Positions 1-64,000 of a stretch of 64,000 nucleotides of DNA are shown piece after piece. Below the pieces are notes generated by a model that was not told where the DNA came from, made no database searches, and saw only the letters and a list, made by a program, of their open reading frames with translations. Position 1 is the first letter of the stretch; each line of letters starts with the position of its first letter. The position numbers and the translations under genes were made by a program. The stretch covers positions 124,001 through 188,000 of the forward strand of contig NZ_JACIJD010000004.1 of assembly GCF_014199205.1 (NCBI RefSeq), given 5' to 3'. This DNA is from Muricoccus pecuniae. Lineage in GTDB: Bacteria; Pseudomonadota; Alphaproteobacteria; Acetobacterales; Acetobacteraceae.

Positions 1-729
1 CGGCCGCGTGGCCAGGGGCTCGGCGCCGCGCAGCAGCCGGGCGGCCAGGGCCGAGCCGCCGGAGACGCGGGCGAGGAGCGCGGCCGGGTCCCGCGCCTCC
101 CGCCCGGCGGCGTCCAGCGCGCAGCAGAGATTCGCCCCTCCCCCCGCGCGCGGCTGGAAACCGGCATAGCCCCCGGCGAAGGGGAGCAGCAGCACCTCCT
201 CCGGCATGGGCGCGGCCAGGCGCAGCGGCAGCTTCAGCCCGACCATCCCGCCCGGGGCGCGGCGGGCATGGCCGCGCAGCTCGTGCTTGCCTGTCGCCAG
301 CACCAGCGCCGCGCCCCGCAGCACCGCGCCGTCGGAGAGGCGGGCGCTCCATCCCTCCCCGTCCCGCGCCGCGGCGGAAACGGCGCGGCCCCGCAGCACC
401 CGCGCGCCGGCCTCCGAGGCGGCGGCGAGCAGGGCCTCGTCCAGCACGGCGCGGGGCAGGCTCCATGCCTGGAAGGGAAGGTCCCAGCCGGCCTCATGCC
501 TCCCGGCGGCGAGGCGCGCGGCACCGATGGGCAGGGCGCCGAGGCCGGGAAGCGGGAGGCCCAGCCCCTCCAGCAGCCGCGCGGCATCGGGGCCGAGGAA
601 CTCGCCGCAGACCTTCTCCCGCGCCGCCGCCTCGCGCTCGACCAGGGTCACCCGCGCCCCGCCGCGCGCGAGGGCGATGGCCGCCGCCGCCCCGGCCGGC
701 CCGCCGCCCAGGACGAGCACATCGGTCAC
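1..729 (-). CDS. FAD-dependent oxidoreductase (geranylgeranyl-reductase-like), 3' end beyond window
   Basis: The frame begins with GTG at 729, inside the stop of the methyltransferase gene (GTGA overlap), and stays open to base 1, so only about 243 N-terminal residues are visible. The N-terminus has a Rossmann FAD-binding motif, [11 protein letters not shown], at about residues 7-17, then an acidic residue ending the second strand (VTLVE). EKVCGEFLGP at about residues 37-46 resembles the conserved cysteine block of geranylgeranyl-reductase-type flavoproteins. As third gene of a type III polyketide synthase operon, it probably oxidises or hydroxylates the aromatic product, as flavoproteins do in phenolic-lipid clusters; this role is inferred. 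The substrate and C-terminal domain cannot be read here. Confidence 0.8.
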   Translation of the reverse strand, partial: MTDVLVLGGGPAGAAAAIALARGGARVTLVEREAAAREKVCGEFLGPDAARLLEGLGLPLPGLGALPIGAARLAAGRHEAGWDLPFQAWSLPRAVLDEALLAAASEAGARVLRGRAVSAAARDGEGWSARLSDGAVLRGAALVLATGKHELRGHARRAPGGMVGLKLPLRLAAPMPEEVLLLPFAGGYAGFQPRAGGGANLCCALDAAGREARDPAALLARVSGGSALAARLLRGAEPLATRP

Positions 730-1436
730 GGACGGCCAGCATCCGGGAGAGGGGCACCCGAGAGGGTCCAGCGGAAGGGAAAGGCCCAGCGCAGCTCCGC
801 CCTCACCCCCGCCCGCGCGACCAGCCCCTCCCAATCGGCGCGGGAGAAGCCGCGGGCGATGGAGACCGTGCTGTCATGCACCACCATCGGGTCCATCCGC
901 AGCAGCCGCACCCCGGCCCAGACCGTTGCCCAGGGGATGGGGTGGCGATGCAGGTCGCTGACGAGCCAGCCCAGCCGCGCCCGCGCCTCCATCCAGCGGA
1001 GAAAGCGCACCAGCAGCTCGTCCTCCAGGTGATGGGCGAAGAGGGCGCAGATAGCGGCGTCGAAGCGCTCGGCGGGGTCGAGGTCGAAGAGGTCGGCGGT
1101 GATCCAGCGCACGGGCAGGCCGGGATGCCGCGCCCGCGCATGGACGGCCGCGTGGGGCGAGCGGTCCAGCGCCGCCAGCTCCAGCGCCACGCCTCGCCGC
1201 GCGCCCCAGTCCGCGACGCGGGCGAGCATGTCCCCGCCGCCCGCGCCCACATCCAGCACGCTCATCCGCCGCACCCCCGTCCGCCGGGCCAGCGCGTCCA
1301 GCCAGCGGAGGGTGGGGCGGTAGGCGAGGCTCATGCGGTTGATGCGCTCGAGGTCGCGCAGGGCGGAGGAGAAGGCGGCGAAGTCCTGCGCCGCGTCGTC
1401 CATGATCTCCGGCGCCAGGGATCGCGCGCGCAGCAT
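726..1436 (-). CDS. SAM-dependent class I methyltransferase of the type III PKS operon
   Basis: The protein has 236 residues. The SAM-binding motif I, VLDVGAGGGDML, lies at about residues 60-71, and a motif II/III-like stretch (RWITADLFDLDP) follows, as in UbiE/MenG-like enzymes. It starts 11 bases after the polyketide synthase stop with a purine-rich ribosome binding site (GAGGGGG), and its stop overlaps the GTG of the downstream flavoprotein, so the three genes form one operon. The likely job is O- or C-methylation of the polyketide-derived aromatic ring; this is inferred from context, because motif I does not identify the substrate. No transmembrane segment or signal peptide is visible. 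Confidence 0.82.
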   Translation of the reverse strand: MLRARSLAPEIMDDAAQDFAAFSSALRDLERINRMSLAYRPTLRWLDALARRTGVRRMSVLDVGAGGGDMLARVADWGARRGVALELAALDRSPHAAVHARARHPGLPVRWITADLFDLDPAERFDAAICALFAHHLEDELLVRFLRWMEARARLGWLVSDLHRHPIPWATVWAGVRLLRMDPMVVHDSTVSIARGFSRADWEGLVARAGVRAELRWAFPFRWTLSGAPLPDAGRP

Positions 1437-1447
1437 CGGCCGCCCCC

Positions 1448-2500
1448 TCAGACGGTCGCGAAGCGCATGGTCTCGGCCGAGAGGCCGGGGCCGAAGGCCA
1501 TGGCGATGCCCCGCCGCCCCGCCTCCCCCGCCGCGATCATGTCGCGCAGCACGAACATGACGGTGGGAGAGGACATGTTCCCGTGCCCCTCCAGCACCGC
1601 GCGGGAGGCCGCCAGCGCGCCCCCGGGCGGGCGGCAGGATTCCTCCACCGCGTCCAGCACCGAGCGCCCGCCGGGATGGACGGCCCAGAGATCGTAGGCC
1701 GCCGCCTCCTTCCCCTCCAGCAGCGCGGGCAGGCGCGGCGGCAGGGCGCGGGCGAGGCTCTTCGGCACCTCGCCGGAGAGCACCATGTCGAAGCCGCTGT
1801 CGCCCACGCGCCAGGCGATCTGCTCCCGCGCCTCCGGCAGCAGGGCGCAGCGGAAGCCGTCCAGCCGCAGCCCCTCGGGATCGGCGCTGACGAGGGCGGC
1901 CGAGCAGCCATCCCCGAAGAGGAGGAAGCAGAGGAGCTGCTCCACCTCCGGCCGCTCCTGCAGGTGGAGGGTGCAGAGTTCGAGATTGACCACCAGCACG
2001 CGGGCGGCGGGATCGGCCCGCACGGCGTCCCGCGCGGCGCGGAGGGCGACGATCGCGGCCTGGCAGCCCATGAAGCCGATATTCGTGCGCGCCACCGTCT
2101 CGTCCAGCCCGAGGCGGTCGCTGATCGCGTGGTCCAGCCCCGGCGCCGCGAAGCCGGTGCAGGAGGCCGTGATGAGATGGGTGATGCCGCTCACGGGGCC
2201 GAGGGATTCGAGCGCGGCGAAGGCGAGGGCCGGCGCCTCGGCCTCCCAGCGCGCCATGCGGGTGCCGGTCCGGGGGAAGGCGCCGGGGACGTAGAACCCT
2301 TCCGCATCCACCAGGCCCGGCCGGCCATCGGGGCGCAGCACGCTCCAGCGGCGGGCGATGCCGGCGCGGTCCGCCATGCGGGAGAAGAGGCGGCGCTCGC
2401 GCCCCTCGGGGATCAGGGCTTCCGCGAAGGCGCGGAAGGTGCCGTGCACCTCATGGCCCGGGTTGGCCGTGCCGATGCGGTTCAGGAAGACGGGCGCCAT
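1448..2500 (-). CDS. Type III polyketide synthase (chalcone/stilbene synthase family)
   Basis: At 350 residues this has the normal length for the family. The catalytic triad is readable: Cys114 in ITASCTGFAAPG, His275 in WAVHPGGRS and Asn308 in GHGNMSSPT. These enzymes extend a starter acyl-CoA with malonyl-CoA and cyclise the chain; bacterial members next to a methyltransferase and a flavoprotein usually make alkylresorcinols, alkylpyrones or methylated quinone-like lipids. It is the first gene of the operon, and the stretch between its ATG at 2500 and 2629 contains three GTTC/GAAC repeats that could be operators. Starter chain length and product cannot be deduced. The family assignment is very secure; the product class is inference. 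Confidence 0.93.
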   Translation of the reverse strand: MAPVFLNRIGTANPGHEVHGTFRAFAEALIPEGRERRLFSRMADRAGIARRWSVLRPDGRPGLVDAEGFYVPGAFPRTGTRMARWEAEAPALAFAALESLGPVSGITHLITASCTGFAAPGLDHAISDRLGLDETVARTNIGFMGCQAAIVALRAARDAVRADPAARVLVVNLELCTLHLQERPEVEQLLCFLLFGDGCSAALVSADPEGLRLDGFRCALLPEAREQIAWRVGDSGFDMVLSGEVPKSLARALPPRLPALLEGKEAAAYDLWAVHPGGRSVLDAVEESCRPPGGALAASRAVLEGHGNMSSPTVMFVLRDMIAAGEAGRRGIAMAFGPGLSAETMRFATV

Positions 2501-2556
2501 CCCCCCACAGGTCGGGACGGCGGCCGGAATTGTGAGGGGCGCGCGGCGCGGCCCCT

Positions 2557-2629
2557 CGTTTCGTGAACGCCGCGCTGACCCGTTCCGTGAACGGCGCGTT
2601 CAACCCGTTCCGTGAACGGCGCGTTCAAC
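2557..2629. repeat. Three tandem 24-25 bp repeats with alternating CGTTC/GAACG half-sites
   Basis: Copies start at 2557, 2581 and 2606. The last two are identical over 24 bases, beginning CGTTCCGTGAACGGCG; the first has several differences. Each full copy reads CGTTC-CGT-GAACG-GCG-CGTTC, so it contains overlapping inverted repeats with 3-base spacers. The array lies 57-129 bases upstream of the polyketide synthase ATG and runs into the last codon and stop of the neighbouring RepA-like gene (2625-2627). Position and symmetry suggest an operator cluster for the PKS operon, but the regulator is not identified. The spacing does not match an alphaproteobacterial LexA box (GTTC-N7-GTTC). Confidence 0.6.
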
Positions 2630-4112
2630 GCCAGCTCGGGCCGGGCGCCTTGCGGACGCGGCGGGTGACCTCCTCGGCCGAGGCGATGCCGCCCTCCCAG
2701 AACTCGTCGATCAGGTCGCGATTGGCCATGACCCAGGCCGAGACGCGCTCGAAGTCGCTCTGCCCCAGGCCGCCGCTGACCTGCATGACGATCGGCTCCA
2801 CCATCAGGATCGTCAGCCGCTCCGTATCCAGCCGCGTGCCCGGGGTGACGCCGACGAGGATGTTCTCGTCCCCGTGCCCGCGCCGGAGCCAGACCACCTG
2901 GGGCAGGCCGGTCAGGTGGGAGCGGAGGCGGATCATGTCGTCCACGATCGCGTCCGTGGCCCCGCCCTCCCCTGCCTCGTCCCGGCGGGGACGGCGGTCA
3001 TCATCTTCCCGACGGGGGCGACGGTCCTCGTCATCGCGGCGGGGACGGCGCTCCTCCTCGTCCCTGCGGGGACGGCGTTCGTCCTCGTCACGGCGAGCGC
3101 GGCGATCCTCGCGAGGGCGGTCGTCGCGCTGCCGGTCCTCACGCTGGCGGTCGTCCCGGGGCCGCTCCTCGCGGGAGCGGTCCTCGTGCGGGCGAGCCTC
3201 CTCGGCGCGGGGCGGTGCCTGCGGGGCCGGCTCGGGCGGGCGCGGCGCCGGGGCGGGCTCGGCCGCGAGCGGCGGGGCAACCGGTGCGGCTGCAACCGGG
3301 GCGGGCTCGGGCTGCGCGGGCTCGGGCGCCGCGGCCTCCTCCGGGCGGGCGCGGCGCAGGCTCACGCCCTCGTCGTCCACCGCCAGTTCGATCGAGAGAT
3401 CGGCCTCGAACACGAGGCGAAGGGCGGATTCGAACGCCTCGCGGAAGGCGGCGGGCTCCCCGTCGGGCTCGCCGAACCGGGCCATCAGCTCGGGCCAGGG
3501 CGCGGTGACGGTGGCGTCCTCCCCGGCGCGCGCCAGGGCCTCCCGCGTCCAGCCATGCGCGTCCATCGCCTCGGCCGAGCCGGAAAGGGCGCGCAGGATC
3601 GCGCGGTCCAGCGGCACGGGGTGCTCGGACAGGCTGGCGAGGAAGCGCGCGTTCAGCTTCAGGTTCGCGGGCCAGCCGCCGCCGCGCGGGCGGCTGCGGG
3701 CATCGAGCACCGAGAGCTCCGGCCCGTCATCGACGGAGGCGGTGATCTTGGCGGCGAGAAGGCGCTCCACCTGCTCGGCCAGCGGGGCGGCCGCGCCGGG
3801 GGCCAAGCCCATCGTCGCGGCGAGAGCGGCGGCATCGGCCCCGAGCGAGACGGTCGGGCCGCCGGCGCGCAGCGCCGTGTCGCAGAGGAAGGCAAGGATG
3901 AGGCGGAGGCCCGGGCCATCAGGCAGCATCTCGCCGGCCGTGCCGGGGGTGATGCGCAGCGAGGCGCCCGCGCCGTCCCGACGCCAAGCCTCGTTCCGCG
4001 GCTCGACCGGCAGGCCGAGGCGGCAGAAGGCGGCGTGGTGCCACAGCACGGATTCGGGCGCGGACGCGCGATCGGACTCCGCCGTGACGGCTGGATCGGT
4101 GGGGGACGTCAT
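2625..4112 (-). CDS. RepA_C-domain protein with mixed-charge linker
   Basis: Read from ATG 4112 the protein has 495 residues; an in-frame TTG at 4190 would add 26, and neither start has a good ribosome binding site. The N-terminal half follows the plasmid RepA C-domain family (RepA_C): LPVEPRNEAWRR, then RLILAFLCDTALR, LAEQVERLLAA, HPVPLDRAILRALS and APWPELMARFG in family order. A region of about 75 residues (plus strand about 2975-3205) consists almost only of Arg, Asp, Glu and Pro in repeats such as RRPRRDE. The last 110 residues form a predicted folded domain (VWLRRGHGDENILVGV to FERVSAWVMANRDLIDEFW) that I do not recognise. It sits beside HU in core DNA and may be a domesticated plasmid initiator; its role is unknown. 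Confidence 0.75.
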   Translation of the reverse strand: MTSPTDPAVTAESDRASAPESVLWHHAAFCRLGLPVEPRNEAWRRDGAGASLRITPGTAGEMLPDGPGLRLILAFLCDTALRAGGPTVSLGADAAALAATMGLAPGAAAPLAEQVERLLAAKITASVDDGPELSVLDARSRPRGGGWPANLKLNARFLASLSEHPVPLDRAILRALSGSAEAMDAHGWTREALARAGEDATVTAPWPELMARFGEPDGEPAAFREAFESALRLVFEADLSIELAVDDEGVSLRRARPEEAAAPEPAQPEPAPVAAAPVAPPLAAEPAPAPRPPEPAPQAPPRAEEARPHEDRSREERPRDDRQREDRQRDDRPREDRRARRDEDERRPRRDEEERRPRRDDEDRRPRREDDDRRPRRDEAGEGGATDAIVDDMIRLRSHLTGLPQVVWLRRGHGDENILVGVTPGTRLDTERLTILMVEPIVMQVSGGLGQSDFERVSAWVMANRDLIDEFWEGGIASAEEVTRRVRKAPGPSWR

Positions 4113-4282
4113 GCGGCTGGTATCGGAACTCGGAAAGAGTGATGGCCGCGTGGCAGGTGCCGGATAGGTGGCGGCCGGGTCCTCACCCAAATAATCGCGG
4201 CGCAGCGCGGGGGCAAGACCGGAGGCCCGGAAGGAAGGGGCCGGAGTTCCGGGGGCGCGGCGAAGGGTTCGTTCGCGCGGAG

Positions 4283-4324
4283 ATCAAGAAAGGGCGGCGG
4301 CTCCCGGCAGGGAAGCCGCCGCCC
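4283..4324 (-). terminator. Rho-independent terminator after HU
   Basis: On the minus strand an 11-base GC stem (GGGCGGCGGCT paired with AGCCGCCGCCC, 4292-4302 with 4314-4324) is followed by TTTCTTGAT. It lies 22 bases past the HU stop and separates HU from the RepA_C gene. Confidence 0.85.
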
Positions 4325-4346
4325 CAGGCCGTTAGGCCCCGGGCCG

Positions 4347-4700
4347 TCAGACGGCCTCCTTCAGCTCCTTGGCCGGGCGGAAGGCGATCTTCTTGGAGGC
4401 GGCGATCTGGATCTGCTCGCCCGTCGCGGGGTTGCGGCCGGTGCGGGCCGGGCGCGACTTCACCTCAAGGATGCCGAGGCCGTTGATGCGGATCTTCGCG
4501 CCTTCCTTCAGGTGGTCGGCGAGGGACTGCACGAAGTCGTTGACGAGGGTCTCAGCCTGCTTCTTGGGCATCTCGTGGCTCTCCGCGAGGGAGGCCGCGA
4601 GCTGCTTGAGGCTCACGACCGCGGGGGCCGCGGCCTTCGCCTCGCCCTTTGCCGCAGGAGCCTTCGCCGCGGGCGCCTTGGTTGCCGCTGCCTTTGCCAT
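4347..4700 (-). CDS. HU family DNA-binding protein with Ala/Lys-rich N-terminal tail
   Basis: The 117-residue protein carries a complete HU/IHF fold from about residue 29 (VSLKQLAASLAESHEMPKK) to the end, including the DNA-binding arm RPARTGRNPATGE at about residues 83-95 and the C-terminal FRPAKELKEAV. HU bends and compacts DNA as a dimer. Ordinary HU is about 90 residues; this one adds about 28 residues of AAKAP-like repeats, a lysine-rich extension reminiscent of eukaryotic H1 tails. The tail could be part of the real protein, since the ATG at 4700 is the only sensible start. It is transcribed alone, with a strong terminator downstream and about 150 non-coding bases upstream. Confidence 0.93.
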   Translation of the reverse strand: MAKAAATKAPAAKAPAAKGEAKAAAPAVVSLKQLAASLAESHEMPKKQAETLVNDFVQSLADHLKEGAKIRINGLGILEVKSRPARTGRNPATGEQIQIAASKKIAFRPAKELKEAV

Positions 4701-4846
4701 GTGATCCGCCTGTCTGTTGCGCGTGATGGCGGGAAATCACCACGAAGCGAGCGGGCCAACAATAGGCATGGCGCTTTTACTCAATGAAACCGGGCCAAAT
4801 CGGCATCCGCGCAACACCCGCCCCGCGCGAATCGGCCCGCCGGCCA

Positions 4847-6883
4847 TCAACCCTCCGGCACGTTGCGGCGCAGCTCGGCCAGCCAGGCCGTCGCCGTTCC
4901 GTCCGACGGAGCGCGCCAGTCCCCCCGGGGGGAGAGGGAGCCGCCGGCCGCCACCTTCGGCCCGTTGGGAAGGGCGGAGCGCTTGAACTGGGCGAAGCCG
5001 AAAAAGCGGGAGAGGAAGACCTCCAGCCAGCGGCGGATCGTGGGCAGGTCGTAGGCCGCGCGCCGCGCCTCCGGGAAATGAGGCGGCCAAGCGCCGCGCG
5101 CGGCATCGCCCCAGGCGTGATGGGCGAGGAAGGCGATCTTGGAGGGCCGGAAGCCGTAGCGCAGGATGTAAAAGAGATTGAAGTCCTGCAGTCCGTAGGG
5201 GCCGATCTTCGCCTCCGTGCTCTGGATCGCGCCGCTCGCATCCGCCGGTACCAGCTCGGGCGAGATCTCGGTCGAGAGCACGTCCCGCAACACGTCCGAC
5301 ACCTCGGCCGCGAAGATCCCCTCCTCCGCCACCCAGCGGATGAGGTGCTGGATGAGGGTCTTGGGCACGCCGCCATTGACGTTGTAGTGCGACATCTGGT
5401 CGCCCACGCCATAGGTGCACCAGCCCAGCGCGAGTTCCGAGAGGTCGCCGGTGCCGAGGACGATGCCGTTCTCGTTGTTCGCCGCGCGGAAGAGATAGTC
5501 GGTGCGGAGCCCGGCCTGCACGTTCTCGAAGGTCACGTCGTAGACGGGTTCGCCGCCGGCAAAGCGGTGGCCGAGATCGCTGAGCATCTGCGTGGCCGCC
5601 GGGCGGATGTCCAGTTCGCGCGCGGTGATGCCGAGCGCGGCCATGAGGCGGTGCGCGCTGGACTTCGTGCCCTCGCTCGTGCCGAAGCCCGGCATGGTGA
5701 AGCCGATGATGTCCGTGCGCGGCCGTTGCATCAGGTCCATCGCACGGGCCGCGACGATCAGCGCCTGGGTCGAATCCAGCCCGCCCGAGACGCCGATGAC
5801 GATCTTCGGATGCCCGATCGCGCCGAGCCGCTGCACGAGGCCGGAGACCTGGATCGCGTAGGCCTCGTAGCAGTCCTGGTCGAGGCGCTTGGGATCGGCC
5901 GGCACGAAGGGGAAGCGCTCCACGCGCCGCTCCAGCCCGATGTCGTCCATCGGGGGATCGAGGCGGAAGGCGACGCGGCGGAAGGGGCGCGCGTGGATGC
6001 GGCGGTTGTCGTCGAAGGTGCCCTGCCGCGCGCGCTCCTGCCGCAGGAGGTCGAGGTCGGTGTCGGCGATCACCATCTGCTGGCCGGCGGGGAAGCGGTC
6101 GCTCTCGGCGAGCGTCGCGCCGTTCTCGAAGATGGAGACCTGCCCGTCCCAGGCGAGGTCGGTCGTGGACTCTCCCGCCCCGGCGGCGGCGTAGACATAG
6201 GCGCCGAGGCAGCGCGCGGATTGCGAGGCGCAGAGCAGCCGCCGCGTGTCCGCCTTGCCCACGGTGATGTTGCTGGCCGAGAGATTGGCGAGCACCAGCG
6301 CGCCGGCCAGCGCGCCCGCATTGCTCGGCGGGTCCGGCACCCAGAGGTCCTCGCAGATCTCCGCGTGGACCGTGAGGCCGCGCACGTCCTCGGCATCGAA
6401 GATGAGGTCGGGGCCGAAGGGCGCCTCGATGCCGCCGACGCGGATCGTGCCGCCCTCCGTGCCCGCGCCGGAGGCGAACCAGCGGCGCTCGTAGAACTCG
6501 CGGTAGTTCGGCAGGTGGATCTTCGGCACCACGCCGAGCAGCCGGCCGCGATGGATGGCGAGCGCGCAGTTGTAGACCCGCCCGGCATGGCGCAGCGGCG
6601 CGCCGACGAGCAGCAGCGGCATCAGCGCGGCGGAGTCCGAGACGATGCGCGCCGCCGCCTCCTCCACGGCGTCCAGCAGCACGTCCTGCAGCAGCAGGTC
6701 CTCGATCGAGTAGCCGGAGAGGCCGAGCTCGGGGAAGACGGCCACCGCCGCGCCGCGCGCGTGGCACTCCCGGGCGGCGGAGAGGATGGCGGTCGCATTC
6801 GCCTCGGGGTCGGCGAGGGTGGTGCGGGTGGTGCAGGCGGCCAGCCGGGCGAAGCCGTGGCGGTAGAGGGCGTGGAAGCTCAT
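4847..6883 (-). CDS. nadE: Glutamine-dependent NAD+ synthetase
   Basis: The 678-residue protein has the two-domain bacterial layout. An N-terminal nitrilase-type amidase domain has the triad Glu52 (FPELGLSGY), Lys120 (VPKIHLPN) and Cys176 (ICEDLW). The C-terminal synthetase domain has the ATP-pyrophosphatase loop SGGLDS at residues 365-370. The enzyme converts deamido-NAD to NAD in the cytoplasm, taking ammonia from glutamine through a tunnel between domains. The length matches the M. tuberculosis-type enzyme and the catalytic positions correspond closely. It diverges from the drug exporter gene starting at 7021. nadD, the preceding step of the same pathway, is also in this window at 12789 but in a separate transcription unit. 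Confidence 0.97.
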
Positions 6884-7020
6884 GGGGGCTGAACGATCCA
6901 GGACGGGCCGCGTTGAGGAAGGGCATCATCGCTCCCGCGGCCACGGGCGCAAGGCGCCCCGCCGCGTCCTACCTCTCCGCGCCGCGCCTGGCCGCGCCGC
7001 CCCGACCGGAACCAGGCCGA

Positions 7021-8589
7021 ATGCCCGACGCGCTTCTTCGCATGCAGACCACCCCGGCGGATGCCGCGCCGGACATCGCTTCCCCGAGCGATCAGGCCAC
7101 TCCCGCCAGCGAGGGCGCCGGGAAGCCCGTCCCGAAGCGCACCGTCCTCGCCGGGGCGCTCGTCTGCATGCTGCTGGCGGCGCTGGACCAGAACATCGTC
7201 AACGCCGCCCTGCCCCGGATGGTGAGCGACCTCGGCGGCATGGCCCATCTCTCCTGGGTCGTCACGGCCTTCATGCTGTCCTCCACCGTCACCACCCCGG
7301 TCTACGGCACGCTGTCGGACACCTACGGGCGGCGGCGCCTGTTCCTCGTCTCCATCGTCCTGTTCCTCGCCGGCTCCCTTCTCTGCGGCACGGCCGACTC
7401 GATGGTGCAGCTGATCCTCTTCCGCGCCCTCCAGGGGCTGGGCGCGGGCGGGCTGCTGGTGCTGGCCCAGGCCTCGGTCGGGGATGTCGTCGCCCCCCGC
7501 GACCGGCCTCGCTACCAGGGCCTCTTCACCGGCACCTTCGCCCTGGCCAGCGTGGCCGGGCCGCTGCTGGGCGGGATCATCACCTCCACCCTCTCCTGGC
7601 GCTGGGTCTTCTACGTGAACCTGCCGCTCGGGGCGGTGGCCCTCCTTCTCATCGGCTTCGGGCTGCGCACGCCGCGGGCCGCCAAGCCACGGCCCCTGGA
7701 CCTCGTGGGCACCGCGCTGATGGCGGCCGGCACCACCGCGCTCCTGCTCCTGCTCACCTGGGGCGGGGTGCAGTTCCCCTGGGCCTCGGCCGCCGCCGCG
7801 GGCATGGCGGCGCTGGTGGTCGTCCTCATCGCCGCCTTCCTCTGGCGGGAGACCCGCACGGAGGCGCCGCTCATCCGCCTCGGCCTCTTCCGCAACCCCG
7901 TCTTCGCCCGCGGCGTGGCGGTGAGCGGGATGATGACCTTCGCCATGCTCGGCTCCACGGTCTTCCTCCCCCTCTTCTTCCAGCTCGTCCTCGGGATGGA
8001 CCCGGCCCATGCGGGGCTGATGATGCTGCCGCAGGTCGGCTGCATGGTGCTCAGCTCCGTCCTCGGCGGCCGTGCCGCGGCCCGGCTGGGCCGGAACAAG
8101 GCCTTCCTCATGGCCGGGCTCCTGCTGGAGGCGGTGGCCCTCTGCGCCCTCGCCCTCCTCGCCTGGACGGCGGCGCCCCCCTGGATGTTCCTCTTCGCCC
8201 TCGGCGCGCTCGGCCTCGGCATGGGGATGGGGATGCCCAACCTGACCACCGCCGTGCAGAACGCGGTCGCCCAGAAGGAGCTGGGCGCCGCGACGGGGGC
8301 GATGACCTTCGTTCGCTCGCTCGGCAGCGCGGTGGGCGTCGCGGCCTCGGGCGCCATCCTCTCCGCCCGGCTGGCCGGGCCGGTGGACGTGGAGGGGCTC
8401 ACCCGCGGCGGCGCCGACGCGATCGCCAATCTCTCCCCCGAGCAGCACGCCCAGCTCGCGGGTGTCTATCGCCACGCGTTGACGGGCTGCTTCACCCTCA
8501 GCGCCGTGGTGATGACGGCCGCCTTCCTCCTCGTCCTCGGCCTGCCCGAGCAGGTGCTGCGCGACCGGGTGGAGGAGAAGGCGGCGTGA
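7021..8589 (+). CDS. DHA2 (14-TM) major facilitator drug exporter
   Basis: From ATG 7021 the protein has 522 residues; upstream codons in frame to 6913 look non-coding, and ATG 7042 is an alternative. After a hydrophilic 40-residue N-terminus, the DHA2 signature LAALDQNIVNAALP opens TM1. The loop YGTLSDTYGRRRLF is MFS motif A, and ALQGLGAGGLL plus GPLLGGIITSTLSWRWVFYVNLP match motifs B and C of the EmrB/QacA branch. Enough hydrophobic segments for 14 helices follow. Such pumps exchange protons for lipophilic or cationic compounds at the inner membrane. No EmrA-type adaptor or regulator is adjacent, so substrate and regulation are unknown. Confidence 0.9.
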   Translation: MPDALLRMQTTPADAAPDIASPSDQATPASEGAGKPVPKRTVLAGALVCMLLAALDQNIVNAALPRMVSDLGGMAHLSWVVTAFMLSSTVTTPVYGTLSDTYGRRRLFLVSIVLFLAGSLLCGTADSMVQLILFRALQGLGAGGLLVLAQASVGDVVAPRDRPRYQGLFTGTFALASVAGPLLGGIITSTLSWRWVFYVNLPLGAVALLLIGFGLRTPRAAKPRPLDLVGTALMAAGTTALLLLLTWGGVQFPWASAAAAGMAALVVVLIAAFLWRETRTEAPLIRLGLFRNPVFARGVAVSGMMTFAMLGSTVFLPLFFQLVLGMDPAHAGLMMLPQVGCMVLSSVLGGRAAARLGRNKAFLMAGLLLEAVALCALALLAWTAAPPWMFLFALGALGLGMGMGMPNLTTAVQNAVAQKELGAATGAMTFVRSLGSAVGVAASGAILSARLAGPVDVEGLTRGGADAIANLSPEQHAQLAGVYRHALTGCFTLSAVVMTAAFLLVLGLPEQVLRDRVEEKAA

Positions 8590-8653
8590 AGGCGGAGGCT
8601 GAACCGGCGCCGCCCGCGCACGTTCCCGCCCCGCAGACCGGAGGACCGATGGC

Positions 8654-8836
8654 ATGAGCGACCACGAGGAGACGGAGGAGGAGCGGCGCCTGCGCTACGA
8701 GCGCCACCGCGTCGGCCCGGAGGAGGAGGTCCGCAAGACCACCCGCCCGGCCGAGGAGAAGATGGAGACCGCCGAGGACGAGGCCGTGCAGGAGCCCACC
8801 AGCGGACCTGGCCCTGCCGGGCCACGCGGGGCCTGA
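8654..8836 (+). CDS. Small highly charged hypothetical protein
   Basis: This predicted 60-residue protein starts at ATG 8654 behind a good ribosome binding site (GGAGGA, 8 bases upstream). It is extremely rich in Glu and Arg (EETEEERRLRYERHR) with a Gly/Pro end, and has no hydrophobic core, signal peptide or cysteines, so it is probably disordered or helical. It follows the exporter gene by 64 bases and could be co-transcribed with it. I do not recognise a family. Support is the ribosome binding site and in-frame position; it could still be a chance frame in GC-rich DNA. Confidence 0.5.
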   Translation: MSDHEETEEERRLRYERHRVGPEEEVRKTTRPAEEKMETAEDEAVQEPTSGPGPAGPRGA

Positions 8837-8873
8837 AGCCGCGCCCTCGCCTGGCCGGGGGGGCGCCGCCCGC

Positions 8874-8973
8874 CCGTCGCGCCGTGGCGCGTGGTGTGAT
8901 GTCACGGTCCCGGGTGCCCCGTAATGTCGCGCCCTCGGGCTCCCCGCGATGTCGCGCCCCCGCGCGCGGCGTG
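8874..8973. repeat. Imperfect 25-bp tandem repeats upstream of proB
   Basis: Clear copies start at 8899, 8924 and 8949 with exact 25-base spacing, each beginning ATGTC(A/G)CG; the second and third agree at 19 of 25 positions, and both begin ATGTCGCGCCC. A weaker copy can be aligned at 8874. The array ends 14 bases before the likely proB start at 8988, and the third copy's ATG is in frame with proB, which could mislead start calling. Function is unknown; binding sites in the proB leader are one possibility. Confidence 0.5.
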
Positions 8974-8987
8974 ATAACGCGGCGCCC

Positions 8988-10106
8988 ATGGCCACCCCGT
9001 CCCTCGCCAGCGCGAAGCGCATCGTCGTCAAGATCGGCTCCGCCCTGGTGGTGGACCCCGGGACGGCGGCGCCGCGCGCCGAGTGGCTCGCCTCCGTCGC
9101 CGCCGATGCCGCGCGGCTGCGCGCGGGCGGGGCGGAGGTGGTGCTCGTCTCCTCCGGCGCGGTCGCCCTGGCCCGCCACGCCCTCGGCCTCACCCGCCGC
9201 GCGCTGCGGCTGGAGGAGAAGCAGGCGGCCGCCGCCGTGGGGCAGATCCGCCTGGCCGGGGCCTGGGAATCGGCGCTCGCCGCCCATGGCATGACCGCCG
9301 CCCAGGTGCTGCTGACCCTGGAGGACAGCGAGGACCGCCGCCGCTACCTCAATGCGCGGGAGACGCTGAAGACGCTCCTGCATCTCGGCTGCGTCCCCGT
9401 CATCAACGAGAACGACACCGTCGCCACCGCCGAGATCCGGTTCGGCGACAACGACCGCCTTGCCGCGCGCGTCGCCGAGATGATCGAGGCCGACGCGCTG
9501 GTCCTGCTCTCGGATATCGACGGCCTCTACACGGCCGATCCCCGCCGCGACCCCGAGGCCCGCCACATCCCCGTGGTCGAGCGGCTGACGGAGGAGGTGA
9601 TGGCCATGGGCGGCGATCCCCCGCCCGGCTACTCCTCGGGCGGGATGCGGACGAAGCTGATCGCGGCCCGCATCGCCACCGGCGCGGGCTGCGCCATGGC
9701 CATCGCGCTGGGCAAGGCGCCCCACCCGCTCTCCGCCGTGCTGGAGGGCGCCCGCACCACCTGGTTCCTGCCCTCGCCCGAGGGGCGCTCGGCCCGCAAG
9801 AGCTGGATCGCGGGCTCCCTCGCCCCGCTCGGCCGGCTGGTGGTGGACGAGGGCGCCGCCCGGGCGCTCGCCGAGGGCCGCTCCCTCCTTCCCGCCGGGG
9901 TCCGGGGGGTGGAGGGCGAGTTCGAGCGCGGCGATGCCGTCAGCGTGCGCGCGCCGGACGGGCGGGAACTCGCGCGCGGCCTCTCCGCTTACGATTCCGA
10001 CAGCGTCCGCCGCATCGCCGGCCGCCGGAGCGCGGAGATCGAGGCGGTCCTCGGCTGGCGCGGCCGGGACGTGATCATCCACCGGGACGACATGGTGCTC
10101 GTCTGA
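8988..10106 (+). CDS. proB: Glutamate 5-kinase
   Basis: From ATG 8988 the protein has 372 residues, the usual length. The amino-acid-kinase domain starts [12 protein letters not shown] and continues [23 protein letters not shown] and [12 protein letters not shown], the glutamate and ATP binding blocks. [16 protein letters not shown] marks the conserved kinase end. A C-terminal PUA domain follows from about residue 275 ([13 protein letters not shown] to the end). The enzyme phosphorylates glutamate in the first step of proline synthesis and is normally inhibited by proline. An upstream in-frame ATG at 8949 lies in a tandem repeat and adds 13 unlike residues, so I prefer 8988. proA follows after one small gene; obgE, often upstream of proB, is not here. 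Confidence 0.96.
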
Positions 10107-10134
10107 GCGCCGAACGCATGAAGGGTCCGCCACG

Positions 10135-10464
10135 ATGGACAAGGACGAGCTGACCGCCTGGGCGCTGGCCAATGGCTGGCAGATGATGGCGGGCGCCCCG
10201 AGCCTGACCAGGCCGTCGGCGCCCAAGGAGGCCATCGTGAGGATGGTCCTCAAGGCGACGGTGGCGAATCTGGAGGTGAAGAAGCCGGCGGGGAAGTGGG
10301 AGAAGATCTCCGGCGAGAGCTACGCCAAGATCCAGCCCGATCCCGAGACGGGCCTGCCCCAGGGCCTGGGCTTCGAGAAGATCCCGAGCTTCACGATGCT
10401 GATGCAGCAGAACAAGGACAACCAGGTCTTCGCGAAGATGGGGGGCATGGCGAAGCCGCGCTAG
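10135..10464 (+). CDS. Conserved small protein of unknown function between proB and proA
   Basis: This is a 109-residue protein, MDKDELTAWALANGWQ at the start, with a ribosome binding site (AAGGG). The sequence is balanced and looks coding: KEAIVRMVLKATVANLEVKK suggests helix-strand structure and GKWEKISGESYAKIQPDPETG a turn-rich segment. It has no signal peptide, membrane helix or cysteine. It sits 28 bases after proB and 82 before proA, in the same direction, so probably in one transcription unit with them. I do not recognise the family. A link with proline synthesis would be only positional. Confidence 0.75.
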   Translation: MDKDELTAWALANGWQMMAGAPSLTRPSAPKEAIVRMVLKATVANLEVKKPAGKWEKISGESYAKIQPDPETGLPQGLGFEKIPSFTMLMQQNKDNQVFAKMGGMAKPR

Positions 10465-10546
10465 CGGCCGCTCCCGCCGCGATTCGCCGTGGCGCGCGGC
10501 ATCGCGGCGCTTCCCCTCCCGGCCCCGCGGCGCTACCGATGGCGCC

Positions 10547-11833
10547 ATGAACGCGATCAACGACCCCGCGAAGGATGCCGCCGGCATCGCCCGCGCCGCG
10601 CTGGAGGGCGCCGCCCGCGCCGCGCGCGACGCCGCGACGGTTCTCTCCCGCGCCCCGCGGGAGGTGAAGGACCGCGCGCTGCTCGCCGCCGCCGCCGCGC
10701 TGCGGGCGCGGGAGGCGGAGATCCTGGCCGCCAACGCCGCCGACCTCGCCGCCGCCACGGGGCTGACGGATGCCTATCGGGACCGCCTCACCCTCACCCC
10801 CGCCCGGGTGGAGGCCATGGCGCGCGGGGTGCAGGAGATCGCCGCCCTGCCCGACCCCGTGGGCCGCGTACTGGCGGAGTGGACGCGCCCGAACGGGCTG
10901 GTGATCCGCCGCGTGGCCCAGCCCATCGGCGTGGTCGGCATGATCTACGAGAGCCGCCCGAATGTCGGCGCGGACGCCGCCGCCCTCTGCCTCAAGGCCG
11001 GCAGCCCCGTGATCCTGCGCGGCGGGCGGGAGAGCCTGAACAGCGCCGCCGCCATCCATGCCTGCATCCTGGAAGGGCTGCGCGCCGCCGGCCTGCCCGA
11101 GGCCTGCGTCAGCACCGCCCCCAACACGGACCGCGCCTTCGTCGCCGCCATGCTCGGCGCGGCCGGGCTGATCGACCTCATCATCCCCCGCGGCGGCAAG
11201 GGGCTGGTGACGCGGGTGATGGAGGAGGCGAGGGTGCCCGTGCTCGCCCATGCCGAGGGGCTCTGCCACACCTATGTCCACGCCGCTGCCGATCCGGCGA
11301 TGGCGCGGAGCGTGCTGGCCAACGCGAAGATGCGCCGCACCGGCGTCTGCGGCGCGACGGAGACGCTGCTGATCGACCGCGCCGTGGCCCCCTCGCTCCT
11401 GCCCCTCCTCGTCGATGACCTCCGCGCGCTCGGCTGCGACTTCCGCGCCGACGAGGCCGCGCGCGCGATCCTCCCCGGGCTTAAGCCCGCGACGGAGGCG
11501 GACTTCTCCACGGAATGGCTCGACGCGGTGCTCAACATCGCGGTGGTGGACGGGGTGGAGAGCGCGCTCGCCCATATCCGCCGCCACGGCAGCGAGCACA
11601 CGGAGGCGATCATCACGGGGGACGAGGCGGCGGCACAGGGCTTCCTCGACGGGCTCGGCTCGGCGGTCGGCATCTGGAACGCCTCCACCCAGTTCTGCGA
11701 CGGGGGCGAGTTCGGGTTCGGCGCGGAGATCGGCATCGCCACCGGCCGGCTGCACGCGCGCGGCCCCGTCGGCTTGGAGCAGCTCTGCACCTGGCGCTAC
11801 CATGTGATCGGGACCGGGCAGATTCGCCCCTGA
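10547..11833 (+). CDS. proA: Glutamate-5-semialdehyde dehydrogenase (gamma-glutamyl phosphate reductase)
   Basis: The 428-residue protein has the ALDH-superfamily fold of ProA: QPIGVVGMIYESRPNV at about residues 125-140 (cofactor-binding region) and the catalytic Cys268 in RRTGVCGATETLL. LDAVLNIAVVDGVESALAHI and the C-terminal GRLHARGPVGLEQL are family signatures. It reduces gamma-glutamyl phosphate, the unstable ProB product, with NADPH to glutamate semialdehyde in the cytoplasm. Length and motifs are normal. It is third in the proB-small gene-proA set; the exported hydratase-like gene starts 47 bases later. Confidence 0.97.
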   Translation: MNAINDPAKDAAGIARAALEGAARAARDAATVLSRAPREVKDRALLAAAAALRAREAEILAANAADLAAATGLTDAYRDRLTLTPARVEAMARGVQEIAALPDPVGRVLAEWTRPNGLVIRRVAQPIGVVGMIYESRPNVGADAAALCLKAGSPVILRGGRESLNSAAAIHACILEGLRAAGLPEACVSTAPNTDRAFVAAMLGAAGLIDLIIPRGGKGLVTRVMEEARVPVLAHAEGLCHTYVHAAADPAMARSVLANAKMRRTGVCGATETLLIDRAVAPSLLPLLVDDLRALGCDFRADEAARAILPGLKPATEADFSTEWLDAVLNIAVVDGVESALAHIRRHGSEHTEAIITGDEAAAQGFLDGLGSAVGIWNASTQFCDGGEFGFGAEIGIATGRLHARGPVGLEQLCTWRYHVIGTGQIRP

Positions 11834-11880
11834 TCCGGCCCGCCACGGGAAATCCCGGGCCCATGGGAAGGGAACAAGAG

Positions 11881-12750
11881 ATGCGCCGCGCCACGCTCCT
11901 GGCCGTCACGGCCCTCGCTCTCGGCATCGGGGAGGCAAAGGCTGCCTGCCCATCGGACGCCGATGTCGCGCGCATGGCGAGCAGCATCCTGAGCCGCACC
12001 CCCGCCCAGCCCTATGCCGGCCTCTCCATGGAGGACGCGCCCTGCGCCCGGGAGAAGCTGGTGGCGATCCTCGCCCAGCATCACGGCCCGGCGGCGGGCT
12101 ACAAGGTCGGGCTCACCAATGCCGCGGCCCAGCAGCGCTTCGGCATTCCCAACCCCGTGCGCGGCACGATCTTCCACGCCACCGTGCGCGCCCAGGGCAC
12201 GGCGGAGAAGCCCGCCGAGATCCCCGCCGCCTTCGCCGCCGTGCCGAATGTGGAGAGCGACCTGCTGGTGCGCGTGAGGGACGAGGGCATCAACGAGGCC
12301 GGGGCGGACCATGTCGCCATCCTGCGCCACCTCGACCAGGTGATCCCCTTCATCGAGATGCCGGACCTCGTCCTCGCCCCCGGCGGGATGAACGGGCCGA
12401 ACCTCGTGGCCATCAATGTCGGCGCGCGGCTCGGCGTGCTGGGGGAGGCGATCCCCGTCCAGGCCACGTCCGACTTCGCGGCGCGGCTGGCGAGCATGAC
12501 CGTCACCCTCGCCACCGACCAGAAGGAGCTGTCCCGCGCCCCCGGCACGGCGCTGCTCGGCCACCCGCTGAACGTCATTCCCTGGCTGGTGGAAGACCTG
12601 AAGCGGGACGGCCGGCGGCTCCGGGCCGGGGAGCTGATCTCGCTCGGCGGCTTCTCCCCCGCCCTGCCGACGGAGGCCGGGCGCACCGTCACCGCCACCT
12701 ATGAGGGGCTGGCGGACCGGCCCCTGACCGTCTCGGTGCGCACGCCCTGA
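11881..12750 (+). CDS. Exported FAH-fold protein (2-keto-4-pentenoate hydratase-like)
   Basis: The 289-residue protein opens with a signal peptide (MRRATLLAVTALALGIGEAKA, cleavage near residue 21-22). The mature part follows the hydratase/decarboxylase branch of the fumarylacetoacetase superfamily: GYKVGLTNAAAQQRFG, then PNVESDLLVRVRDEGIN with metal-ligand-type acidic residues, PFIEMPDLVL, and GHPLNVIPWLVEDL. Cytoplasmic relatives hydrate 2-hydroxypenta-2,4-dienoate in aromatic degradation. A secreted copy, away from any catabolic cluster, is unusual and its substrate is unknown. The start is supported by a GGGAAGG ribosome binding site just upstream. It may be co-transcribed with proA. Confidence 0.85.
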   Translation: MRRATLLAVTALALGIGEAKAACPSDADVARMASSILSRTPAQPYAGLSMEDAPCAREKLVAILAQHHGPAAGYKVGLTNAAAQQRFGIPNPVRGTIFHATVRAQGTAEKPAEIPAAFAAVPNVESDLLVRVRDEGINEAGADHVAILRHLDQVIPFIEMPDLVLAPGGMNGPNLVAINVGARLGVLGEAIPVQATSDFAARLASMTVTLATDQKELSRAPGTALLGHPLNVIPWLVEDLKRDGRRLRAGELISLGGFSPALPTEAGRTVTATYEGLADRPLTVSVRTP

Positions 12751-12788
12751 TCCGCCCGGCCGCCCCCGGGCGGGGGCGATAGGCCCCC

Positions 12789-13529
12789 GTGCCGCCCCCC
12801 GTTCCCCCGGCCGGACGCGAGAAGGCGCCCGCCCACACCCCCGCGCCCGCGCATCGCGTGCCGGGCAAGTGGGGCGATGGGCGGCGCGTGCGGATCGGGC
12901 TGCTCGGCGGCTCCTTCAACCCCGCCCATCCCGGCCACCGGCACGTCGCCGAGATGGCGCGCCACGCCCTGCGGCTGGACGAGGTCTGGCTCCTCGTCTC
13001 GCCGGGCAACCCGCTGAAGCCCCGCGCCGGGATGGCGCCCTTCGGGGAGCGTCTGGAATCCGCCCGCCGCATCGCCGACGGACGGCGCGTGATCGCGGTG
13101 GACGTGGAGGCCCGGCTCGGCCTGCGGGAGACGGAGCGCACCCTCTCCCGGCTGCGCCAGCTCTTCCCGCATGCGGAGTTCGTCTGGATCATGGGGGCGG
13201 ACAACATGGTCCAGCTCCCGCGCTGGCGGCGCTGGCGGAAGCTCGCGCGCGGCACCCCCATGGCGGTGCTGCCCCGCCCAGGCTACACCCGCCGCGCGCT
13301 GGACGGGCCGGCCGCCGCCGTGCTGCGCCGCTACCGCCGCCCCTGCAGCGCCCTGCTGGCCGGGGCACCGCGGGGCCACGCGGCCTGGTGCCTCGTCCCG
13401 GCGCGCGAGCACCCCGCCAGCGCCACCGCGATCCGCGCGCTCCGGGCGAACGCAACCGCGGCCGCGCCCGGCCATTCACCACCATCCCTTCCGGCGCCCC
13501 GACAGGGCGCGCCGGCCCCCGCGCACTGA
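12789..13529 (+). CDS. nadD: Nicotinate-nucleotide adenylyltransferase
   Basis: The nucleotidyltransferase signature GGSFNPAHPGHRHVAEMA lies at residues 40-57, and FVWIMGADNMVQLPRW, the NadD-specific segment, follows. The enzyme adenylates nicotinate mononucleotide to deamido-NAD, the substrate of NadE (also in this window). Read from GTG 12789 there are about 34 Pro/Ala-rich residues before the fold; a GTG at 12888 would give a standard N-terminus, so the start is uncertain. The C-terminus (HPASATAIRALRAN) has the ISST-like region replaced by SATAIR. Adjacent rsfS and rlmH complete the common alphaproteobacterial nadD-rsfS-rlmH block. Confidence 0.93.
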   Translation: MPPPVPPAGREKAPAHTPAPAHRVPGKWGDGRRVRIGLLGGSFNPAHPGHRHVAEMARHALRLDEVWLLVSPGNPLKPRAGMAPFGERLESARRIADGRRVIAVDVEARLGLRETERTLSRLRQLFPHAEFVWIMGADNMVQLPRWRRWRKLARGTPMAVLPRPGYTRRALDGPAAAVLRRYRRPCSALLAGAPRGHAAWCLVPAREHPASATAIRALRANATAAAPGHSPPSLPAPRQGAPAPAH

Positions 13530-13571
13530 ACCCTCGCGCCGCGAGGCGCCACGACAAAGGAGAGGCGAGCC

Positions 13572-15200
13572 ATGGCCCGCACCCCGAAGGACCCCGCCGA
13601 GCCGAACCGCCGCGGCACCGGCGCCCGAAAGGCCCCCGCCGGCCGTGCGGGCGCCGCCAAGCCCGACGCGGGCCGGGCGAAGCCACCCGCCGCGAAGGCC
13701 CCAGCCTCCCGCGCCAAGCCGGCCGCGCCGTCGCGGGCCAAGGCTGACGCGCCCGCGCGGGCGACGCCTGCCGCGCCCTCCCGCGCCAAGCCCGCCGCGC
13801 CCTCCCGCGCGAAGCCCGCTGCCGCCAGCAGGGCGAAGCCGGCAGCGCCCAGCCGCGCGAAGCCGGCGGCGAAGGCACCCGCCGCGCGCAAGCCGACGCC
13901 CAAGGCTGCGCCCGCCTCCCGCGCCCCCGTTTCCCGCGCGAAGCCGGCGCCGTCCCGCGCCAAGCCCGCCGCGCCGTCTCGCGCCAAGGCGGCTCCTGCG
14001 GCCTCCCGCGCGCCCGCTTCCCGCACGAAGCCGGCGGCGACGCGCGCCAAGGCGCCCGTCGCGAAGACCCCGGCCTCCCGCGCCAAGCCGGCCGCGCCGT
14101 CGCGCACCAAGGCTGACACGCCCTCGCGGGCGAAGCCCGCCGCGCCGGCACGCGGCGCCGCCACCCGCAGCCCGGCCGCGGCCAGCCGCGGCACCGCCGC
14201 GCGCAAGGCGGCCCCGGCCCGCTCCGCCCCCGCGCGGGAGGAGGCCGCGCCCCGCCGGTCCTCCCGCACCGAGGTGGAGGCCCCCGCGCGGGCGCGTCCC
14301 GCGGCGAGGCCGGCCCCGGCCCGCGCCGGCCGGGCAGCCGCGCCGAAGGATGAGGCACCCCGCGCCAGCCGCGCCCCGGCCCGCGCCCCGCGCGGCAATG
14401 CGCCGGCAGAGGAGGCGCCCCGCGCCGCGGCCCCTCGCACGGCGAGGCGCTCTCCCGCCGCCGAGCCCGCGCCGCGCGCCGCCCGCCTGCGCCGCACGGA
14501 CGAGGTGGCCGACACCCACGCTGCCCGCATCGCGGAGTTGGAGGTCGATTCCGCCCCCACCCCGCGCAAGCGCGCCGCCGCCGCCGGCCCGAGGAAGCCG
14601 CGCGGCAAGGCCACGCCGACCCGCGCCGCCCCGAGCCCCGACCGGCTGGACGCGCTCGTCCAGGCCGCCGTGGCGAGCCTTGAGGACGACAAGGCCGAGA
14701 ACGTGGTGGTGCTGGACGTTGCCACCCGCTCCGCCTTCGCGGACCGCATGATCGTCGCCACCGGCCTCGCCGAGCGGCAGATCGAGGCGATGGCGCGCCA
14801 TGTGGAGGAGGCGCTGGCCGAGCACGGCATCCGCCGGTTGCGGACGGAGGCCTCGCCCGACTGGGTGCTGCTCGATGCCGGGGATGTGGTGATCCACCTC
14901 TTCAAGCCGGAGGCGCGGGCGAACTACGCGCTGGAGCGCATGTGGGGCCCGGACAGCCCGGCGCCGGAGGACAGCAGCATGCCCGCCCCCGGCGGCACCG
15001 CGGCCGACGACACGCCGGACGGCTCCGTGCTCGACGGGACAGAGGACGGGGGCACGGATGACGACGTCGTCGATCCCGGCGATGCCGTGGACAGCCCGAT
15101 GGACCTCGGCGGCGATGACGACGCCGATCCCGGCGACGAGGAGATCGACGAGGACGACGACCTCGACGACACCGGCGAAGGGGCCGGGACGGCCCTCTAG
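13572..15200 (+). CDS. rsfS: Ribosomal silencing factor RsfS with very long low-complexity N- and C-terminal tails
   Basis: The 542-residue protein holds a complete RsfS domain at about residues 355-462 (LDALVQAAVASLEDDKAENVV, ADRMIVATGLAERQIEAMA, DWVLLDAGDVVIHLF, YALERMWG), which binds uL14 and blocks subunit joining. Normal RsfS is 105-150 residues. Here about 350 residues of Ala/Pro/Lys/Arg/Ser precede it, with eleven SRAK units in PAAPSRAK-type repeats, resembling histone H1 tails; a strongly acidic tail of about 75 residues follows (DDDADPGDEEIDEDDDLDD). The start is well supported by AAAGGAGAGG just before ATG 13572, and no stop or frame change separates tail and domain. It lies between nadD and rlmH, the usual location of rsfS. 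Confidence 0.9.
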   Translation: MARTPKDPAEPNRRGTGARKAPAGRAGAAKPDAGRAKPPAAKAPASRAKPAAPSRAKADAPARATPAAPSRAKPAAPSRAKPAAASRAKPAAPSRAKPAAKAPAARKPTPKAAPASRAPVSRAKPAPSRAKPAAPSRAKAAPAASRAPASRTKPAATRAKAPVAKTPASRAKPAAPSRTKADTPSRAKPAAPARGAATRSPAAASRGTAARKAAPARSAPAREEAAPRRSSRTEVEAPARARPAARPAPARAGRAAAPKDEAPRASRAPARAPRGNAPAEEAPRAAAPRTARRSPAAEPAPRAARLRRTDEVADTHAARIAELEVDSAPTPRKRAAAAGPRKPRGKATPTRAAPSPDRLDALVQAAVASLEDDKAENVVVLDVATRSAFADRMIVATGLAERQIEAMARHVEEALAEHGIRRLRTEASPDWVLLDAGDVVIHLFKPEARANYALERMWGPDSPAPEDSSMPAPGGTAADDTPDGSVLDGTEDGGTDDDVVDPGDAVDSPMDLGGDDDADPGDEEIDEDDDLDDTGEGAGTAL

Positions 15201-15206
15201 CCCCGC

Positions 15207-15674
15207 ATGGCCCCGCCCCTCCTGCTCGCCGTGGGCCGCGCCCGCGGCGGGCCCGAGGCGGCGCTGTTCGAGCACCACAACGCCCGCCTCCGCCCGCCGC
15301 TTGCCCTGCGGGAACTGGCGGAGGCGCGCGGCTCCCCCGCCGAGATCCGGCGGCGGGAGGGGGCGGCCATCCTCGCCGCCCTGCCCGAGGGGGCGCTGGC
15401 GATCGCCCTCGACCTCGGCGGCGAGATGCCGGACAGCGAGCGCCTGGCCGCCCTCACCACCCGCTGGGCCGAGGCCGCGCGGCCGCTCGCCTTCGTCATC
15501 GGCGGCGCGGAGGGGCTGGACGAATCGGTGCTCGCCCGCGCCGACCACCGCCTCTCCCTCGGGCGCCTGACCTGGCCGCACATGCTCGTGCGCGGCCTGC
15601 TGGCCGAGGCGCTGTTCCGGGCGCAGTGCATCCGGGCGAACCACCCCTATCACCGGGCCTGGCGGCCGGGGTAA
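15207..15674 (+). CDS. rlmH: 23S rRNA pseudouridine-1915 N3-methyltransferase
   Basis: The 155-residue protein is a small SPOUT methyltransferase. The knot region is visible: [18 protein letters not shown], then [25 protein letters not shown], and the C-terminal RANHPYHR, the family's hallmark end. It methylates m3-pseudouridine at position 1915 in helix 69 of the 70S ribosome. It starts 6 bases after rsfS, in the usual nadD-rsfS-rlmH order, so the three are one transcription unit. Length and motifs are normal. Confidence 0.95.
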
Positions 15675-15721
15675 GGCGCCGAATCGTTGCCGCCCCGGCT
15701 CGTCGGGCGCAGTCTCCCGGC

Positions 15722-16396
15722 ATGACCGCCCTCCTCCTCGCGGCCGTCCTCTGGATCGGGCTGCATGTCGGCATCGCCGGCACCTCCGCCCGCGCCGCCC
15801 TCGTCCGCCGGCTCGGCGAGGGCGGGTTCCGCGGCGCCTTCTCCATCGCCTCGGCGATTGCGATCACCCTGCTGGTGCTCGCCTGGCGCAATGCGGGGAC
15901 GGTGCCGCTCTGGGCCGTGCCGCCCGCGATCGGATGGGTGCTGGTGGCAGTGATGCTGCCCTCCTTCATCCTCTTCGCCGGCAGCCTCATGGCGCGGAAC
16001 CCGACCTCGGTGGGCCAGAACGCCGCCCTCTCGGCCGAGCCGCGCGGGGTGCTGCGGATCACGCGCCACCCCATGCTCTGGGCCTTCGCCCTCTGGGGCG
16101 CGGTGCACGTCATCGGCAACGGGGACAGCGCCTCCCTCGTCTTCTTCGGCGCCTTCCTGCTGACCGCGGCCCTCGGCATGCCCTCGCTCGACGCCAAGGT
16201 CGCGGCGCGGGACCCCTCGGCCTGGGCGGGCTTCGCCTCGCGCACCTCCCTCCTGCCCTTCGGCGCCGTGGCGGCCGGGCGGAACCGGATCGCCTGGCGG
16301 GAGCTGGCCCTGCCCGCGCTGGTGGGGCTCGTCGCCTGGGCGGCGATGCTGCATTTCCACCCCGCGATCTTCGGCGTCTCGCCCATCCCGCGCTGA
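15722..16396 (+). CDS. NnrU-family integral membrane protein
   Basis: From ATG 15722 the protein has 224 residues and about six hydrophobic segments (first MTALLLAAVLWIGLHVGIA). LRITRHPMLWAFALWGAVHVIGNGD is the conserved core with histidines inside the membrane, the signature of NnrU and related MAPEG/isoprenylcysteine-methyltransferase-like proteins. NnrU was linked to nitrite and nitric oxide metabolism, but many genomes carry the family away from denitrification genes, as here, so the biochemical role is open. It stands 47 bases after rlmH and could be read through from it. Confidence 0.85.
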   Translation: MTALLLAAVLWIGLHVGIAGTSARAALVRRLGEGGFRGAFSIASAIAITLLVLAWRNAGTVPLWAVPPAIGWVLVAVMLPSFILFAGSLMARNPTSVGQNAALSAEPRGVLRITRHPMLWAFALWGAVHVIGNGDSASLVFFGAFLLTAALGMPSLDAKVAARDPSAWAGFASRTSLLPFGAVAAGRNRIAWRELALPALVGLVAWAAMLHFHPAIFGVSPIPR

Positions 16397-16460
16397 AGCC
16401 TTGCGCGGGCGCCCCTGCCCTGCGATTCCTCGGCGGTTCACCGGCCGGAAGGGGCTACAC

Positions 16461-17225
16461 ATGACGGGCAGCGCGAGCGAGGCCGGCCAGGGCGGCACGG
16501 CCCCCCATCCCGTCCTCGCCCATCGCTACGCCCGGGCCGAGGAGCGGGAGGGCTTCGTGCGCGCCCTCTTCGACGCCACCGCCCCGCATTACGACCGGAT
16601 CGACCGCATCTTCTCCCTCGGCACCGGGCCGGGCTACCGCCGCCGCGCGCTGCGGGAGGCCGGGCTGCGGCCGGGGATGCGGGTGCTGGACGTGGCGGTG
16701 GGCACGGGGCTCGTCGCGCGGCAGGCCGTGACCATCACCGGCGACCCCGCCCTCGTCACCGGGCTGGACCCGAGCGAGGGGATGCTGGCCGAGGCGCGGA
16801 AGTCGCTGCCCGGCGTCACCCTCATCCAGGGCCGCGCCGAGCGCATCCCGCTGCCCGATGCGAGCGTGGACTTCCTCTCCATGGGCTACGCGCTGCGCCA
16901 TGTCGCCGATCTCGGCGCGGCCTTCGCGGAGTACCGCCGCGTGCTCAGGCCCGGCGGCACCGTGCTGCTGCTGGAGATCGGGCGCCCGGAGAGCCGGCTC
17001 GCCCATCTGATCGAGCGCTTCTACATGGGCGCCGCCATTCCCGCCCTCTGCTGGATCGCCGCCCCGCGGCACCGCTCGGGGGAGCTGATGAAGTACTACT
17101 GGGAGACGATCGAGGCCTGCGTCCCGGCCGGGACCATCCTCGGCGCCCTGTCGGATGCCGGCTTCACCGCGCCGTCCTGCGCGACGGAGCTGGAGGTGTT
17201 CCGCGCCTACACGGCCCGCGCGTAG
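16461..17225 (+). CDS. UbiE/COQ5-like SAM methyltransferase
   Basis: From ATG 16461, preceded by GGAAGGGG, the protein has 254 residues. YARAEEREGFVRALFDATAPHYDRIDRIFSLG resembles the UbiE N-terminus, VLDVAVGTGLVARQ is SAM motif I, and GYALRHVADLGAAFAEYRRVLRPGG is the post-I UbiE signature. LLEIGRPES replaces the usual LEFS. The family methylates benzoquinone or naphthoquinone rings. Canonical ubiE in this group usually lies near ubiB and mutM, so this may be the quinone enzyme or a paralogue acting on another lipid or quinone. A short gap separates it from the NnrU gene. Confidence 0.82.
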   Translation: MTGSASEAGQGGTAPHPVLAHRYARAEEREGFVRALFDATAPHYDRIDRIFSLGTGPGYRRRALREAGLRPGMRVLDVAVGTGLVARQAVTITGDPALVTGLDPSEGMLAEARKSLPGVTLIQGRAERIPLPDASVDFLSMGYALRHVADLGAAFAEYRRVLRPGGTVLLLEIGRPESRLAHLIERFYMGAAIPALCWIAAPRHRSGELMKYYWETIEACVPAGTILGALSDAGFTAPSCATELEVFRAYTARA

Positions 17226-17293
17226 CGTTGGGCCTCACGTGAACTTCCGGGGCGTGGACCCGCGGCCCGCGTCGCGTTAAGCCGCGGGCAGCC

Positions 17294-18856
17294 ATGCCCG
17301 AGAGATCTCCCATGCCCCGCCCGAAGCCTGTCATGCTCGTCATCCTCGACGGCTGGGGCTGGCGGGAGGACGGGGCGGACAACGCCGTCTCCCGCGCCGA
17401 CACGCCCGTCTTCGACGAGCTCTGGGCCTCCTGCCCCCGTGCCTTCCTCCGCACCTGCGGCCCGGATGTCGGCCTGCCCGTGGGGCAGATGGGCAATTCG
17501 GAGGTCGGGCACCTCAACATCGGCGCCGGGCGGGTGGTGATGCAGGACCTTCCCCGCATCGGCGCGGCGATCGAGGACGGCTCCCTCGCCGGCCTGCCCG
17601 CCGTGGTGAACCTGGGCGAGCGGCTGCGCGAGACGGGCGGCACGCTGCATCTCTGCGGCCTCGTCTCGCCCGGCGGCGTGCACTCCCACCAGGACCACGG
17701 CCTCGCCCTCGCCCGCATCTTCGCGATGAAGGGCATCCCCGTCGCCGTCCATGCCTGGACCGACGGTCGCGACACCCCGCCCGAGGACGCCGCGACCACC
17801 CTCCCCGCCTTCGAGGCCGCGCTGCCGCCCGGCGCCCGCATGGCCACCGTCACCGGCCGCTACTTCGCCATGGACCGCGACAATCGCTGGGAGCGCGTCT
17901 CCCAGGCCTGGCGCGCGATGGTGATGGCCGAGGGCGCGCAGGGCTGGCCCGGCGCGGCCAGCGGCGCGGAGGCGGTGTACCAGGCCCATGCGGCCGGCAA
18001 GACCGACGAGTTCATCCCCGCCACCGTCCTGTCCGGCTACTACGGCATGAAGGACGGCGATGCCGTGCTCTGCTTCAACTTCCGCGCCGACCGCGTGCGG
18101 GAGATCCTGGCCGCGCTGGTGGACCCGGACTTCCGGGGCTTCGAGCGCCCGCGCGACCCCGCCCTCTGCGGCGCCGTGGGCCTGACCGAGTATTCGGGCG
18201 ACCTGAACGCCTTCCTCGAGACGGTCTTCCCGCCGCAATCCATGGCGGACCTGCTCGGCCCCACCGTCTCGGCCGCGGGCCTCACCCAGCTCCGCATGGC
18301 GGAGACGGAGAAGTACCCGCATGTCACCTACTTCCTGAACGGCGGCGACGAGACGCCCAGCCCGGGCGAGGAGCGGATCATGGTCCCCTCCCCCAAGGTC
18401 GCGACCTATGACCTCCAGCCCGAGATGTCGGCGCCCGAGCTGGCCGCGAAGGCCGAGGCGGCGATCCGCTCCGAGAAGTACGACATGATCGTGCTGAACT
18501 TCGCCAATGCCGACATGGTCGGCCACACCGGCATCATCGCGGCCGCCATCCGCGCCTGCGAGGCGGTGGATGCCGGGCTCGGCCGCATCGTCGCCGCCAT
18601 CCGGGATGCGGGCGGCGCGCTGCTCGTCACGGCCGACCACGGCAATGCCGAGATGATGCGGGACCCCATCACCGGCGCCCCGCACACGGCCCACACGCTG
18701 AACCCCGTGCCCGTGCTGCTCCTCGGCGGCCCGCCCGACATGGCGCTGCATGACGGGCGGCTGGCCGACCTCGCCCCCACCATGCTCGCCCTGCTCGGCC
18801 TCCCGCAGCCCGCGGCGATGACGGGGCGGAGCCTGATGGGCCAGGCCGCGGATTGA
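17294..18856 (+). CDS. gpmI: 2,3-bisphosphoglycerate-independent phosphoglycerate mutase
   Basis: The 520-residue protein is a full iPGM. The metal site starts LVILDGWGWRED, the phospho-acceptor serine is in GQMGNSEVGH (residue 69, or 63 if translation begins at ATG 17312), and AWTDGRDTPPED, NFADRVRE-type NFRADRVRE, VLNFANADMVGHTG and VTADHGNAEMM supply the remaining ligands. It interconverts 3- and 2-phosphoglycerate with Mn ions in glycolysis and gluconeogenesis. The first ATG lacks a clear ribosome binding site, so the start is not fixed. Its stop overlaps the TTG start of the EnvC-like gene. Confidence 0.97.
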   Translation: MPERSPMPRPKPVMLVILDGWGWREDGADNAVSRADTPVFDELWASCPRAFLRTCGPDVGLPVGQMGNSEVGHLNIGAGRVVMQDLPRIGAAIEDGSLAGLPAVVNLGERLRETGGTLHLCGLVSPGGVHSHQDHGLALARIFAMKGIPVAVHAWTDGRDTPPEDAATTLPAFEAALPPGARMATVTGRYFAMDRDNRWERVSQAWRAMVMAEGAQGWPGAASGAEAVYQAHAAGKTDEFIPATVLSGYYGMKDGDAVLCFNFRADRVREILAALVDPDFRGFERPRDPALCGAVGLTEYSGDLNAFLETVFPPQSMADLLGPTVSAAGLTQLRMAETEKYPHVTYFLNGGDETPSPGEERIMVPSPKVATYDLQPEMSAPELAAKAEAAIRSEKYDMIVLNFANADMVGHTGIIAAAIRACEAVDAGLGRIVAAIRDAGGALLVTADHGNAEMMRDPITGAPHTAHTLNPVPVLLLGGPPDMALHDGRLADLAPTMLALLGLPQPAAMTGRSLMGQAAD

Positions 18857-20322
18857 GCCCGAGCGGCCGGCGCGCCGCCCCCGGTACCCCCGGCGCGGCA
18901 CGCCGCCCGCCGGCACGGGGGCGGGCCGGCGGGGCGCCGCGCCTGCTGGCCCTGCTCGCCCTCCTCCCCGCCCTCGCCCTCGCCCAGCCCCGCGCCCCCG
19001 ACCGCACCCCTGACAGGCAGGCCCTCGGGGAAGCGGAGCGCGAGGCCGAGCGCGCGCGGGAGGATGCCACCGCCAGCGCCCGCGACGCCCGCGCCGCCGA
19101 GGCCGCCGAGCGCGCCCTGGCCGAGCGCCGCGCCGAGGCCGGGCGCCGCGCCGTCGCCGCCGAGGCCGCGCTGGCCGAGGCGGAGGCCGCGCTGGAGGCC
19201 GCCGGCGCCGCGCGGGACGCGGCCGAGGCCGACCTCGCCCGCCGCGCCGAGGCCCTGGCCCCGATGATTCCCGCCATGCGCCGCCTCGGCCTCTGGCCGG
19301 CCGAGACGCTGCTCGTCGTCCCCGCCCCGCCGGAGGAGGCGCTGCGCGGGGCGCTGATCCTGCGCGGGCTCGCCCGGCGCCTCGGGCAGGAAGCCGCCGG
19401 CTATCGCAGCGCGCAGGAGAAGGCGACCCGCGCCGCCGCCGCGCTGGAGGCCGAGCGGACCCGGCTCGCCGCCGCCCGCGCCGCCGCCCAGGCCGCGGCG
19501 GAGGCGGTGGAGGCCTCCCTCGCCGAGGCCCGCGAGCGCCGCGCCGCCGCCCGGGAGGGCGAGGCCGCCGCCGCCCGCCGCGCCGCCCTCGCCGCCGCCG
19601 GGGCGCGCGACCTCCGCGGCGCGGTGGAGCGGCTGGAGCGCGAGGCCGAGGCCCGGGAGGCCCGCGAGCGCGCCGAGGCCGCCGAGCGCGCCCGGGAGGC
19701 GGAAGCGCGGGAGCGCCAGGCCATGGCCCGCCGCCGCGAGGCCGAGGGCCGCGCCCGCGAGGCCGAGGCGCGCGAGGCCGCCGCCCGCAGCGCCACCCAG
19801 CGTGAGGCCCTTTTGCGGGAGCGCACGGAGCGCGAGGCCGCGGCCCGCGCCGCGCGGGAGGCGGAGCGCGAAGCCGAGCGGGACGCGGCCGCCGCCCGCG
19901 AGAGCGCGGAGGCGGCGCGGGAGCGCGCGCGGGAAGCCGCCAGCCAGCCCCGCCCTGCGCGCGGCGCCCCCGTGGCCGGCTCGGTCCGCCGGGATTTCGG
20001 GGATGGCGGCGCCACCGGCCAGACCTGGTCCGCCCCCGCCGGGGCGAGGGTGGTCAGCCCCTGTGGCGGAAGGGTCGTCTTCGCCGGTCCGTTTCGCTCC
20101 TATGGCCGAATGTTGATTGTGGATTGCGGCGGCGGCTACCATTTTGTCCTTGCCGGGCTCGACCGGTTGGACGCAGAGCCCGGACAGCGCGTCCTGGCCG
20201 GGGAAGCGGTGGGTACAGTTGGTAACGCCGGAGGGTCTGGCGGGGGCCGCGCGTCGCTTTACCTTGAGCTGCGGCGCGGCGGCCGGGCCGTGGACCCCGC
20301 CGGCTGGACCGGGCGGGGCTGA
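18853..20322 (+). CDS. EnvC-like murein hydrolase activator (coiled coil plus degenerate LytM)
   Basis: The 489-residue protein has an N-terminal hydrophobic export segment (LLALLALLPALALAQ, about residues 31-45), then about 330 residues of Ala/Glu/Arg-rich coiled coil, then a C-terminal LytM/M23 domain from about residue 375 (GSVRRDFGDGG, PAGARVVSPCGGRVVFAG, YGRMLIVDCGGGYHFVLAG). The HxxxD and HxH zinc ligands of active M23 peptidases are missing (LYLELRRGG at the last ligand site), as in EnvC, which activates amidases at the septum rather than cutting itself. The TTG start overlaps the gpmI stop; no better start is obvious. ctpA follows, the usual partner order. Confidence 0.88.
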   Translation: MSPSGRRAAPGTPGAARRPPARGRAGGAPRLLALLALLPALALAQPRAPDRTPDRQALGEAEREAERAREDATASARDARAAEAAERALAERRAEAGRRAVAAEAALAEAEAALEAAGAARDAAEADLARRAEALAPMIPAMRRLGLWPAETLLVVPAPPEEALRGALILRGLARRLGQEAAGYRSAQEKATRAAAALEAERTRLAAARAAAQAAAEAVEASLAEARERRAAAREGEAAAARRAALAAAGARDLRGAVERLEREAEAREARERAEAAERAREAEARERQAMARRREAEGRAREAEAREAAARSATQREALLRERTEREAAARAAREAEREAERDAAAARESAEAARERAREAASQPRPARGAPVAGSVRRDFGDGGATGQTWSAPAGARVVSPCGGRVVFAGPFRSYGRMLIVDCGGGYHFVLAGLDRLDAEPGQRVLAGEAVGTVGNAGGSGGGRASLYLELRRGGRAVDPAGWTGRG

Positions 20323-20417
20323 TCCTCGGGCGGGCAGTTCTGGTTAACCGCTGGGCAGGACGTCCGGTGGCAATGTTCTGGGAACCGTGGCCAGCCACGG
20401 CGAGAGGGGTCTGACGG

Positions 20418-21839
20418 ATGGGTGTTCCTGCTGGACGGTCTTCCAAGCCGCGCTTCCGCCTGCGGGCGATGGCTTCGGTCGCCGCCGCCTTCACCGCGGG
20501 CGCCATCGCCGGGCCCGTCGTCACCGCCTGGGCGCAGGACGGCTCCAGGGCCGAGACCTACCGGCTGCTGAACCTCTTCGGCGACGTGTTCGAGCGCGTG
20601 CGCGCCGAGTACGTGGAGCCCGTGAACGACCGCGACGTGATCGAGAACGCGATCAACGGCATGCTCCAGGGGCTCGACCCCCACTCCTCCTACATGAACC
20701 TCCGCAATTTCCGCGACATGCAGGTGCAGACCCGCGGCGAGTTCGGCGGCCTCGGCATCGAGGTCAGCCAGGAGGCGGGCTATGTGAAGGTCATCTCGCC
20801 GATCGACGAGACCCCCGCGGCGCGGGCCGGGGTGAAGCCCGGCGACCTCATCACCCATATCAACAACGCCTCCACCCAGGGCCTCACCCTTCAGGAGGCC
20901 GTGGACCAGATGCGGGGCGAGCGCGGCAGCTCCATCCGCCTGACCATCCGGCGCGAGGGCACGGCGACGCCGATCGAGCTCTCCCTCACCCGCGAGACCA
21001 TCCGCCCGCAGGTCGTGCGCGCCCGGATGGAGGCGGGGGACGTCGCCTATATCCGCCTGACCTCCTTCAACGAGCAGACCGAGGTCGGCCTGCGCCGCGC
21101 CCTCTCCAACCTGCGCTCCCAGGCGCGGGACGGGCTGAAGGGAATCGTGCTCGACCTCCGCAACAACCCGGGCGGGCTGCTGGACCAGGCGATCCAGGTC
21201 TCGGACGACTTCCTCGAGCAGGGCGAGATCGTCTCCACCCGCGCCCGCCGGCCCGAGGACGCGCAGCGCTGGAACGCGCGCTCGGGGGACATCACCGCCG
21301 GGCTGCCCGTGGTGGTGCTGGTGAATGCAGGCTCCGCCTCCGCCTCCGAGATCGTGGCGGGCGCGCTGCAGGACCATCGCCGCGCGATCATCATGGGGGT
21401 GAAGAGCTTCGGGAAGGGCTCGGTGCAGACCGTGATGCCCCTGCCGGGCAACGGCGCCATCCGCCTGACCACGGCGCGCTACTACACCCCCTCCGGCCGC
21501 TCCATCCAGGCCACCGGCATCGAGCCCGACATCGAGGTGCTGGCCCAGCGGGAGGACGCGCAACAGAACCGCGAGCGCGACCGCGAGGCCGACCTGCGCC
21601 GGGCGCTCCGCAACGACAACAGCGGCGCCGCGGCCCAGGGCGTGAACGCCCGCCCGCCCGCGCCGCTGCCGCCGCTGAACCTGCCCAGCGGGCTGGTCCA
21701 GGCCGTGCAGCGCCTCCCCGCGGAGGGCGCGCCCTCCTTCGACCCGACGAAGCCGGAGACCGACCACCAGCTCCAGCAGGCGCTGAACCTCCTGCGCGGG
21801 ATGGCCTCGGGCCAGCCGCAGCGCCGCGCCAGCCGCTGA
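20418..21839 (+). CDS. ctpA: Carboxy-terminal processing protease (S41 family)
   Basis: The 473-residue protein has an N-terminal signal or anchor (AMASVAAAFTAGAIAGPVVTAWA, to residue 39). A PDZ domain spans about residues 105-185 (GEFGGLGIEV, ARAGVKPGDLITHINN) and the S41 catalytic core follows, with the serine in GSASASEI (about residue 308) and Lys333 in SFGKGSVQ. These proteases trim periplasmic proteins by their C-termini. The Gln/Pro-rich C-terminal 100 residues after IEVLAQRED are variable in the family. It follows the EnvC-like gene and precedes a YibQ-type gene, an arrangement common in alphaproteobacteria and consistent with cell-wall remodelling. Confidence 0.95.
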   Translation: MGVPAGRSSKPRFRLRAMASVAAAFTAGAIAGPVVTAWAQDGSRAETYRLLNLFGDVFERVRAEYVEPVNDRDVIENAINGMLQGLDPHSSYMNLRNFRDMQVQTRGEFGGLGIEVSQEAGYVKVISPIDETPAARAGVKPGDLITHINNASTQGLTLQEAVDQMRGERGSSIRLTIRREGTATPIELSLTRETIRPQVVRARMEAGDVAYIRLTSFNEQTEVGLRRALSNLRSQARDGLKGIVLDLRNNPGGLLDQAIQVSDDFLEQGEIVSTRARRPEDAQRWNARSGDITAGLPVVVLVNAGSASASEIVAGALQDHRRAIIMGVKSFGKGSVQTVMPLPGNGAIRLTTARYYTPSGRSIQATGIEPDIEVLAQREDAQQNRERDREADLRRALRNDNSGAAAQGVNARPPAPLPPLNLPSGLVQAVQRLPAEGAPSFDPTKPETDHQLQQALNLLRGMASGQPQRRASR

Positions 21840-21864
21840 CCATCGGGGGGCGCCGAAGCCACCT

Positions 21865-23094
21865 ATGAAGGCCCTCGGCGTCTTCTGGCTGGTCGTGCTG
21901 GCCGCTCTCGGCGCCGGCGGCCTGGCACTGCACCTCGCGGGGCCGCCCGAGGATGGGATCCCACCCTCCCTCACCCGCGCGCGGGAGGCAGAGGCAGCCC
22001 CGGATGCGCCCCCGGCCCCGGCCGCCCCGCCGGAGGTGCCGCCGCCGCCCGTGGCAGAAGCGCCTTCCACCCCTCCCGCCGCGCCGACAGCCCCGCCCCG
22101 GCCTGCCCCGGAGCCCCCGCGCTCCGTCGCCGAAGCAGCGCCCACGACGCCCGCCGCGCCGCCGGCGGAGGCGCCGCCCGCCCCGGCCTCCCCGCCGCCG
22201 GTGGCCGCCGCGCCTCCCAGCGCGCCCGAGCCGCCGCCCCTGCCCGCCCCGCCCCTGCGCGCCGAGGCGCCCGCCGACCGGCCGATCCCGCCGCCCGATC
22301 CGGGACTTCAGGAGCCCACCCGCTACGGGCCGATCCCCCGGGTGGGGCCGGAGGGCCGCACCCCGGCGCGCTACTACGCCCGCCTGACCGAGCGCGGGGA
22401 AACGCGGCCGCGCGTGGCGCTGGTGGTGGGCAATCTCGGCCTCTCCGCCTCCCTCTCCGAGGAGGCGATCCGGCGGTTGCCGCCCGAGACGGCGCTCGCC
22501 TTCTCGCCCTATGCCACGCGCCCCGCGCCCCTGCTGGAGCGTGCCCGGACGCGGGGGATGGAGGCGCTGAGCGCCATCCCGCTCGAGCCGGCCAACTACC
22601 CCACGAACGACCCCGGCGACCGCGCCCTTCTGACGAGCCTGCCGGTGGCCGAGAATGCCGAGCGCCTGCTCTGGGTCCTGTCGCGCATCGGCGGCCAGGT
22701 GGGCGCCATCGGCGCGCTCGGCCCCATGCGCGGGGAGCGCTTCGCGGCGCTGCCCGAGGCGCTCGGCGGCCTGCAGGATGTGCTGCGGGACCGCGGGCTG
22801 ATCTACCTCGATCCCCGCCCGGGCGCGCCCAACCCCGCCCGCGCCTGGGGCCGCGCCGTCGACCTCGTGGTGGACGAGCCCGCGACGCGAGGCGAGATCG
22901 ACCGGCGGCTGGGGGAACTGGAGCGGATCGCGCGGGAGCGCGGCTCAGCGCTCGGCCTTGCCGCGGATGTCTCCCCCGTGCTGGTGGACCGCGTGGCGGC
23001 CTGGGCGGCGGGGCTGGAGTCGCGGGGGCTGGCGATGGTTCCCGTCACCGCCCTCATCCGCCGCCCCGAAGAGCTGCCTCGGAACCCGCAATGA
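21865..23094 (+). CDS. Divergent polysaccharide deacetylase (YibQ/DUF610 family) with Pro-rich linker
   Basis: The 409-residue protein begins with one hydrophobic helix (LGVFWLVVLAALGAGGLALHL), then about 125 residues almost entirely Pro/Ala, a periplasm-spanning linker. The C-terminal domain (RVALVVGNLGLSASLSEEAIRRLP, LAFSPYA, EALSAIPLEP, AIGALGPMRGERFAALP) matches the divergent polysaccharide deacetylase family, which keeps the barrel but lacks standard NodB metal residues. An anchor plus Pro linker fits a role at the cell wall with the neighbouring EnvC and CtpA proteins, but no biochemical activity is established. Its stop overlaps the rppH start (ATGA). Confidence 0.87.
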   Translation: MKALGVFWLVVLAALGAGGLALHLAGPPEDGIPPSLTRAREAEAAPDAPPAPAAPPEVPPPPVAEAPSTPPAAPTAPPRPAPEPPRSVAEAAPTTPAAPPAEAPPAPASPPPVAAAPPSAPEPPPLPAPPLRAEAPADRPIPPPDPGLQEPTRYGPIPRVGPEGRTPARYYARLTERGETRPRVALVVGNLGLSASLSEEAIRRLPPETALAFSPYATRPAPLLERARTRGMEALSAIPLEPANYPTNDPGDRALLTSLPVAENAERLLWVLSRIGGQVGAIGALGPMRGERFAALPEALGGLQDVLRDRGLIYLDPRPGAPNPARAWGRAVDLVVDEPATRGEIDRRLGELERIARERGSALGLAADVSPVLVDRVAAWAAGLESRGLAMVPVTALIRRPEELPRNPQ

Positions 23095-23579
23095 CCGAAC
23101 TGCCCCTGCGCCCGAATGTCGGCGCCTGCCTGTTCAACCGCGAGGGACTGGTCCTCATCGCCCGCCGCGCGGACCAGCCGGCGGGGGAGGCAGCGTCCGG
23201 CGCCTGGCAGCTCCCCCAGGGCGGGCTGGACCGTGGCGAGGACCCCGAGGCCGCCGTGCTGCGCGAGCTGGAGGAGGAGATCGGGACGCGCAACGCGGTC
23301 GTGCTCGGCCGCATGGCGGAATGGCTGGACTACGACCTGCCCGCGCATCTCGTCGGCAAGGCGCTGGGCGGCAAGTACCGCGGGCAGACCCAGATGTGGT
23401 TCGCGCTGCGCTTCCTCGGCGCGGATGGCGAGATCCGGCTGGACGCGGACAGGCACCAGGAATTCGATGCCTGGCAGTGGGCACCGCTGGCCTCCCTGCC
23501 CTCCATCGCCGTGCCCTTCCGCCGCCCGATCTACGAGCGGCTGGCGCGGGACTTCGCCCGCTACGCCGTGCCGGCCTGA
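23091..23579 (+). CDS. rppH: RNA pyrophosphohydrolase (Nudix)
   Basis: The 162-residue protein starts LPLRPNVGACLFNREGLVLIARR and has a complete Nudix box at residues 44-65 (GGLDRGED then RELEEEIG). GKYRGQTQMWFALRF and EFDAWQWAPL are typical of RppH/NudH. It removes pyrophosphate from 5' triphosphorylated RNA and starts mRNA decay; some members also hydrolyse dinucleoside polyphosphates. The start overlaps the preceding stop by 4 bases, so it is translationally coupled. Length is normal. Confidence 0.95.
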   Translation: MTELPLRPNVGACLFNREGLVLIARRADQPAGEAASGAWQLPQGGLDRGEDPEAAVLRELEEEIGTRNAVVLGRMAEWLDYDLPAHLVGKALGGKYRGQTQMWFALRFLGADGEIRLDADRHQEFDAWQWAPLASLPSIAVPFRRPIYERLARDFARYAVPA

Positions 23580-23609
23580 TCGGGGCCGATCTGGCCGGGG
23601 CTCGGCCGG

Positions 23610-24755
23610 TCAGGCGCCGAAGCCGCGGGCCAGGGCCCGCCACATCTCCTTGCGGTTGTACTCCCAGTCCAGCGGCAGGCCACGATGCATCTTGCCGTCC
23701 CGCCGCCCCACGGCCGGCTCGCTGACGAGCCAGGAGTAGCGGTCGACCAGCCCCCAGGTGAGGAGGCTGCGCACTCCGCCCTCCACGGCGGCACCGAGGA
23801 AGCCCGCCGCGCGCTCGGCCACCAGCCGGTCCCGGGCGGCGTAGTCATCCGGCACGGCCCCGGCCTCGCGGATGTCCAGTTCCGTCACCAGCACGGACAG
23901 CCCCTCCGCCCGGATGGCGCGGAGGAAGGCGGTGAAGACGGCGGGGTTGAAGGGCCGGTCCATCTGGAGATGCGCCTGGATGCCCACCGCATCGATCGGC
24001 ACCCGCCGCCTGACGAGGTCGCGCAGGAGGGTCAGCAGGCGCCGGCGCTTCTCCTCCGCCCAGGGCGTGTCCTCCTCGACGCCGTACTCGTTCAGCACGA
24101 GGCGAAGGGTCGCGTCCTGCTCCCGCGCGAGGCGGAAGGCCGTCTCGATATAGGCAGGGCCGAGGGTGCGGAGGAAAGGCGTGTCGCGCAGCTCGCCCTC
24201 GGCCTGGGGCGTGTCGCTGCCGGGCGGGTCGGCGACGGGCTCGTTCACCACGTCCCAGTCCCGGATGCGCAGGCGCGTGGTCGAGAGAACGCGGGCGATA
24301 TGGGCGGCCATCACGGCGCGGGCGCGGGCCGGCCCCTCCCCTGCCGCGGCCACGGCCCAGTCGGGGAAGGAGTCGTGCCAGACCAGGGCGTGGCCGCGCG
24401 TCGTGCGGCCGCGCGCCTGGCCCCAGGCGACGATCCGGTCGAGGCCGGAGAAGTCGAAGACCCCCTCCTTCGGCTGGAGGCTGGACCACTTGCCCTCGAA
24501 CTCCGGGACGAGGATGCCGGCCTCGCGCTCATAGGCGGCGGCGTAGAGCGGATCCTTCTCCAGCAGCTCCGCCTGGACGGCGGCGCCGAAGGAGAAGCCG
24601 CGGTCGCGCGCGACCTGCCACAGGCCGGGCGGCGGGTTCAGCGCCGGGCTCCCGGGCTGCGCTTGCGCCGGGCCGGCGACGGCGGAGAGTGCCGCCGCGC
24701 CGAGAAGGGCCCGGCGGGATGTGCCCCCCGCCGGGCGCGACGGGGAGCCGGCCAT
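23610..24755 (-). CDS. Exported GH10 endo-1,4-beta-xylanase-like glycosidase
   Basis: The 381-residue protein has a twin-arginine-like leader (TSRRALLGAAALSAVAGPAQA, to about residue 32). A glycoside hydrolase family 10 barrel follows: GRTTRGHALVWHDSFPDW, acid/base Glu172 in DWDVVNEPV and nucleophile Glu292 in VTELDIRE, with VGIQAHLQ before it. GH10 enzymes cleave beta-1,4-xylan. A xylanase in a core region of this kind of bacterium is unusual; a plant-associated lifestyle or a role on another beta-glycan is possible. The last residues are 32 bases from the convergent rppH stop. The ferritin-like gene lies 1 base upstream of its start. Confidence 0.93.
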   Translation of the reverse strand: MAGSPSRPAGGTSRRALLGAAALSAVAGPAQAQPGSPALNPPPGLWQVARDRGFSFGAAVQAELLEKDPLYAAAYEREAGILVPEFEGKWSSLQPKEGVFDFSGLDRIVAWGQARGRTTRGHALVWHDSFPDWAVAAAGEGPARARAVMAAHIARVLSTTRLRIRDWDVVNEPVADPPGSDTPQAEGELRDTPFLRTLGPAYIETAFRLAREQDATLRLVLNEYGVEEDTPWAEEKRRRLLTLLRDLVRRRVPIDAVGIQAHLQMDRPFNPAVFTAFLRAIRAEGLSVLVTELDIREAGAVPDDYAARDRLVAERAAGFLGAAVEGGVRSLLTWGLVDRYSWLVSEPAVGRRDGKMHRGLPLDWEYNRKEMWRALARGFGA

Positions 24756-24756
24756 G

Positions 24757-25614
24757 CTAGGCGGCGGCCCGGGCGGGAGCGTTCTCGTTCGCCACGCGGA
24801 TCAAGGTCTGGCGGTACTTCTCCCGCCGCCACTGGAGCAGCTTCCAGGCCCCCTTGGCGGCCATGTCGGAGAGGCGGCCGCGCGGCTCCAGCCCGATGGA
24901 CTTGAAGATCATGCCCATGCCCCGCTCGATGTGGCGGAAGCGGTAGAAGCCCATGGCGCGGCCCATATAGCCCGTGATGCAGCGGTCGTGGCTGTAGGGC
25001 GTGTCCGGCGTCTCGTTGCCGCAGTGATAGGCGAAGGCCAGTTCGTCGTCCTCGGACTCGCCGATCCGCCCCGCGGCCACGCGGAGGCGCTTGGGGAAGG
25101 AGAGCTTCTCGCGGGCGAGGTAGCGCTTCATGTGGTCGTAGAAAAGCTTGAAGTGCCGGTACTCGTCGGCGGCGATGAGGCGGCAGACCTGGCGCAGCAC
25201 CGGCTCCTCCGTGCTGTCGCCGAGCGCGGTGTAGTAGGAGGAGGTCCCCGTCTCCACCATGCAGCGGGCGATCAGCTCCCCCGTGCGGGAGCCGCGGATG
25301 GAGGCGTCGGCCTTCACGTCGATCTTGTAGCCCTCGCGGTAGCGCCTGAAGGCCTCGTCGAAGGACCAGCCGGGATCGGCGATCTCGCCCCACTTGCCCA
25401 GCGCGTCGCCGTGCTGGACCTCCTCCACCGCCCAGTTGTCGGCCGCCCGGGAGAAGTCGGGGTCACCGACGAAGACGTTGTTGAGATAGACGGCGTAGTC
25501 GACGCCGTTCTTCTCCACGAGCGCCGCGGCCTTCACCAGCGGCACGATCTCGGGATCGACCTTGGAGGGGTCGAAGCTGTCCCAGGCGATCTGGTCGAGG
25601 GTCCAGTGCTTCAT
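24757..25614 (-). CDS. Ferritin-like di-iron protein (acyl-ACP desaturase-like)
   Basis: From ATG 25614, behind a GGGAAG ribosome binding site, the protein has 285 residues; 42 more codons upstream to 25740 look non-coding. Two E-x-x-H pairs, in AVEEVQHGDAL (about residue 84) and AADEYRHFKL (about residue 168), plus intervening helices (ARCMVETGTSSYY), form a four-helix di-iron site. Relatives include acyl-ACP desaturase and bacterial ferritin-like proteins of unknown substrate. There is no signal peptide. The exported GH10 gene follows after 1 base, so they are probably co-transcribed although functionally unrelated. Oxidase, desaturase or iron-related activity cannot be chosen from sequence alone. 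Confidence 0.8.
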   Translation of the reverse strand: MKHWTLDQIAWDSFDPSKVDPEIVPLVKAAALVEKNGVDYAVYLNNVFVGDPDFSRAADNWAVEEVQHGDALGKWGEIADPGWSFDEAFRRYREGYKIDVKADASIRGSRTGELIARCMVETGTSSYYTALGDSTEEPVLRQVCRLIAADEYRHFKLFYDHMKRYLAREKLSFPKRLRVAAGRIGESEDDELAFAYHCGNETPDTPYSHDRCITGYMGRAMGFYRFRHIERGMGMIFKSIGLEPRGRLSDMAAKGAWKLLQWRREKYRQTLIRVANENAPARAAA

Positions 25615-25744
25615 GCGCTTCCCGGCCGGTTGGGGCGATTCGCTGGCCCAGCATAGCGCGACGGGGCGGCCCGGGAGGACCGCCCCGCCGGGCGATGACA
25701 GGGTGATGACACATTTCGCGGCGGCGACAGGCGGAATCAAGCCG

Positions 25745-25759
25745 CCCGGCGAAGCCGGG
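25745..25759 (-). terminator. Short hairpin directly after atpC
   Basis: On the minus strand CCCGGC and GCCGGG pair around TTC (tetraloop-like CTTCG), immediately after the atpC stop, followed by GGCTTGATTCC. The T-run is weak, so this may be a terminator or an RNA-stabilising hairpin. Confidence 0.45.
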
Positions 25760-26170
25760 TCAGGCCGCCTGGGCGGCGTCCTGCATGGCGCGGGCGGCCA
25801 TCAGCCGGTCCGCCGCCTTCTCCCGGATCTCCGGCGCGTCATTGGCGGCGGCGGCCAGGGCGGCCTCCGCCTCCGTCACGCGCTGGGTCGCAGCGGCGCG
25901 GGAGAGGGTGGCGACCGGGGTCGCCTCATCCGCCAGCACCGTGACGCGGTTCGGGGTGATCTCCGCGAAGCCGCCCATGATGAAGAGGCGCTCGGTCTCC
26001 CGCCCGCCCTCCGTCACCCGGATGACGCCGCCTTTGAGGGCGACGATCATCGGGGAGTGGTTCGGCAGCACGCCCATGTCGCCCTCGACCGCCGGGATGA
26101 CGGCCATCTCGACGGGGCGCGAGAGGAGCAGGCGCTCCGGGCTGACCAGCTCGAGGTCGAAGGTGGCCAT
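25760..26170 (-). CDS. atpC: F1 ATP synthase epsilon subunit
   Basis: The 136-residue protein begins TFDLELVSPERLLLSRPVEMAVIPAVEGDMGVLPNHSP, the family's N-terminal beta-sandwich, and includes ERLFIMGGFAEITPNRVTVLAD. The C-terminal helices (RAAATQRVTEAEAALAAAAND) are present. Epsilon couples the central stalk to the c-ring and can inhibit ATP hydrolysis. It is last in the operon atpH-atpA-atpG-atpD-atpC and starts 5 bases after atpD. Confidence 0.96.
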   Translation of the reverse strand: MATFDLELVSPERLLLSRPVEMAVIPAVEGDMGVLPNHSPMIVALKGGVIRVTEGGRETERLFIMGGFAEITPNRVTVLADEATPVATLSRAAATQRVTEAEAALAAAANDAPEIREKAADRLMAARAMQDAAQAA

Positions 26171-26175
26171 GAGGA

Positions 26176-27618
<1,443 letters not shown>

Positions 27619-28512
27619 TCAGACCGCTTCCGCACCGGAGATGATCTCGATCAGCTCCTTGGTGATGTTGGCCTGTCGCGTGCGGTTATAGTTCAGGGTC
27701 AGCCGGTTGATCATGTCGCCGGCGTTGCGCGTGGCGTTGTCCATGGCCGTCATCTGGCTTCCGTAGAAGCCGGCCTGGTTCTCCAGCAGCGCGCGGTAGA
27801 TCTGGATGGCGAGGTTCTTCGGCAGCAGCGCCGCCAGAAGCTCCTCCTCGCCCGGCTCGTACTCGTAGAGGGCCGGGGCGCCGCCCGTGGCCGGGGCGGC
27901 CGCCGTGTCGTTGGCGGGCAGCGGCGCGGGGATCAGGCGCTGCTCGCTCGCCACCTGGCTGATCACGCTCTGGAAGCGGTTGTAGATCAGCGTGCAGACG
28001 TCGAACTCGCCGGCCTCCAGCATCGCGGTGATGCGGGTGGCCAGCTCATCGGCCTGCTCGAAGCCGATGCGCTTGACCGTGTGGTAGCTGACCTCGCCGA
28101 TGAGGCGGGAGGCGAACTCGCGCTTGAGATAGCTCGCGCCCTTGCGGCCGACGGTCAGCAGCTTGACCGTCTTGCCCTCGGCCTCCAGCGCCCGGATGCG
28201 GGCGCGCGCGAAGCGGCCGGCATTCGTGTTGAAGGCGCCGGAAAGGCCGCGCTCGGCCGTCACCACCACCAGGAGGTGGACCTGGTCGCGCCCCGTGCCG
28301 ATCAGCATCTTCGGCGCCTCGGGGCTGTCCGCCACCGCCGCGCCGAGGGAGGCGAGCATGCGCTCCATCCGCTGGGCATAGGGCCGCGCCGCCTCCGCCT
28401 GCGCCTGGGCGCGGCGGAGCTTGGCGGCGGCGACCATCTTCATCGCCTGCGTGATCTTGCGCGTGGACTTCACGCTGTTGATGCGACCGCGCAGGTCCTT
28501 GAGGCTCGCCAT
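27619..28512 (-). CDS. atpG: F1 ATP synthase gamma subunit
   Basis: The 297-residue rotor subunit has the conserved N-terminal coiled helix ([35 protein letters not shown] in part) and C-terminal helix ([39 protein letters not shown]). In the middle, [14 protein letters not shown] is the Rossmann-like segment. It rotates within the alpha-beta hexamer. It sits 25 bases after atpA and 12 before atpD. Confidence 0.98.
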
Positions 28513-28537
28513 GGCGGCTTCTCCGTTCCCTCGCGGC

Positions 28538-30070
28538 TCAGCCGAAGGACTTGGCGAAGCTGTCGAGGAAGGCGGCCAGAGCCTTGTCGTTATCCCCGGT
28601 GATCTGCCCGCTGCTGCGGATCGACTCCAGGATCTCGGGCTTCGCCGCCTTCAGCTCGCCGAGCATGCGCTTCTCGAACTCGCCGACCTTAGTCGTCGGC
28701 ACCTTGTCGAGATAGCCGCGCGTGCCGGCGAAGATCGCCACCACCTGCTCCTCGACCGGCACCGGCGCGTACTGGGGCTGCTTCAGCAGCTCGGTCAGCC
28801 GCGCGCCGCGGGCCAGCAGCGCCTGGGTGGAGGCGTCGAGGTCCGAGGCGAACTGGGCGAAGGCCGCCATCTCGCGGTACTGCGCCAGCTCGAGCTTGAT
28901 CTTGCCCGCGACCTGCTTCATCGCCTTGATCTGCGCCGCCGAGCCCACGCGGGACACGGAGAGGCCGACATTCACCGCCGGGCGGATGCCGCGGAAGAAC
29001 AGCTCGGTCTCAAGGAAGATCTGGCCGTCCGTGATGGAGATCACGTTGGTCGGAATGTAGGCGGAGACGTCGCCCGCCTGCGTCTCGATCACCGGCAGCG
29101 CCGTCAGCGAGCCGAGGCCGGCGGCCTCGCCCATCTTGGCCGCGCGCTCCAGCAGGCGGGAGTGCAGGTAGAACACGTCGCCCGGATAGGCCTCGCGGCC
29201 CGGCGGACGGCGCAGCAACAGCGACATCTGGCGGTAGGCGACGGCCTGCTTGGAGAGGTCGTCGTAGAAGATGACCGCGTGCATGCCGTTGTCGCGGAAG
29301 AACTCGCCCATGGTGCAGCCCGTGTACGGGGCAAGGAACTGCATCGGGGCGGGGTCGGAGGCCGTCGCGGCGACCACGATCGAGTACTCCATCGCGCCGC
29401 GCTCCTCGAGGGTGCGGACGAGCTGGGCGACGGTGGAGCGCTTCTGGCCGATGGCGACGTAGATGCAGTAGAGCTTCTTGCTCTCGTCGGTGCCGGCGTT
29501 GATCGTCTTCTGGTTCAGGATCGTGTCGATGATGACAGCGGTCTTGCCCGTCTGGCGGTCGCCGATGACCAGCTCGCGCTGGCCGCGGCCGATCGGGATC
29601 AGGCTGTCGATCGCCTTGATGCCCGTCTGCATCGGCTCGTGCACGGACTTGCGCGGGATGATGCCCGGCGCCTTCACCTCGACGCGGGCGCGGGTGACAT
29701 CCACCAGCGGGCCCTTGCCGTCGATCGGGTTGCCGAGGCCATCGACCACGCGGCCGAGCAGGCCGCGGCCCACGGGCACGTCCACGATGGTGCCGGTGCG
29801 GGAGACGGTGTCGCCCTCGCGGATGCGGCTGTCATCGCCGAAAACCACGATGCCGACATTGTCGGTCTCGAGGTTCAGCGCCATGCCGCGCACGCCGGCG
29901 GAGGGGAACTCCACCATCTCGCCGGCCATGACGTTCTGCAGGCCGTAGCAACGGGCGATGCCGTCACCGACCGTCAGGACGGTGCCGACCTCGGCCACGT
30001 CGGCCTCGGTGTCGAAGCCAGCGATCTGCTGCTTCAGGATGTCGGAAATTTCGGCGGGACGAATGTCCAT
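28538..30070 (-). CDS. atpA: F1 ATP synthase alpha subunit
   Basis: The 510-residue protein has the P-loop GDRQTGKT at residues 170-177, [23 protein letters not shown] before it and the signature [17 protein letters not shown]. Alpha subunits bind non-exchanged nucleotide and contribute the catalytic arginine (in SVSRVGS). Length and sequence are normal. It begins 2 bases after the atpH stop. Confidence 0.99.
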
Positions 30071-30072
30071 GG

Positions 30073-30669
30073 TCAGGCGGCCCCCTTCATGGCGTAGCTC
30101 AGGCGCTGAAGCCTGGACTTGATGGAAGTGTCATAGAGGCGGGACCCGATCTTGACGATCAGGCCGCCCAGGATGGACGGGTCCACCGTCTCGGCAAGCC
30201 GGACGTTGGAAAAGCCGGCCTCGGTGAGGCGAGCGGCGATCTGGGTGCGCTGGGTCGGGCTCAGCGGGTGGGCGGTGGTGACCTCGGCGGTCTGCTGCCC
30301 GCGCTGCTCGGCCAGCAGGGTGCCGAAGGTGGCCAGCACATGCGGCAGCTCGACGAGGCGGCGGTTGTTGATCAGCACGCCGACGAGCTTCTTCACCTCC
30401 CCGCCGATCCCGGCGCGGTCGAGCACGGCGAAGGCGCCGTCCGTCTGGGCCTTCGCGCCCAGGCGGGGGTCGGCGATGAAGGCGCGGAAGCCGGCATCGT
30501 CGCGGGCGAGGGCGGCAAGCCTGTCCACATCCCCCGCAATGGCGTCCACCGACCGGCGGTCCTTGGCGAGTTCCAGCAGGGCCAGGGCGTAGCGCTGCGC
30601 CACGCCGCCGGAAGCACGGGCTCCCTGGGTGGCGGAAGGCTTGTCGTTGGCGGCGGTTTCGGAGGCCAC
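30073..30669 (-). CDS. atpH: F1 ATP synthase delta subunit
   Basis: The 198-residue protein matches the OSCP/delta family: [27 protein letters not shown] near the N-terminus, [21 protein letters not shown] centrally, and the C-terminal [28 protein letters not shown]. It joins the F1 head to the peripheral stalk. It is the first gene of the F1 operon; a hydrophilic N-terminal 20 residues ([18 protein letters not shown]) is longer than usual. The promoter should lie in the 300-base gap upstream. Confidence 0.96.
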
Positions 30670-30979
30670 TGGCGATCCCGTTCGAGGGGTTGGTGAGGAC
30701 CCATCGGTCCGCGCGCGTCCGGCTTTTACCGGATGTTCACGGACCTGCGTGAGACGCCCCGGGAATCACCCCAGGCGCCGGCGCGGGCCCCTTACCATGA
30801 TGCAATGCGGCGCGTCCATTGCCCCCGGCCGGGCGAGGTGATCACCCACCCGCGAAAGATGGGGATGCGCACCGTCCCATGGAACCCTTCCCCGGTCTGC
30901 GGCGCTTCACCTCCGACCGGCGGCGGCGGCCTCGCGCCACGCCCCGGCCCAGATAGCCCCATCTCCGGAGGAGGCACGA
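30670..30979. promoter_or_regulatory. Divergent intergenic region between atpH and a small plus-strand gene
   Basis: About 310 bases without a supported gene. It must hold the promoter of the F1 operon (minus strand) and one for the 30980 gene, which has a good ribosome binding site (GGAGGAGG) at its right edge. I see no convincing -35/-10 pair, RNA gene or long repeat. Confidence 0.5.
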
Positions 30980-31222
30980 ATGAGCAGCGATACTACCGAC
31001 CAGAAGCAGGACCGCGAGACCGGCGACTGGATTTCGGACCTCAAGCCCGGCGCGGGCACCGAGGCGAAGGTGGACAAGGGCGTGGAGGACACCTTCCCCG
31101 CCTCCGACCCCGCCCCCAAGACCGGGACGACCGGCTTCATCACCCCCTCGGGCGAGGACACGGCCGAGAGCACCGACCAGGGCCAGGGCCAGCCCGGCAC
31201 CACGGCCGGCGGCAAGCCGTAA
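30980..31222 (+). CDS. Small disordered acidic protein with PASDP motif
   Basis: The 80-residue protein starts at ATG 30980 behind GGAGGAGG. It is hydrophilic and Gly/Thr/Asp-rich without membrane or signal segment. KVDKGVEDTFPASDPAP at about residues 34-50 is a short motif (V-E-D-x-F-P-A-S-D-P) that recurs in small uncharacterised alphaproteobacterial proteins, some seen near stress genes; this is recollection, not a search result. A second small gene starts 13 bases downstream, so they are an operon ending in a clear terminator. Function unknown. Confidence 0.7.
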   Translation: MSSDTTDQKQDRETGDWISDLKPGAGTEAKVDKGVEDTFPASDPAPKTGTTGFITPSGEDTAESTDQGQGQPGTTAGGKP

Positions 31223-31234
31223 GGAGGAAAGGCC

Positions 31235-31498
31235 ATGGCCGACCCGAAGATCAGCGAGGACCCGGCGGTGAAGGCGCTGCGGGAGACCGGCGGCTGGACG
31301 GGCGGCGTCCAGCCCGGGATCGGTCGCGGCGACGAGCTGGACCGTGCCCTGGAGAGTGGCGCGCCGGAGGCCGACCCGGCCACCCGCTCCGCCATCCCCG
31401 GCTTCGTGGACCAGCCCGACGCGACCGAGGCCTATGTCGAGGGCGAGGGCGTGGCCACGGCCCGCAACGCGATCGAGGACCTGCCCGGCCAGATCTGA
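31235..31498 (+). CDS. Small acidic hypothetical protein
   Basis: The 87-residue protein starts at ATG 31235 behind AAGGAGG (about 10 bases upstream). The sequence, MADPKISEDPAVKALRETGGW onward, is acidic, Gly-rich and lacks cysteines or hydrophobic helices. PEADPATRSAIPGFVDQPDATEAYV loosely parallels the PASDP segment of the preceding gene. The pair shares a terminator at 31520-31548. I do not recognise a family; the ribosome binding site and tight linkage to the previous gene support it as real. Confidence 0.7.
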   Translation: MADPKISEDPAVKALRETGGWTGGVQPGIGRGDELDRALESGAPEADPATRSAIPGFVDQPDATEAYVEGEGVATARNAIEDLPGQI

Positions 31499-31519
31499 TC
31501 CCCCCCGGCGCCTGAGCAG

Positions 31520-31548
31520 CCGCCCCGGTCGTCCGACCGGGGCGGTTT
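31520..31548 (+). terminator. Rho-independent terminator after the two small genes
   Basis: A 12-base stem, CCGCCCCGGTCG paired with CGACCGGGGCGG around TC, is followed by TTT. It lies 22 bases after the 31235 gene. The convergent priA gene ends 7 bases further on and has no T-run on its own strand here. Confidence 0.8.
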
Positions 31549-31554
31549 CCGGCG

Positions 31555-33885
31555 TTAGAGGAAGCTGACGGGATCCACGTCCACCTGGACCCGCACGGCA
31601 TTCGGCACCTCCACGCGGGAGAGCCATTCCCGCAGCAGCGGCTGCACCGCCACGTCCCGCCGCGCCTTCAGCAGCAGGCGCCGCCGGTGCCGCCCACGCA
31701 GCATGGACAGCGGCGCCGGGGCGGGGCCGAGCACCTGCACCCCCTCCCCGCCCGGCGCGGCGAGGCCGAGGTCCCGCGCCACGCGGTCCGCCGCCCGCTC
31801 GTCCTCCGAGGAGACGATCAGCGCCGCGAGGCGCCCGAAGGGCGGCCAGCCGCCGGGGCGCCGCGCCTCGGCCTCCTCGGCCATGAAGGCCGGCAGGTCG
31901 CCGGAGACGAGGGCCTGCATGACGGGATGGTCGGGGTTCCAGGACTGCAGCATCACCCGCCCCGGGCTCTCCGCGCGACCGGCGCGGCCGGAGACCTGGT
32001 GGAGAAGCTGCACCGTCCGCTCCGCCGCGCGCAGGTCCCCGCCGGCGAGGCCGAGGTCGGCATCCACCACCCCCACCAGGGTCAGATGGGCGAAGTGCCA
32101 GCCCTTGGCGACGATCTGCGTGCCGATCAGCAGGTCCACCTGCCGGTCCGCGATCTGGCGCGCGGCCTCGGCCGCGGCGGCGGGGCCGGGAATGGTGTCG
32201 CTCGCCATCACCAGGCGCCGCGCATCGGGGAAGAGGACGGCTGCCTCCTCCTGCACGCGCTCCACCCCGGGGCCGATGGCGGTCAGGCTGCCCTCGGCGC
32301 CGCATTCCGGGCAGTGGGGCGGGATGGGCTCGGCATGGCCGCAATGGTGGCACTGGAGGCGCCGCTGGGCGCGGTGCTCCACCAGCCAGGCCGTGCAGTT
32401 CGGGCAGCGGATGCGGTGGCCGCAGGCCCGGCACAGCGTCATCGGCGCGTAGCCACGGCGGTTGAGGAAGAGCATCGCCTGCTCCCCCCGCTCGAGCGTC
32501 TCGGTGATCGCCTGGATCAGCGGGGGCGAGATGAAGCGACCGCGCTCGGGCGGGACCTTGCGGAGGTCCAGCACCGTCACCTCCGGCAGCCCCGCGCTGC
32601 CGTGGCGGCGGGGCAGGTTCACCGCGGAATAGCGGCCCTGCTCGGCATTGGTGAGGGTCTCCAGGCTAGGGGTGGCCGAGACGAGGACGCAGGTGGCCTC
32701 GGCCATGCGGGCGCGCACCACGGCCATGTCACGCGCGTGGTAGATGACGCCGTCCTCCTGCTTGAAGGCGGTCTCGTGCTCCTCGTCCACGATGATGAGG
32801 CCGAGATTCGGGAAGGGCAGGAAGAGGGCGCTGCGGGCGCCGACCAGCACGGTGGCCTCCCCGTCCGCCACCGCCCGCCAGGTGGCCCGGCGGAGGCGGC
32901 CGGAGAGCTCGGAGTGCCAGATGGCCGGGGCGCAGCCGAAGCGCGCCTTGAAGCGGTCCAGCCACTGGGAGGAGAGGGCGATCTCGGGCAGCAGAACGAG
33001 CGCCTGCCGCCCCTGGCGAAGGCACTCCGCCACGGCGTCCAGATACACCTCGGTCTTGCCCGAGCCCGTGACGCCGGCCAGCAGCGTGACGCCGAAGGCG
33101 CGCTTCGCCACGGACTCACGGAGCGTGGCCGCTGCCGCCTCCTGCTCCTCGGCCAGCGAGGGGCCGGGATGGTCGGGATCGGGGCGGGCGAAGCTGCGGG
33201 GGCGCGGCAGCAGGGCGGGCTCGATCAGGCCCCCATCGGCCAGGCCGCGCAGCACCCCGGTCGAGACCCCGGCCTCGTCGGCGATGTCGGCCCCGGCGCG
33301 CGGCTCGCCCGGCTGCATCGCCTCCAGCACGCGGCGGCGCTGGGGGGTCATGCGGTAGCCCGGCGCCCCCTCCCGCGCCAGCTCGCCGGCGGCGGAGAGC
33401 TTCCACCCCGCCTGCTGCCCCGGCGGCTCCAGCGCGGAGGGCACGGACATGGCCATGCGCAGCACCGCCCCGGGCGGGGCGAGGGTATAGGCCGCCACCC
33501 ATTCCACGAAGCGCCGCAGCGCCTCCTTCATCGGCGGCGCGGGCAGGATGCCCAGGATGTCGCGGAGCTTGCCTTCCGGGAGGTTCGGGTCCGGCTCCCC
33601 GTCCCAGACCACGCCCAGCATCTCCCGCCCGCCGAGCGGCACGGCGACGAAGCTGCCGGGCTCCGGCAGGGCGGTGCCGACGGGCACGCGGTAGTCATAG
33701 GCCCCGCCCCCCGGCGTATCGAGGGGGAGCGGCAGCAGCACGCGGATGCGCCGGGCCGGCGGCCCCTTGGGCGCGGCGCCGCGGCGCTTTCCCTTCGCCG
33801 TCGCGGCGGGGGCGGAGACGAGCCCGTCCCCGAAAAGCCCGCCATCGAAGGACGCCCCCTTGGCGCCTGCCTCGGCCTCTTCCAT
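31555..33885 (-). CDS. priA: Primosomal protein N' (replication restart helicase)
   Basis: From ATG 33885 the protein has 776 residues. The N-terminal DNA-binding domain ([23 protein letters not shown]) is followed by the helicase Walker [13 protein letters not shown], the DEEH box [13 protein letters not shown], and SATPSLET. Four CxxC pairs form the zinc module ([13 protein letters not shown], then CHHCG and CPECG). C-terminal motifs [13 protein letters not shown] and [10 protein letters not shown] complete superfamily II. PriA reloads DnaB at stalled forks. An N-terminal 35-residue low-complexity extension is odd but mild. It is divergent from fsa across 39 bases and convergent with the small-protein operon. 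Confidence 0.96.
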
Positions 33886-33924
33886 GACTATCGCTCCGCC
33901 CCCGACAGGCCCAGGACCAGCACC

Positions 33925-34581
33925 ATGAAATTCTTCGTCGACACCGCCGAGGTCTCCGAGATCCGCGCCCTGGCCGAGAGCGGGCTGCTCGACGGCGTCA
34001 CCACCAACCCATCCCTGATCGCCAAGTCCGGCCGCCCGATGGCCGAGGTGATCAAGGAGATCTGCGACATCACCCCCGGCCCCGTCTCCGCCGAGGTCAC
34101 GGCCACGGATTACGACGGCATGATGCGCGAGGGCGAGCATCTCGGGCGGATCGCCCCCAACGTCGTGATCAAGCTGCCGCTCACCGAGGCCGGGCTGCGC
34201 GCATGCAAACATATGGTGAACAACGGGGTGATGGTCAACGTGACCCTGTGCTTCTCCGCGGCCCAGGCGCTGCTCGCGGCCAAGGCCGGGGCGACCTACA
34301 TCTCCCCCTTCGTCGGACGGCTGGACGATATCGGCCAGGACGGCATGGGGCTGATCGCCGACACCGTGCAGATCTACGACAACTACCCCGCGATCCGGAC
34401 CGAGGTGCTGGTCGCCTCCATCCGCCACCCCATCCACCTCATCCAGGCGGCCAAGCTCGGCGCCCATGTCGCCACCCTGCCGCCCTCGGTCATCAAGTCC
34501 CTCTACAAGCACCCGCTGACGGACAAGGGGCTGGAATCCTTCCTGGCGGACTGGAAGAAGACGGGCCAGTCCATTCTCTGA
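33925..34581 (+). CDS. fsa: Transaldolase / fructose-6-phosphate aldolase (TalC-FSA type)
   Basis: The 218-residue protein is the short class of transaldolase: [16 protein letters not shown] at the start, [14 protein letters not shown], the Schiff-base lysine in [12 protein letters not shown] (about residue 86), [29 protein letters not shown] and the C-terminal [15 protein letters not shown]. It transfers or cleaves dihydroxyacetone units in the pentose phosphate network. Long transaldolases are over 300 residues, so the short type is clear, but whether it is a true transaldolase or an aldolase cannot be decided here. It lies back to back with priA and ahead of the DUF484 and xerC genes. Confidence 0.95.
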
Positions 34582-34649
34582 CCCGGGCCTCTGACGCGTT
34601 CGGGAGGCGCGATTCGCCTCTCTCCGTGCCTGCTGGCAGAATGGGGCGG

Positions 34650-35297
34650 ATGACCCGCCCCCAACCCCAGCCGGAGGAGGAGCGCGAGGCCGAGGCGGCG
34701 CGCGTCGCCACCTACCTCGCCGCCCACCCGGCCTTCCTGGCCGAGCGCCCCGGCCTCTACCGTGCCCTGCACCCGCCCGTCCGCGTCCACGGGGAGAGGC
34801 TGGCCGACCACATGGCCGCCCTTCTCGCCGCCGCACGGGCGGAGACGGGCACGGTCGCGGACCAGGCGCGAGGGGCGCAGGAACTGGGCCTGCGCGTCTC
34901 CGCGGCCGCCATCGCCCTGATCGGCGCGGCGGACCCCCTCGCGGCGATCGCCGCGGAATGGCCGGAGCTGCTCGGGCTGGAGAGCGTGGCCCTGGCCGAG
35001 GAGGCTCCCCCCTCCCCCCAGCGCCGCAGCCTGCCCCGGGGCATGGCGAAGCGGCTGACCGGCGGGCGGGAGGTGGTGCTGCGCGACGCCTCCCCGGACC
35101 TGCCCGAGGCGGCGCTGCTGCACGGCGAGGCCCATCCGCTCATCGCCCGCGACGCGCTGCTCCCCCTGCCCGGCCCGGTGCCGCGGCTGCTCGTCCTCGG
35201 CGCGCGGGAGGCCTCGCGGCTGCCGGTGCACGGCGCCACCGCGCCGCTGCGCCTCCTTGCCGGGGCCCTAGCCCGCGCGCTGGACGCGGTCCCTTGA
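34650..35297 (+). CDS. DUF484 family protein
   Basis: From ATG 34650 (or 34641) the protein has 215 residues. [21 protein letters not shown] matches the DUF484 N-terminus, where a helix precedes a GAF-like domain; [22 protein letters not shown] belongs to the GAF-like part. The family is usually encoded directly before xerC, as here, with a 4-base stop/start overlap (TTGA), but its biochemical function is unknown. No signal peptide or membrane segment. Confidence 0.85.
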
Positions 35298-36190
35298 TCG
35301 CTCCCTTCGCCGCGCGGGAGGCCTTCCTCGACTGGCTGGCGAACGAGCGGCGCGCGAGCCCGGAGACGGTGGAGGCCTATGGGCGCGACATCGCCGACCT
35401 CCTCGGCTTTCTCTCGCGGCACCAGGGCGGGGAGCCGGACCTCGCGGCGCTACGGCTGGCGGATCTCCGCGCCTTCCTCGCCCACCGCGCGGGCGAGGGC
35501 ATCGCGGCCACCTCCCGCGCCCGGCAGCTCTCGGCGATCAAGACCTTCCTGCGCTTCCTCGCCCGCCGCCACGGGCTGCCGCCCCTGCCGCTGGGCGGCC
35601 TCACCGGACCGCGCCGCAGGCCGCCCGTGCCCCGCGCCCTCACCGAGGCCCAGGCCCTCACCGCCACGACGGACAGCTTCGAAGAGAGCCCCGCCATGGC
35701 AGCGCGGAACCGGGCGCTGTTCACCCTTCTCTACGGCTGCGGCCTTCGCATCTCCGAGGCGCTCTCCCTGGACATGCGGGACGCGCCCCGCGCCGGCACG
35801 GGGCTGCGGGTGATGGGCAAGGGCGGCAAGGAGCGCGTCGTCCCCGTCCTGCCCGCGGTGGAGACGGCGGTCGCGGAATGGCTGCGCCACCGCGGCCATG
35901 CCGGGCCGGGCGAGCCGCTGTTCACCGGCGCCAAGGGCGGGCGGCTGGACCCCGGCGTGGCGCAGCGTGCCCTCCGCGACCTCCGCCGCGCGACGGGCCT
36001 GCCGGAGCACGCCACCCCCCACGCGCTGCGCCACTCCTTCGCCACCCATCTCCTCGGCGGCGGGGCGGACCTGCGCGCGATCCAGGAGCTGCTCGGCCAT
36101 GCCAGCCTCTCCACCACCCAGCGCTACACGGCAGTGGATGCGGCGGGGCTGCTGGAAACCTGGCAGAAGGCGCATCCCCGCGCCGGTTAG
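35294..36190 (+). CDS. xerC: Tyrosine recombinase
   Basis: The 298-residue protein starts with TTG at 35294, overlapping the DUF484 stop. The catalytic residues are all present: Arg152 (GCGLRISEALSL), Lys176 (GKGGKER), His243 and Arg246 (HALRHSFATHLL), His269 (LGHASLSTTQ) and nucleophile Tyr278. The spacing matches XerC/XerD, and the SAM-like N-terminal domain is FLDWLANERRASPETVEAYGRD. It resolves chromosome dimers at dif with its partner XerD, which is not in the window. Linkage with DUF484 supports XerC rather than XerD. Confidence 0.94.
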   Translation: MIAPFAAREAFLDWLANERRASPETVEAYGRDIADLLGFLSRHQGGEPDLAALRLADLRAFLAHRAGEGIAATSRARQLSAIKTFLRFLARRHGLPPLPLGGLTGPRRRPPVPRALTEAQALTATTDSFEESPAMAARNRALFTLLYGCGLRISEALSLDMRDAPRAGTGLRVMGKGGKERVVPVLPAVETAVAEWLRHRGHAGPGEPLFTGAKGGRLDPGVAQRALRDLRRATGLPEHATPHALRHSFATHLLGGGADLRAIQELLGHASLSTTQRYTAVDAAGLLETWQKAHPRAG

Positions 36191-36198
36191 AGCTTCAA

Positions 36199-36290
36199 GC
36201 CGGGTGAGGTCACCCGGCGGCTCGGAAAATGCGACCGAGCAAGTGGCTGGAGCGGTTGCCGTGAGCCATGGCGAACGGAGACCGCTCCAG
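36199..36290. repeat. Two inverted repeats downstream of xerC
   Basis: GCCGGGTGA and TCACCCGGC pair perfectly around GG (36199-36218). CTGGAGCGGT and ACCGCTCCAG pair around a 24-base loop (36247-36256 with 36281-36290). The first lies 9 bases after the xerC stop and may work as a terminator though no T-run follows; the second resembles a REP-type element. The rest of the 168-base gap holds nothing else I can support. Confidence 0.45.
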
Positions 36291-36358
36291 AGGCGGTTGC
36301 CCTCCCGCGCGCCGCGCGCCCATCATGCCCGGACAGGAAACGAACCGGGGAACCCCTC

Positions 36359-36820
36359 ATGCGGAAAGCCACCCTCTGCGGCGCGCTCGCCTTCTCCTTC
36401 GCCGCCGGGCTGATCGCGGCCCGCGCCGTGCCGGAAGCGGGAGCCCAGACCGGACCGGCCCCGCTGGCGCCGCGCATCGTCAACCTCATCTCCATGACGG
36501 ATGAGGAGATCGGGCCGCTGGTCAACAACACCGACCTGCGCTCGCGCAACCTCGTGGCCACGCCGCAGGGCACGATCAACATCCAGAGCGGCAACGTCTT
36601 CAAGCACTTCCACCGGGACGCGGACGAGATCCAGCTCATCCTCGACGGCACCGGCGCCTTCTGGCTGGACGACAAGGAGGTGCAGGTGAAGCCCGGGGAC
36701 CTCATCATCATCCCGCGCGGCACCCACCACGCCGGCTCCCGCGCCGCCACGGGGCGCTTCCGGGCGGTCGCGATCAAGCTGCCACCGCAGCGGGCGGACG
36801 ACACGCATCCCGTGCCCTGA
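36359..36820 (+). CDS. Exported cupin-domain protein
   Basis: The 153-residue protein has a signal peptide (LCGALAFSFAAGLIAARAV, cleavage near AGA-Q at about residue 29). A single cupin follows: motif 1 HFHRDADEIQLILDGTGAFWL at about residues 82-102 gives two His and one Glu ligand; motif 2 is PGDLIIIPRGTHHAG at about 114-128. Such domains bind a divalent metal and may be dioxygenases, isomerases or sensors; the secreted single-domain type has no settled function. The next gene, a GFA-family fragment, begins 3 bases after its stop. Confidence 0.85.
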   Translation: MRKATLCGALAFSFAAGLIAARAVPEAGAQTGPAPLAPRIVNLISMTDEEIGPLVNNTDLRSRNLVATPQGTINIQSGNVFKHFHRDADEIQLILDGTGAFWLDDKEVQVKPGDLIIIPRGTHHAGSRAATGRFRAVAIKLPPQRADDTHPVP

Positions 36821-37141
36821 CCCATGGAGAAGCCGGGCGAGGAGCCGCTCAAGGGCTCCTGCCACTGCGGTGCCGTGTGCTTCGAGGTGGTGCTGGCGGA
36901 TGGCCTGCGCAGCGCGCGCCGCTGCACCTGCTCCATCTGCCGGATGCGCGGCGCGGTCGCGGTCTCGGCGGCCCTGGACGGGGTGAGCATCCTGGCCGGG
37001 GCCGACAAGCTCGCCACCTATGGGTTCAACACGCGTGCGGCGAAGCACCACTTCTGCTCCGTCTGCGGCATCTACACGCACCACCAGCGCCGCTCGGACC
37101 CCCGCCAGCTCGGCGTGAACCTCGCCTGCCTGGAAGGAAGC

Positions 37142-37167
37142 ATACCAACCGCCCTGGCGACTGACCG
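37142..37167 (+). repeat. Left terminal inverted repeat of the insertion
   Basis: Twenty-six bases beginning ATACCAACCGCCCTGG; compared with the right end it differs at three positions. It directly follows GGAAGC of the GFA reading frame. Confidence 0.8.
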
Positions 37168-37323
37168 GGTCCGACCCGAAACGGACCTGGACTATGCGCC
37201 CGCACCTTGTTGGATGCTGATAAGCTACCCCTTTACAGCGATATGGTCTGGTCGCGTCTAGTTTTCACTTGGGGCAGTCGCGCACCACAGGATTGGGGGC
37301 AGCAAAATACGACGTTCGGGAGT

Positions 37324-37782
37324 TCATGGGACGGGAGGAACCGCGTGAGTTGAGCAACGCCAGCGTCCCTGGGCGCTGATGCGCTCGGGGCCGCCGAGAT
37401 CAGGCTCAAGCCCCTCGGCCCAGAACGTTCCCGAGCGGCCATTCGATGTCGTATCAACGCGGAGGCCATTATCCGGCGCGAAGGGTGTGCGCCAATGGCG
37501 GCCATCGACCCAGACGTGCAACGAAACTCTACTTCCTTCAGCTAGGGTCATTTGTTGCGGCGAACGCGGAGGGACGCGCAACATCAGACCCCAACCAGAC
37601 TTGTCCTTCGCAAACCTGACAGACCCCGGCTCACAGAAATGCATCCAATCGACTGAATGCGAGAGGAGGATTGCCCTTCCTGCCGTCGCTCCTGATACCT
37701 GAACCTCAATGGCAACATCTGCATCAGGCAGCGGAGTGCAGGCCACCCCCATTAGGGCACCGATGATAGCAATTACTCGCAA
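37324..37782 (-). CDS. Putative lipoprotein carried by the insertion
   Basis: The 152-residue protein starts at TTG 37782 with MRVIAIIGALMGVACTPLP: a short hydrophobic leader and a lipobox-like GVAC, predicting a lipid-anchored Cys15. The mature part (EVQVSGATAGRAILLSHSVDWMHF, GWGLMLRVPPRSPQQMTL, SLHVWVDGRHW) looks like a beta-rich periplasmic domain; I do not recognise its family. It occupies half of the insertion and its lower GC and codon use set it apart from neighbouring genes, which points to transfer. The ribosome binding site is weak (GGAAA near the start), so expression is uncertain. No transposase-like motifs are seen. Confidence 0.55.
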   Translation of the reverse strand: MRVIAIIGALMGVACTPLPDADVAIEVQVSGATAGRAILLSHSVDWMHFCEPGSVRFAKDKSGWGLMLRVPPRSPQQMTLAEGSRVSLHVWVDGRHWRTPFAPDNGLRVDTTSNGRSGTFWAEGLEPDLGGPERISAQGRWRCSTHAVPPVP

Positions 37783-38015
37783 CCGGTTTTCCAGTGCAGA
37801 GGTTTTTACCCTCCCGCGTAAGCGGCGAGGTAGCGGCTTTAGTGCAATAGGCTGGTCCTCCTTAGATGGAGCGTACCGCTGGTCGTCGTCTCAGCCTACT
37901 GCGGCACCGCCTCGTCTTAGCCAGTGGTGCGAAAATAGATTGGCTCTGTGTTCGCTCGCAGGCGGTGGAGCGGACGCTTGGGTATGAGGCATCTACATCC
38001 GCTTCCCACCCTGAG

Positions 38016-38041
38016 CGGTCATTCACCAGGGCGATTGGTAT
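38016..38041 (-). repeat. Right terminal inverted repeat of the insertion
   Basis: Read on the minus strand it begins ATACCAATCGCCCTGG and matches the left end at 23 of 26 positions. The GFA frame resumes at 38042. Confidence 0.8.
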
Positions 38042-38168
38042 CAGACCCTTCGACCTGCGGGAGGTCCCGGTGAATAACGGGGTGAACCACCCTTCCGCTT
38101 CCGGCGTGTCCCGCCTGGCAGGCGTGCTGCGCTTCTTCCCGGCGGAGGAGGGGGGCTGAGGGGCCGCC

Positions 38169-39503
38169 TCACCGCCCCGGCCACACCCCCGGCCGCACCC
38201 CGGCCGCCGTGAACACGCCGTAAGCCGTGATGCCGAGCGCCACCGCCAGGAAGTGCCCGTCCAGCCCCATGCCGGCGAGGTCGCCGAGCAGCCAGCCGCC
38301 GCCCACAGCGAGGGCGATGCGCGACACCCCGGCCGCGACCGGCCAGCCCATCCGCCCCGCGCCCTGGGAAGCGAAGTAGAGCGCCATGCCCAGGCCGAAG
38401 CCGCCGAAGGCCGGGCCGGTGAAGGAGAGCGCCCGCGCCGCCATCGCCACCACCGCCGGGTCCGAGGTGAAGAAGCCCGCGAAGCTCCGGGGCGCCAGCG
38501 CCACGGCGAGGCCGATCGCCCCCGTCACGCCCAGCGCCATCAGCCCGCCCGTCCAGGCGATCCGCCGCGCGCCCTCCCAGTCCCCCGCCCCGACCGCGCG
38601 GCCGACGAGCGCCGTCAGCGCCGAGCCCACCCCGAAGGCGATGGGGATCATGAGGAACTCCAGCCGTGCCGAGATGCCATAGGCCGCCACCGCCGCCGCC
38701 CCCTCCGCCGCGATCCGGGCGGTGACGAGGATGGTGGTCAGGTTCGCCACCCCCGCCAGGGCCGAGGCCACCAGCCCGACGGAGAGGATGCGCCAGAACA
38801 TCGCGCGGGAGGGCCGGACCCGCAGCACCGGCCGGAACCCCATCCCGCCCCGCATCACCACCCAGCCCATGGCAAGGGTAGAGGCGATGAAGACGAGGGC
38901 CTGGGCCAGGCCGATGCCCGGCAGCCCCATCCCCGCCGGCTCCGCCAGCGCCCAGGCGAGGGGCGGATAGGCGGCCCAGGTCAGCAGCAGCACCCGCGCC
39001 GCCAGCGCGTGCCGCCCGGCCCCGCGCAGGACCGAGGCGAGCGTGTTGGCCAGCCAGACCGGCACGGCCCCGAGGCCGAAGAGAGCCACGGCATAGGGCG
39101 CGGCGGCCGCCGCCGCCTCGGCCCCGCCGATCATCCCGAAGACCGCGTGCGGGAAGCCCGCGAGCAGGATGGCAAAGCCCGCCCCGGCCAGCAGCGCGAT
39201 CAGCACGGCGTGCAGCACGAGGGCCGAGGCCTCCTCCCGCCGCCCCGCCCCCAGCGCGCGGGCGATGGCGGAGACGATGCCGCCCCCCATCGCCCCGGAC
39301 GACATCTGCTGCATCAGCAGGGAGAAGGGCAGCACCAGCGACCACCCCGCCAGCGCCGCCGTTCCCTGCCGCGCCGCGAGCCAGGTCTCGGCCACCTGCC
39401 CGCCCGCCTGGAGAACGGCGCTGAGCGCGGTGGGCGCGGCCAGGGCGAGGATCATCCGGGCCGCGGAGGGCCGGGGCGGCGCGACGGCCAGGGTCTCAGC
39501 CAT
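38169..39503 (-). CDS. MATE-family multidrug exporter
   Basis: From ATG 39503 the protein has 444 residues with twelve hydrophobic segments. MILALAAPTALSAVLQAGGQVAETWLAARQGTAALAG corresponds to MATE TM1 and TM2, and the second half repeats it (FWRILSVGLVASALAGVANLTTILVTARI). MATE pumps export cationic or aromatic compounds with Na+ or H+. The start lies 8 bases inside the preceding HxlR gene, so the two are one translationally coupled unit under the HxlR operators. It runs toward the interrupted GFA gene, with 9 bases between stops. Confidence 0.92.
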   Translation of the reverse strand: MAETLAVAPPRPSAARMILALAAPTALSAVLQAGGQVAETWLAARQGTAALAGWSLVLPFSLLMQQMSSGAMGGGIVSAIARALGAGRREEASALVLHAVLIALLAGAGFAILLAGFPHAVFGMIGGAEAAAAAAPYAVALFGLGAVPVWLANTLASVLRGAGRHALAARVLLLTWAAYPPLAWALAEPAGMGLPGIGLAQALVFIASTLAMGWVVMRGGMGFRPVLRVRPSRAMFWRILSVGLVASALAGVANLTTILVTARIAAEGAAAVAAYGISARLEFLMIPIAFGVGSALTALVGRAVGAGDWEGARRIAWTGGLMALGVTGAIGLAVALAPRSFAGFFTSDPAVVAMAARALSFTGPAFGGFGLGMALYFASQGAGRMGWPVAAGVSRIALAVGGGWLLGDLAGMGLDGHFLAVALGITAYGVFTAAGVRPGVWPGR

Positions 39504-39981
39504 CGGCGCGCTCCACCAGGGCGAGCCGGCGGCGCATGGCCTCCCCCGCCCCGGGACCGGGCAGCAGCCGTACCGCCTCGGGGGTGAGCGGGGCGCCGTC
39601 CGCACCGAGCGGCGGGGGGATGGCGACCTCCTCCCCCGTCGCCCGGTCCACCAGCCGCACCACCGGGCCGTCCGGGGCCATCCAGCGGTCGCTCCAGCGC
39701 TTGAGGGCGAGGAAGGCGGGGAAGAAGTCGCGCCCCTTCTCCGTTAGCCGGTAGGCGTGGCGCGCCCCCTCCGGCACGCGCTCCAGCAGACCGTGCTCCA
39801 CCAGCTTGGCGAGGCGCGCGCTCAGGATGTTGGTGGCGATGCCGAGGTGGCGCGCGAAGTCGTCGAAGCGGGTGGTGCCGTAGAAGGCCTCCCGCATCAC
39901 CAGGATGGCCCATCGCTCCCCGAGCACCTCCATGGAGCGGGCGATCGGGCATCCCATGAGGGAGAAGTCGGTGCGGGGCAT
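39496..39981 (-). CDS. HxlR-family transcriptional regulator
   Basis: From ATG 39981, behind GGAGGG, the protein has 161 residues. MGCPIARSMEVLGERWAILVMREAFYGTTRFDDFARHLGI is the HxlR winged-helix start with the conserved redox-capable Cys (MGC). TNILSARLAKLVEHGLLERV is the recognition region. A C-terminal 55-residue extension lacks a known fold. It precedes and overlaps a MATE exporter gene, so it probably controls it, perhaps in response to an electrophile or quinone sensed by the Cys; that stimulus is inferred. The promoter region holds two perfect palindromes at 39997-40036, and an alternative ATG at 40011 lies inside the first one and is unlikely. Confidence 0.92.
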   Translation of the reverse strand: MPRTDFSLMGCPIARSMEVLGERWAILVMREAFYGTTRFDDFARHLGIATNILSARLAKLVEHGLLERVPEGARHAYRLTEKGRDFFPAFLALKRWSDRWMAPDGPVVRLVDRATGEEVAIPPPLGADGAPLTPEAVRLLPGPGAGEAMRRRLALVERADG

Positions 39982-39996
39982 GGCTGCCCTCCGTTG

Positions 39997-40036
39997 GCTT
40001 GCATCATGCAAGCCAATAAGCTTGCATGATGCAAGC
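39997..40036. promoter_or_regulatory. Double palindromic operator, likely for the HxlR regulator
   Basis: Two 17-base palindromes, GCTTGCATCATGCAAGC (39997-40013) and GCTTGCATGATGCAAGC (40020-40036), are separated by CAATAA, giving a 23-base centre spacing or about two helix turns. They lie 16-55 bases upstream of the regulator ATG, where an autoregulatory operator is expected. Confidence 0.85.
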
Positions 40037-40235
40037 TAATTCCGCTCCTACCCCCGTGTGCCAGGCTGACTGCCGTTCGAAATGCGGCGTCGCGGGGATG
40101 AAGGTGCAGGGCGACGGCCCCGGCCGCAACGCGGACGGTGGCGTCCCAGGCCACGGCCTCGGGCGTCATCCGCAGGGCGGGATGAAGTACGGCGCGCGCC
40201 CCGTTCAGGCAGGCCTGGGGCGCATCGGGGGGCTT

Positions 40236-40538
40236 CTACCCCCGGCCGAGCGCCCGGCGGATGCCGCGGCCCCAGCCCTGCATCCGGCCGCCGAGGGAGG
40301 CCTCCATCCGCTCGATCCGCGAGACGGCGTTCGGCCAGCGTCCCTCCACCCAGGCCCAGCGGTTCGCGGCCCAGAGATACTGGTCCCGCAGCACGAAGAG
40401 CCCGAGGGCGAGGAAGATGAAGCCCTGAAGGAAGGGCAGGATGCAGCCGAGCACGCCCACCACCATGAAGAACCATCCCAGCGCCTTGCGGCCGGGGCGG
40501 GGGTTGAGCGTGACGAAGGCGGGGCGGGCGTGATCCAT
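40236..40538 (-). CDS. PGPGW-type small membrane protein
   Basis: From ATG 40538 the protein has 100 residues. RPGRKALGWFFMVVGVLGCILPFLQGFIFLALGLFVL is the PGPGW/DUF454-like pattern: a short Pro-Gly stretch and two close hydrophobic segments forming a helical hairpin. The C-terminal RWAWVEGRWPNAVSRIERME is amphipathic and cationic. The role of this family is unknown. It is alone between the HxlR region and lpdA, with 59 bases before lpdA's stop. Confidence 0.75.
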   Translation of the reverse strand: MDHARPAFVTLNPRPGRKALGWFFMVVGVLGCILPFLQGFIFLALGLFVLRDQYLWAANRWAWVEGRWPNAVSRIERMEASLGGRMQGWGRGIRRALGRG

Positions 40539-40597
40539 CCCGCCGCCAGATGGCCCGCGCGCCCCGCGGATCAACCGGGGCGCGCGGGCTTGTCAGA

Positions 40598-41989
40598 TCA
40601 GATGTGAATGGGGCGCCCGTCCACGGCCAGCGCGGCCTCCTTCACCGATTCGCTCAGCGTCGGGTGGGCGTGGCAGATGCGGGCCACGTCCTCGGCGCTG
40701 GCGCCGAACTCGATGGCCGTGACCATCTCGGCGATGAGGTGCCCGGCATCGGGGCCGAGGATATGGGCGCCGAGCACGCGGTCGGTCGTCTTGTCCGCGA
40801 GGATCTTCACGAAGCCGTCCAGGTCGCCCATGGCGCGGGCCCGGCCATTGGCGGTGAAGGGGAACTTGCCGACCTTGTAGGCCGTGCCCGCCGCCTTCAG
40901 CTCGTCCTCGGTGGCGCCCACGGCGGCGACCTCGGGCCAGGTGTAGACGATGCCGGGGATGGCGCCGTAGTTCACATGGCCGTGCTGCCCGGCCAGGATC
41001 TCGGCCACCGCCACGCCCTCGTCCTCGGCCTTGTGGGCGAGCATGGCGCCCGCGATCACGTCGCCGATGGCGTAGATGCCGGGGACATTGGTCGCGAAGT
41101 GCTCGTCGGTCCTCACCCGGCCGCGCTCGTCCAGCGCCACGCCGACGGCCTCCAGCCCGAGCCCCTCGACATAGGGGCGGCGGCCGATGGCGACGAGCAC
41201 GACATCCGCCTCGACCGTCTGCGCCTCGCCGCCCTTGGCCGGCTCGACCGAGAGGGAGATGCCCGCCTCGGTCCTGGTCGCGCCCGTGACCTTGTGGCCG
41301 AGCTTGAACTTGAAGCCCTGCTTCGTCAGCACGCGCTCGAAGTTCTTGGCGATCTCCGTGTCCATGCCGGGGAGGATGCGGTCGAGGAACTCGATCACCG
41401 TCACCTCGGCGCCGAGGCGGCGCCACACGCTGCCCAGCTCCAGCCCGATCACGCCGCCGCCGATGACGACGAGGTGCTTGGGCACGCTCTCCAGCTCCAG
41501 CGCGCCGGTGGAGGTGACGACGGTCTTCTCGTCGATCTCCACGCCGCGCAGCGGGATGCTGTCGCTGCCCGTGGCGATGACGATGTTCTTCGTCTCATAG
41601 GTGGTGCCGGCCACCTCGACCTTGCCCGGCGCCGTGATCTTCCCAGCGCCCTTCAGCCAGGTGACCTTGTTCTTGCGGAAGAGGAACTCGACGCCCTTGG
41701 TGTTGGCCGAGACCACCTCCCCCTTGCGGGCCTGCATCCGGGCGAGGTCGAGCTTGATGCCCTCCACGGTGATGCCGTGGTCGGCGAACTTGTGGGCGAT
41801 CTCCTCGAAGTTCTCGGAGGACTGGAGCAGCGCCTTGGAGGGGATGCAGCCGATGTTGAGGCAGGTGCCGCCGAGCGTCTCCCGCTTCTCCACGCAGGCG
41901 ACCTTCATGCCGAGCTGCGCGGCCCGGATGGCGCAGACATAGCCGCCGGGGCCGGAGCCGATGACGATGAGATCGAAGGAGTCGGGCAT
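40598..41989 (-). CDS. lpdA: Dihydrolipoamide dehydrogenase (E3)
   Basis: From ATG 41989 the protein has 463 residues. FAD motif [19 protein letters not shown], redox disulfide Cys43-Cys48 ([10 protein letters not shown]), NAD motif [13 protein letters not shown], and the C-terminal dimer domain with HAHPTLSE (His-Glu proton relay) are present. It reoxidises dihydrolipoyl groups of the 2-oxoglutarate dehydrogenase complex, whose odhA and odhB genes lie upstream on the same strand, separated by a GFA gene and terminator-like hairpins. It may also serve pyruvate dehydrogenase, whose genes are not here. Confidence 0.97.
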
Positions 41990-42112
41990 GGTGGACGGGC
42001 CTTGCAATGATCTTCCGGGGGCAGGTAGCAGCCCGGGGCCTTTCCTTGAAGGGTGCAGGGCGCGGATATCGGTCCCGGCAGGGTTGACCGGGCCGCATTC
42101 CGCCGGCCCACC

Positions 42113-42505
42113 CTATCCGGGATAGCGCTCGAACTCCGGCAACTCGTCCAGCCGCCGCATCCAGCGCAGCCGCTCGGCCACCTGGATCTGCGCCCCGGGC
42201 GGCAGGGCGTCGGGGTCGTCCAGCGTGCCGGTCTGGATATCGACCATCCCCGGCAGCATCGCCTCGTTCACGTAGAACAGCCCCGTGCCGCAGCGCCCGC
42301 AGAAGTGGCGCCGCCCGTGCTCGGAGGAGGGGTAGACCACCGGTTCGCCCTCCACCTTCAGCGCCCCGGCCGGGACCATGGCCCAGCCCACCATCGGCGC
42401 CCCGGCATGGCGTCGGCAGTCCGAGCAGTGGCAGAGGGCGTGGTGCAGCACCTCGTCCGGCATCTCGTAGCGGATGGCCCCGCAATGGCATCGGCCGGTC
42501 AGCAT
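42113..42505 (-). CDS. GFA-family zinc protein
   Basis: From ATG 42505 behind GGGGAGGG the protein has 130 residues. The zinc cysteines are complete: TGRCHCGAIRYE, CHCSDCRRHAGAP, HFCGRCGTGLFYVN. The C-terminus is intact, so this is a full second GFA member, in contrast to the disrupted one at 36824. It is only loosely similar in sequence to that copy, so it is not a recent duplicate. It lies between odhB and lpdA but has its own upstream hairpins and probably its own promoter. Its function is unknown; formaldehyde-glutathione adduct formation is possible but unproven. Confidence 0.87.
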   Translation of the reverse strand: MLTGRCHCGAIRYEMPDEVLHHALCHCSDCRRHAGAPMVGWAMVPAGALKVEGEPVVYPSSEHGRRHFCGRCGTGLFYVNEAMLPGMVDIQTGTLDDPDALPPGAQIQVAERLRWMRRLDELPEFERYPG

Positions 42506-42526
42506 CGGCACCCTCCCCTTCCCCCG

Positions 42527-42588
42527 GGGAAGCCCTGCACGGCAGGGCCTTCCCCGGTGAAGCCCTGCCATGCAGGGCTTCACCGGGG
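42527..42588. repeat. Paired palindromes (REP-like element)
   Basis: CCCCGGTGAAGCCCTGC and its exact complement (42552-42568 with 42572-42588) form a perfect 17-base stem around CAT. Just left, GGGGAAGCCCTGC and GCAGGGCCTTCCCC (42526-42553) form a near-perfect stem sharing GAAGCCCTGC. The two related palindromes in tandem look like a bacterial REP or BIME unit. They lie between a GFA gene and odhB. Confidence 0.6.
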
Positions 42589-42614
42589 GGAACCTAGCAT
42601 GGCCGGGGGGCCGG

Positions 42615-42650
42615 AACGGAAACGGGCCGGGAGGGTCGCCCCTCCCGGCC
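42615..42650 (-). terminator. Terminator after odhB
   Basis: On the minus strand GGGCCGGGAGGG pairs with CCCTCCCGGCCC (42639-42650 with 42623-42634), followed by GTTTCCGTT. It lies 27 bases past the odhB stop. Confidence 0.8.
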
Positions 42651-42676
42651 CGCACCATTCCATCAGATGGAAAGCA

Positions 42677-43921
42677 TCAGAGGCCGAGCAGCAGGCGCCG
42701 CGCGTCCTCCACGCTCTCCTTCACGCGCACGAGGAAGGACACCGCCTCCTTCCCGTCCACGATCCGGTGGTCGTAGCTCAGCGCGATGTACATCATCGGG
42801 CGGATCTCGATCTTGCCGCCCACCACCATCGGCCGCTCCTTGATCGCGTGCATCCCGAGGATGCCGGACTGGGGCGGGTTCAGGATCGGGGTGGACATGA
42901 GCGAGCCGTAGATGCCGCCATTGGTGATGGTGAAGCTGCCGCCCGCCATCTCCTCGAGCTTCAGCTGGCCCTCGCGCACGCGCTTGCCGAAATCGCCGAT
43001 CGCCTTCTCGACGCCGGCGAAGGAGAGGTCCTGCGCGTTCCGCAGCACGGGCACGACGAGGCCGGAGGGCCCGCCCACCGCGATGCCCATGTTCACGAAG
43101 TTCTTGTAGACGATCTCGTCGCCGTCGATCTCGGCGTTCACCGCCGGGAACTCCTGCAGCGCGGCGACGCAGGCCTTCACGAAGAAGGACATGAAGCCGA
43201 GCTTCACGCCGTGCTTCTTCTCGAAGGCGTCCTTGTACTCGGCGCGCAGCGCCATCGCGGCCGACATGTCCACCTCGTTGAAGGTGGTGAGCATGGCGGC
43301 GGTGTTCTGCGCCTCCTTCAGGCGCCGCGCGATGGTCAGGCGCAGGCGGGTCATCTTCACCCGCTCCTCGCCCGCCTGGAGGCTGCGCGGGGCAGCCTTG
43401 GCGGCAGGGGCCGGCGCGGCAGCGGCCGCCGGGCGGGACAGGAACTCCAGCACGTCGCCCTTGGCGATCCGGCCGTCCTTCGCGCTGCCCTGGCCGATCT
43501 GCTCCGCGGTGACGCCCTTCTCGGACATCATCTTCGCCGCGGCGGGCAGCGGGGCATGGGCGGAGGGCTCGGCACCGCCGGGGCGGGACACCGGGCCGGC
43601 CGGGGTGCGCGGCTCCTCGACCTTCGGGCCGGAGGCGGCGGGGGCCGGGGCGGCCGCCGGGGCGGGCTTGACAGCGCCCGCGCCGGTACCCGCGCCCAGC
43701 GTGCCGAGCACACCGCCCGGCTCCACCTCGGCGCCCTCATCGGCGGCGATGCTCTCGATGGTGCCGGCGGAGGGGGCGTTCACCTCCACCGTCACCTTGT
43801 CCGTCTCCAGCTCGACCAGCGGCTCGTCGGCGGCCACCGATTCGCCCACCTTCTTCAGCCAGCGCGCGACGGTGGCCGTGGAAACGCTCTCGCCCAGCGT
43901 GGGCACCAGGATCTCGGTCAT
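42677..43921 (-). CDS. sucB: Dihydrolipoyllysine succinyltransferase (E2 of 2-oxoglutarate dehydrogenase)
   Basis: The 414-residue protein starts with a lipoyl domain carrying the lipoylated Lys42 in [10 protein letters not shown] long Ala/Pro linker holds the E3-binding domain ([31 protein letters not shown]). The C-terminal catalytic domain follows from about residue 175 with GIMGLH-type [11 protein letters not shown], and [13 protein letters not shown] with catalytic His and Asp. It transfers succinyl groups to CoA and forms the core of the complex with odhA and lpdA. It starts 25 bases after the odhA stop, so they are one operon. Confidence 0.97.
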
Positions 43922-43946
43922 CTGTCTTTCCTACAGCCCTGCCGTC

Positions 43947-46832
43947 TCAGGACAACCCGAGCGCCTGGCGAACCAGCGCTTCCTGCTGCTGCGCGTGCAC
44001 CTTGGCAAGCCCCGTCGCGGGGCTGGCGGCGGCGGCGCGGCCGACATAGCTCGGGCGGCGGGCCTTGCCGCCCAGCTTCTCCAGCACGCCCTCGATCCGG
44101 CGGTCGAGGAAATGCCAGGCGCCCATGTTCTCCGGCTCCTCCTGGCACCACACCACCTCGGCCGCGCTGTAGGGCGCGAGGACCTTGGGAAGGGTGACGC
44201 TCGGGAAGGGGTAAAGCTGCTCCAGCCGGATGATCGCCACATCCTTCACGCCCTTGTCCCGGCGCTCCTGCAGCAGGTCGTAATAGACCTTGCCGGTGCA
44301 GAGCACGACGCGGCGCACCCCCTCCGGCGCCACCAGCTCGTCCGTCTCGGGCAGGACGGTCTGGAAGCGGCTGCCCGGGCCGAACTCGGCGAGGGCGGAG
44401 GTGGCCAGCTTGTGCCGCAGCAGGGACTTCGGCGTCATCAGCACCAGCGGCTTGCGATAGTTCGCCCGCATCTGGCGCCGCAGTGCGTGGAAGTAGTTCG
44501 CGGGTGTCGTGATGTTCCCCACCCGCATGTTCCGCTCCGCGCAGAGCTGGAGATAGCGCTCCAGGCGCGCGGAGGAGTGCTCCGGCCCCTGCCCCTCATA
44601 GCCGTGCGGCAGCAGCATCACGAGGCCGGACATGCGCAGCCACTTCGTCTCGGCGGAGGCGATGAACTGGTCGATGATGACCTGTGCGCCGTTCGCGAAG
44701 TCGCCGAACTGGCCCTCCCAGAGCACGAGCGTGTTCGGGTCGGCCAGGGAGTAGCCGTAGTCGAAGCCCAGCACCCCGAACTCCGAGAGAAGGGAGTTGA
44801 AGGCTTCCAGGCGCTTCTGCCCCTCGCGGATGTTGTTCAGCGGGACGTATTCGGCCTGGGTCTGCTGGTCGATCAGGTAGGCGTGGCGCTGGGAGAAGGT
44901 GCCGCGCTGCACGTCCTCGCCGGAGAGGCGGACGCGATGACCCTCCACCAGCAGGGAGCCGAAGGCCAGCGCCTCGCCGGTCGCCCAGTCGATGCCCTCG
45001 CCGGACTCGATCGCCTGCCGCTTGGCCTCGAGCTGGCGCAGGATCTTCGGATTGGCGCCGAAGCCCTCCGGCACGCGGGAGAGGGCGGCCCCGACCTCGC
45101 GCAGCACCTCCGCCTGAACGGCGGTGTCCGTGTGCTCCTCCGGCTCGTCATTGCCCGGGGCCTTCAGCCCGGACCAGTGGCCTTCCAGCCAGTCGGCCTT
45201 GTTCGGCTTGAAGGTCTGGGAAGCCTGGAAGGCCTCGTCCATCCTGGCGAAGAAGGCGTCCTGCAAGGCCTTCGCCTCGGCCTCGGGCACGGAGCCCTCG
45301 GCGGCCAGTCGCTGCGCGTACTTCGTGCGCGTCGTCGGCATCTCCTTGATGCGGGCATACATCAGGGGCTGGGTGAAGGCCGGCTCGTCGCTCTCGTTAT
45401 GGCCGTGGCGGCGGTAGCAGACGATGTCGAGCACGACGTCCGAGGAGAACTTCATCCGGAACTCGGTGGCGAGCCGGGCGCAGAACACCACGGCCTCCGG
45501 ATCGTCCCCGTTCACGTGCAGGATCGGTGCCTGCACGGACTTGGCGATGTCGGTGCAGTAGAGGCCGGAATAGGCGTGGGCGGGGGTGGTGGTGAAGCCG
45601 ATCTGGTTGTTCGTCACCACATGCACGGTGCCGCCGACGCGGTAGCCGATGAGCTGGCTCATCGCCATCGTCTCATAGACCACGCCCTGACCGGCGAAGG
45701 CCGCGTCGCCGTGGAGCAGGATGCCCATGACGGAGTGGCGGCCCTTGGTGTCGCCCGCCATGTCCTGCCGCGCGCGCACCTTGCCCACCACCACGGGGTC
45801 CACCGCCTCCAGATGGGAGGGGTTGGGCTGAAGGGAGAGATGGACCTGCCGCCCCTCGATCTCCACGTCGGTCGAGGTGCCCAGGTGGTACTTCACGTCG
45901 CCCGAGCCCTGGACGTCCTCGGCATGGCCGGCGCCCTTGAACTCGGCGAAGACCTGGGTGAAGGACTTCTTCACCACGTTCACCAGCGTGGACAGGCGGC
46001 CGCGATGCGCCATGCCGATGGCGATCTCGTTGACCCCGGCCTTCGCGCCCTCGGCGATGATCGCCTGCAGCGCGGGGATAGTGGATTCACCGCCCTCGAG
46101 CCCGAAGCGCTTGGTGCCCACGAACTTCCTGGCGCAATAGGCCTCGAAGCCCTCCGCGGCCGTCAGCTGGTCCAGGATGGTGCGCTTGTCCTCCGCCCCG
46201 AAGGCGCGGGTCCAGGGCGCGCCCTCGATGCGCTGCTGGATGAAGGCCTTCTGCTCGGGGTCCTGGATATGCATGAACTCGACGCCGATCGGGCCGCAGT
46301 AGCTGGCCTTCAGGATCGAGAGGATCTCGCGCAGCGTCGCCGTCTCGCGGCCCAGAACCTTGTCGATGAAGATCGGGCGGTCGAGATCGGCGGCGGAGAA
46401 GCCGTAGGTCGCGGGGTCGAGCTCCGGATGGGCCTTCTTCTTCTGCAGGCCCAGGGGGTCGAGATCCGCCTCGAGGTGGCCGCGCACGCGGTAGGCGCGG
46501 ATGAGCATGAGGGCGCGCAGCGAATCGACCACCTGCTGGCGGCTCGCCGCGGGGTCGGCGGCCTTGGCCGCGGGCGCCGCGCCGCCCTTGCCCCCCTTGG
46601 CCGGGGCGGGCGCCTCGGGCTCGGGCGCGAAGCCGCCACGGGGGCGGGGCGCCCAGGACGCGCCGGAGGCGTCCTGCAGCACGGCGCGGGCGTCGTCGTT
46701 CAGTGCGGCGAAAAGCTCGGCGAAGGAGGGATCGACGCTGTCCGGGGCCTGGACCCAGCGGGCATAGAGATCGGCGAGGAAGGTGGCGTTCGCCCCCGTC
46801 ATCGCGCTGGCTAGGATGTCCACTCCGGGCAT
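43947..46832 (-). CDS. sucA: 2-Oxoglutarate dehydrogenase E1 component
   Basis: From ATG 46832, with GGAAG upstream, the protein has 961 residues, normal for OdhA. The N-terminal segment (FLADLYARWVQAPDSVDPSFAELF) recruits the E2; the thiamine pyrophosphate part shows GMAHRGRLSTLVNV, LHVNGDDPEAVVFCA, VCYRRHGHNESDEP (as DIVCYRRHGHNE) and the C-terminal RLEQLYPFP and QEEPENMGAW. It decarboxylates 2-oxoglutarate in the TCA cycle. Longer reading frames upstream are non-coding. A 378-base gap separates it from the divergent MarR gene and must hold the operon promoter. Confidence 0.98.
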   Translation of the reverse strand: MPGVDILASAMTGANATFLADLYARWVQAPDSVDPSFAELFAALNDDARAVLQDASGASWAPRPRGGFAPEPEAPAPAKGGKGGAAPAAKAADPAASRQQVVDSLRALMLIRAYRVRGHLEADLDPLGLQKKKAHPELDPATYGFSAADLDRPIFIDKVLGRETATLREILSILKASYCGPIGVEFMHIQDPEQKAFIQQRIEGAPWTRAFGAEDKRTILDQLTAAEGFEAYCARKFVGTKRFGLEGGESTIPALQAIIAEGAKAGVNEIAIGMAHRGRLSTLVNVVKKSFTQVFAEFKGAGHAEDVQGSGDVKYHLGTSTDVEIEGRQVHLSLQPNPSHLEAVDPVVVGKVRARQDMAGDTKGRHSVMGILLHGDAAFAGQGVVYETMAMSQLIGYRVGGTVHVVTNNQIGFTTTPAHAYSGLYCTDIAKSVQAPILHVNGDDPEAVVFCARLATEFRMKFSSDVVLDIVCYRRHGHNESDEPAFTQPLMYARIKEMPTTRTKYAQRLAAEGSVPEAEAKALQDAFFARMDEAFQASQTFKPNKADWLEGHWSGLKAPGNDEPEEHTDTAVQAEVLREVGAALSRVPEGFGANPKILRQLEAKRQAIESGEGIDWATGEALAFGSLLVEGHRVRLSGEDVQRGTFSQRHAYLIDQQTQAEYVPLNNIREGQKRLEAFNSLLSEFGVLGFDYGYSLADPNTLVLWEGQFGDFANGAQVIIDQFIASAETKWLRMSGLVMLLPHGYEGQGPEHSSARLERYLQLCAERNMRVGNITTPANYFHALRRQMRANYRKPLVLMTPKSLLRHKLATSALAEFGPGSRFQTVLPETDELVAPEGVRRVVLCTGKVYYDLLQERRDKGVKDVAIIRLEQLYPFPSVTLPKVLAPYSAAEVVWCQEEPENMGAWHFLDRRIEGVLEKLGGKARRPSYVGRAAAASPATGLAKVHAQQQEALVRQALGLS

Positions 46833-47210
46833 GATCTTCCGTTTCTCGGCTACGGTCTGGTGGGGGTTAGGACGCGAACGGGGCAGGTCTATGGCAGGGC
46901 AATGCCGCCGGGCGGGGCCGGCACGCAATTTCTGGACCTGTATCCGTTTCCATCCTGTTTCTCTCCCGGGCCTCGCCGGGGCTCCCGCGCACCAATTGGT
47001 TCCTGGCGCGCCTCTTGTCATCCGTCTTTACCGGCATGTCAGGGCGGCGCAAGGCGGGTTGCCGCCCAATCGGCCCGAAACCGGGCCTTCGCGCCGCACC
47101 ACGGGCGAGAGGAGGGCGCGCCGCCCTTCCTGCCCCTGCCCAACCCCTGCCAGAATGCCCTCTCAAACAGCCCGGGCGACAAGGGCGGAGCGGGAGGTCG
47201 GCGGGAGCAC
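46833..47210. promoter_or_regulatory. Intergenic region between odhA and the MarR gene
   Basis: About 380 bases lying between two divergent genes. The odhA side begins with a GGAAG ribosome binding site; the MarR side ends in CGGGAGGTCGGCGGGAG. I see no RNA gene, strong repeat or convincing sigma-70 pair, only short GC-rich inverted stretches. Confidence 0.5.
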
Positions 47211-47861
47211 ATGGCTGAGGCAACGGACACGCGCGGCGGGCCGATCGGCCACCCGGGCAGCCCCGGGGGAAGCGGGGCGGGCGCGGCGGGGCGGAACCTT
47301 CTCTTCCTCAGGGAGGAGGAGCTGCGCCTCGCCCAGGACCTCCTCTTCTTCGGCTACCGCGACTTCACCGCAGGGCCGGACGCCATCCTGGCCGAGATGG
47401 GGATGGGGCGGGCGCATCACCGCGTGCTGCACTTCCTCGGCCGCCGCCCCGGGCTGACCGTGGGGGAACTCCTCTCCATCCTCGGCATCACGAAGCAGTC
47501 GCTCTCCCGCGTGCTCACCCCGCTCGTCCAGGGCGGCTTCGTCGCGCAGAGCCCCGGGCGCGCGGACCGGCGCCAGCGCCTCCTCTCCCTCACCCCCGAG
47601 GGCGAGGCGCTGGAGCGGCGGCTCTTCGAGCGCCAGCGGGAGACGATCACCCGCGCCTATCGCGAGGCCGGCCCCGTGGCGGTGGAGGGCTTCCGCCACG
47701 TCATGCGCGGGCTGATGGGCCCGGAGGCGCGGCGCTCGCTCGAGCGGCTGGGGGGCGCGGACCGCCCGTCCGTCCGCGCCGTCCCCCCCGCGGCCTCCCG
47801 CCCCGCCCCGGCGCGGCCCGCCTCGCCCACCCGACCCGCCACCCCGGACAAGACCCCGTGA
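47211..47861 (+). CDS. MarR-family regulator (PetP-like)
   Basis: The 216-residue protein has a winged-helix MarR domain at about residues 35-165: FGYRDFTAGPDAILAEMGMGRAHHRVLHFLGRRPGLTVGELLSILGITKQSLSRVLTPLVQGGFV. The wing RADRRQRLLSLTPEGEALERRL is typical. The C-terminal 40 residues are Pro/Ala-rich and probably disordered. The next gene, an OmpR-type response regulator, overlaps its stop (GTGA), the arrangement of petP-petR in Rhodobacter, which affects cytochrome bc1 expression there. Whether this pair controls bc1 here is unknown. Confidence 0.88.
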   Translation: MAEATDTRGGPIGHPGSPGGSGAGAAGRNLLFLREEELRLAQDLLFFGYRDFTAGPDAILAEMGMGRAHHRVLHFLGRRPGLTVGELLSILGITKQSLSRVLTPLVQGGFVAQSPGRADRRQRLLSLTPEGEALERRLFERQRETITRAYREAGPVAVEGFRHVMRGLMGPEARRSLERLGGADRPSVRAVPPAASRPAPARPASPTRPATPDKTP

Positions 47862-48550
47862 ACGACTCCGCGCATCTTCTCGTGGTCGATGACGACGCGC
47901 GGCTGCGCGCCCTGCTCCAGCGCTTCCTGGCCGAGCAGGGCTTCCGCGTGACCACCGCCGCCGACGCCGCCGCCGCCCGGCAGGCGCTGGGGGCGATGGA
48001 GTTCGACCTGATGGTGCTCGACGTGATGATGCCGGGGGAGACGGGGCTGGCCCTGACCGAGAGTCTCCGCCGCGGGGGGCAGGACGTGCCCGTGCTGATG
48101 CTCACCGCCGCCGGCGCCCCGGACGACCGGATCGCGGGCTTCGAGCACGGGGCGGACGACTACCTCGCCAAGCCCTTCGACCCCCGGGAGCTGGCGCTGC
48201 GGATCCGCACCATCCTCCGCCGCGCCGCGCCGCCCGCCGTCGTCCACCTGCCCCCCGTCCAGCTCGGCCTGCGCTGGTTCGACGCGGAGCGGGGCGAGCT
48301 GCGCGGGCCGGAGGGGGTGACGCGGCTGACCGGGGGCGAGGCGGCGCTGCTCGTCGCCCTCGCCCGGCGGGCGGGGGAGGTGCTCTCGCGGGAGGAGATC
48401 GCCGCCGCCATGGGCAGCCCCGAGGCCGGGGAGCGCGCGGTGGACGTGACCGTCACCCGCCTCCGCCGCAAGATCGAGCCGGACCCGCGCGAGCCGCGCT
48501 TCCTGCACACCGTGCGGCACAAGGGCTACGTGCTCCGCCCCGGCGGCTGA
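47858..48550 (+). CDS. OmpR-family response regulator (PetR-like)
   Basis: The 230-residue protein starts with GTG 47858. The receiver domain has Asp11-Asp12, phospho-acceptor Asp55 in LMVLDVMMPG and Lys105 in YLAKPF. The C-terminal winged helix (LTGGEAALLVALARRAGEVLSREEIAAAMG, VDVTVTRLRRKIEPDP, RHKGYVL) binds DNA. With the MarR gene in front and a sensor kinase after, it forms a regulatory set. The kinase starts 145 bases downstream, so the genes may have separate ribosome binding sites but one promoter. Confidence 0.94.
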   Translation: MNDSAHLLVVDDDARLRALLQRFLAEQGFRVTTAADAAAARQALGAMEFDLMVLDVMMPGETGLALTESLRRGGQDVPVLMLTAAGAPDDRIAGFEHGADDYLAKPFDPRELALRIRTILRRAAPPAVVHLPPVQLGLRWFDAERGELRGPEGVTRLTGGEAALLVALARRAGEVLSREEIAAAMGSPEAGERAVDVTVTRLRRKIEPDPREPRFLHTVRHKGYVLRPGG

Positions 48551-48695
48551 GCCGCCCGCAGCCTTCCTACCGGGTGGGCAACCCGGCTAAACCTTCGCCG
48601 AAGGGCCTCCCTCCTCCTGCCGCTCCCTGTCGCGCCGGGGGGCGGCCCGGAACGAGCGGTGCGCCGCACCCCCCGGCCAGGCGCGGAGGATCACC

Positions 48696-50123
48696 ATGGC
48701 ACCGGATATCGGCCCGTCCGCCCTCGGGCCCGACCCGGCCTGGGGGGATGAGCCCGAGGCCCGCCCCGCCCCGCCCGCCTGGACCCGCCGGCGCCGCTGG
48801 CGCGGCCTGGTCGGCGCCGTGCTCCGCCCGCTCGTGCCGCGCGGGCTGCTCGCCCGCTCCTTGCTCATCGTGCTCATCCCCCTGGTGGTCACCCAGGGCA
48901 TCGCGCTGCAGATCTTCTACGGCACGCATCTCGACATCATCTCGCGCCGCCTCGCCGGCGGCGTGGCGGGGGATGTGGGCATGGTGGTGGAGCTGCTCTC
49001 CCGCTACCCCGTGCAGGAGGAGCGCGGCTGGATCTTCCGCGAGGCCGCCTGGCGGCTGGAGCTCTCCCTCGCCTTCGAGCCGGGCGCCTATCTCGGCCGC
49101 CCCGCCGCGCGCCCGGCCAGCCTGCCCCTGCTCCCCCTGGAAGAGGACCTGGAGAACGCGCTGCGCGAGCGCGTGCGCCTGCCCTTCGACACGGACTGGC
49201 AGAGCGACCCGCGCAGCGTGATCATCCGCGTCGGCCTGCCCGACGGCGTGCTGCATGTGGAGGCGCCACGGAAGCGCCTCTTCTCCGGCACGCTCTACGT
49301 CTTCGTCATCTGGCTCGTCGGCGCGGCCTCCCTGCTCTTCCTAGCGGCGGCGCTGTTCATGAAGAACCAGGTGCGCGCGCTGCGCCGCCTGGCCGCGGCG
49401 GCGGAAGCCTTCGGCAAGGGGCGCGATTCCGGCCCCATCAAGCCCGAGGGGGCGGCCGAGGTCCGGCAGGCGGCGGCCGCCTTCAACGGCATGCGCGCCA
49501 ATATCCGCCGCTTCGTCGCCCAGCGCACGGAGATGCTGGCCGGCATCAGCCACGACCTCCGCACCCCCCTCACCCGGCTGCGCCTCGGCCTCGCCATGCT
49601 GCCCGCCGACGCGCAGGAGGACGCGGCGGCCATGACCGGGGACCTGGAGGAGATGGAGCGCATGGTCGCCTCCTATCTCGCCTTCGCGCGCGGGGAGGTG
49701 CTGGAGTCGCCCGTGCCGACGGACCTCGTCGCCCTCGTGCGGGAGGTCGCCTCGCGCAGCGCGGCGGACGGGCCGGCCGTGGCGGTGGAGGCGCCGGATT
49801 CCCTCACCTTGCCATTGCGGGCCGACGCCATGCGCCGCTGCCTCGGCAACCTGATCGGCAATGCCCGCCGCCATGCGGGGCGGGTGGCGATCGGGGTGCG
49901 GCTCGCCCCGGGCTGGGCGGAGGTGTCCGTGGATGACGACGGGCCGGGCATCCCCGAGGCCTCGCGGGAGGGGGCCTTCCGTCCCTTCGCGAGCTTCTCG
50001 GCCGGCGGCACCGGCCTCGGCCTCACCATTGCGCGCGACATCGCCCGCGCCCATGGGGGGGAGATCGTGCTCGGGGAGAGCGGGATGGGCGGCTTGCGCG
50101 CGACGATCCGCCTGCCGATCTGA
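48696..50123 (+). CDS. Sensor histidine kinase (EnvZ-like)
   Basis: The 475-residue protein starts behind GGAGG. Two transmembrane segments flank a periplasmic domain of about 130 residues: ARSLLIVLIPLVVTQGIALQIFYG (about residues 50-73) and LYVFVIWLVGAASLLFLAAALFM (about 198-220). HAMP follows, then the phospho-acceptor His286 in ISHDLRTPLTRLRLGL, and the ATP site NLIGNARRHAG, VDDDGPGIPE, GGTGLGLTIARDIA. It should phosphorylate the response regulator just upstream. The signal is not predictable; the sensor domain shows no known fold in its sequence. Confidence 0.94.
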   Translation: MAPDIGPSALGPDPAWGDEPEARPAPPAWTRRRRWRGLVGAVLRPLVPRGLLARSLLIVLIPLVVTQGIALQIFYGTHLDIISRRLAGGVAGDVGMVVELLSRYPVQEERGWIFREAAWRLELSLAFEPGAYLGRPAARPASLPLLPLEEDLENALRERVRLPFDTDWQSDPRSVIIRVGLPDGVLHVEAPRKRLFSGTLYVFVIWLVGAASLLFLAAALFMKNQVRALRRLAAAAEAFGKGRDSGPIKPEGAAEVRQAAAAFNGMRANIRRFVAQRTEMLAGISHDLRTPLTRLRLGLAMLPADAQEDAAAMTGDLEEMERMVASYLAFARGEVLESPVPTDLVALVREVASRSAADGPAVAVEAPDSLTLPLRADAMRRCLGNLIGNARRHAGRVAIGVRLAPGWAEVSVDDDGPGIPEASREGAFRPFASFSAGGTGLGLTIARDIARAHGGEIVLGESGMGGLRATIRLPI

Positions 50124-50154
50124 TGCAGTCGCCGGCCAGCAGGAGAGCATGACG

Positions 50155-50979
50155 ATGGACGGGATGAGGACGGAGCCGGGCACCGAGGCCGCGCCCTTCC
50201 CGCGGAGCGCCGAGGCGCTGTGGGCCGCGCTGCACGCCGAGGCCGCCACCGCCGCGGGCGCGGAGCCGGTGCTGCGCGGCTTCCTCGAGCTCTCGGTCCT
50301 CCGGCACGAGGCGCTGGCGCCGGCGCTGGCCGCGCTCCTCGCCCGCAAGCTGGCCGAGCCGCTGATGCCGGCCGAGCGGCTGGAGGACCTCGTGCGCGCA
50401 GCCGGGCCCGACCTCGTGGCGCTGGCCGTCGCCGACCTCTCGGCCAATCGCCGGCGGGACCCGGCGGCGCGCGGCTGGCTGGCCCCCTTCCTCCACTACA
50501 AGGGCTTCCACGCCCTCACCTGGCACCGGGTCGCGCACGGGCTCTGGCGCGACGGGCGGCACGACCTCGCCCTCTATCTCCAGAGCCGCTGCTCCCTCGT
50601 CTTCGGGGTGGACATGCACCCCGCCGTGCCCGTCGGGCGCGGCGTGTTCATCGACCACGCGACGGGGGTGGTGGTCGGGGAGACCGCCGTGATCGGCAAC
50701 GACGTCTCCATCCTCCAGGAGGTGACGCTCGGCGGCACGGGCAAGGAGACGGGGGACCGCCATCCGAAGGTGCGGGACGGCGTGCTTCTCTCGGCCGGGG
50801 CGAAGGTGCTGGGGAACATCACCGTCGGCCGCGGCGCGAAGGTGGGCGCGGGAAGCGTGGTGCTGGCCGACGTGCCGCCCTGCGCGACGGTGGCCGGCGT
50901 GCCCGCGCGGGTGGTGGGATGGTGCCGGGACGCCGTGCCGGCGCTCGCCATGGACCAGAGCATCCCTACGGGGAGCTGA
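50155..50979 (+). CDS. cysE: Serine O-acetyltransferase
   Basis: Read from ATG 50155 (AGGAGA 8 bases upstream) the protein has 274 residues. The N-terminal helical domain (EALWAALHAEAATAAGAEPVLRGFLELSVLRHEAL) and the C-terminal left-handed beta helix (LVFGVDMHPAVPVGRGVFIDHATGVVVGETAVIGNDV, GTGKETGDRHPKV) are typical of CysE; catalytic Asp-His pairs are in VDMHP and FIDHATG. It makes O-acetylserine for cysteine synthesis and is usually feedback inhibited by cysteine. No cysteine synthase gene is adjacent. Confidence 0.95.
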   Translation: MDGMRTEPGTEAAPFPRSAEALWAALHAEAATAAGAEPVLRGFLELSVLRHEALAPALAALLARKLAEPLMPAERLEDLVRAAGPDLVALAVADLSANRRRDPAARGWLAPFLHYKGFHALTWHRVAHGLWRDGRHDLALYLQSRCSLVFGVDMHPAVPVGRGVFIDHATGVVVGETAVIGNDVSILQEVTLGGTGKETGDRHPKVRDGVLLSAGAKVLGNITVGRGAKVGAGSVVLADVPPCATVAGVPARVVGWCRDAVPALAMDQSIPTGS

Positions 50980-51061
50980 CCGGCACCTTTCCGGAATTTC
51001 ACATGATTGTGAGCGTTGGTTACGCCATCATCTTCAGGCCATCAGGGGAGATGAGGCGCCA

Positions 51062-51253
51062 ATGCGTTGGATGATCGGTTCTTTCTTCGTCGTTGCTTTC
51101 GCCAGCCTGGCGAGCACGGGCCATGCTGTGGCGCCGGGCGCCATGACCACCACGGTCGAGGCCGCCCGTGAGACGGCGTCCGTGACCCAGGAGGTCGCCC
51201 GCCGCCACCACGCCCGCCGCCCGGCGCGCCAGCACCGCCGCGTCGCGCGCTGA
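51062..51253 (+). CDS. Small exported basic protein
   Basis: This predicted 63-residue protein starts at ATG 51062 with an upstream GGGGAGATGAGG. A hydrophobic N-terminus, MIGSFFVVAFASLASTGHA, predicts a signal peptide cleaved near residue 22; the mature 40 residues (VAPGAMTTT then RRHHARRPARQHRRVAR) are strongly basic. No family is recognised. Two hairpins follow its stop. Composition and a clean ribosome binding site support a real gene, but no further evidence exists. Confidence 0.6.
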   Translation: MRWMIGSFFVVAFASLASTGHAVAPGAMTTTVEAARETASVTQEVARRHHARRPARQHRRVAR

Positions 51254-51264
51254 GGCAGCGCTCC

Positions 51265-51303
51265 GGGCGCAAACTACGCCCGGGGGCGCAAACTGCGCCC
51301 TTT
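51265..51303 (+). terminator. Tandem hairpins ending in TTT
   Basis: GGGCGCAAACTACGCCC (51265-51281) is followed by the near-identical GGGCGCAAACTGCGCCC (51284-51300) and TTT. The second forms a 7-base stem around AAC. The duplicated unit lies 12 bases after the small exported protein. Confidence 0.65.
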
Positions 51304-51318
51304 GAGGGGGAAATGAGA

Positions 51319-51350
51319 GGGGCCCGGCGGGATGACCGCCGGGCCCCTTT
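51319..51350. terminator. Bidirectional terminator between the small gene and ychF
   Basis: GGGGCCCGGCGG and CCGCCGGGCCCC form a perfect 12-base stem around GATGA, with TTT on the plus strand and TCTCATTT on the minus strand. It sits between convergent genes, 26 bases from the ychF stop. Confidence 0.85.
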
Positions 51351-51375
51351 CTCATGCGCCCTTCACGGGCACTGC

Positions 51376-52470
51376 TCAGACGTTGAACCGGAAGAGCAAC
51401 ACGTCGCCGTCCTTCACGACGTATTCCTTGCCCTCCACCCGCATCTTCCCGGCCTCCTTCGCGCCCCCTTCCCCGCCCAGCGCGACGAAGTCGTCATAGG
51501 CGATGGTCTCGCAGGCGATGAAGCCGCGCTCGAAGTCGTTGTGGATCACGGCGGCGGCCTGGGGGGCCTTGGTGCCGCGGTTGATCGTCCAGGCCCGCGA
51601 TTCCTTGGGGCCGACGGTGAAGTAGGTGATCAGGCCCAGCAGCTCGTAGCCGGCGCGGATGATGCGATCGAGGCCGCTGTCATGCAGCCCGAGGCTGTCG
51701 AGGAACTCCGCCCGGTCCCCCTCGGCCATCTGGCTGATCTCGTCCTCGATGGCGGCGGAGACGATCACCGCCTTCGCGCCCTGGGCCCGCGCCATCTCCT
51801 CCACGCGGGCGGAATGGGCGTTGCCGGTGGCGGCCGATCCCTCCTCCACGTTGCAGACATAGAGGACGGGCTTCGTCGTCATCAGCTGCAGGCGCGCGGC
51901 GGCGGCCTCCTCACCCTTCGGCACGGCGGTGCGGGCGGGCTTGCCGGCGGAGAGGGCGGCGATGATCGGCTCGGCCAGCGCCACGAAGGCCGCGCTCTCC
52001 TTGTCGCCGTTCTTCGCCTTCTTCTGGGCGGGGACCAGGCGCTTCTCCAGGCTGTCGAGGTCGGCCAGCATCAGCTCGGTCTCGACCGTCTCCGCGTCCC
52101 GCACGGGGTCCACGCTGCCCTCGACATGGGTGATGTCCCCGTCCTCGAAGCAGCGGAGGACGTGGACGATGGCGTCCACCTCCCGGATGTTGGCCAGGAA
52201 CTGGTTGCCCAGCCCCTCCCCGCGCGAGGCGCCGCGGACGAGCCCGGCGATGTCCACGAATTCGAGGCTCGTCGGCACCTTCTTGATCGACTTGCCGATC
52301 CGCGCCAGCTCGTCGAGCCGGGGATCGGGCACGGCCACGCGGCCGACATTCGGCTCGATCGTGCAGAAGGGGTAGTTGGCGGCCTGGGCGGCGGCCGTCT
52401 GGGTCAGCGCGTTGAAGAGGGTGGACTTGCCCACATTGGGCAGGCCCACGATGCCGCAATTGAAGCCCAT
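51376..52470 (-). CDS. ychF: Redox-regulated ATPase / ribosome-binding YchF
   Basis: From ATG 52470 the protein has 364 residues. The nucleotide-binding G1 [18 protein letters not shown]3 [17 protein letters not shown] and a YchF-specific NxxE (VCNVEEG) are present, and the C-terminal TGS-like domain ([42 protein letters not shown]) ends [17 protein letters not shown]. YchF is an OBG-family member that prefers ATP. The pth gene starts 68 bases upstream, the usual pairing. Confidence 0.97.
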
Positions 52471-52537
52471 GGTGGCGGGGTGTTCCGTGCGTGTTGGGGA
52501 ATTCGGCGCGTGGCTTACGCCGGGGTGCAGGCGGGCG

Positions 52538-53110
52538 CTAGCCCTGGGTGAGCAGCGCCACCCGGGTGTTGAACTCCTCCGGCTTTCCCTCGGCGAGCAG
52601 GGGCGCGGCCTCGGCCAGGGCATCCAGCAGCCGGTCCAGCCACTCCGCATCCACCTTGGCGAAGTTGCCGAGGACGTGGCCATGGACGCGGTCCTTGTGC
52701 CCGGGATGGCCGATGCCGAGGCGGATACGCCAGAAATCGGGGCTGGAGAGGGCGCGCTGCATGTCGCGCAGCCCGTTGTGTCCGGCCGCCCCGCCGCCCT
52801 TCTTCACCCGCGTCCTGCCGGGGGCGAGGTCCAGCTCGTCGTGGAAGGCGGTGATGTCGGAGACCGGGATCTTGTGGAAGGCGGCGGCGGGCTGCACCGA
52901 GTTGCCGCTGTCGTTCATGTAGGTCTGCGGCTTCAGCAGGACGATCCGCTGCCCCGCGATCGAGCCCTCGGACACCTCGCCCTTGAAGCGGCTGCGCCAG
53001 GGGGCGAAGCGGTGGCGGGAGGCGATGCGCTCCACCGCCATGAAGCCGATGTTGTGCCGCTGCCGCGCGTGCTCCGCCCCGGGATTCCCGAGCCCGACCC
53101 AAAGCAGCAT
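52538..53110 (-). CDS. pth: Peptidyl-tRNA hydrolase
   Basis: From ATG 53110 the protein has 190 residues. [21 protein letters not shown] carries the catalytic His19 and [13 protein letters not shown] the substrate-binding Asn; [11 protein letters not shown] holds the conserved Asp, and [15 protein letters not shown] the Gly-rich loop with a conserved His-Asn. It rescues peptidyl-tRNA dropped from the ribosome. It lies between rplY and ychF, a common order rplY-pth-ychF. Confidence 0.97.
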
Positions 53111-53138
53111 CCCCACCGCCCCTCATCGAATGGCCGCT

Positions 53139-53174
53139 AAAGAATGGGGCGCGCCGCTCTCGCGGGCGCGCCCC
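53139..53174 (-). terminator. Terminator after rplY
   Basis: On the minus strand a 10-base stem of GGGGCGCGCC with GGCGCGCCCC (53146-53155 with 53165-53174) is followed by ATTCTTTAG. It separates rplY from pth. Confidence 0.8.
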
Positions 53175-53216
53175 AGACGCTCGGAAAGGGGAAGGGCCTC
53201 TGCCCTCCCCTCGCCC

Positions 53217-53876
53217 TTACTTCTTCTTGGCGGGCGCGGCGCCCTTGCCGCCCTTGCCCTTGGCGTCGGCCGGGGTGGCCGCCGGCGCCTGGATGACGAC
53301 CTCCTCCACCACCACCGGCGGGGCGATCGTCAGCACGACGAAGTCGCGGGCGATGGTCGGCGAGGTGCCGCCATGGTCGCGCACGTTGGACCAGCGCAGC
53401 GTGTCGCCGATCTCCGCGGCGGACACGTCCAGCTCGAAGCGCTCGGGCACGTTGTCGGGGTCCGACAGCACCTCGAGGTCGCGGCGGACGAGGTTGGGAA
53501 CGCCGCCCGCCTTGATGCCGGGGGACACGTCCTCGCCCAGCAGCACGACCGGCACGCGCACGCGGATCTTCTGCCCGGCGGCGAGCCGCTGGAAGTCCAC
53601 ATGGATGGGCTGGTCGGAGACGGGGTGGAACTGAACGTCGCGCATCAGGCAGCGCTCGGTCGCGCCGCCGGCCACCGCCACCTCGTATAGGTGGGACTGC
53701 CAGCCGCCCTTGTGCAGCTCCTTCATCACGTCGCGGGGGTCGAGGGACAGAAGGGTCGCCTCCTGCTTCGCCCCGTAGATCACTGCGGGGACAGAGCCCC
53801 CACGCCGGGTCGCGCGCGCCGCCCCCTTACCGGCCCGCTCGCGCGCCGCGGCCTCGATCCGGATGGTCTGGACCAT
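53217..53876 (-). CDS. rplY: 50S ribosomal protein L25 (CTC long form)
   Basis: From ATG 53876 (GAAGGA upstream) the protein has 219 residues. The L25 domain (TIRIEAAARERAGKGAARATRRGGSVPAVIYG, SLDPRDVMKELHKGG) is followed by the TL5/CTC C-terminal domain (VPVVLLGEDVSPGIKAGGVPNLVRRDLEVLSDPDNVP). The tail (AKGKGGKGAAPAKKK) is basic. It binds 5S rRNA. The long form is standard for alphaproteobacteria. An upstream in-frame ATG at 53885 also exists but sits directly on the ribosome binding site. Confidence 0.95.
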   Translation of the reverse strand: MVQTIRIEAAARERAGKGAARATRRGGSVPAVIYGAKQEATLLSLDPRDVMKELHKGGWQSHLYEVAVAGGATERCLMRDVQFHPVSDQPIHVDFQRLAAGQKIRVRVPVVLLGEDVSPGIKAGGVPNLVRRDLEVLSDPDNVPERFELDVSAAEIGDTLRWSNVRDHGGTSPTIARDFVVLTIAPPVVVEEVVIQAPAATPADAKGKGGKGAAPAKKK

Positions 53877-54083
53877 TGCCGTCATTCCTTCGCGAATTGG
53901 GTTGCCTTCCGCCGCCCCCATGGCTGATCGCCGGGCATGCGGAAACGCGCCGGCCTCCAGGGGTGCCGACGCGGGCGGGGGTTTAGCGGGCGGCGGCCCC
54001 CAGGGCAAGCTTGTCAGCAAGTTCGGGGGCAAGCCCGGCGGCAGGTCCGGGACGATTCCGCGGCGGGGAGGAGGCGCGGCCGG

Positions 54084-55277
54084 TCAGTCCGGCGCCCCCT
54101 CCCCTTCCGGACGGGTCTCCGGCATGGCCAGCCACACGGCGAGGAGGGAGAGCAGCCCGATCCCCGCCAGCAGGGCGAAGGCGACCCCCGGCCCGAACCA
54201 CTCCGCCGCCAGCCCCGCCATGGTGGTGCTGAGCGTACCGCCGATCCCCACGGCCAGGCCGAACAGCCCCATGCAGAGGTTGAAGCGGTTGGTGCCGCGC
54301 GTCAGGTCCGCGGCCAGCAGGGGAAGCATCACCCCCAGCCCCGCCGCGCTGATCCCGTCCAGCGCCTGCACTAGCACGAGCCAGGCCGGCCCCTCCACGA
54401 GGGTCAGCAGCAGGCCCCGGACCGGCAGGGCGCCGAAGCCGATCAGCAGCGCGATCCGCCGCCCCCGCCGCTCGGCCAGCCGCCCCACCCAAGGGGCGAT
54501 GAGCGCCATGAGGAGCTGCGGCGCGATGATGCAGGCGGCGATGATGAGGTTCGCCTCGTCGCCCGCGTTCCGCGTCACCTGCGTGCCGGCGAGCGGCAGC
54601 ATGGCGGCGTTGGAGAGGGTGAAGAGCGCGCAGCACAGGGCGAAGACGAGCACGCCCCGGTTCCGCAGCAGCTCTCCCAATCCGTGCAGCGCCCCCCCTT
54701 CCCGCGACTTCGGGACGGGCGGGTGCAGGTCGGCCGGCCGGATGGCGGCGAGCGCCAGGAGGCTCGGGACGCAGAGCGCCGCGGTGAGCCAGAAGACCGA
54801 GGCGCCGGAGAGCCAGGTGCCCGCCGCCCCCAGCAGCCCCGCCGCCACCCCGCTCCCCACCGCCGCGTAGCGCGCGTTCCGTCCGAGCCGCTCGCCCAGC
54901 CGGTCCCGTCCGACGAGGGCGAGGCTGATCGCCGCGACGGAAGGGGCGAGCACGCAGGAGGCGAAGCCGTGCAGGAATTCCGAGACCATCACGGGCAGGG
55001 TCTCGGGGAAGAGGGCGAGGATCAGCGCCGAGGCCGCGATGGCGAGCAGCGCCGCCGCCGCGGCGGCGCGCTTGTTCGCCGTCGCGTCCACCAGCGCCCC
55101 CGCCGGCACCTGCATCGCCATGGTGACGAAGGCGCCGAGGCTGAGGGCGAGCCCGATCTCCAGCTCGGTCCAGGCCTGCGCCGTCAGGTAGACGGCGATG
55201 AAGGGCCCGAATCCGGTCTGGACGTTCGACATGAAGAAGTTCAGCCAGTCGAGCCCGCGCCCGCTGCGCCCTGCCAC
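54084..55277 (-). CDS. Major facilitator superfamily transporter (12-TM)
   Basis: The 397-residue protein has twelve hydrophobic segments. FGPFIAVYLTAQAWTELEIGLALSLGAF (TM1/2) and the first loop MQVPAGALVDATANKRAAA replace the usual motif A; APWVGRLAERRGRRIALLIGFGAL contains a motif-A-like loop in the second half. RVLLLTLVEGPA-type regions and a PETRPEGEG tail end it. Substrate is not predictable. It starts with GTG at 55277 and stands 19 bases from the PRC-barrel gene, in the same direction. Confidence 0.85.
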   Translation of the reverse strand: MAGRSGRGLDWLNFFMSNVQTGFGPFIAVYLTAQAWTELEIGLALSLGAFVTMAMQVPAGALVDATANKRAAAAAALLAIAASALILALFPETLPVMVSEFLHGFASCVLAPSVAAISLALVGRDRLGERLGRNARYAAVGSGVAAGLLGAAGTWLSGASVFWLTAALCVPSLLALAAIRPADLHPPVPKSREGGALHGLGELLRNRGVLVFALCCALFTLSNAAMLPLAGTQVTRNAGDEANLIIAACIIAPQLLMALIAPWVGRLAERRGRRIALLIGFGALPVRGLLLTLVEGPAWLVLVQALDGISAAGLGVMLPLLAADLTRGTNRFNLCMGLFGLAVGIGGTLSTTMAGLAAEWFGPGVAFALLAGIGLLSLLAVWLAMPETRPEGEGAPD

Positions 55278-55296
55278 CGGATGGATGCCCTGGACC

Positions 55297-55833
55297 CTAT
55301 TGTGCCCGTTCAGCGCCGGGAGCGGAGGGCGGTTGCGCCGCGGCGGCCGGCGCGACGGGTTCGGGCCCTGCGGCCTCGGGCTCCGGGGCGGGCTCGGGTT
55401 CCGATGCGGGCGGTGCGGCGGGCTCCGGCGCGGGGGGCGGCGCGGCCACCACGACCGTCTCGCCCTCCTTGTAGTCGGGGAAGGCGCGCATCTGGTCCCG
55501 GGTCAGCTCCAGCCGCACGACGTCGGGCGAGAAGCGCAGGCTGCGCCAGGCGACCGCCACGCGGCGCCGGCCGACGCCGAGGAAGCCGCCATAGTCCAGC
55601 ACGGCCGCGCGGGGCTGGCCGCTCTCGTCCAGCAGCACGTTGACGATCCGGGCCACGATCTCGCCCGAGGGCCCCGTGACCTCGCGCCCGATGATCCGCT
55701 GGGAGGCATCCCGCGGAAGTTCCTCCCGGGCGGCGGCCGGGGGCGGCGCGGGCTGGGCGCCGGCGCCGGGCGGGAGCAGCGTGCCGAGCACCAGGAGGAA
55801 GCGCCCGCACAGGCCTGTGGATCGGGTGGTCAT
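55297..55833 (-). CDS. Exported PRC-barrel protein with Pro/Glu-rich tail
   Basis: The 178-residue protein has a signal peptide (FLLVLGTLLPPGAGA, cleavage near residue 26). A PRC-barrel follows at about residues 45-120 (SQRIIGREVTGPSGEIVARIVNVLLDESGQPRAAVLDYGGFLGVG). The last 50 residues are Pro/Ala/Glu repeats, probably a flexible or surface tail. PRC-barrel proteins bind small ligands or assist assembly; the exported version is common in alphaproteobacteria with unknown roles. The MFS gene follows on the same strand. Confidence 0.85.
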   Translation of the reverse strand: MTTRSTGLCGRFLLVLGTLLPPGAGAQPAPPPAAAREELPRDASQRIIGREVTGPSGEIVARIVNVLLDESGQPRAAVLDYGGFLGVGRRRVAVAWRSLRFSPDVVRLELTRDQMRAFPDYKEGETVVVAAPPPAPEPAAPPASEPEPAPEPEAAGPEPVAPAAAAQPPSAPGAERAQ

Positions 55834-55886
55834 GCGGGCAGCCTAGCGCATCCTCGCGGCGGGCGCCCCACGGATCGACCCTCCGA

Positions 55887-56939
55887 TCACGGCAGGAGCG
55901 CGATGTTCCGCCATCCCTGGACGCCGTCCACGATCACGGGTGCGGCAGGGTTCCGTGGATCGAGGATGGCCGGCCGCTCGATCTCCAGCAGCCACCCCTT
56001 GCCCAGGAGCAGGTCGAACAGCCGTCCCTCGATCCCCCGAGAGTGAGTGCCGATGAGAATATAGGCCACCTTCTCCCGCAGGAGGTCGAGGCTGCCGGCG
56101 ACGAGCTCGGCCTCCCCTCCCTGAATGTCCACGTGCAACAGGTCGATCCGCTCGTGCGGGGCGGCGAGGTCGCCGAGCGCGAGCATCGGCAACTCGTCGT
56201 AGTCGCCGGTGCGGGCGGCTTCCCGACGCTGCTCCTCGCTCGCGCCGAAGACGGGCTCCAGCCCCCAGCTCATCCCGGCCTCCTTCTGGCGGGGGAAGAG
56301 GGCGAAGCCGGAATTCGCGGCGGCGATGCCGCGATGCAGGCTCCGCTGGTCCTCGCGGAAGCCGTTGGTGGTGCAGGCCTCGTGGGCGAAGCCGATATGC
56401 CCCTCATCCCCCTCCACGCCGATCAGGTGGACATCGAGCCCGGCGCGGCGGGCGGCGACGCCCGTGTTGTTCAGCCAGCAGCCCCAGCCGCAGCCCAGCT
56501 CCATCACCGTGAAGCGCCCGCGCGCGAGGTCCACCGCCCGCAGCGCCGCGCCCCATTCGGCGATGTCGGCATGCCAGTTCGCCGGGATGGGGATGCCCTC
56601 CACCTCCCCCGCGCGGTCCTGCAGGATGGAGGGGAAGAACTTCGGGTCGATCAGCACGCCGAGGAAGTTGGTGAGATAGCCCGGCCGCGGCACGAGGCCC
56701 GGCACGGCGTGGCGGCGCATGACCTCCTGCGGGTCGAAGGCCGCGTTGTAGTGAAAGAAGGGGCTGTCGGCGGGGCGCTCCCGCAGCTCGGCGATCTCGG
56801 CCTGGGCCGCCTCCAGCCGCTCCCCCGCCTCGTCGAGCCGCCCCTGCGCCTCGTCGCGCTCCCGCAGGAGCTGGTCGCGCGACTGGCGGAGGCGGCGGAT
56901 CGGCGGGACCTGGGCGGCGAGCGTTCGGAGCAGGTGCAT
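55887..56939 (-). CDS. FkbM-family methyltransferase with N-terminal coiled coil
   Basis: From ATG 56939 the protein has 350 residues. An Arg/Glu-rich coiled coil (LRQSRDQLLRERDEAQGRLDEAGERLEAAQAEIAELRE in total, about residues 17-54) precedes the catalytic domain: FTVMELGCGWGCWLNNTG is SAM motif I, GVEGDEGHIGFA a post-I segment and DLLHVDIQGGEAEL the FkbM signature. These enzymes O-methylate glycans, antibiotics or lipids. The coiled coil suggests a complex or membrane association. No sugar-biosynthesis genes lie next to it, so the substrate is unknown. Confidence 0.85.
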   Translation of the reverse strand: MHLLRTLAAQVPPIRRLRQSRDQLLRERDEAQGRLDEAGERLEAAQAEIAELRERPADSPFFHYNAAFDPQEVMRRHAVPGLVPRPGYLTNFLGVLIDPKFFPSILQDRAGEVEGIPIPANWHADIAEWGAALRAVDLARGRFTVMELGCGWGCWLNNTGVAARRAGLDVHLIGVEGDEGHIGFAHEACTTNGFREDQRSLHRGIAAANSGFALFPRQKEAGMSWGLEPVFGASEEQRREAARTGDYDELPMLALGDLAAPHERIDLLHVDIQGGEAELVAGSLDLLREKVAYILIGTHSRGIEGRLFDLLLGKGWLLEIERPAILDPRNPAAPVIVDGVQGWRNIALLP

Positions 56940-57007
56940 GGCGCACTCATGCGCGGACAGCCTGCTCCTTGCAACGTTCCTCCCGCCTGCCCGCGCCGGG
57001 TCCCCCG

Positions 57008-58093
57008 TCAGGCCTCGACCGGATCCTTCACCTCGCTCATCCAGCCATGCGGGTCGTTGGAGCGCCCGTACTGGATGGCGACGATCGCTTCGTAGAGCTT
57101 CTGCGTCAGCGCGCCCGTCTGGCCACCCCCGATGGTGATGACATCGCCCTTGTAGCCGAGCTGCCCGACGGGGGAGACGACGGCCGCGGTGCCCGTGCCC
57201 CACATCTCCTCCAACGTGCCGTCGCGGCCCGCCGCCATCACCTCGTCGATCGAGACCCGCCGCTCGGAGACGCGCAGGCCCCAGTCCCGCATGAGGGTGA
57301 GGATGGAGTTGCGCGTCACGCCGTCCAGGATGGTGCCGGCGAGCGGCGGGGTGATCACCTCGTCGCCGATCTTCATCATGATGTTCATGGTGCCGACCTC
57401 GTCGATCCACTTCCGCTCGACGCCGTCCAGCCACAGCACCTGGGTGAAGCCCGCGCGCTCGGCCTCCTGCTGGGCGGAGAGGGAAGCGGCGTAGTTGGCC
57501 GCCGTCTTCGCCTCGCCCAGGCCGCCCTGCACCGCGCGCACATGCGTGTCCGTTGCCAGGATGCGGACCGGCTTCACCCCCTCCTTGTAGTAGGAGCCGA
57601 CGGGCGAGCAGATGACGAAGTAGGTGTAGCGGTGGGCCGGATGCACGCCGAGCATCACGTCCCGCGCGATCACGGTCGGGCGGATGTAGAGGGAGGTCCC
57701 GGGCGCGCGCGGCACCCAGTCGTGGTCCGCCGCCACGATCGCCTCGAAGGAGCGGCGGATGAGGTCCTCGTCCATCTGCGGGATGCAGAGGGCGGCGCAG
57801 GACTTGTTCAGCCGCTTCGCGTGCCGCTCCGCGCGGAAGATGCGGATCGTGCCGTCATCCCCGCGGAAGGCCTTCAGCCCGTCGAACACGGCCTGGCCGT
57901 AGTGCAGGACGGAGGTGGCGGGGTCCATCTGGAAGGGCGCGTAGGGGACGACGCGCGGATCGTGCCAGCCCCGGCCCTCCTCATAGTCCATGAGGAACAT
58001 GTGCTCCGTCAGGACCTTGCCGAAGGAGAGCGAGGAGTCGTCCGGGCGCGGCAGGGGCGTCCGGGTCCGCGTCAGGCTGATTTCGGGGGTCAT
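57008..58093 (-). CDS. ilvE: Branched-chain amino acid aminotransferase
   Basis: From ATG 58093 the protein has 361 residues, the class IV PLP type II BCAT: SVLHYGQAVFDGLKAFRG, then YIRPTVIARDVMLGVHPA, Lys196 in GLGEAKTAANYAASL (Schiff base to PLP) and WIDEVGTMNIMM. GTILDGVTRNSIL is the family end motif. It transfers amino groups to make Leu, Ile and Val. The upstream 28-codon extension is non-coding. It stands alone between the FkbM gene and oxyR. Confidence 0.96.
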   Translation of the reverse strand: MTPEISLTRTRTPLPRPDDSSLSFGKVLTEHMFLMDYEEGRGWHDPRVVPYAPFQMDPATSVLHYGQAVFDGLKAFRGDDGTIRIFRAERHAKRLNKSCAALCIPQMDEDLIRRSFEAIVAADHDWVPRAPGTSLYIRPTVIARDVMLGVHPAHRYTYFVICSPVGSYYKEGVKPVRILATDTHVRAVQGGLGEAKTAANYAASLSAQQEAERAGFTQVLWLDGVERKWIDEVGTMNIMMKIGDEVITPPLAGTILDGVTRNSILTLMRDWGLRVSERRVSIDEVMAAGRDGTLEEMWGTGTAAVVSPVGQLGYKGDVITIGGGQTGALTQKLYEAIVAIQYGRSNDPHGWMSEVKDPVEA

Positions 58094-58212
58094 GGCGCCG
58101 GTCCCGCAATATTGTTGCTTACGGCGCCATTCTAGCGCAACGGGAAGCGCCACGGAAATCGCATGGGAGCAAGGCACCTATGCGTCAGCGTGGATGACCT
58201 ATCCCGCCCCGC

Positions 58213-59145
58213 TCAGGCCAGCTCGGCCGGCCTCGGCTCGCCCGGGGGGTCGAGCAGCTCCGGCGGCACGCCCCTGAGCACCTCCGCCAGCTGCAGGAGG
58301 AGCGGCGCCATGGCCGAGGTCTTGCGCCAGAACAGGCCGATCTGGCGGCTCGGGCTGCTGTCCTCGAAGCGGAGGAGGTGCAGCCGGTCGGCATAGGGCA
58401 CCATGCCCCGTGCGGCGAGAGCCGGCATCAGCGTCACCCCGAGCCCGGCAAGCACCATCTGGCGCAGCGTCTCGAGGCTGGTGGCACGGAACTCGGACCC
58501 CTCCCGCGCGCCGGAGAGCTGGCAGACCTCCAGCGCCTGGTCGCGAAGGCAGTGCCCCTCCTCCAGCAGCATGAGGTTGTGCTGGGAGAGGTCGCCCAGC
58601 CGCAGGCTCCGGGCGGCGGCCAGCGGATGGTGCCTGGGCACGGCGAGGAGGAAGGGCTCCTCGAAGAGGGGCTCGCAGTGCAGGCCGGGATCGTTCACGG
58701 GCATGGCGAGGATCGCCGCGTCCAGCTTGCCCTCGTTCAGCCGTGCCAGGAGCTGGTCGCTCTTCTCCTCCGTCAGGAGAAGCTGCAACTGGGGGAAGCG
58801 CTCGCGCACGCGCGGCATCACCTCGGGCAGGAGATAGGGGCCGAGGGTGGGAAACACGCCGAGCCGCGCGATGCCGGCCTCCGGGCGGGAGAGGCGGCGG
58901 GCCGCCTCCTTCATCCCCTCCATCTCCGTCAGGATCCGGCGCGCGCGGGCCACGGCGTCCTGGCCGGCGGGGGTGAGCATCACCTTGCGCGGGCTGCGCT
59001 CGAAGAGGGCGACGCCCAGCTCGTCCTCCAGCTTGCGGATCTGGGTGGAGAGGGTGGGCTGGCTGACGAAACAGGCATCGGCGGCCCGCCGGAAGTTCCG
59101 GAGGTCCGCCAGCGCGACAAGATACTGCAACTCCCGCAGGTTCAT
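58213..59145 (-). CDS. oxyR: Hydrogen-peroxide regulator OxyR (LysR family)
   Basis: The 310-residue protein has a LysR winged helix (LRELQYLVALADLRNFRRAADACFVSQPTLSTQIRKLEDEL) and the redox cysteines Cys199 (EEGHCLRDQ) and Cys208 (LEVCQL) at the same numbers as E. coli OxyR. The intervening sequence GHCLRDQALEVC is essentially identical in pattern. It senses peroxide by disulfide formation and activates ahpCF and related genes. It is third in the cluster ahpC-ahpF-oxyR on the minus strand, and an OxyR-type site lies ahead of ahpC. It is 61 bases after the ahpF stop. Confidence 0.96.
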   Translation of the reverse strand: MNLRELQYLVALADLRNFRRAADACFVSQPTLSTQIRKLEDELGVALFERSPRKVMLTPAGQDAVARARRILTEMEGMKEAARRLSRPEAGIARLGVFPTLGPYLLPEVMPRVRERFPQLQLLLTEEKSDQLLARLNEGKLDAAILAMPVNDPGLHCEPLFEEPFLLAVPRHHPLAAARSLRLGDLSQHNLMLLEEGHCLRDQALEVCQLSGAREGSEFRATSLETLRQMVLAGLGVTLMPALAARGMVPYADRLHLLRFEDSSPSRQIGLFWRKTSAMAPLLLQLAEVLRGVPPELLDPPGEPRPAELA

Positions 59146-59206
59146 GCGCGCTCCCCTGGCCGCCCGCCCCTCTTGGACCAGGGATGGGCGGGCGGCGCAA
59201 CGGGGA

Positions 59207-60802
59207 TCAGGCGGCCTTCGCCTGCACCACCGCCTCCTCCGCCGAGGCCGGCGCGGAGCTGCGGATGAGGTAGTCGAAGGCGGAGAGCGAGGCCTTCGCC
59301 CCCTCGCCGGCGGCGATGATGATCTGCTTGTAGGGCGTGGTCGTGCAATCGCCCGCCGCGAAGACGCCGGGCAGCGAGGTGTGGCCGTGGGCGTCCACCA
59401 CGATCTCGCCGCGCGGGGAGAGATCGAGCGTGCCGCGCAGCCACTCCGTGTTCGGCAGCAGGCCGATCTGCACGAAGATGCCCTCCAGCCGCAGCGTACG
59501 GTGCTCGCCGGTCACGCGGTCCTCGTAGGTGAGGCCGGTCACCTTCTGCCCGTCGCCCTTCACCTCGGTGGTGCGGGCGGAGACGATGATCGTCACGTTG
59601 GGCAGGCTGCGCAGCTTGCGCTGCAGCACCTCGTCCGCGCGCAGCTTCGTGTCGAACTCGAGCAGCGTGACATGCTTCACGATGCCGGCGAGGTCGATCG
59701 CCGCCTCGACGCCGGAATTGCCGCCGCCGATCACCGCCACGTCCTTGCCCTTGAAGAGCGGGCCGTCGCAGTGCGGGCAGTAGGCCACGCCCTTGTTCTT
59801 GTAGATATCCTCGCCGGGCACGCCCATGGAACGCCAGCGCGCGCCGGTGGAGAGGATCACGCTCCTCGCGCGCAGCGTGGCGCCGCCGGCCATGCGGACG
59901 GAGATCATGCCGTGGTCGAGGTTCAGCTCCTCCGCGCGCTGGAGGTTCATGATCCTCACCCCGTTCTCGCGCACATGCGTCTCGAGGGCCTGGGCCAGCT
60001 TCGGCCCCTCGGTGTGCGGGACGGAGATGAAGTTCTCGATGCCCATGGTGTCGAGCACCTGGCCGCCGAAGCGCTCGGCCGCGACGCCCGTGCGGATGCC
60101 CTTGCGCGCGGCATAGACCGCGGCCGCCGCGCCGGCGGGGCCGCCGCCGACGATCAGCACGTCGAAGGGCTCCTCGGCGGAGAGCTTCTTCGCCTCGCGC
60201 GCCGCGGCGCCGGTGTCGAGCTTGGCGACGATCTCCTCGACGCCCATGCGGCCCTGCCCGAAGACCTGGCCGTTCAGGTAGATGGTCGGCACGGACATCA
60301 CCTGCCGCGCCTCGACCTCGCCCTGGAACACCGCGCCGTCGATCGCGACGTGCTTGATGTTGGGATTCAGCACCGCCATCAGGTTCAGCGCCTGCACCAC
60401 CTCGGGGCAGTTCTGGCAGGACTGGGAGAAATAGGTCTCGAAGGTGAACTCGCCGTCGAGGTCGCGCACCTGGTCGATGATCGCCTGCTCGAGCTTCGGC
60501 GGATGGCCGCCGACCTGCAGCAGCGCGAGGACGAGCGAGGTGAACTCATGCCCCATGGGCAGGCCCGCGAAGCGCAGGCTGATGTCGTGGCCCGGGCTGG
60601 TCAGCGCGAAGGAGGGCGCGCGCTCGCCGTCGTCGTGGTTCTCCACGACGGAGATCTTGCTGGAGGCGGCCTGCACGTCGTGCAGCAGCTCCAGCATCTG
60701 CCGGGACTTCGGGCTGTCGTTGACGGAAGCCGTGATCTGGACGGGACGGACCACGCGCTCCAGATACGCCTTGAGCTGAGTCTTCAGGTTTGCATCCAGC
60801 AC
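59207..60802 (-). CDS. ahpF: Alkyl hydroperoxide reductase subunit F
   Basis: From GTG 60802 (GGAGG 8 bases upstream) the protein has 531 residues. The N-terminal thioredoxin-fold pair ends in Cys129-x-x-Cys132 ([10 protein letters not shown]); the FAD site is [21 protein letters not shown] and the active disulfide Cys342-x-x-Cys345 (YCPHCDGP). NAD binding follows ([17 protein letters not shown]). Both disulfides match E. coli AhpF numbering. It passes electrons from NADH to AhpC. A GTG start rather than ATG may lower its level relative to AhpC. Confidence 0.97.
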
Positions 60803-60838
60803 GAGGGTGCCTCCGGCTCGGAATTTTACGGGAAGAGA

Positions 60839-60872
60839 GGAGCCGCCCACCCCGGAAGGCGGGCGGCTCCTT
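60839..60872 (-). terminator. Hairpin between ahpC and ahpF
   Basis: AGGAGCCGCCC pairs with GGGCGGCTCCT (60839-60849 with 60862-60872) just after the ahpC stop; on the minus strand it is followed by CTCTTCCCGTAAAATT. It could act as a partial terminator that keeps ahpC mRNA above ahpF. Confidence 0.6.
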
Positions 60873-60878
60873 GAAGCC

Positions 60879-61442
60879 TCAGATCTTGCCGACGAGGTCG
60901 AGCGACGGGGCGAGGGTGGCCTCGCCCTCCTGCCACTTGGCCGGGCAGACCTCGCCCGGATGGGCGGCGACGTACTGGGCGGCCTTGATCTTGCGGAGCA
61001 GGTCCTCGGCGTTGCGGCCGATCCCCTCGGCGGTGATCTCGAGAGCCTGGATCACGCCCTCGGGGTCCACGATGAAGGTGCCGCGATCGGCCAGGCCCTG
61101 GCCCTCGCGCAGGACCTGGAAGTTGCGGCTGATCTCGTGCGTCGGGTCGCCCAGCATCGTGTACTGGATCTTGCCGATCGTCTCGGAGGCGTCGTGCCAC
61201 GCCTTGTGGGTGAAGTGCGTGTCGGTCGAGACGGAGTAGACCTCGACGTCCATCTTCCGCAGCTCTTCGTAGTGGTCGGCCACGTCGCCCAGCTCGGTCG
61301 GGCAGACGAAGGTGAAGTCGGCGGGATAGAAGAAGAAGACCGCCCAGCTGCCGAGCACGTCGTTCTCGGTCACCTCGATGAACTTGCCCTGCTTGAAGGC
61401 CTGGGCCTTGAACGGCTTGATCTTGGTATTGATGAGGGACAT
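60879..61442 (-). CDS. ahpC: Alkyl hydroperoxide reductase subunit C (peroxiredoxin)
   Basis: From ATG 61442 the protein has 187 residues. Peroxidatic Cys47 in [11 protein letters not shown] and resolving Cys166 in GEVCPAKW match the classic 2-Cys AhpC, with [16 protein letters not shown] between. It reduces peroxides and is recycled by AhpF. It is the first gene of the cluster with ahpF and oxyR. The OxyR-type site lies 85-121 bases upstream of the ATG. Confidence 0.98.
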
Positions 61443-61526
61443 GCGGGATCTCCTTTGCCCTGAATCGCAGCGGAACAACGCCGCGTCGCGAGCCGGAGAT
61501 GTAGTGCGCCGCAGCAAATAAGCCAA

Positions 61527-61563
61527 ATAGATAAGATTTGCTGCCCTAATAGGCTGCGTCTAT
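61527..61563. promoter_or_regulatory. OxyR-type binding site upstream of ahpC
   Basis: The sequence follows the OxyR pattern ATAG-N7-CTAT-N7-ATAG-N7-CTAT. Read on the plus strand it is ATAG-N7-TTGC-N7-ATAG-N7-CTAT (61527-61563), so three of four half-sites match exactly and one is degenerate. Spacing is exact. The surrounding 230-base gap is AT-richer than elsewhere in this window and holds the ahpC promoter. Confidence 0.75.
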
Positions 61564-61676
61564 CGTTCCGGCAGGCGGCATCCTGCCGTCCGATGGCCTG
61601 CGGATTCCTCGGATAATAGGGCCTTCTCTGCCCTATCCAGGGTCCCGCCGCACTTTCGAGCCCCCTCTCCCAAGCA

Positions 61677-61710
61677 GAAGCGCCGCCGGGGTCACCCCCG
61701 GCGGCGCTTC
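61677..61710 (-). terminator. Terminator-like hairpin after sucD
   Basis: GAAGCGCCGCCGGGG pairs with CCCCGGCGGCGCTTC (61677-61691 with 61696-61710), a 15-base stem, 26 bases after the sucD stop. The T-run on the minus strand is weak (TGCTT). Confidence 0.7.
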
Positions 61711-61736
61711 CGAATCGGCGGCGGTGCCGCCTCAGC

Positions 61737-62627
61737 TCAAGCGGCGATGGCCTTCACCATGGTCGAGCCCAGCGCGGCCGGGCTGTCGGCCACGTGGATG
61801 CCGGCGGAGCGCATGGCGTCCATCTTCGCCTCGGCCGTGTCCTTGCCGCCGGAGATGACGGCACCGGCATGGCCCATGCGGCGGCCCGGAGGGGCGGTCG
61901 CACCGGCGATGAAGCCGACCACCGGCTTGTAGTTCGCCGAGCCCGGCTTGTTCTCGCGGCCCAGGAACTCGGCCGCGATGATCTCGGACTGGCCGCCGAT
62001 CTCGCCGATCATGACGATCTGCTTCGTCTCGGGGTCGGCCAGGAACATCTCCAGCACTTCCTGGAAGTCCGTGCCCTTCACGGGGTCGCCGCCGATGCCG
62101 ACGCAGGTGGACTGGCCGAGGCCGGCCGCCGTCGTCTGCGCCACCGCCTCATAGGTCAGCGTGCCCGAGCGGGACACGATGCCGACCGAGCCGCGCTTGT
62201 GGATGTGGCCCGGCATGATGCCGATCTTGCAGGCCTCAGGCGTGATCACGCCCGGGCAGTTCGGCCCGATGAGACGGGACTTGCTGCCGGCCAGCGCGCG
62301 CTTGACCTTCACCATGTCCAGCACCGGGATGCCCTCGGTGATGCAGATGATGAGGGGCAGCTCGGCCGCGATCGCCTCCAGGATGGAGTCGGCCGCAAAC
62401 GGCGGCGGCACGTAGATGACGGAGGCGTCGGCCCCGGTCTTCTCCACGCACTCGGCCACCGTGTCGAAGACGGGCAGGCCGATATGGGTCTGCCCGCCCT
62501 TGCCCGGCGTCACGCCGCCCACGTAGTTCGTGCCGTAGGCGATGCCCTGCTCGGCATGGAAGGTGCCCTGGCTTCCCGTGAAGCCCTGGGTCATGACCTT
62601 GGTGTGCTTGTCGACGAGAACGGCCAT
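61737..62627 (-). CDS. sucD: Succinyl-CoA synthetase alpha subunit
   Basis: From ATG 62627 the protein has 296 residues. [20 protein letters not shown] and [19 protein letters not shown] are the CoA-binding start; the phosphohistidine is His253 in [26 protein letters not shown] and [12 protein letters not shown] lie between. With SucC it makes ATP or GTP from succinyl-CoA. It begins 2 bases after the sucC stop; the upstream extension to 62828 in that frame overlaps sucC and is not coding. Confidence 0.98.
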
Positions 62628-62629
62628 GA

Positions 62630-63823
<1,194 letters not shown>

Positions 63824-63841
63824 GCGGGTTCCGCCTGTCCG

Positions 63842-63873
63842 ATAAGGAAAGGGCCGGGAGGTTCCCCGGCCCG
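63842..63873 (-). terminator. Terminator or attenuator between mdh and sucC
   Basis: GGGCCGGG pairs with CCCGGCCC around a short loop (63851-63873); on the minus strand it is followed by TTTCCTTATC. It is 6 bases from the mdh stop and 28 from the sucC start, so read-through may be partial. Confidence 0.8.
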
Positions 63874-63878
63874 CATTC

Positions 63879-64000
63879 TCACACGCCGAGAGCCTTGAAG
63901 TCCTCGACGAGCTTCTTCACCGCGTCGCAGGACTTGTCGAAGGCGGCCTTCTCCTCGGGGGAGAACTGCACCTCGACGATCTTCTCGACGCCGCCCGCGC
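63879..64000 (-). CDS. mdh: Malate dehydrogenase, 3' end only
   Basis: Only the last 40 codons are in the window. They read [19 protein letters not shown] and end [16 protein letters not shown], the C-terminal helix of LDH-like bacterial malate dehydrogenases. The stop is at 63879-63881. The catalytic part lies to the right. Linkage to sucC and sucD supports the assignment. The enzyme oxidises malate to oxaloacetate with NAD. Confidence 0.9.

Follow-up and report, generated by a model that had tools for sequence, protein, structure and literature searches.

A transposase-less, probable mobile insertion cassette with IS630-like ends interrupts a GFA-family gene in Muricoccus pecuniae

Overview

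An 898-bp element without a recognised transposase interrupts a GFA-family gene in the genome of Muricoccus pecuniae, and it is best explained as a mobile insertion cassette that would depend on an IS630-type transposase acting in trans, a reading to which we assign a probability of roughly 0.8. The window, meaning the whole stretch of 64,000 nucleotides that was analysed (G000:C4:124001-188000), belongs to a 92-contig draft. The non-autonomous, transposase-less nature of the insertion is well supported by uninterrupted relatives, by sister elements and by matching ends.

The interrupted gene and the limits of the element

The cassette spans positions 37143 to 38040 (898 bp, GC 0.595, no strand assigned) and lies between the two copies of a 3-bp target duplication, of which the left (37140 to 37142, GCA) is one base off the right (38041 to 38043, TCA). 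Its left end, of the B type, covers about 49 bp on the plus strand (37143 to 37191) with the core TACCAACCGCCCTGGCGACTGACC, while the right end, of the A type, covers about 49 bp on the minus strand (37992 to 38040) and reads TACCAATCGCCCTGGTGAATGACCGCTCAGGGTGGGAAGCGG... from the right. The GFA gene is broken after approximately 105 codons. Its 5′ part (36824 to 37139, plus strand; Pfam PF04828) continues in frame into the element as far as a stop at 37261, and its 3′ part (38044 to 38159, plus strand) was delimited by collapsing the duplication and by the alignment of relatives. A cupin-domain gene (36359-36820) is the upstream neighbour, and a MatE gene (38169-39605) lies beyond the GFA gene on the opposite strand. 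The cysteines that we take to be the zinc ligands of GFA proteins sit upstream of the break, and therefore the truncated protein might keep part of its fold.

Collapse of the 3-bp duplication yields a GFA protein of 144 residues, and the intact gene is assigned 144 codons because the duplication at the limits 37143-38040 measures 3 bp. The 5′ part of the gene was matched in 23 other genomes of the 60 searched, and the nine with long matches were examined; these belong to other species, are about 70-80% identical and carry the gene uninterrupted. All nine have two residues between a conserved G and PFD, as the 3-bp collapse predicts, and these nine loci also align, right through the junction, with the joined flanks of our element. 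In the three nearest relatives the codon is ATG, which appears closer to the TCA copy.

These comparisons bear on a preliminary description of the locus, which had set the element at 37142..38041 (900 bp), taken AT as the duplicated target and joined the flanks into a GFA protein of 145 residues. Comparison with the flanks of the sister cassettes' ends corrects the limits to 37143-38040 and the duplication to a 3-bp, TNA-type GCA/TCA, which leaves the earlier seam off by one base. The 145-residue reading is indeed open, but the AT join leaves three residues between G and PFD, one codon too many, and nine of nine relatives fit 144. Its other observations stand. That an insertion splits the GFA gene is borne out by the uninterrupted relatives, the sister elements and the matching ends; the search for an empty site that it proposed found one in each of the nine relatives examined, all of other species; the arms 37142-37167 and 38016-38041 do match in inverted orientation at 23 of 26 positions; and the interior is lower in GC than its flanks (0.595 vs 0.745). 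No transposase had been visible to it, and Pfam likewise detects no transposase domain in four interior open reading frames (ORFs) and two ORFs that cross the element's ends. Since the scanned ORFs hold no IS630-type (HTH + DDE_3) transposase, the element is not itself an IS630 insertion sequence.

The interior of the element is confined to its own genome among the 100 genomes searched; elsewhere only the right end was matched, in G009, G001 and G005, and no second copy of the cassette was found in its own genome or in the 100-genome search. The whole element has no match in the plasmid collection and none in Rfam. Its RNA fold has a z-score of -1.33, and the promoter and terminator scans returned one and two sites, respectively, where shuffled sequences averaged 0.4 and 0.8.

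Recurrence of the ends and the sister cassettes

The arm pair was rejected as proof of an element when taken alone: inverted matches of at least 22 of 26 positions, separated by 300-3000 bp, start at 20 positions in the window (this element contributes three), and shuffling in 400-base blocks, repeated three times, yielded 0, 2 and 7, which places the pair within chance for a GC-rich window. The element is established because similar ends with target duplications recur at unrelated loci and because relatives are uninterrupted. The further copies of the ends that the earlier description had suggested looking for do exist: in a scan of 397 family genomes, the end pattern (24 bases, at most two mismatches) occurs 30 times, spread over 18 genomes that include our own, while the pattern read backwards never occurs. 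At least one of these places is an IS630-type end (G010:C89), and some lie in very short elements. A stricter, exact scan of contigs for the ends retained eight, six from Roseomonas and two from Belnapia.

Sorted by eye, the ends fall into a class A, close to TACCAACCGCCYTGGTGRATGACCGCTCAGGGTGGGAAGCGG, and a class B, close to TACCAACCGCCYTGGTGAATGACCGGTCCCGACCC, and every paired cassette combines one A with one B end, the left end of L068 being a poor fit to A. A convincing partner was found for nine of 21 cassette-type ends and none for the other 12, the weak partners at L159, L160 and L163 being left unused. The bonus given to matching duplications did not create the nine pairs, since all nine were already paired by pattern alone. 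Similar ends also bound two MITE-like elements, at L161:769-938 in G436 (170 bp, flanks TAA/TAA) and at L164:1744-1847 in G338 (104 bp, flanks TAA/TGA).

Seven end-paired cassettes were recognised at different sites, namely our own and those of G005, G009 (two), G001, G008 and G323. The six sisters, located in related genomes, span 632-3185 bp and have TACCAA-type ends, some of which deviate by one or two bases (for example CACCAA in L155), each with an inverted partner. The 3-bp flanks are identical in five of the seven cassettes, and those of our own and of G323 each differ at one base; the outer three bases read TNA on both sides throughout, except in our own left copy. No transposase was found in the scanned ORFs of the six sisters, four of which carry recognisable genes. 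In G009, L072 (2549 bp) holds an aldo/keto reductase with a LysR regulator, and L071 (2450 bp) a GDSL lipase with a 143-residue protein lacking a Pfam match; L074 in G001 (3185 bp) encodes an 824-residue TIR + AAA protein; and L155 (915-1546) in G323 (632 bp) carries a GFA gene. The remaining two, L076 (1067 bp) and L068 (700 bp), contain small ORFs without matches.

In the case of L074, the first 150 residues of the TIR/AAA protein match a ThsB-type model of PADLOC (E 1e-52), and the cargo is possibly a mobile defence gene. The protein is encoded at L074:2172-4646 (G001:C19) and is TIR + AAA/STAND-like, and the cassette adjoins the end of a gene whose match to TniQ is weak and falls below the cut-off. 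In the case of L155, the cargo belongs to the same protein family, GFA, that our own cassette interrupts.

Origin of the cargo and the interior reading frame

Among the three cargoes tested, a pattern of capture of chromosomal DNA is seen once, in L072, and suggested once, in L071. Positions 132-2424 of L072 are 97% identical, ungapped, to G010:C205:6623-8915 among 60 genomes searched. This interior is a 2.3-kb gene pair, similar pairs of which occur in our own genome (86%) and in G012 (87%), and none of the three contigs that hold such pairs (of G010, our own genome and G012) showed the end pattern. The remaining fetched stretches of L072 and G010 do not match, save for a 97-bp repeat at another place, and thus two ends did not simply land beside a resident gene pair. 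Sequence comparison therefore suggests that L072 took its interior from ordinary chromosomal DNA, the route presumably being capture and its direction presumably into the cassette. In L071, a 400-bp piece 87% identical in G005 lies beside pieces that match elsewhere (40 genomes), forming a partial mosaic, and the cargo of L076 has no match in 40 genomes. Beside the B end of L072, approximately 100 bp (~2411-2515) recur at 73-89% identity elsewhere in G003, G006, G010 and G013.

The largest ORF of our own cassette, a putative passenger, lies on the minus strand at 37324 to 37782 (152 codons, TTG start). Its GC content by codon position is flat (0.65/0.56/0.59) compared with that of the GFA gene part (0.65/0.53/0.94). 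It has no Pfam match above the cut-off, no NCBIfam match and no match among plasmids and phages, and a search of 150 family genomes yielded no convincing relative; a hit to DUF1583_N (E 0.039) fell below the cut-off, and the best family match (27% identical, with internal stops, E 1.2e-4) was likewise set aside. The single-sequence fold is predicted with low confidence (mean pLDDT 38). By a rough estimate, a frame of 152 codons in 898 bp at 59% GC is too common to prove a gene. By eye, a lipoprotein-like start is possible. The passenger gene proposed earlier is thus a clear feature of sister elements, but our own ORF, with no convincing homologue among the sequences searched, flat codon GC and a low-confidence fold, is a putative passenger only.

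The same properties of this ORF, namely its flat codon-position GC, its lack of Pfam or NCBIfam matches and of a convincing relative in 150 genomes, would also fit an insertion sequence that was formerly autonomous and has since decayed, losing its transposase and retaining only filler, with no passenger function. We consider this unlikely: Pfam finds no transposase remnant in the scanned ORFs, the subterminal sequence is unlike that of the IS630-type copies, and the six similar-ended sisters carry other ORFs, including recognisable genes in four.

IS630-type elements, target duplication and candidate helper

The genus harbours IS630-type elements, roughly 1163 bp long, whose ends are close to TACCAACYGCCTTGGCCACTGACT and TACCAACCGCCTCAGACTTTGACC, and the cassettes have TACCAACCGCCYTGG....TGAC ends and TNA duplications in common with this group, the incomplete copies in our own genome included. 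Their assignment to IS630 is based on NCBIfam NF033545 and on Pfam DDE_3 in orfB of L070; for NF033545, orfA of our own genome, at 100.4 bits, just passes the cut-off of 100, while orfA and orfB of L070 score 99.8 and 70 bits, both halves falling below it. The left end of our cassette agrees with the left end of the IS630-type copy in its own genome at 21 of 24 positions, and the right end matches that same IS end less well, at 18 of 24. Outside the first 24 bases the cassette ends differ from IS630-type ends; therefore the true helper may be another relative, possibly a closer, unseen one. In our own genome this group is present as incomplete copies only (C40, C57 and C16), with no complete helper visible, and G005, which has a cassette, shows no IS630 match at E <= 1e-30. 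Across 15 genus genomes, IS630 is present in four of five with a cassette vs two of ten without (Fisher p 0.047, a nominal value with the IS threshold chosen afterwards). The family left unnamed in the preliminary description is thereby tied to IS630-type ends, and for the full-length, transposase-bearing copy that it advised looking for, the genus offers IS630-type elements with similar ends as candidates, and our own genome incomplete copies only.

The mobilisation envisaged involves several steps. An IS630-type transposase would bind and cut within the first 24 bases of the ~49-bp ends, and the TACCAACCGCC group of IS630-type copies would provide it in trans. The cassette, taken from elsewhere, would have been joined to a TNA target (TCA) in the GFA gene, an insertion that would have duplicated 3 bp and truncated the gene. 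The cassette family would keep both ends while swapping the interior, and in at least one sister ordinary chromosomal DNA would have been the source of the interior. We infer both the mobilisation in trans and the cut-and-paste mode of movement.

An excerpt of PMC8533490 describes TA as the target duplicated by the whole IS630-Tc1-mariner group, with a single reported exception, Sailor, which uses TATA. Neither the cassettes nor the IS630-type copies that share their ends show this TA duplication, having a 3-bp TNA instead, which is supported by the nine uninterrupted relatives and by the matching middle base. TNA duplications and similar ends were found in six of six full-length IS630-type copies from G001, G009 and G010; a seventh, from G002, agrees with TNA but pairs at only 1008 bp, and three of four fetched Paracoccus plasmid copies, out of nine places found, agree as well. 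A scan of 30 IS630-type loci, in which pairs were ranked by inverted-repeat match and not by duplication, led to the acceptance of four new TACC-starting pairs. In all, 24 of 29 accepted pairs (cassette, short and IS630-type) have identical 3-bp flanks, and the middle base agrees in 25 of 29 (p ~5e-10, assuming a 30% chance match and treating pairs as independent). L206 (GCA/TTA) is counted there as a miss, and no plausible pairing emerged for L208. Because they did not fit, a further two IS-like pairs were omitted, namely L096 (TACC ends, flanks GAA/TTC) and L108 (other ends, flanks TGA/TAA); when they are counted, the flanks are identical in 24 of 31.

More distant IS630-type elements of the Acetobacteraceae (L098, L099, L100 and L101) also start with TACC and have identical 3-bp TNA flanks, and therefore TNA duplication may be widespread within this IS630 branch. 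A literature search for IS630 with a TNA or 3-bp target, with ISfinder outside its scope, returned nothing on the subject by title. If TNA holds for this branch, it would be a departure from the stated TA rule and a point of comparison for target choice.

TNA duplications are a feature of the IS5/IS1031 group, and a helper of that type would account for the 3-bp TNA copies; moreover, the sister L071 directly abuts the end of an IS5-like transposase gene. Such a helper is nevertheless very improbable, as the genus IS630-type copies have similar terminal sequences and the same kind of duplication, and the IS5-like gene is not part of the L071 element. The gene occupies L071:8190-8840, and its stop codon coincides with the cassette's target duplication; further copies of that IS, should they exist, would offer empty sites for comparison. 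Least credible, to the point of being negligible, is an artefact of assembly, or an inverted match arising by chance in a gene that is frame-shifted and naturally longer, since, despite an arm pair that is insignificant alone in a GC-rich window and the draft state of the 92-contig genome, the ends recur with matching duplications at other loci, the backwards pattern is absent from 397 genomes and nine of nine examined relatives are uninterrupted.

Comparison with known systems

By the definition given in excerpts of PMC3913671 and PMC3129680, the element is, in its structure, a mobile insertion cassette: it has terminal inverted repeats related to an insertion sequence (left 21/24 and right 18/24 to one IS630-type end), no transposase gene (by Pfam, and by NCBIfam for the largest ORF) and a target-site duplication (GCA/TCA, with one mismatch). 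Inverted repeats, the lack of a transposase gene and a target duplication are likewise found in MIC231 of Bacillus cereus, associated with IS231A, and in mic-qnrD and mic-qnrS2, and MIC231A1 was reported to be mobilisable in trans by the IS231A transposase in the consulted portion of PMC3913671. Unlike these, our cassette has IS630-type ends, a 3-bp TNA duplication and several sisters with unrelated cargo in one genus. Its TNA duplication, together with the apparently captured cargo in the family, marks it as a novel form of mobile insertion cassette.

With the IS630 family (IS630-Tc1-mariner group), the cassettes share a resemblance to the ends of elements carrying NF033545 / DDE_3 transposase halves; they differ from it in that no transposase was found in our own element and in the 3-bp TNA, as opposed to the TA given in the excerpt of PMC8533490. 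MITEs, TIMEs and TIME-COMPs are described, in the available part of PMC13367494, as non-autonomous, bounded by inverted repeats and mobilised by related transposases. The cassettes are similarly non-autonomous and bounded by inverted repeats, but at 898 bp for our own and 632-3185 bp for the sisters they exceed the 50-500 bp which that part of the source gives for MITEs, and our element is a single unit with one A and one B end and not DNA between two whole MITEs.

The literature searches returned no paper combining Roseomonas with IS630 insertion sequences or with miniature inverted repeats. Transposase-less cassettes are easily overlooked because no interior feature names them. The signature of TACCAACCGCCYTGG....TGACC ends in TNA duplications exposes moving gene cargo in the Acetobacteraceae, including a TIR/AAA defence-like gene, and near-identical cargo DNA without the ends in a sister species makes gene pick-up by cassettes directly testable.

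Plant Pack-TYPE and Pack-MULE elements consist of non-autonomous ends around captured host genes. The present cassettes differ from them in being bacterial and in their transposase family, and capture is clear in L072 and appears as a partial mosaic in L071. Tentatively, the cassettes might be a bacterial counterpart of Pack-TYPE elements, with a pair of IS630-compatible ends as their sole common trait, which repeatedly capture genes of the chromosome, at times as mosaics, and are moved in trans by a branch of IS630 that has shifted from TA to 3-bp TNA targets.
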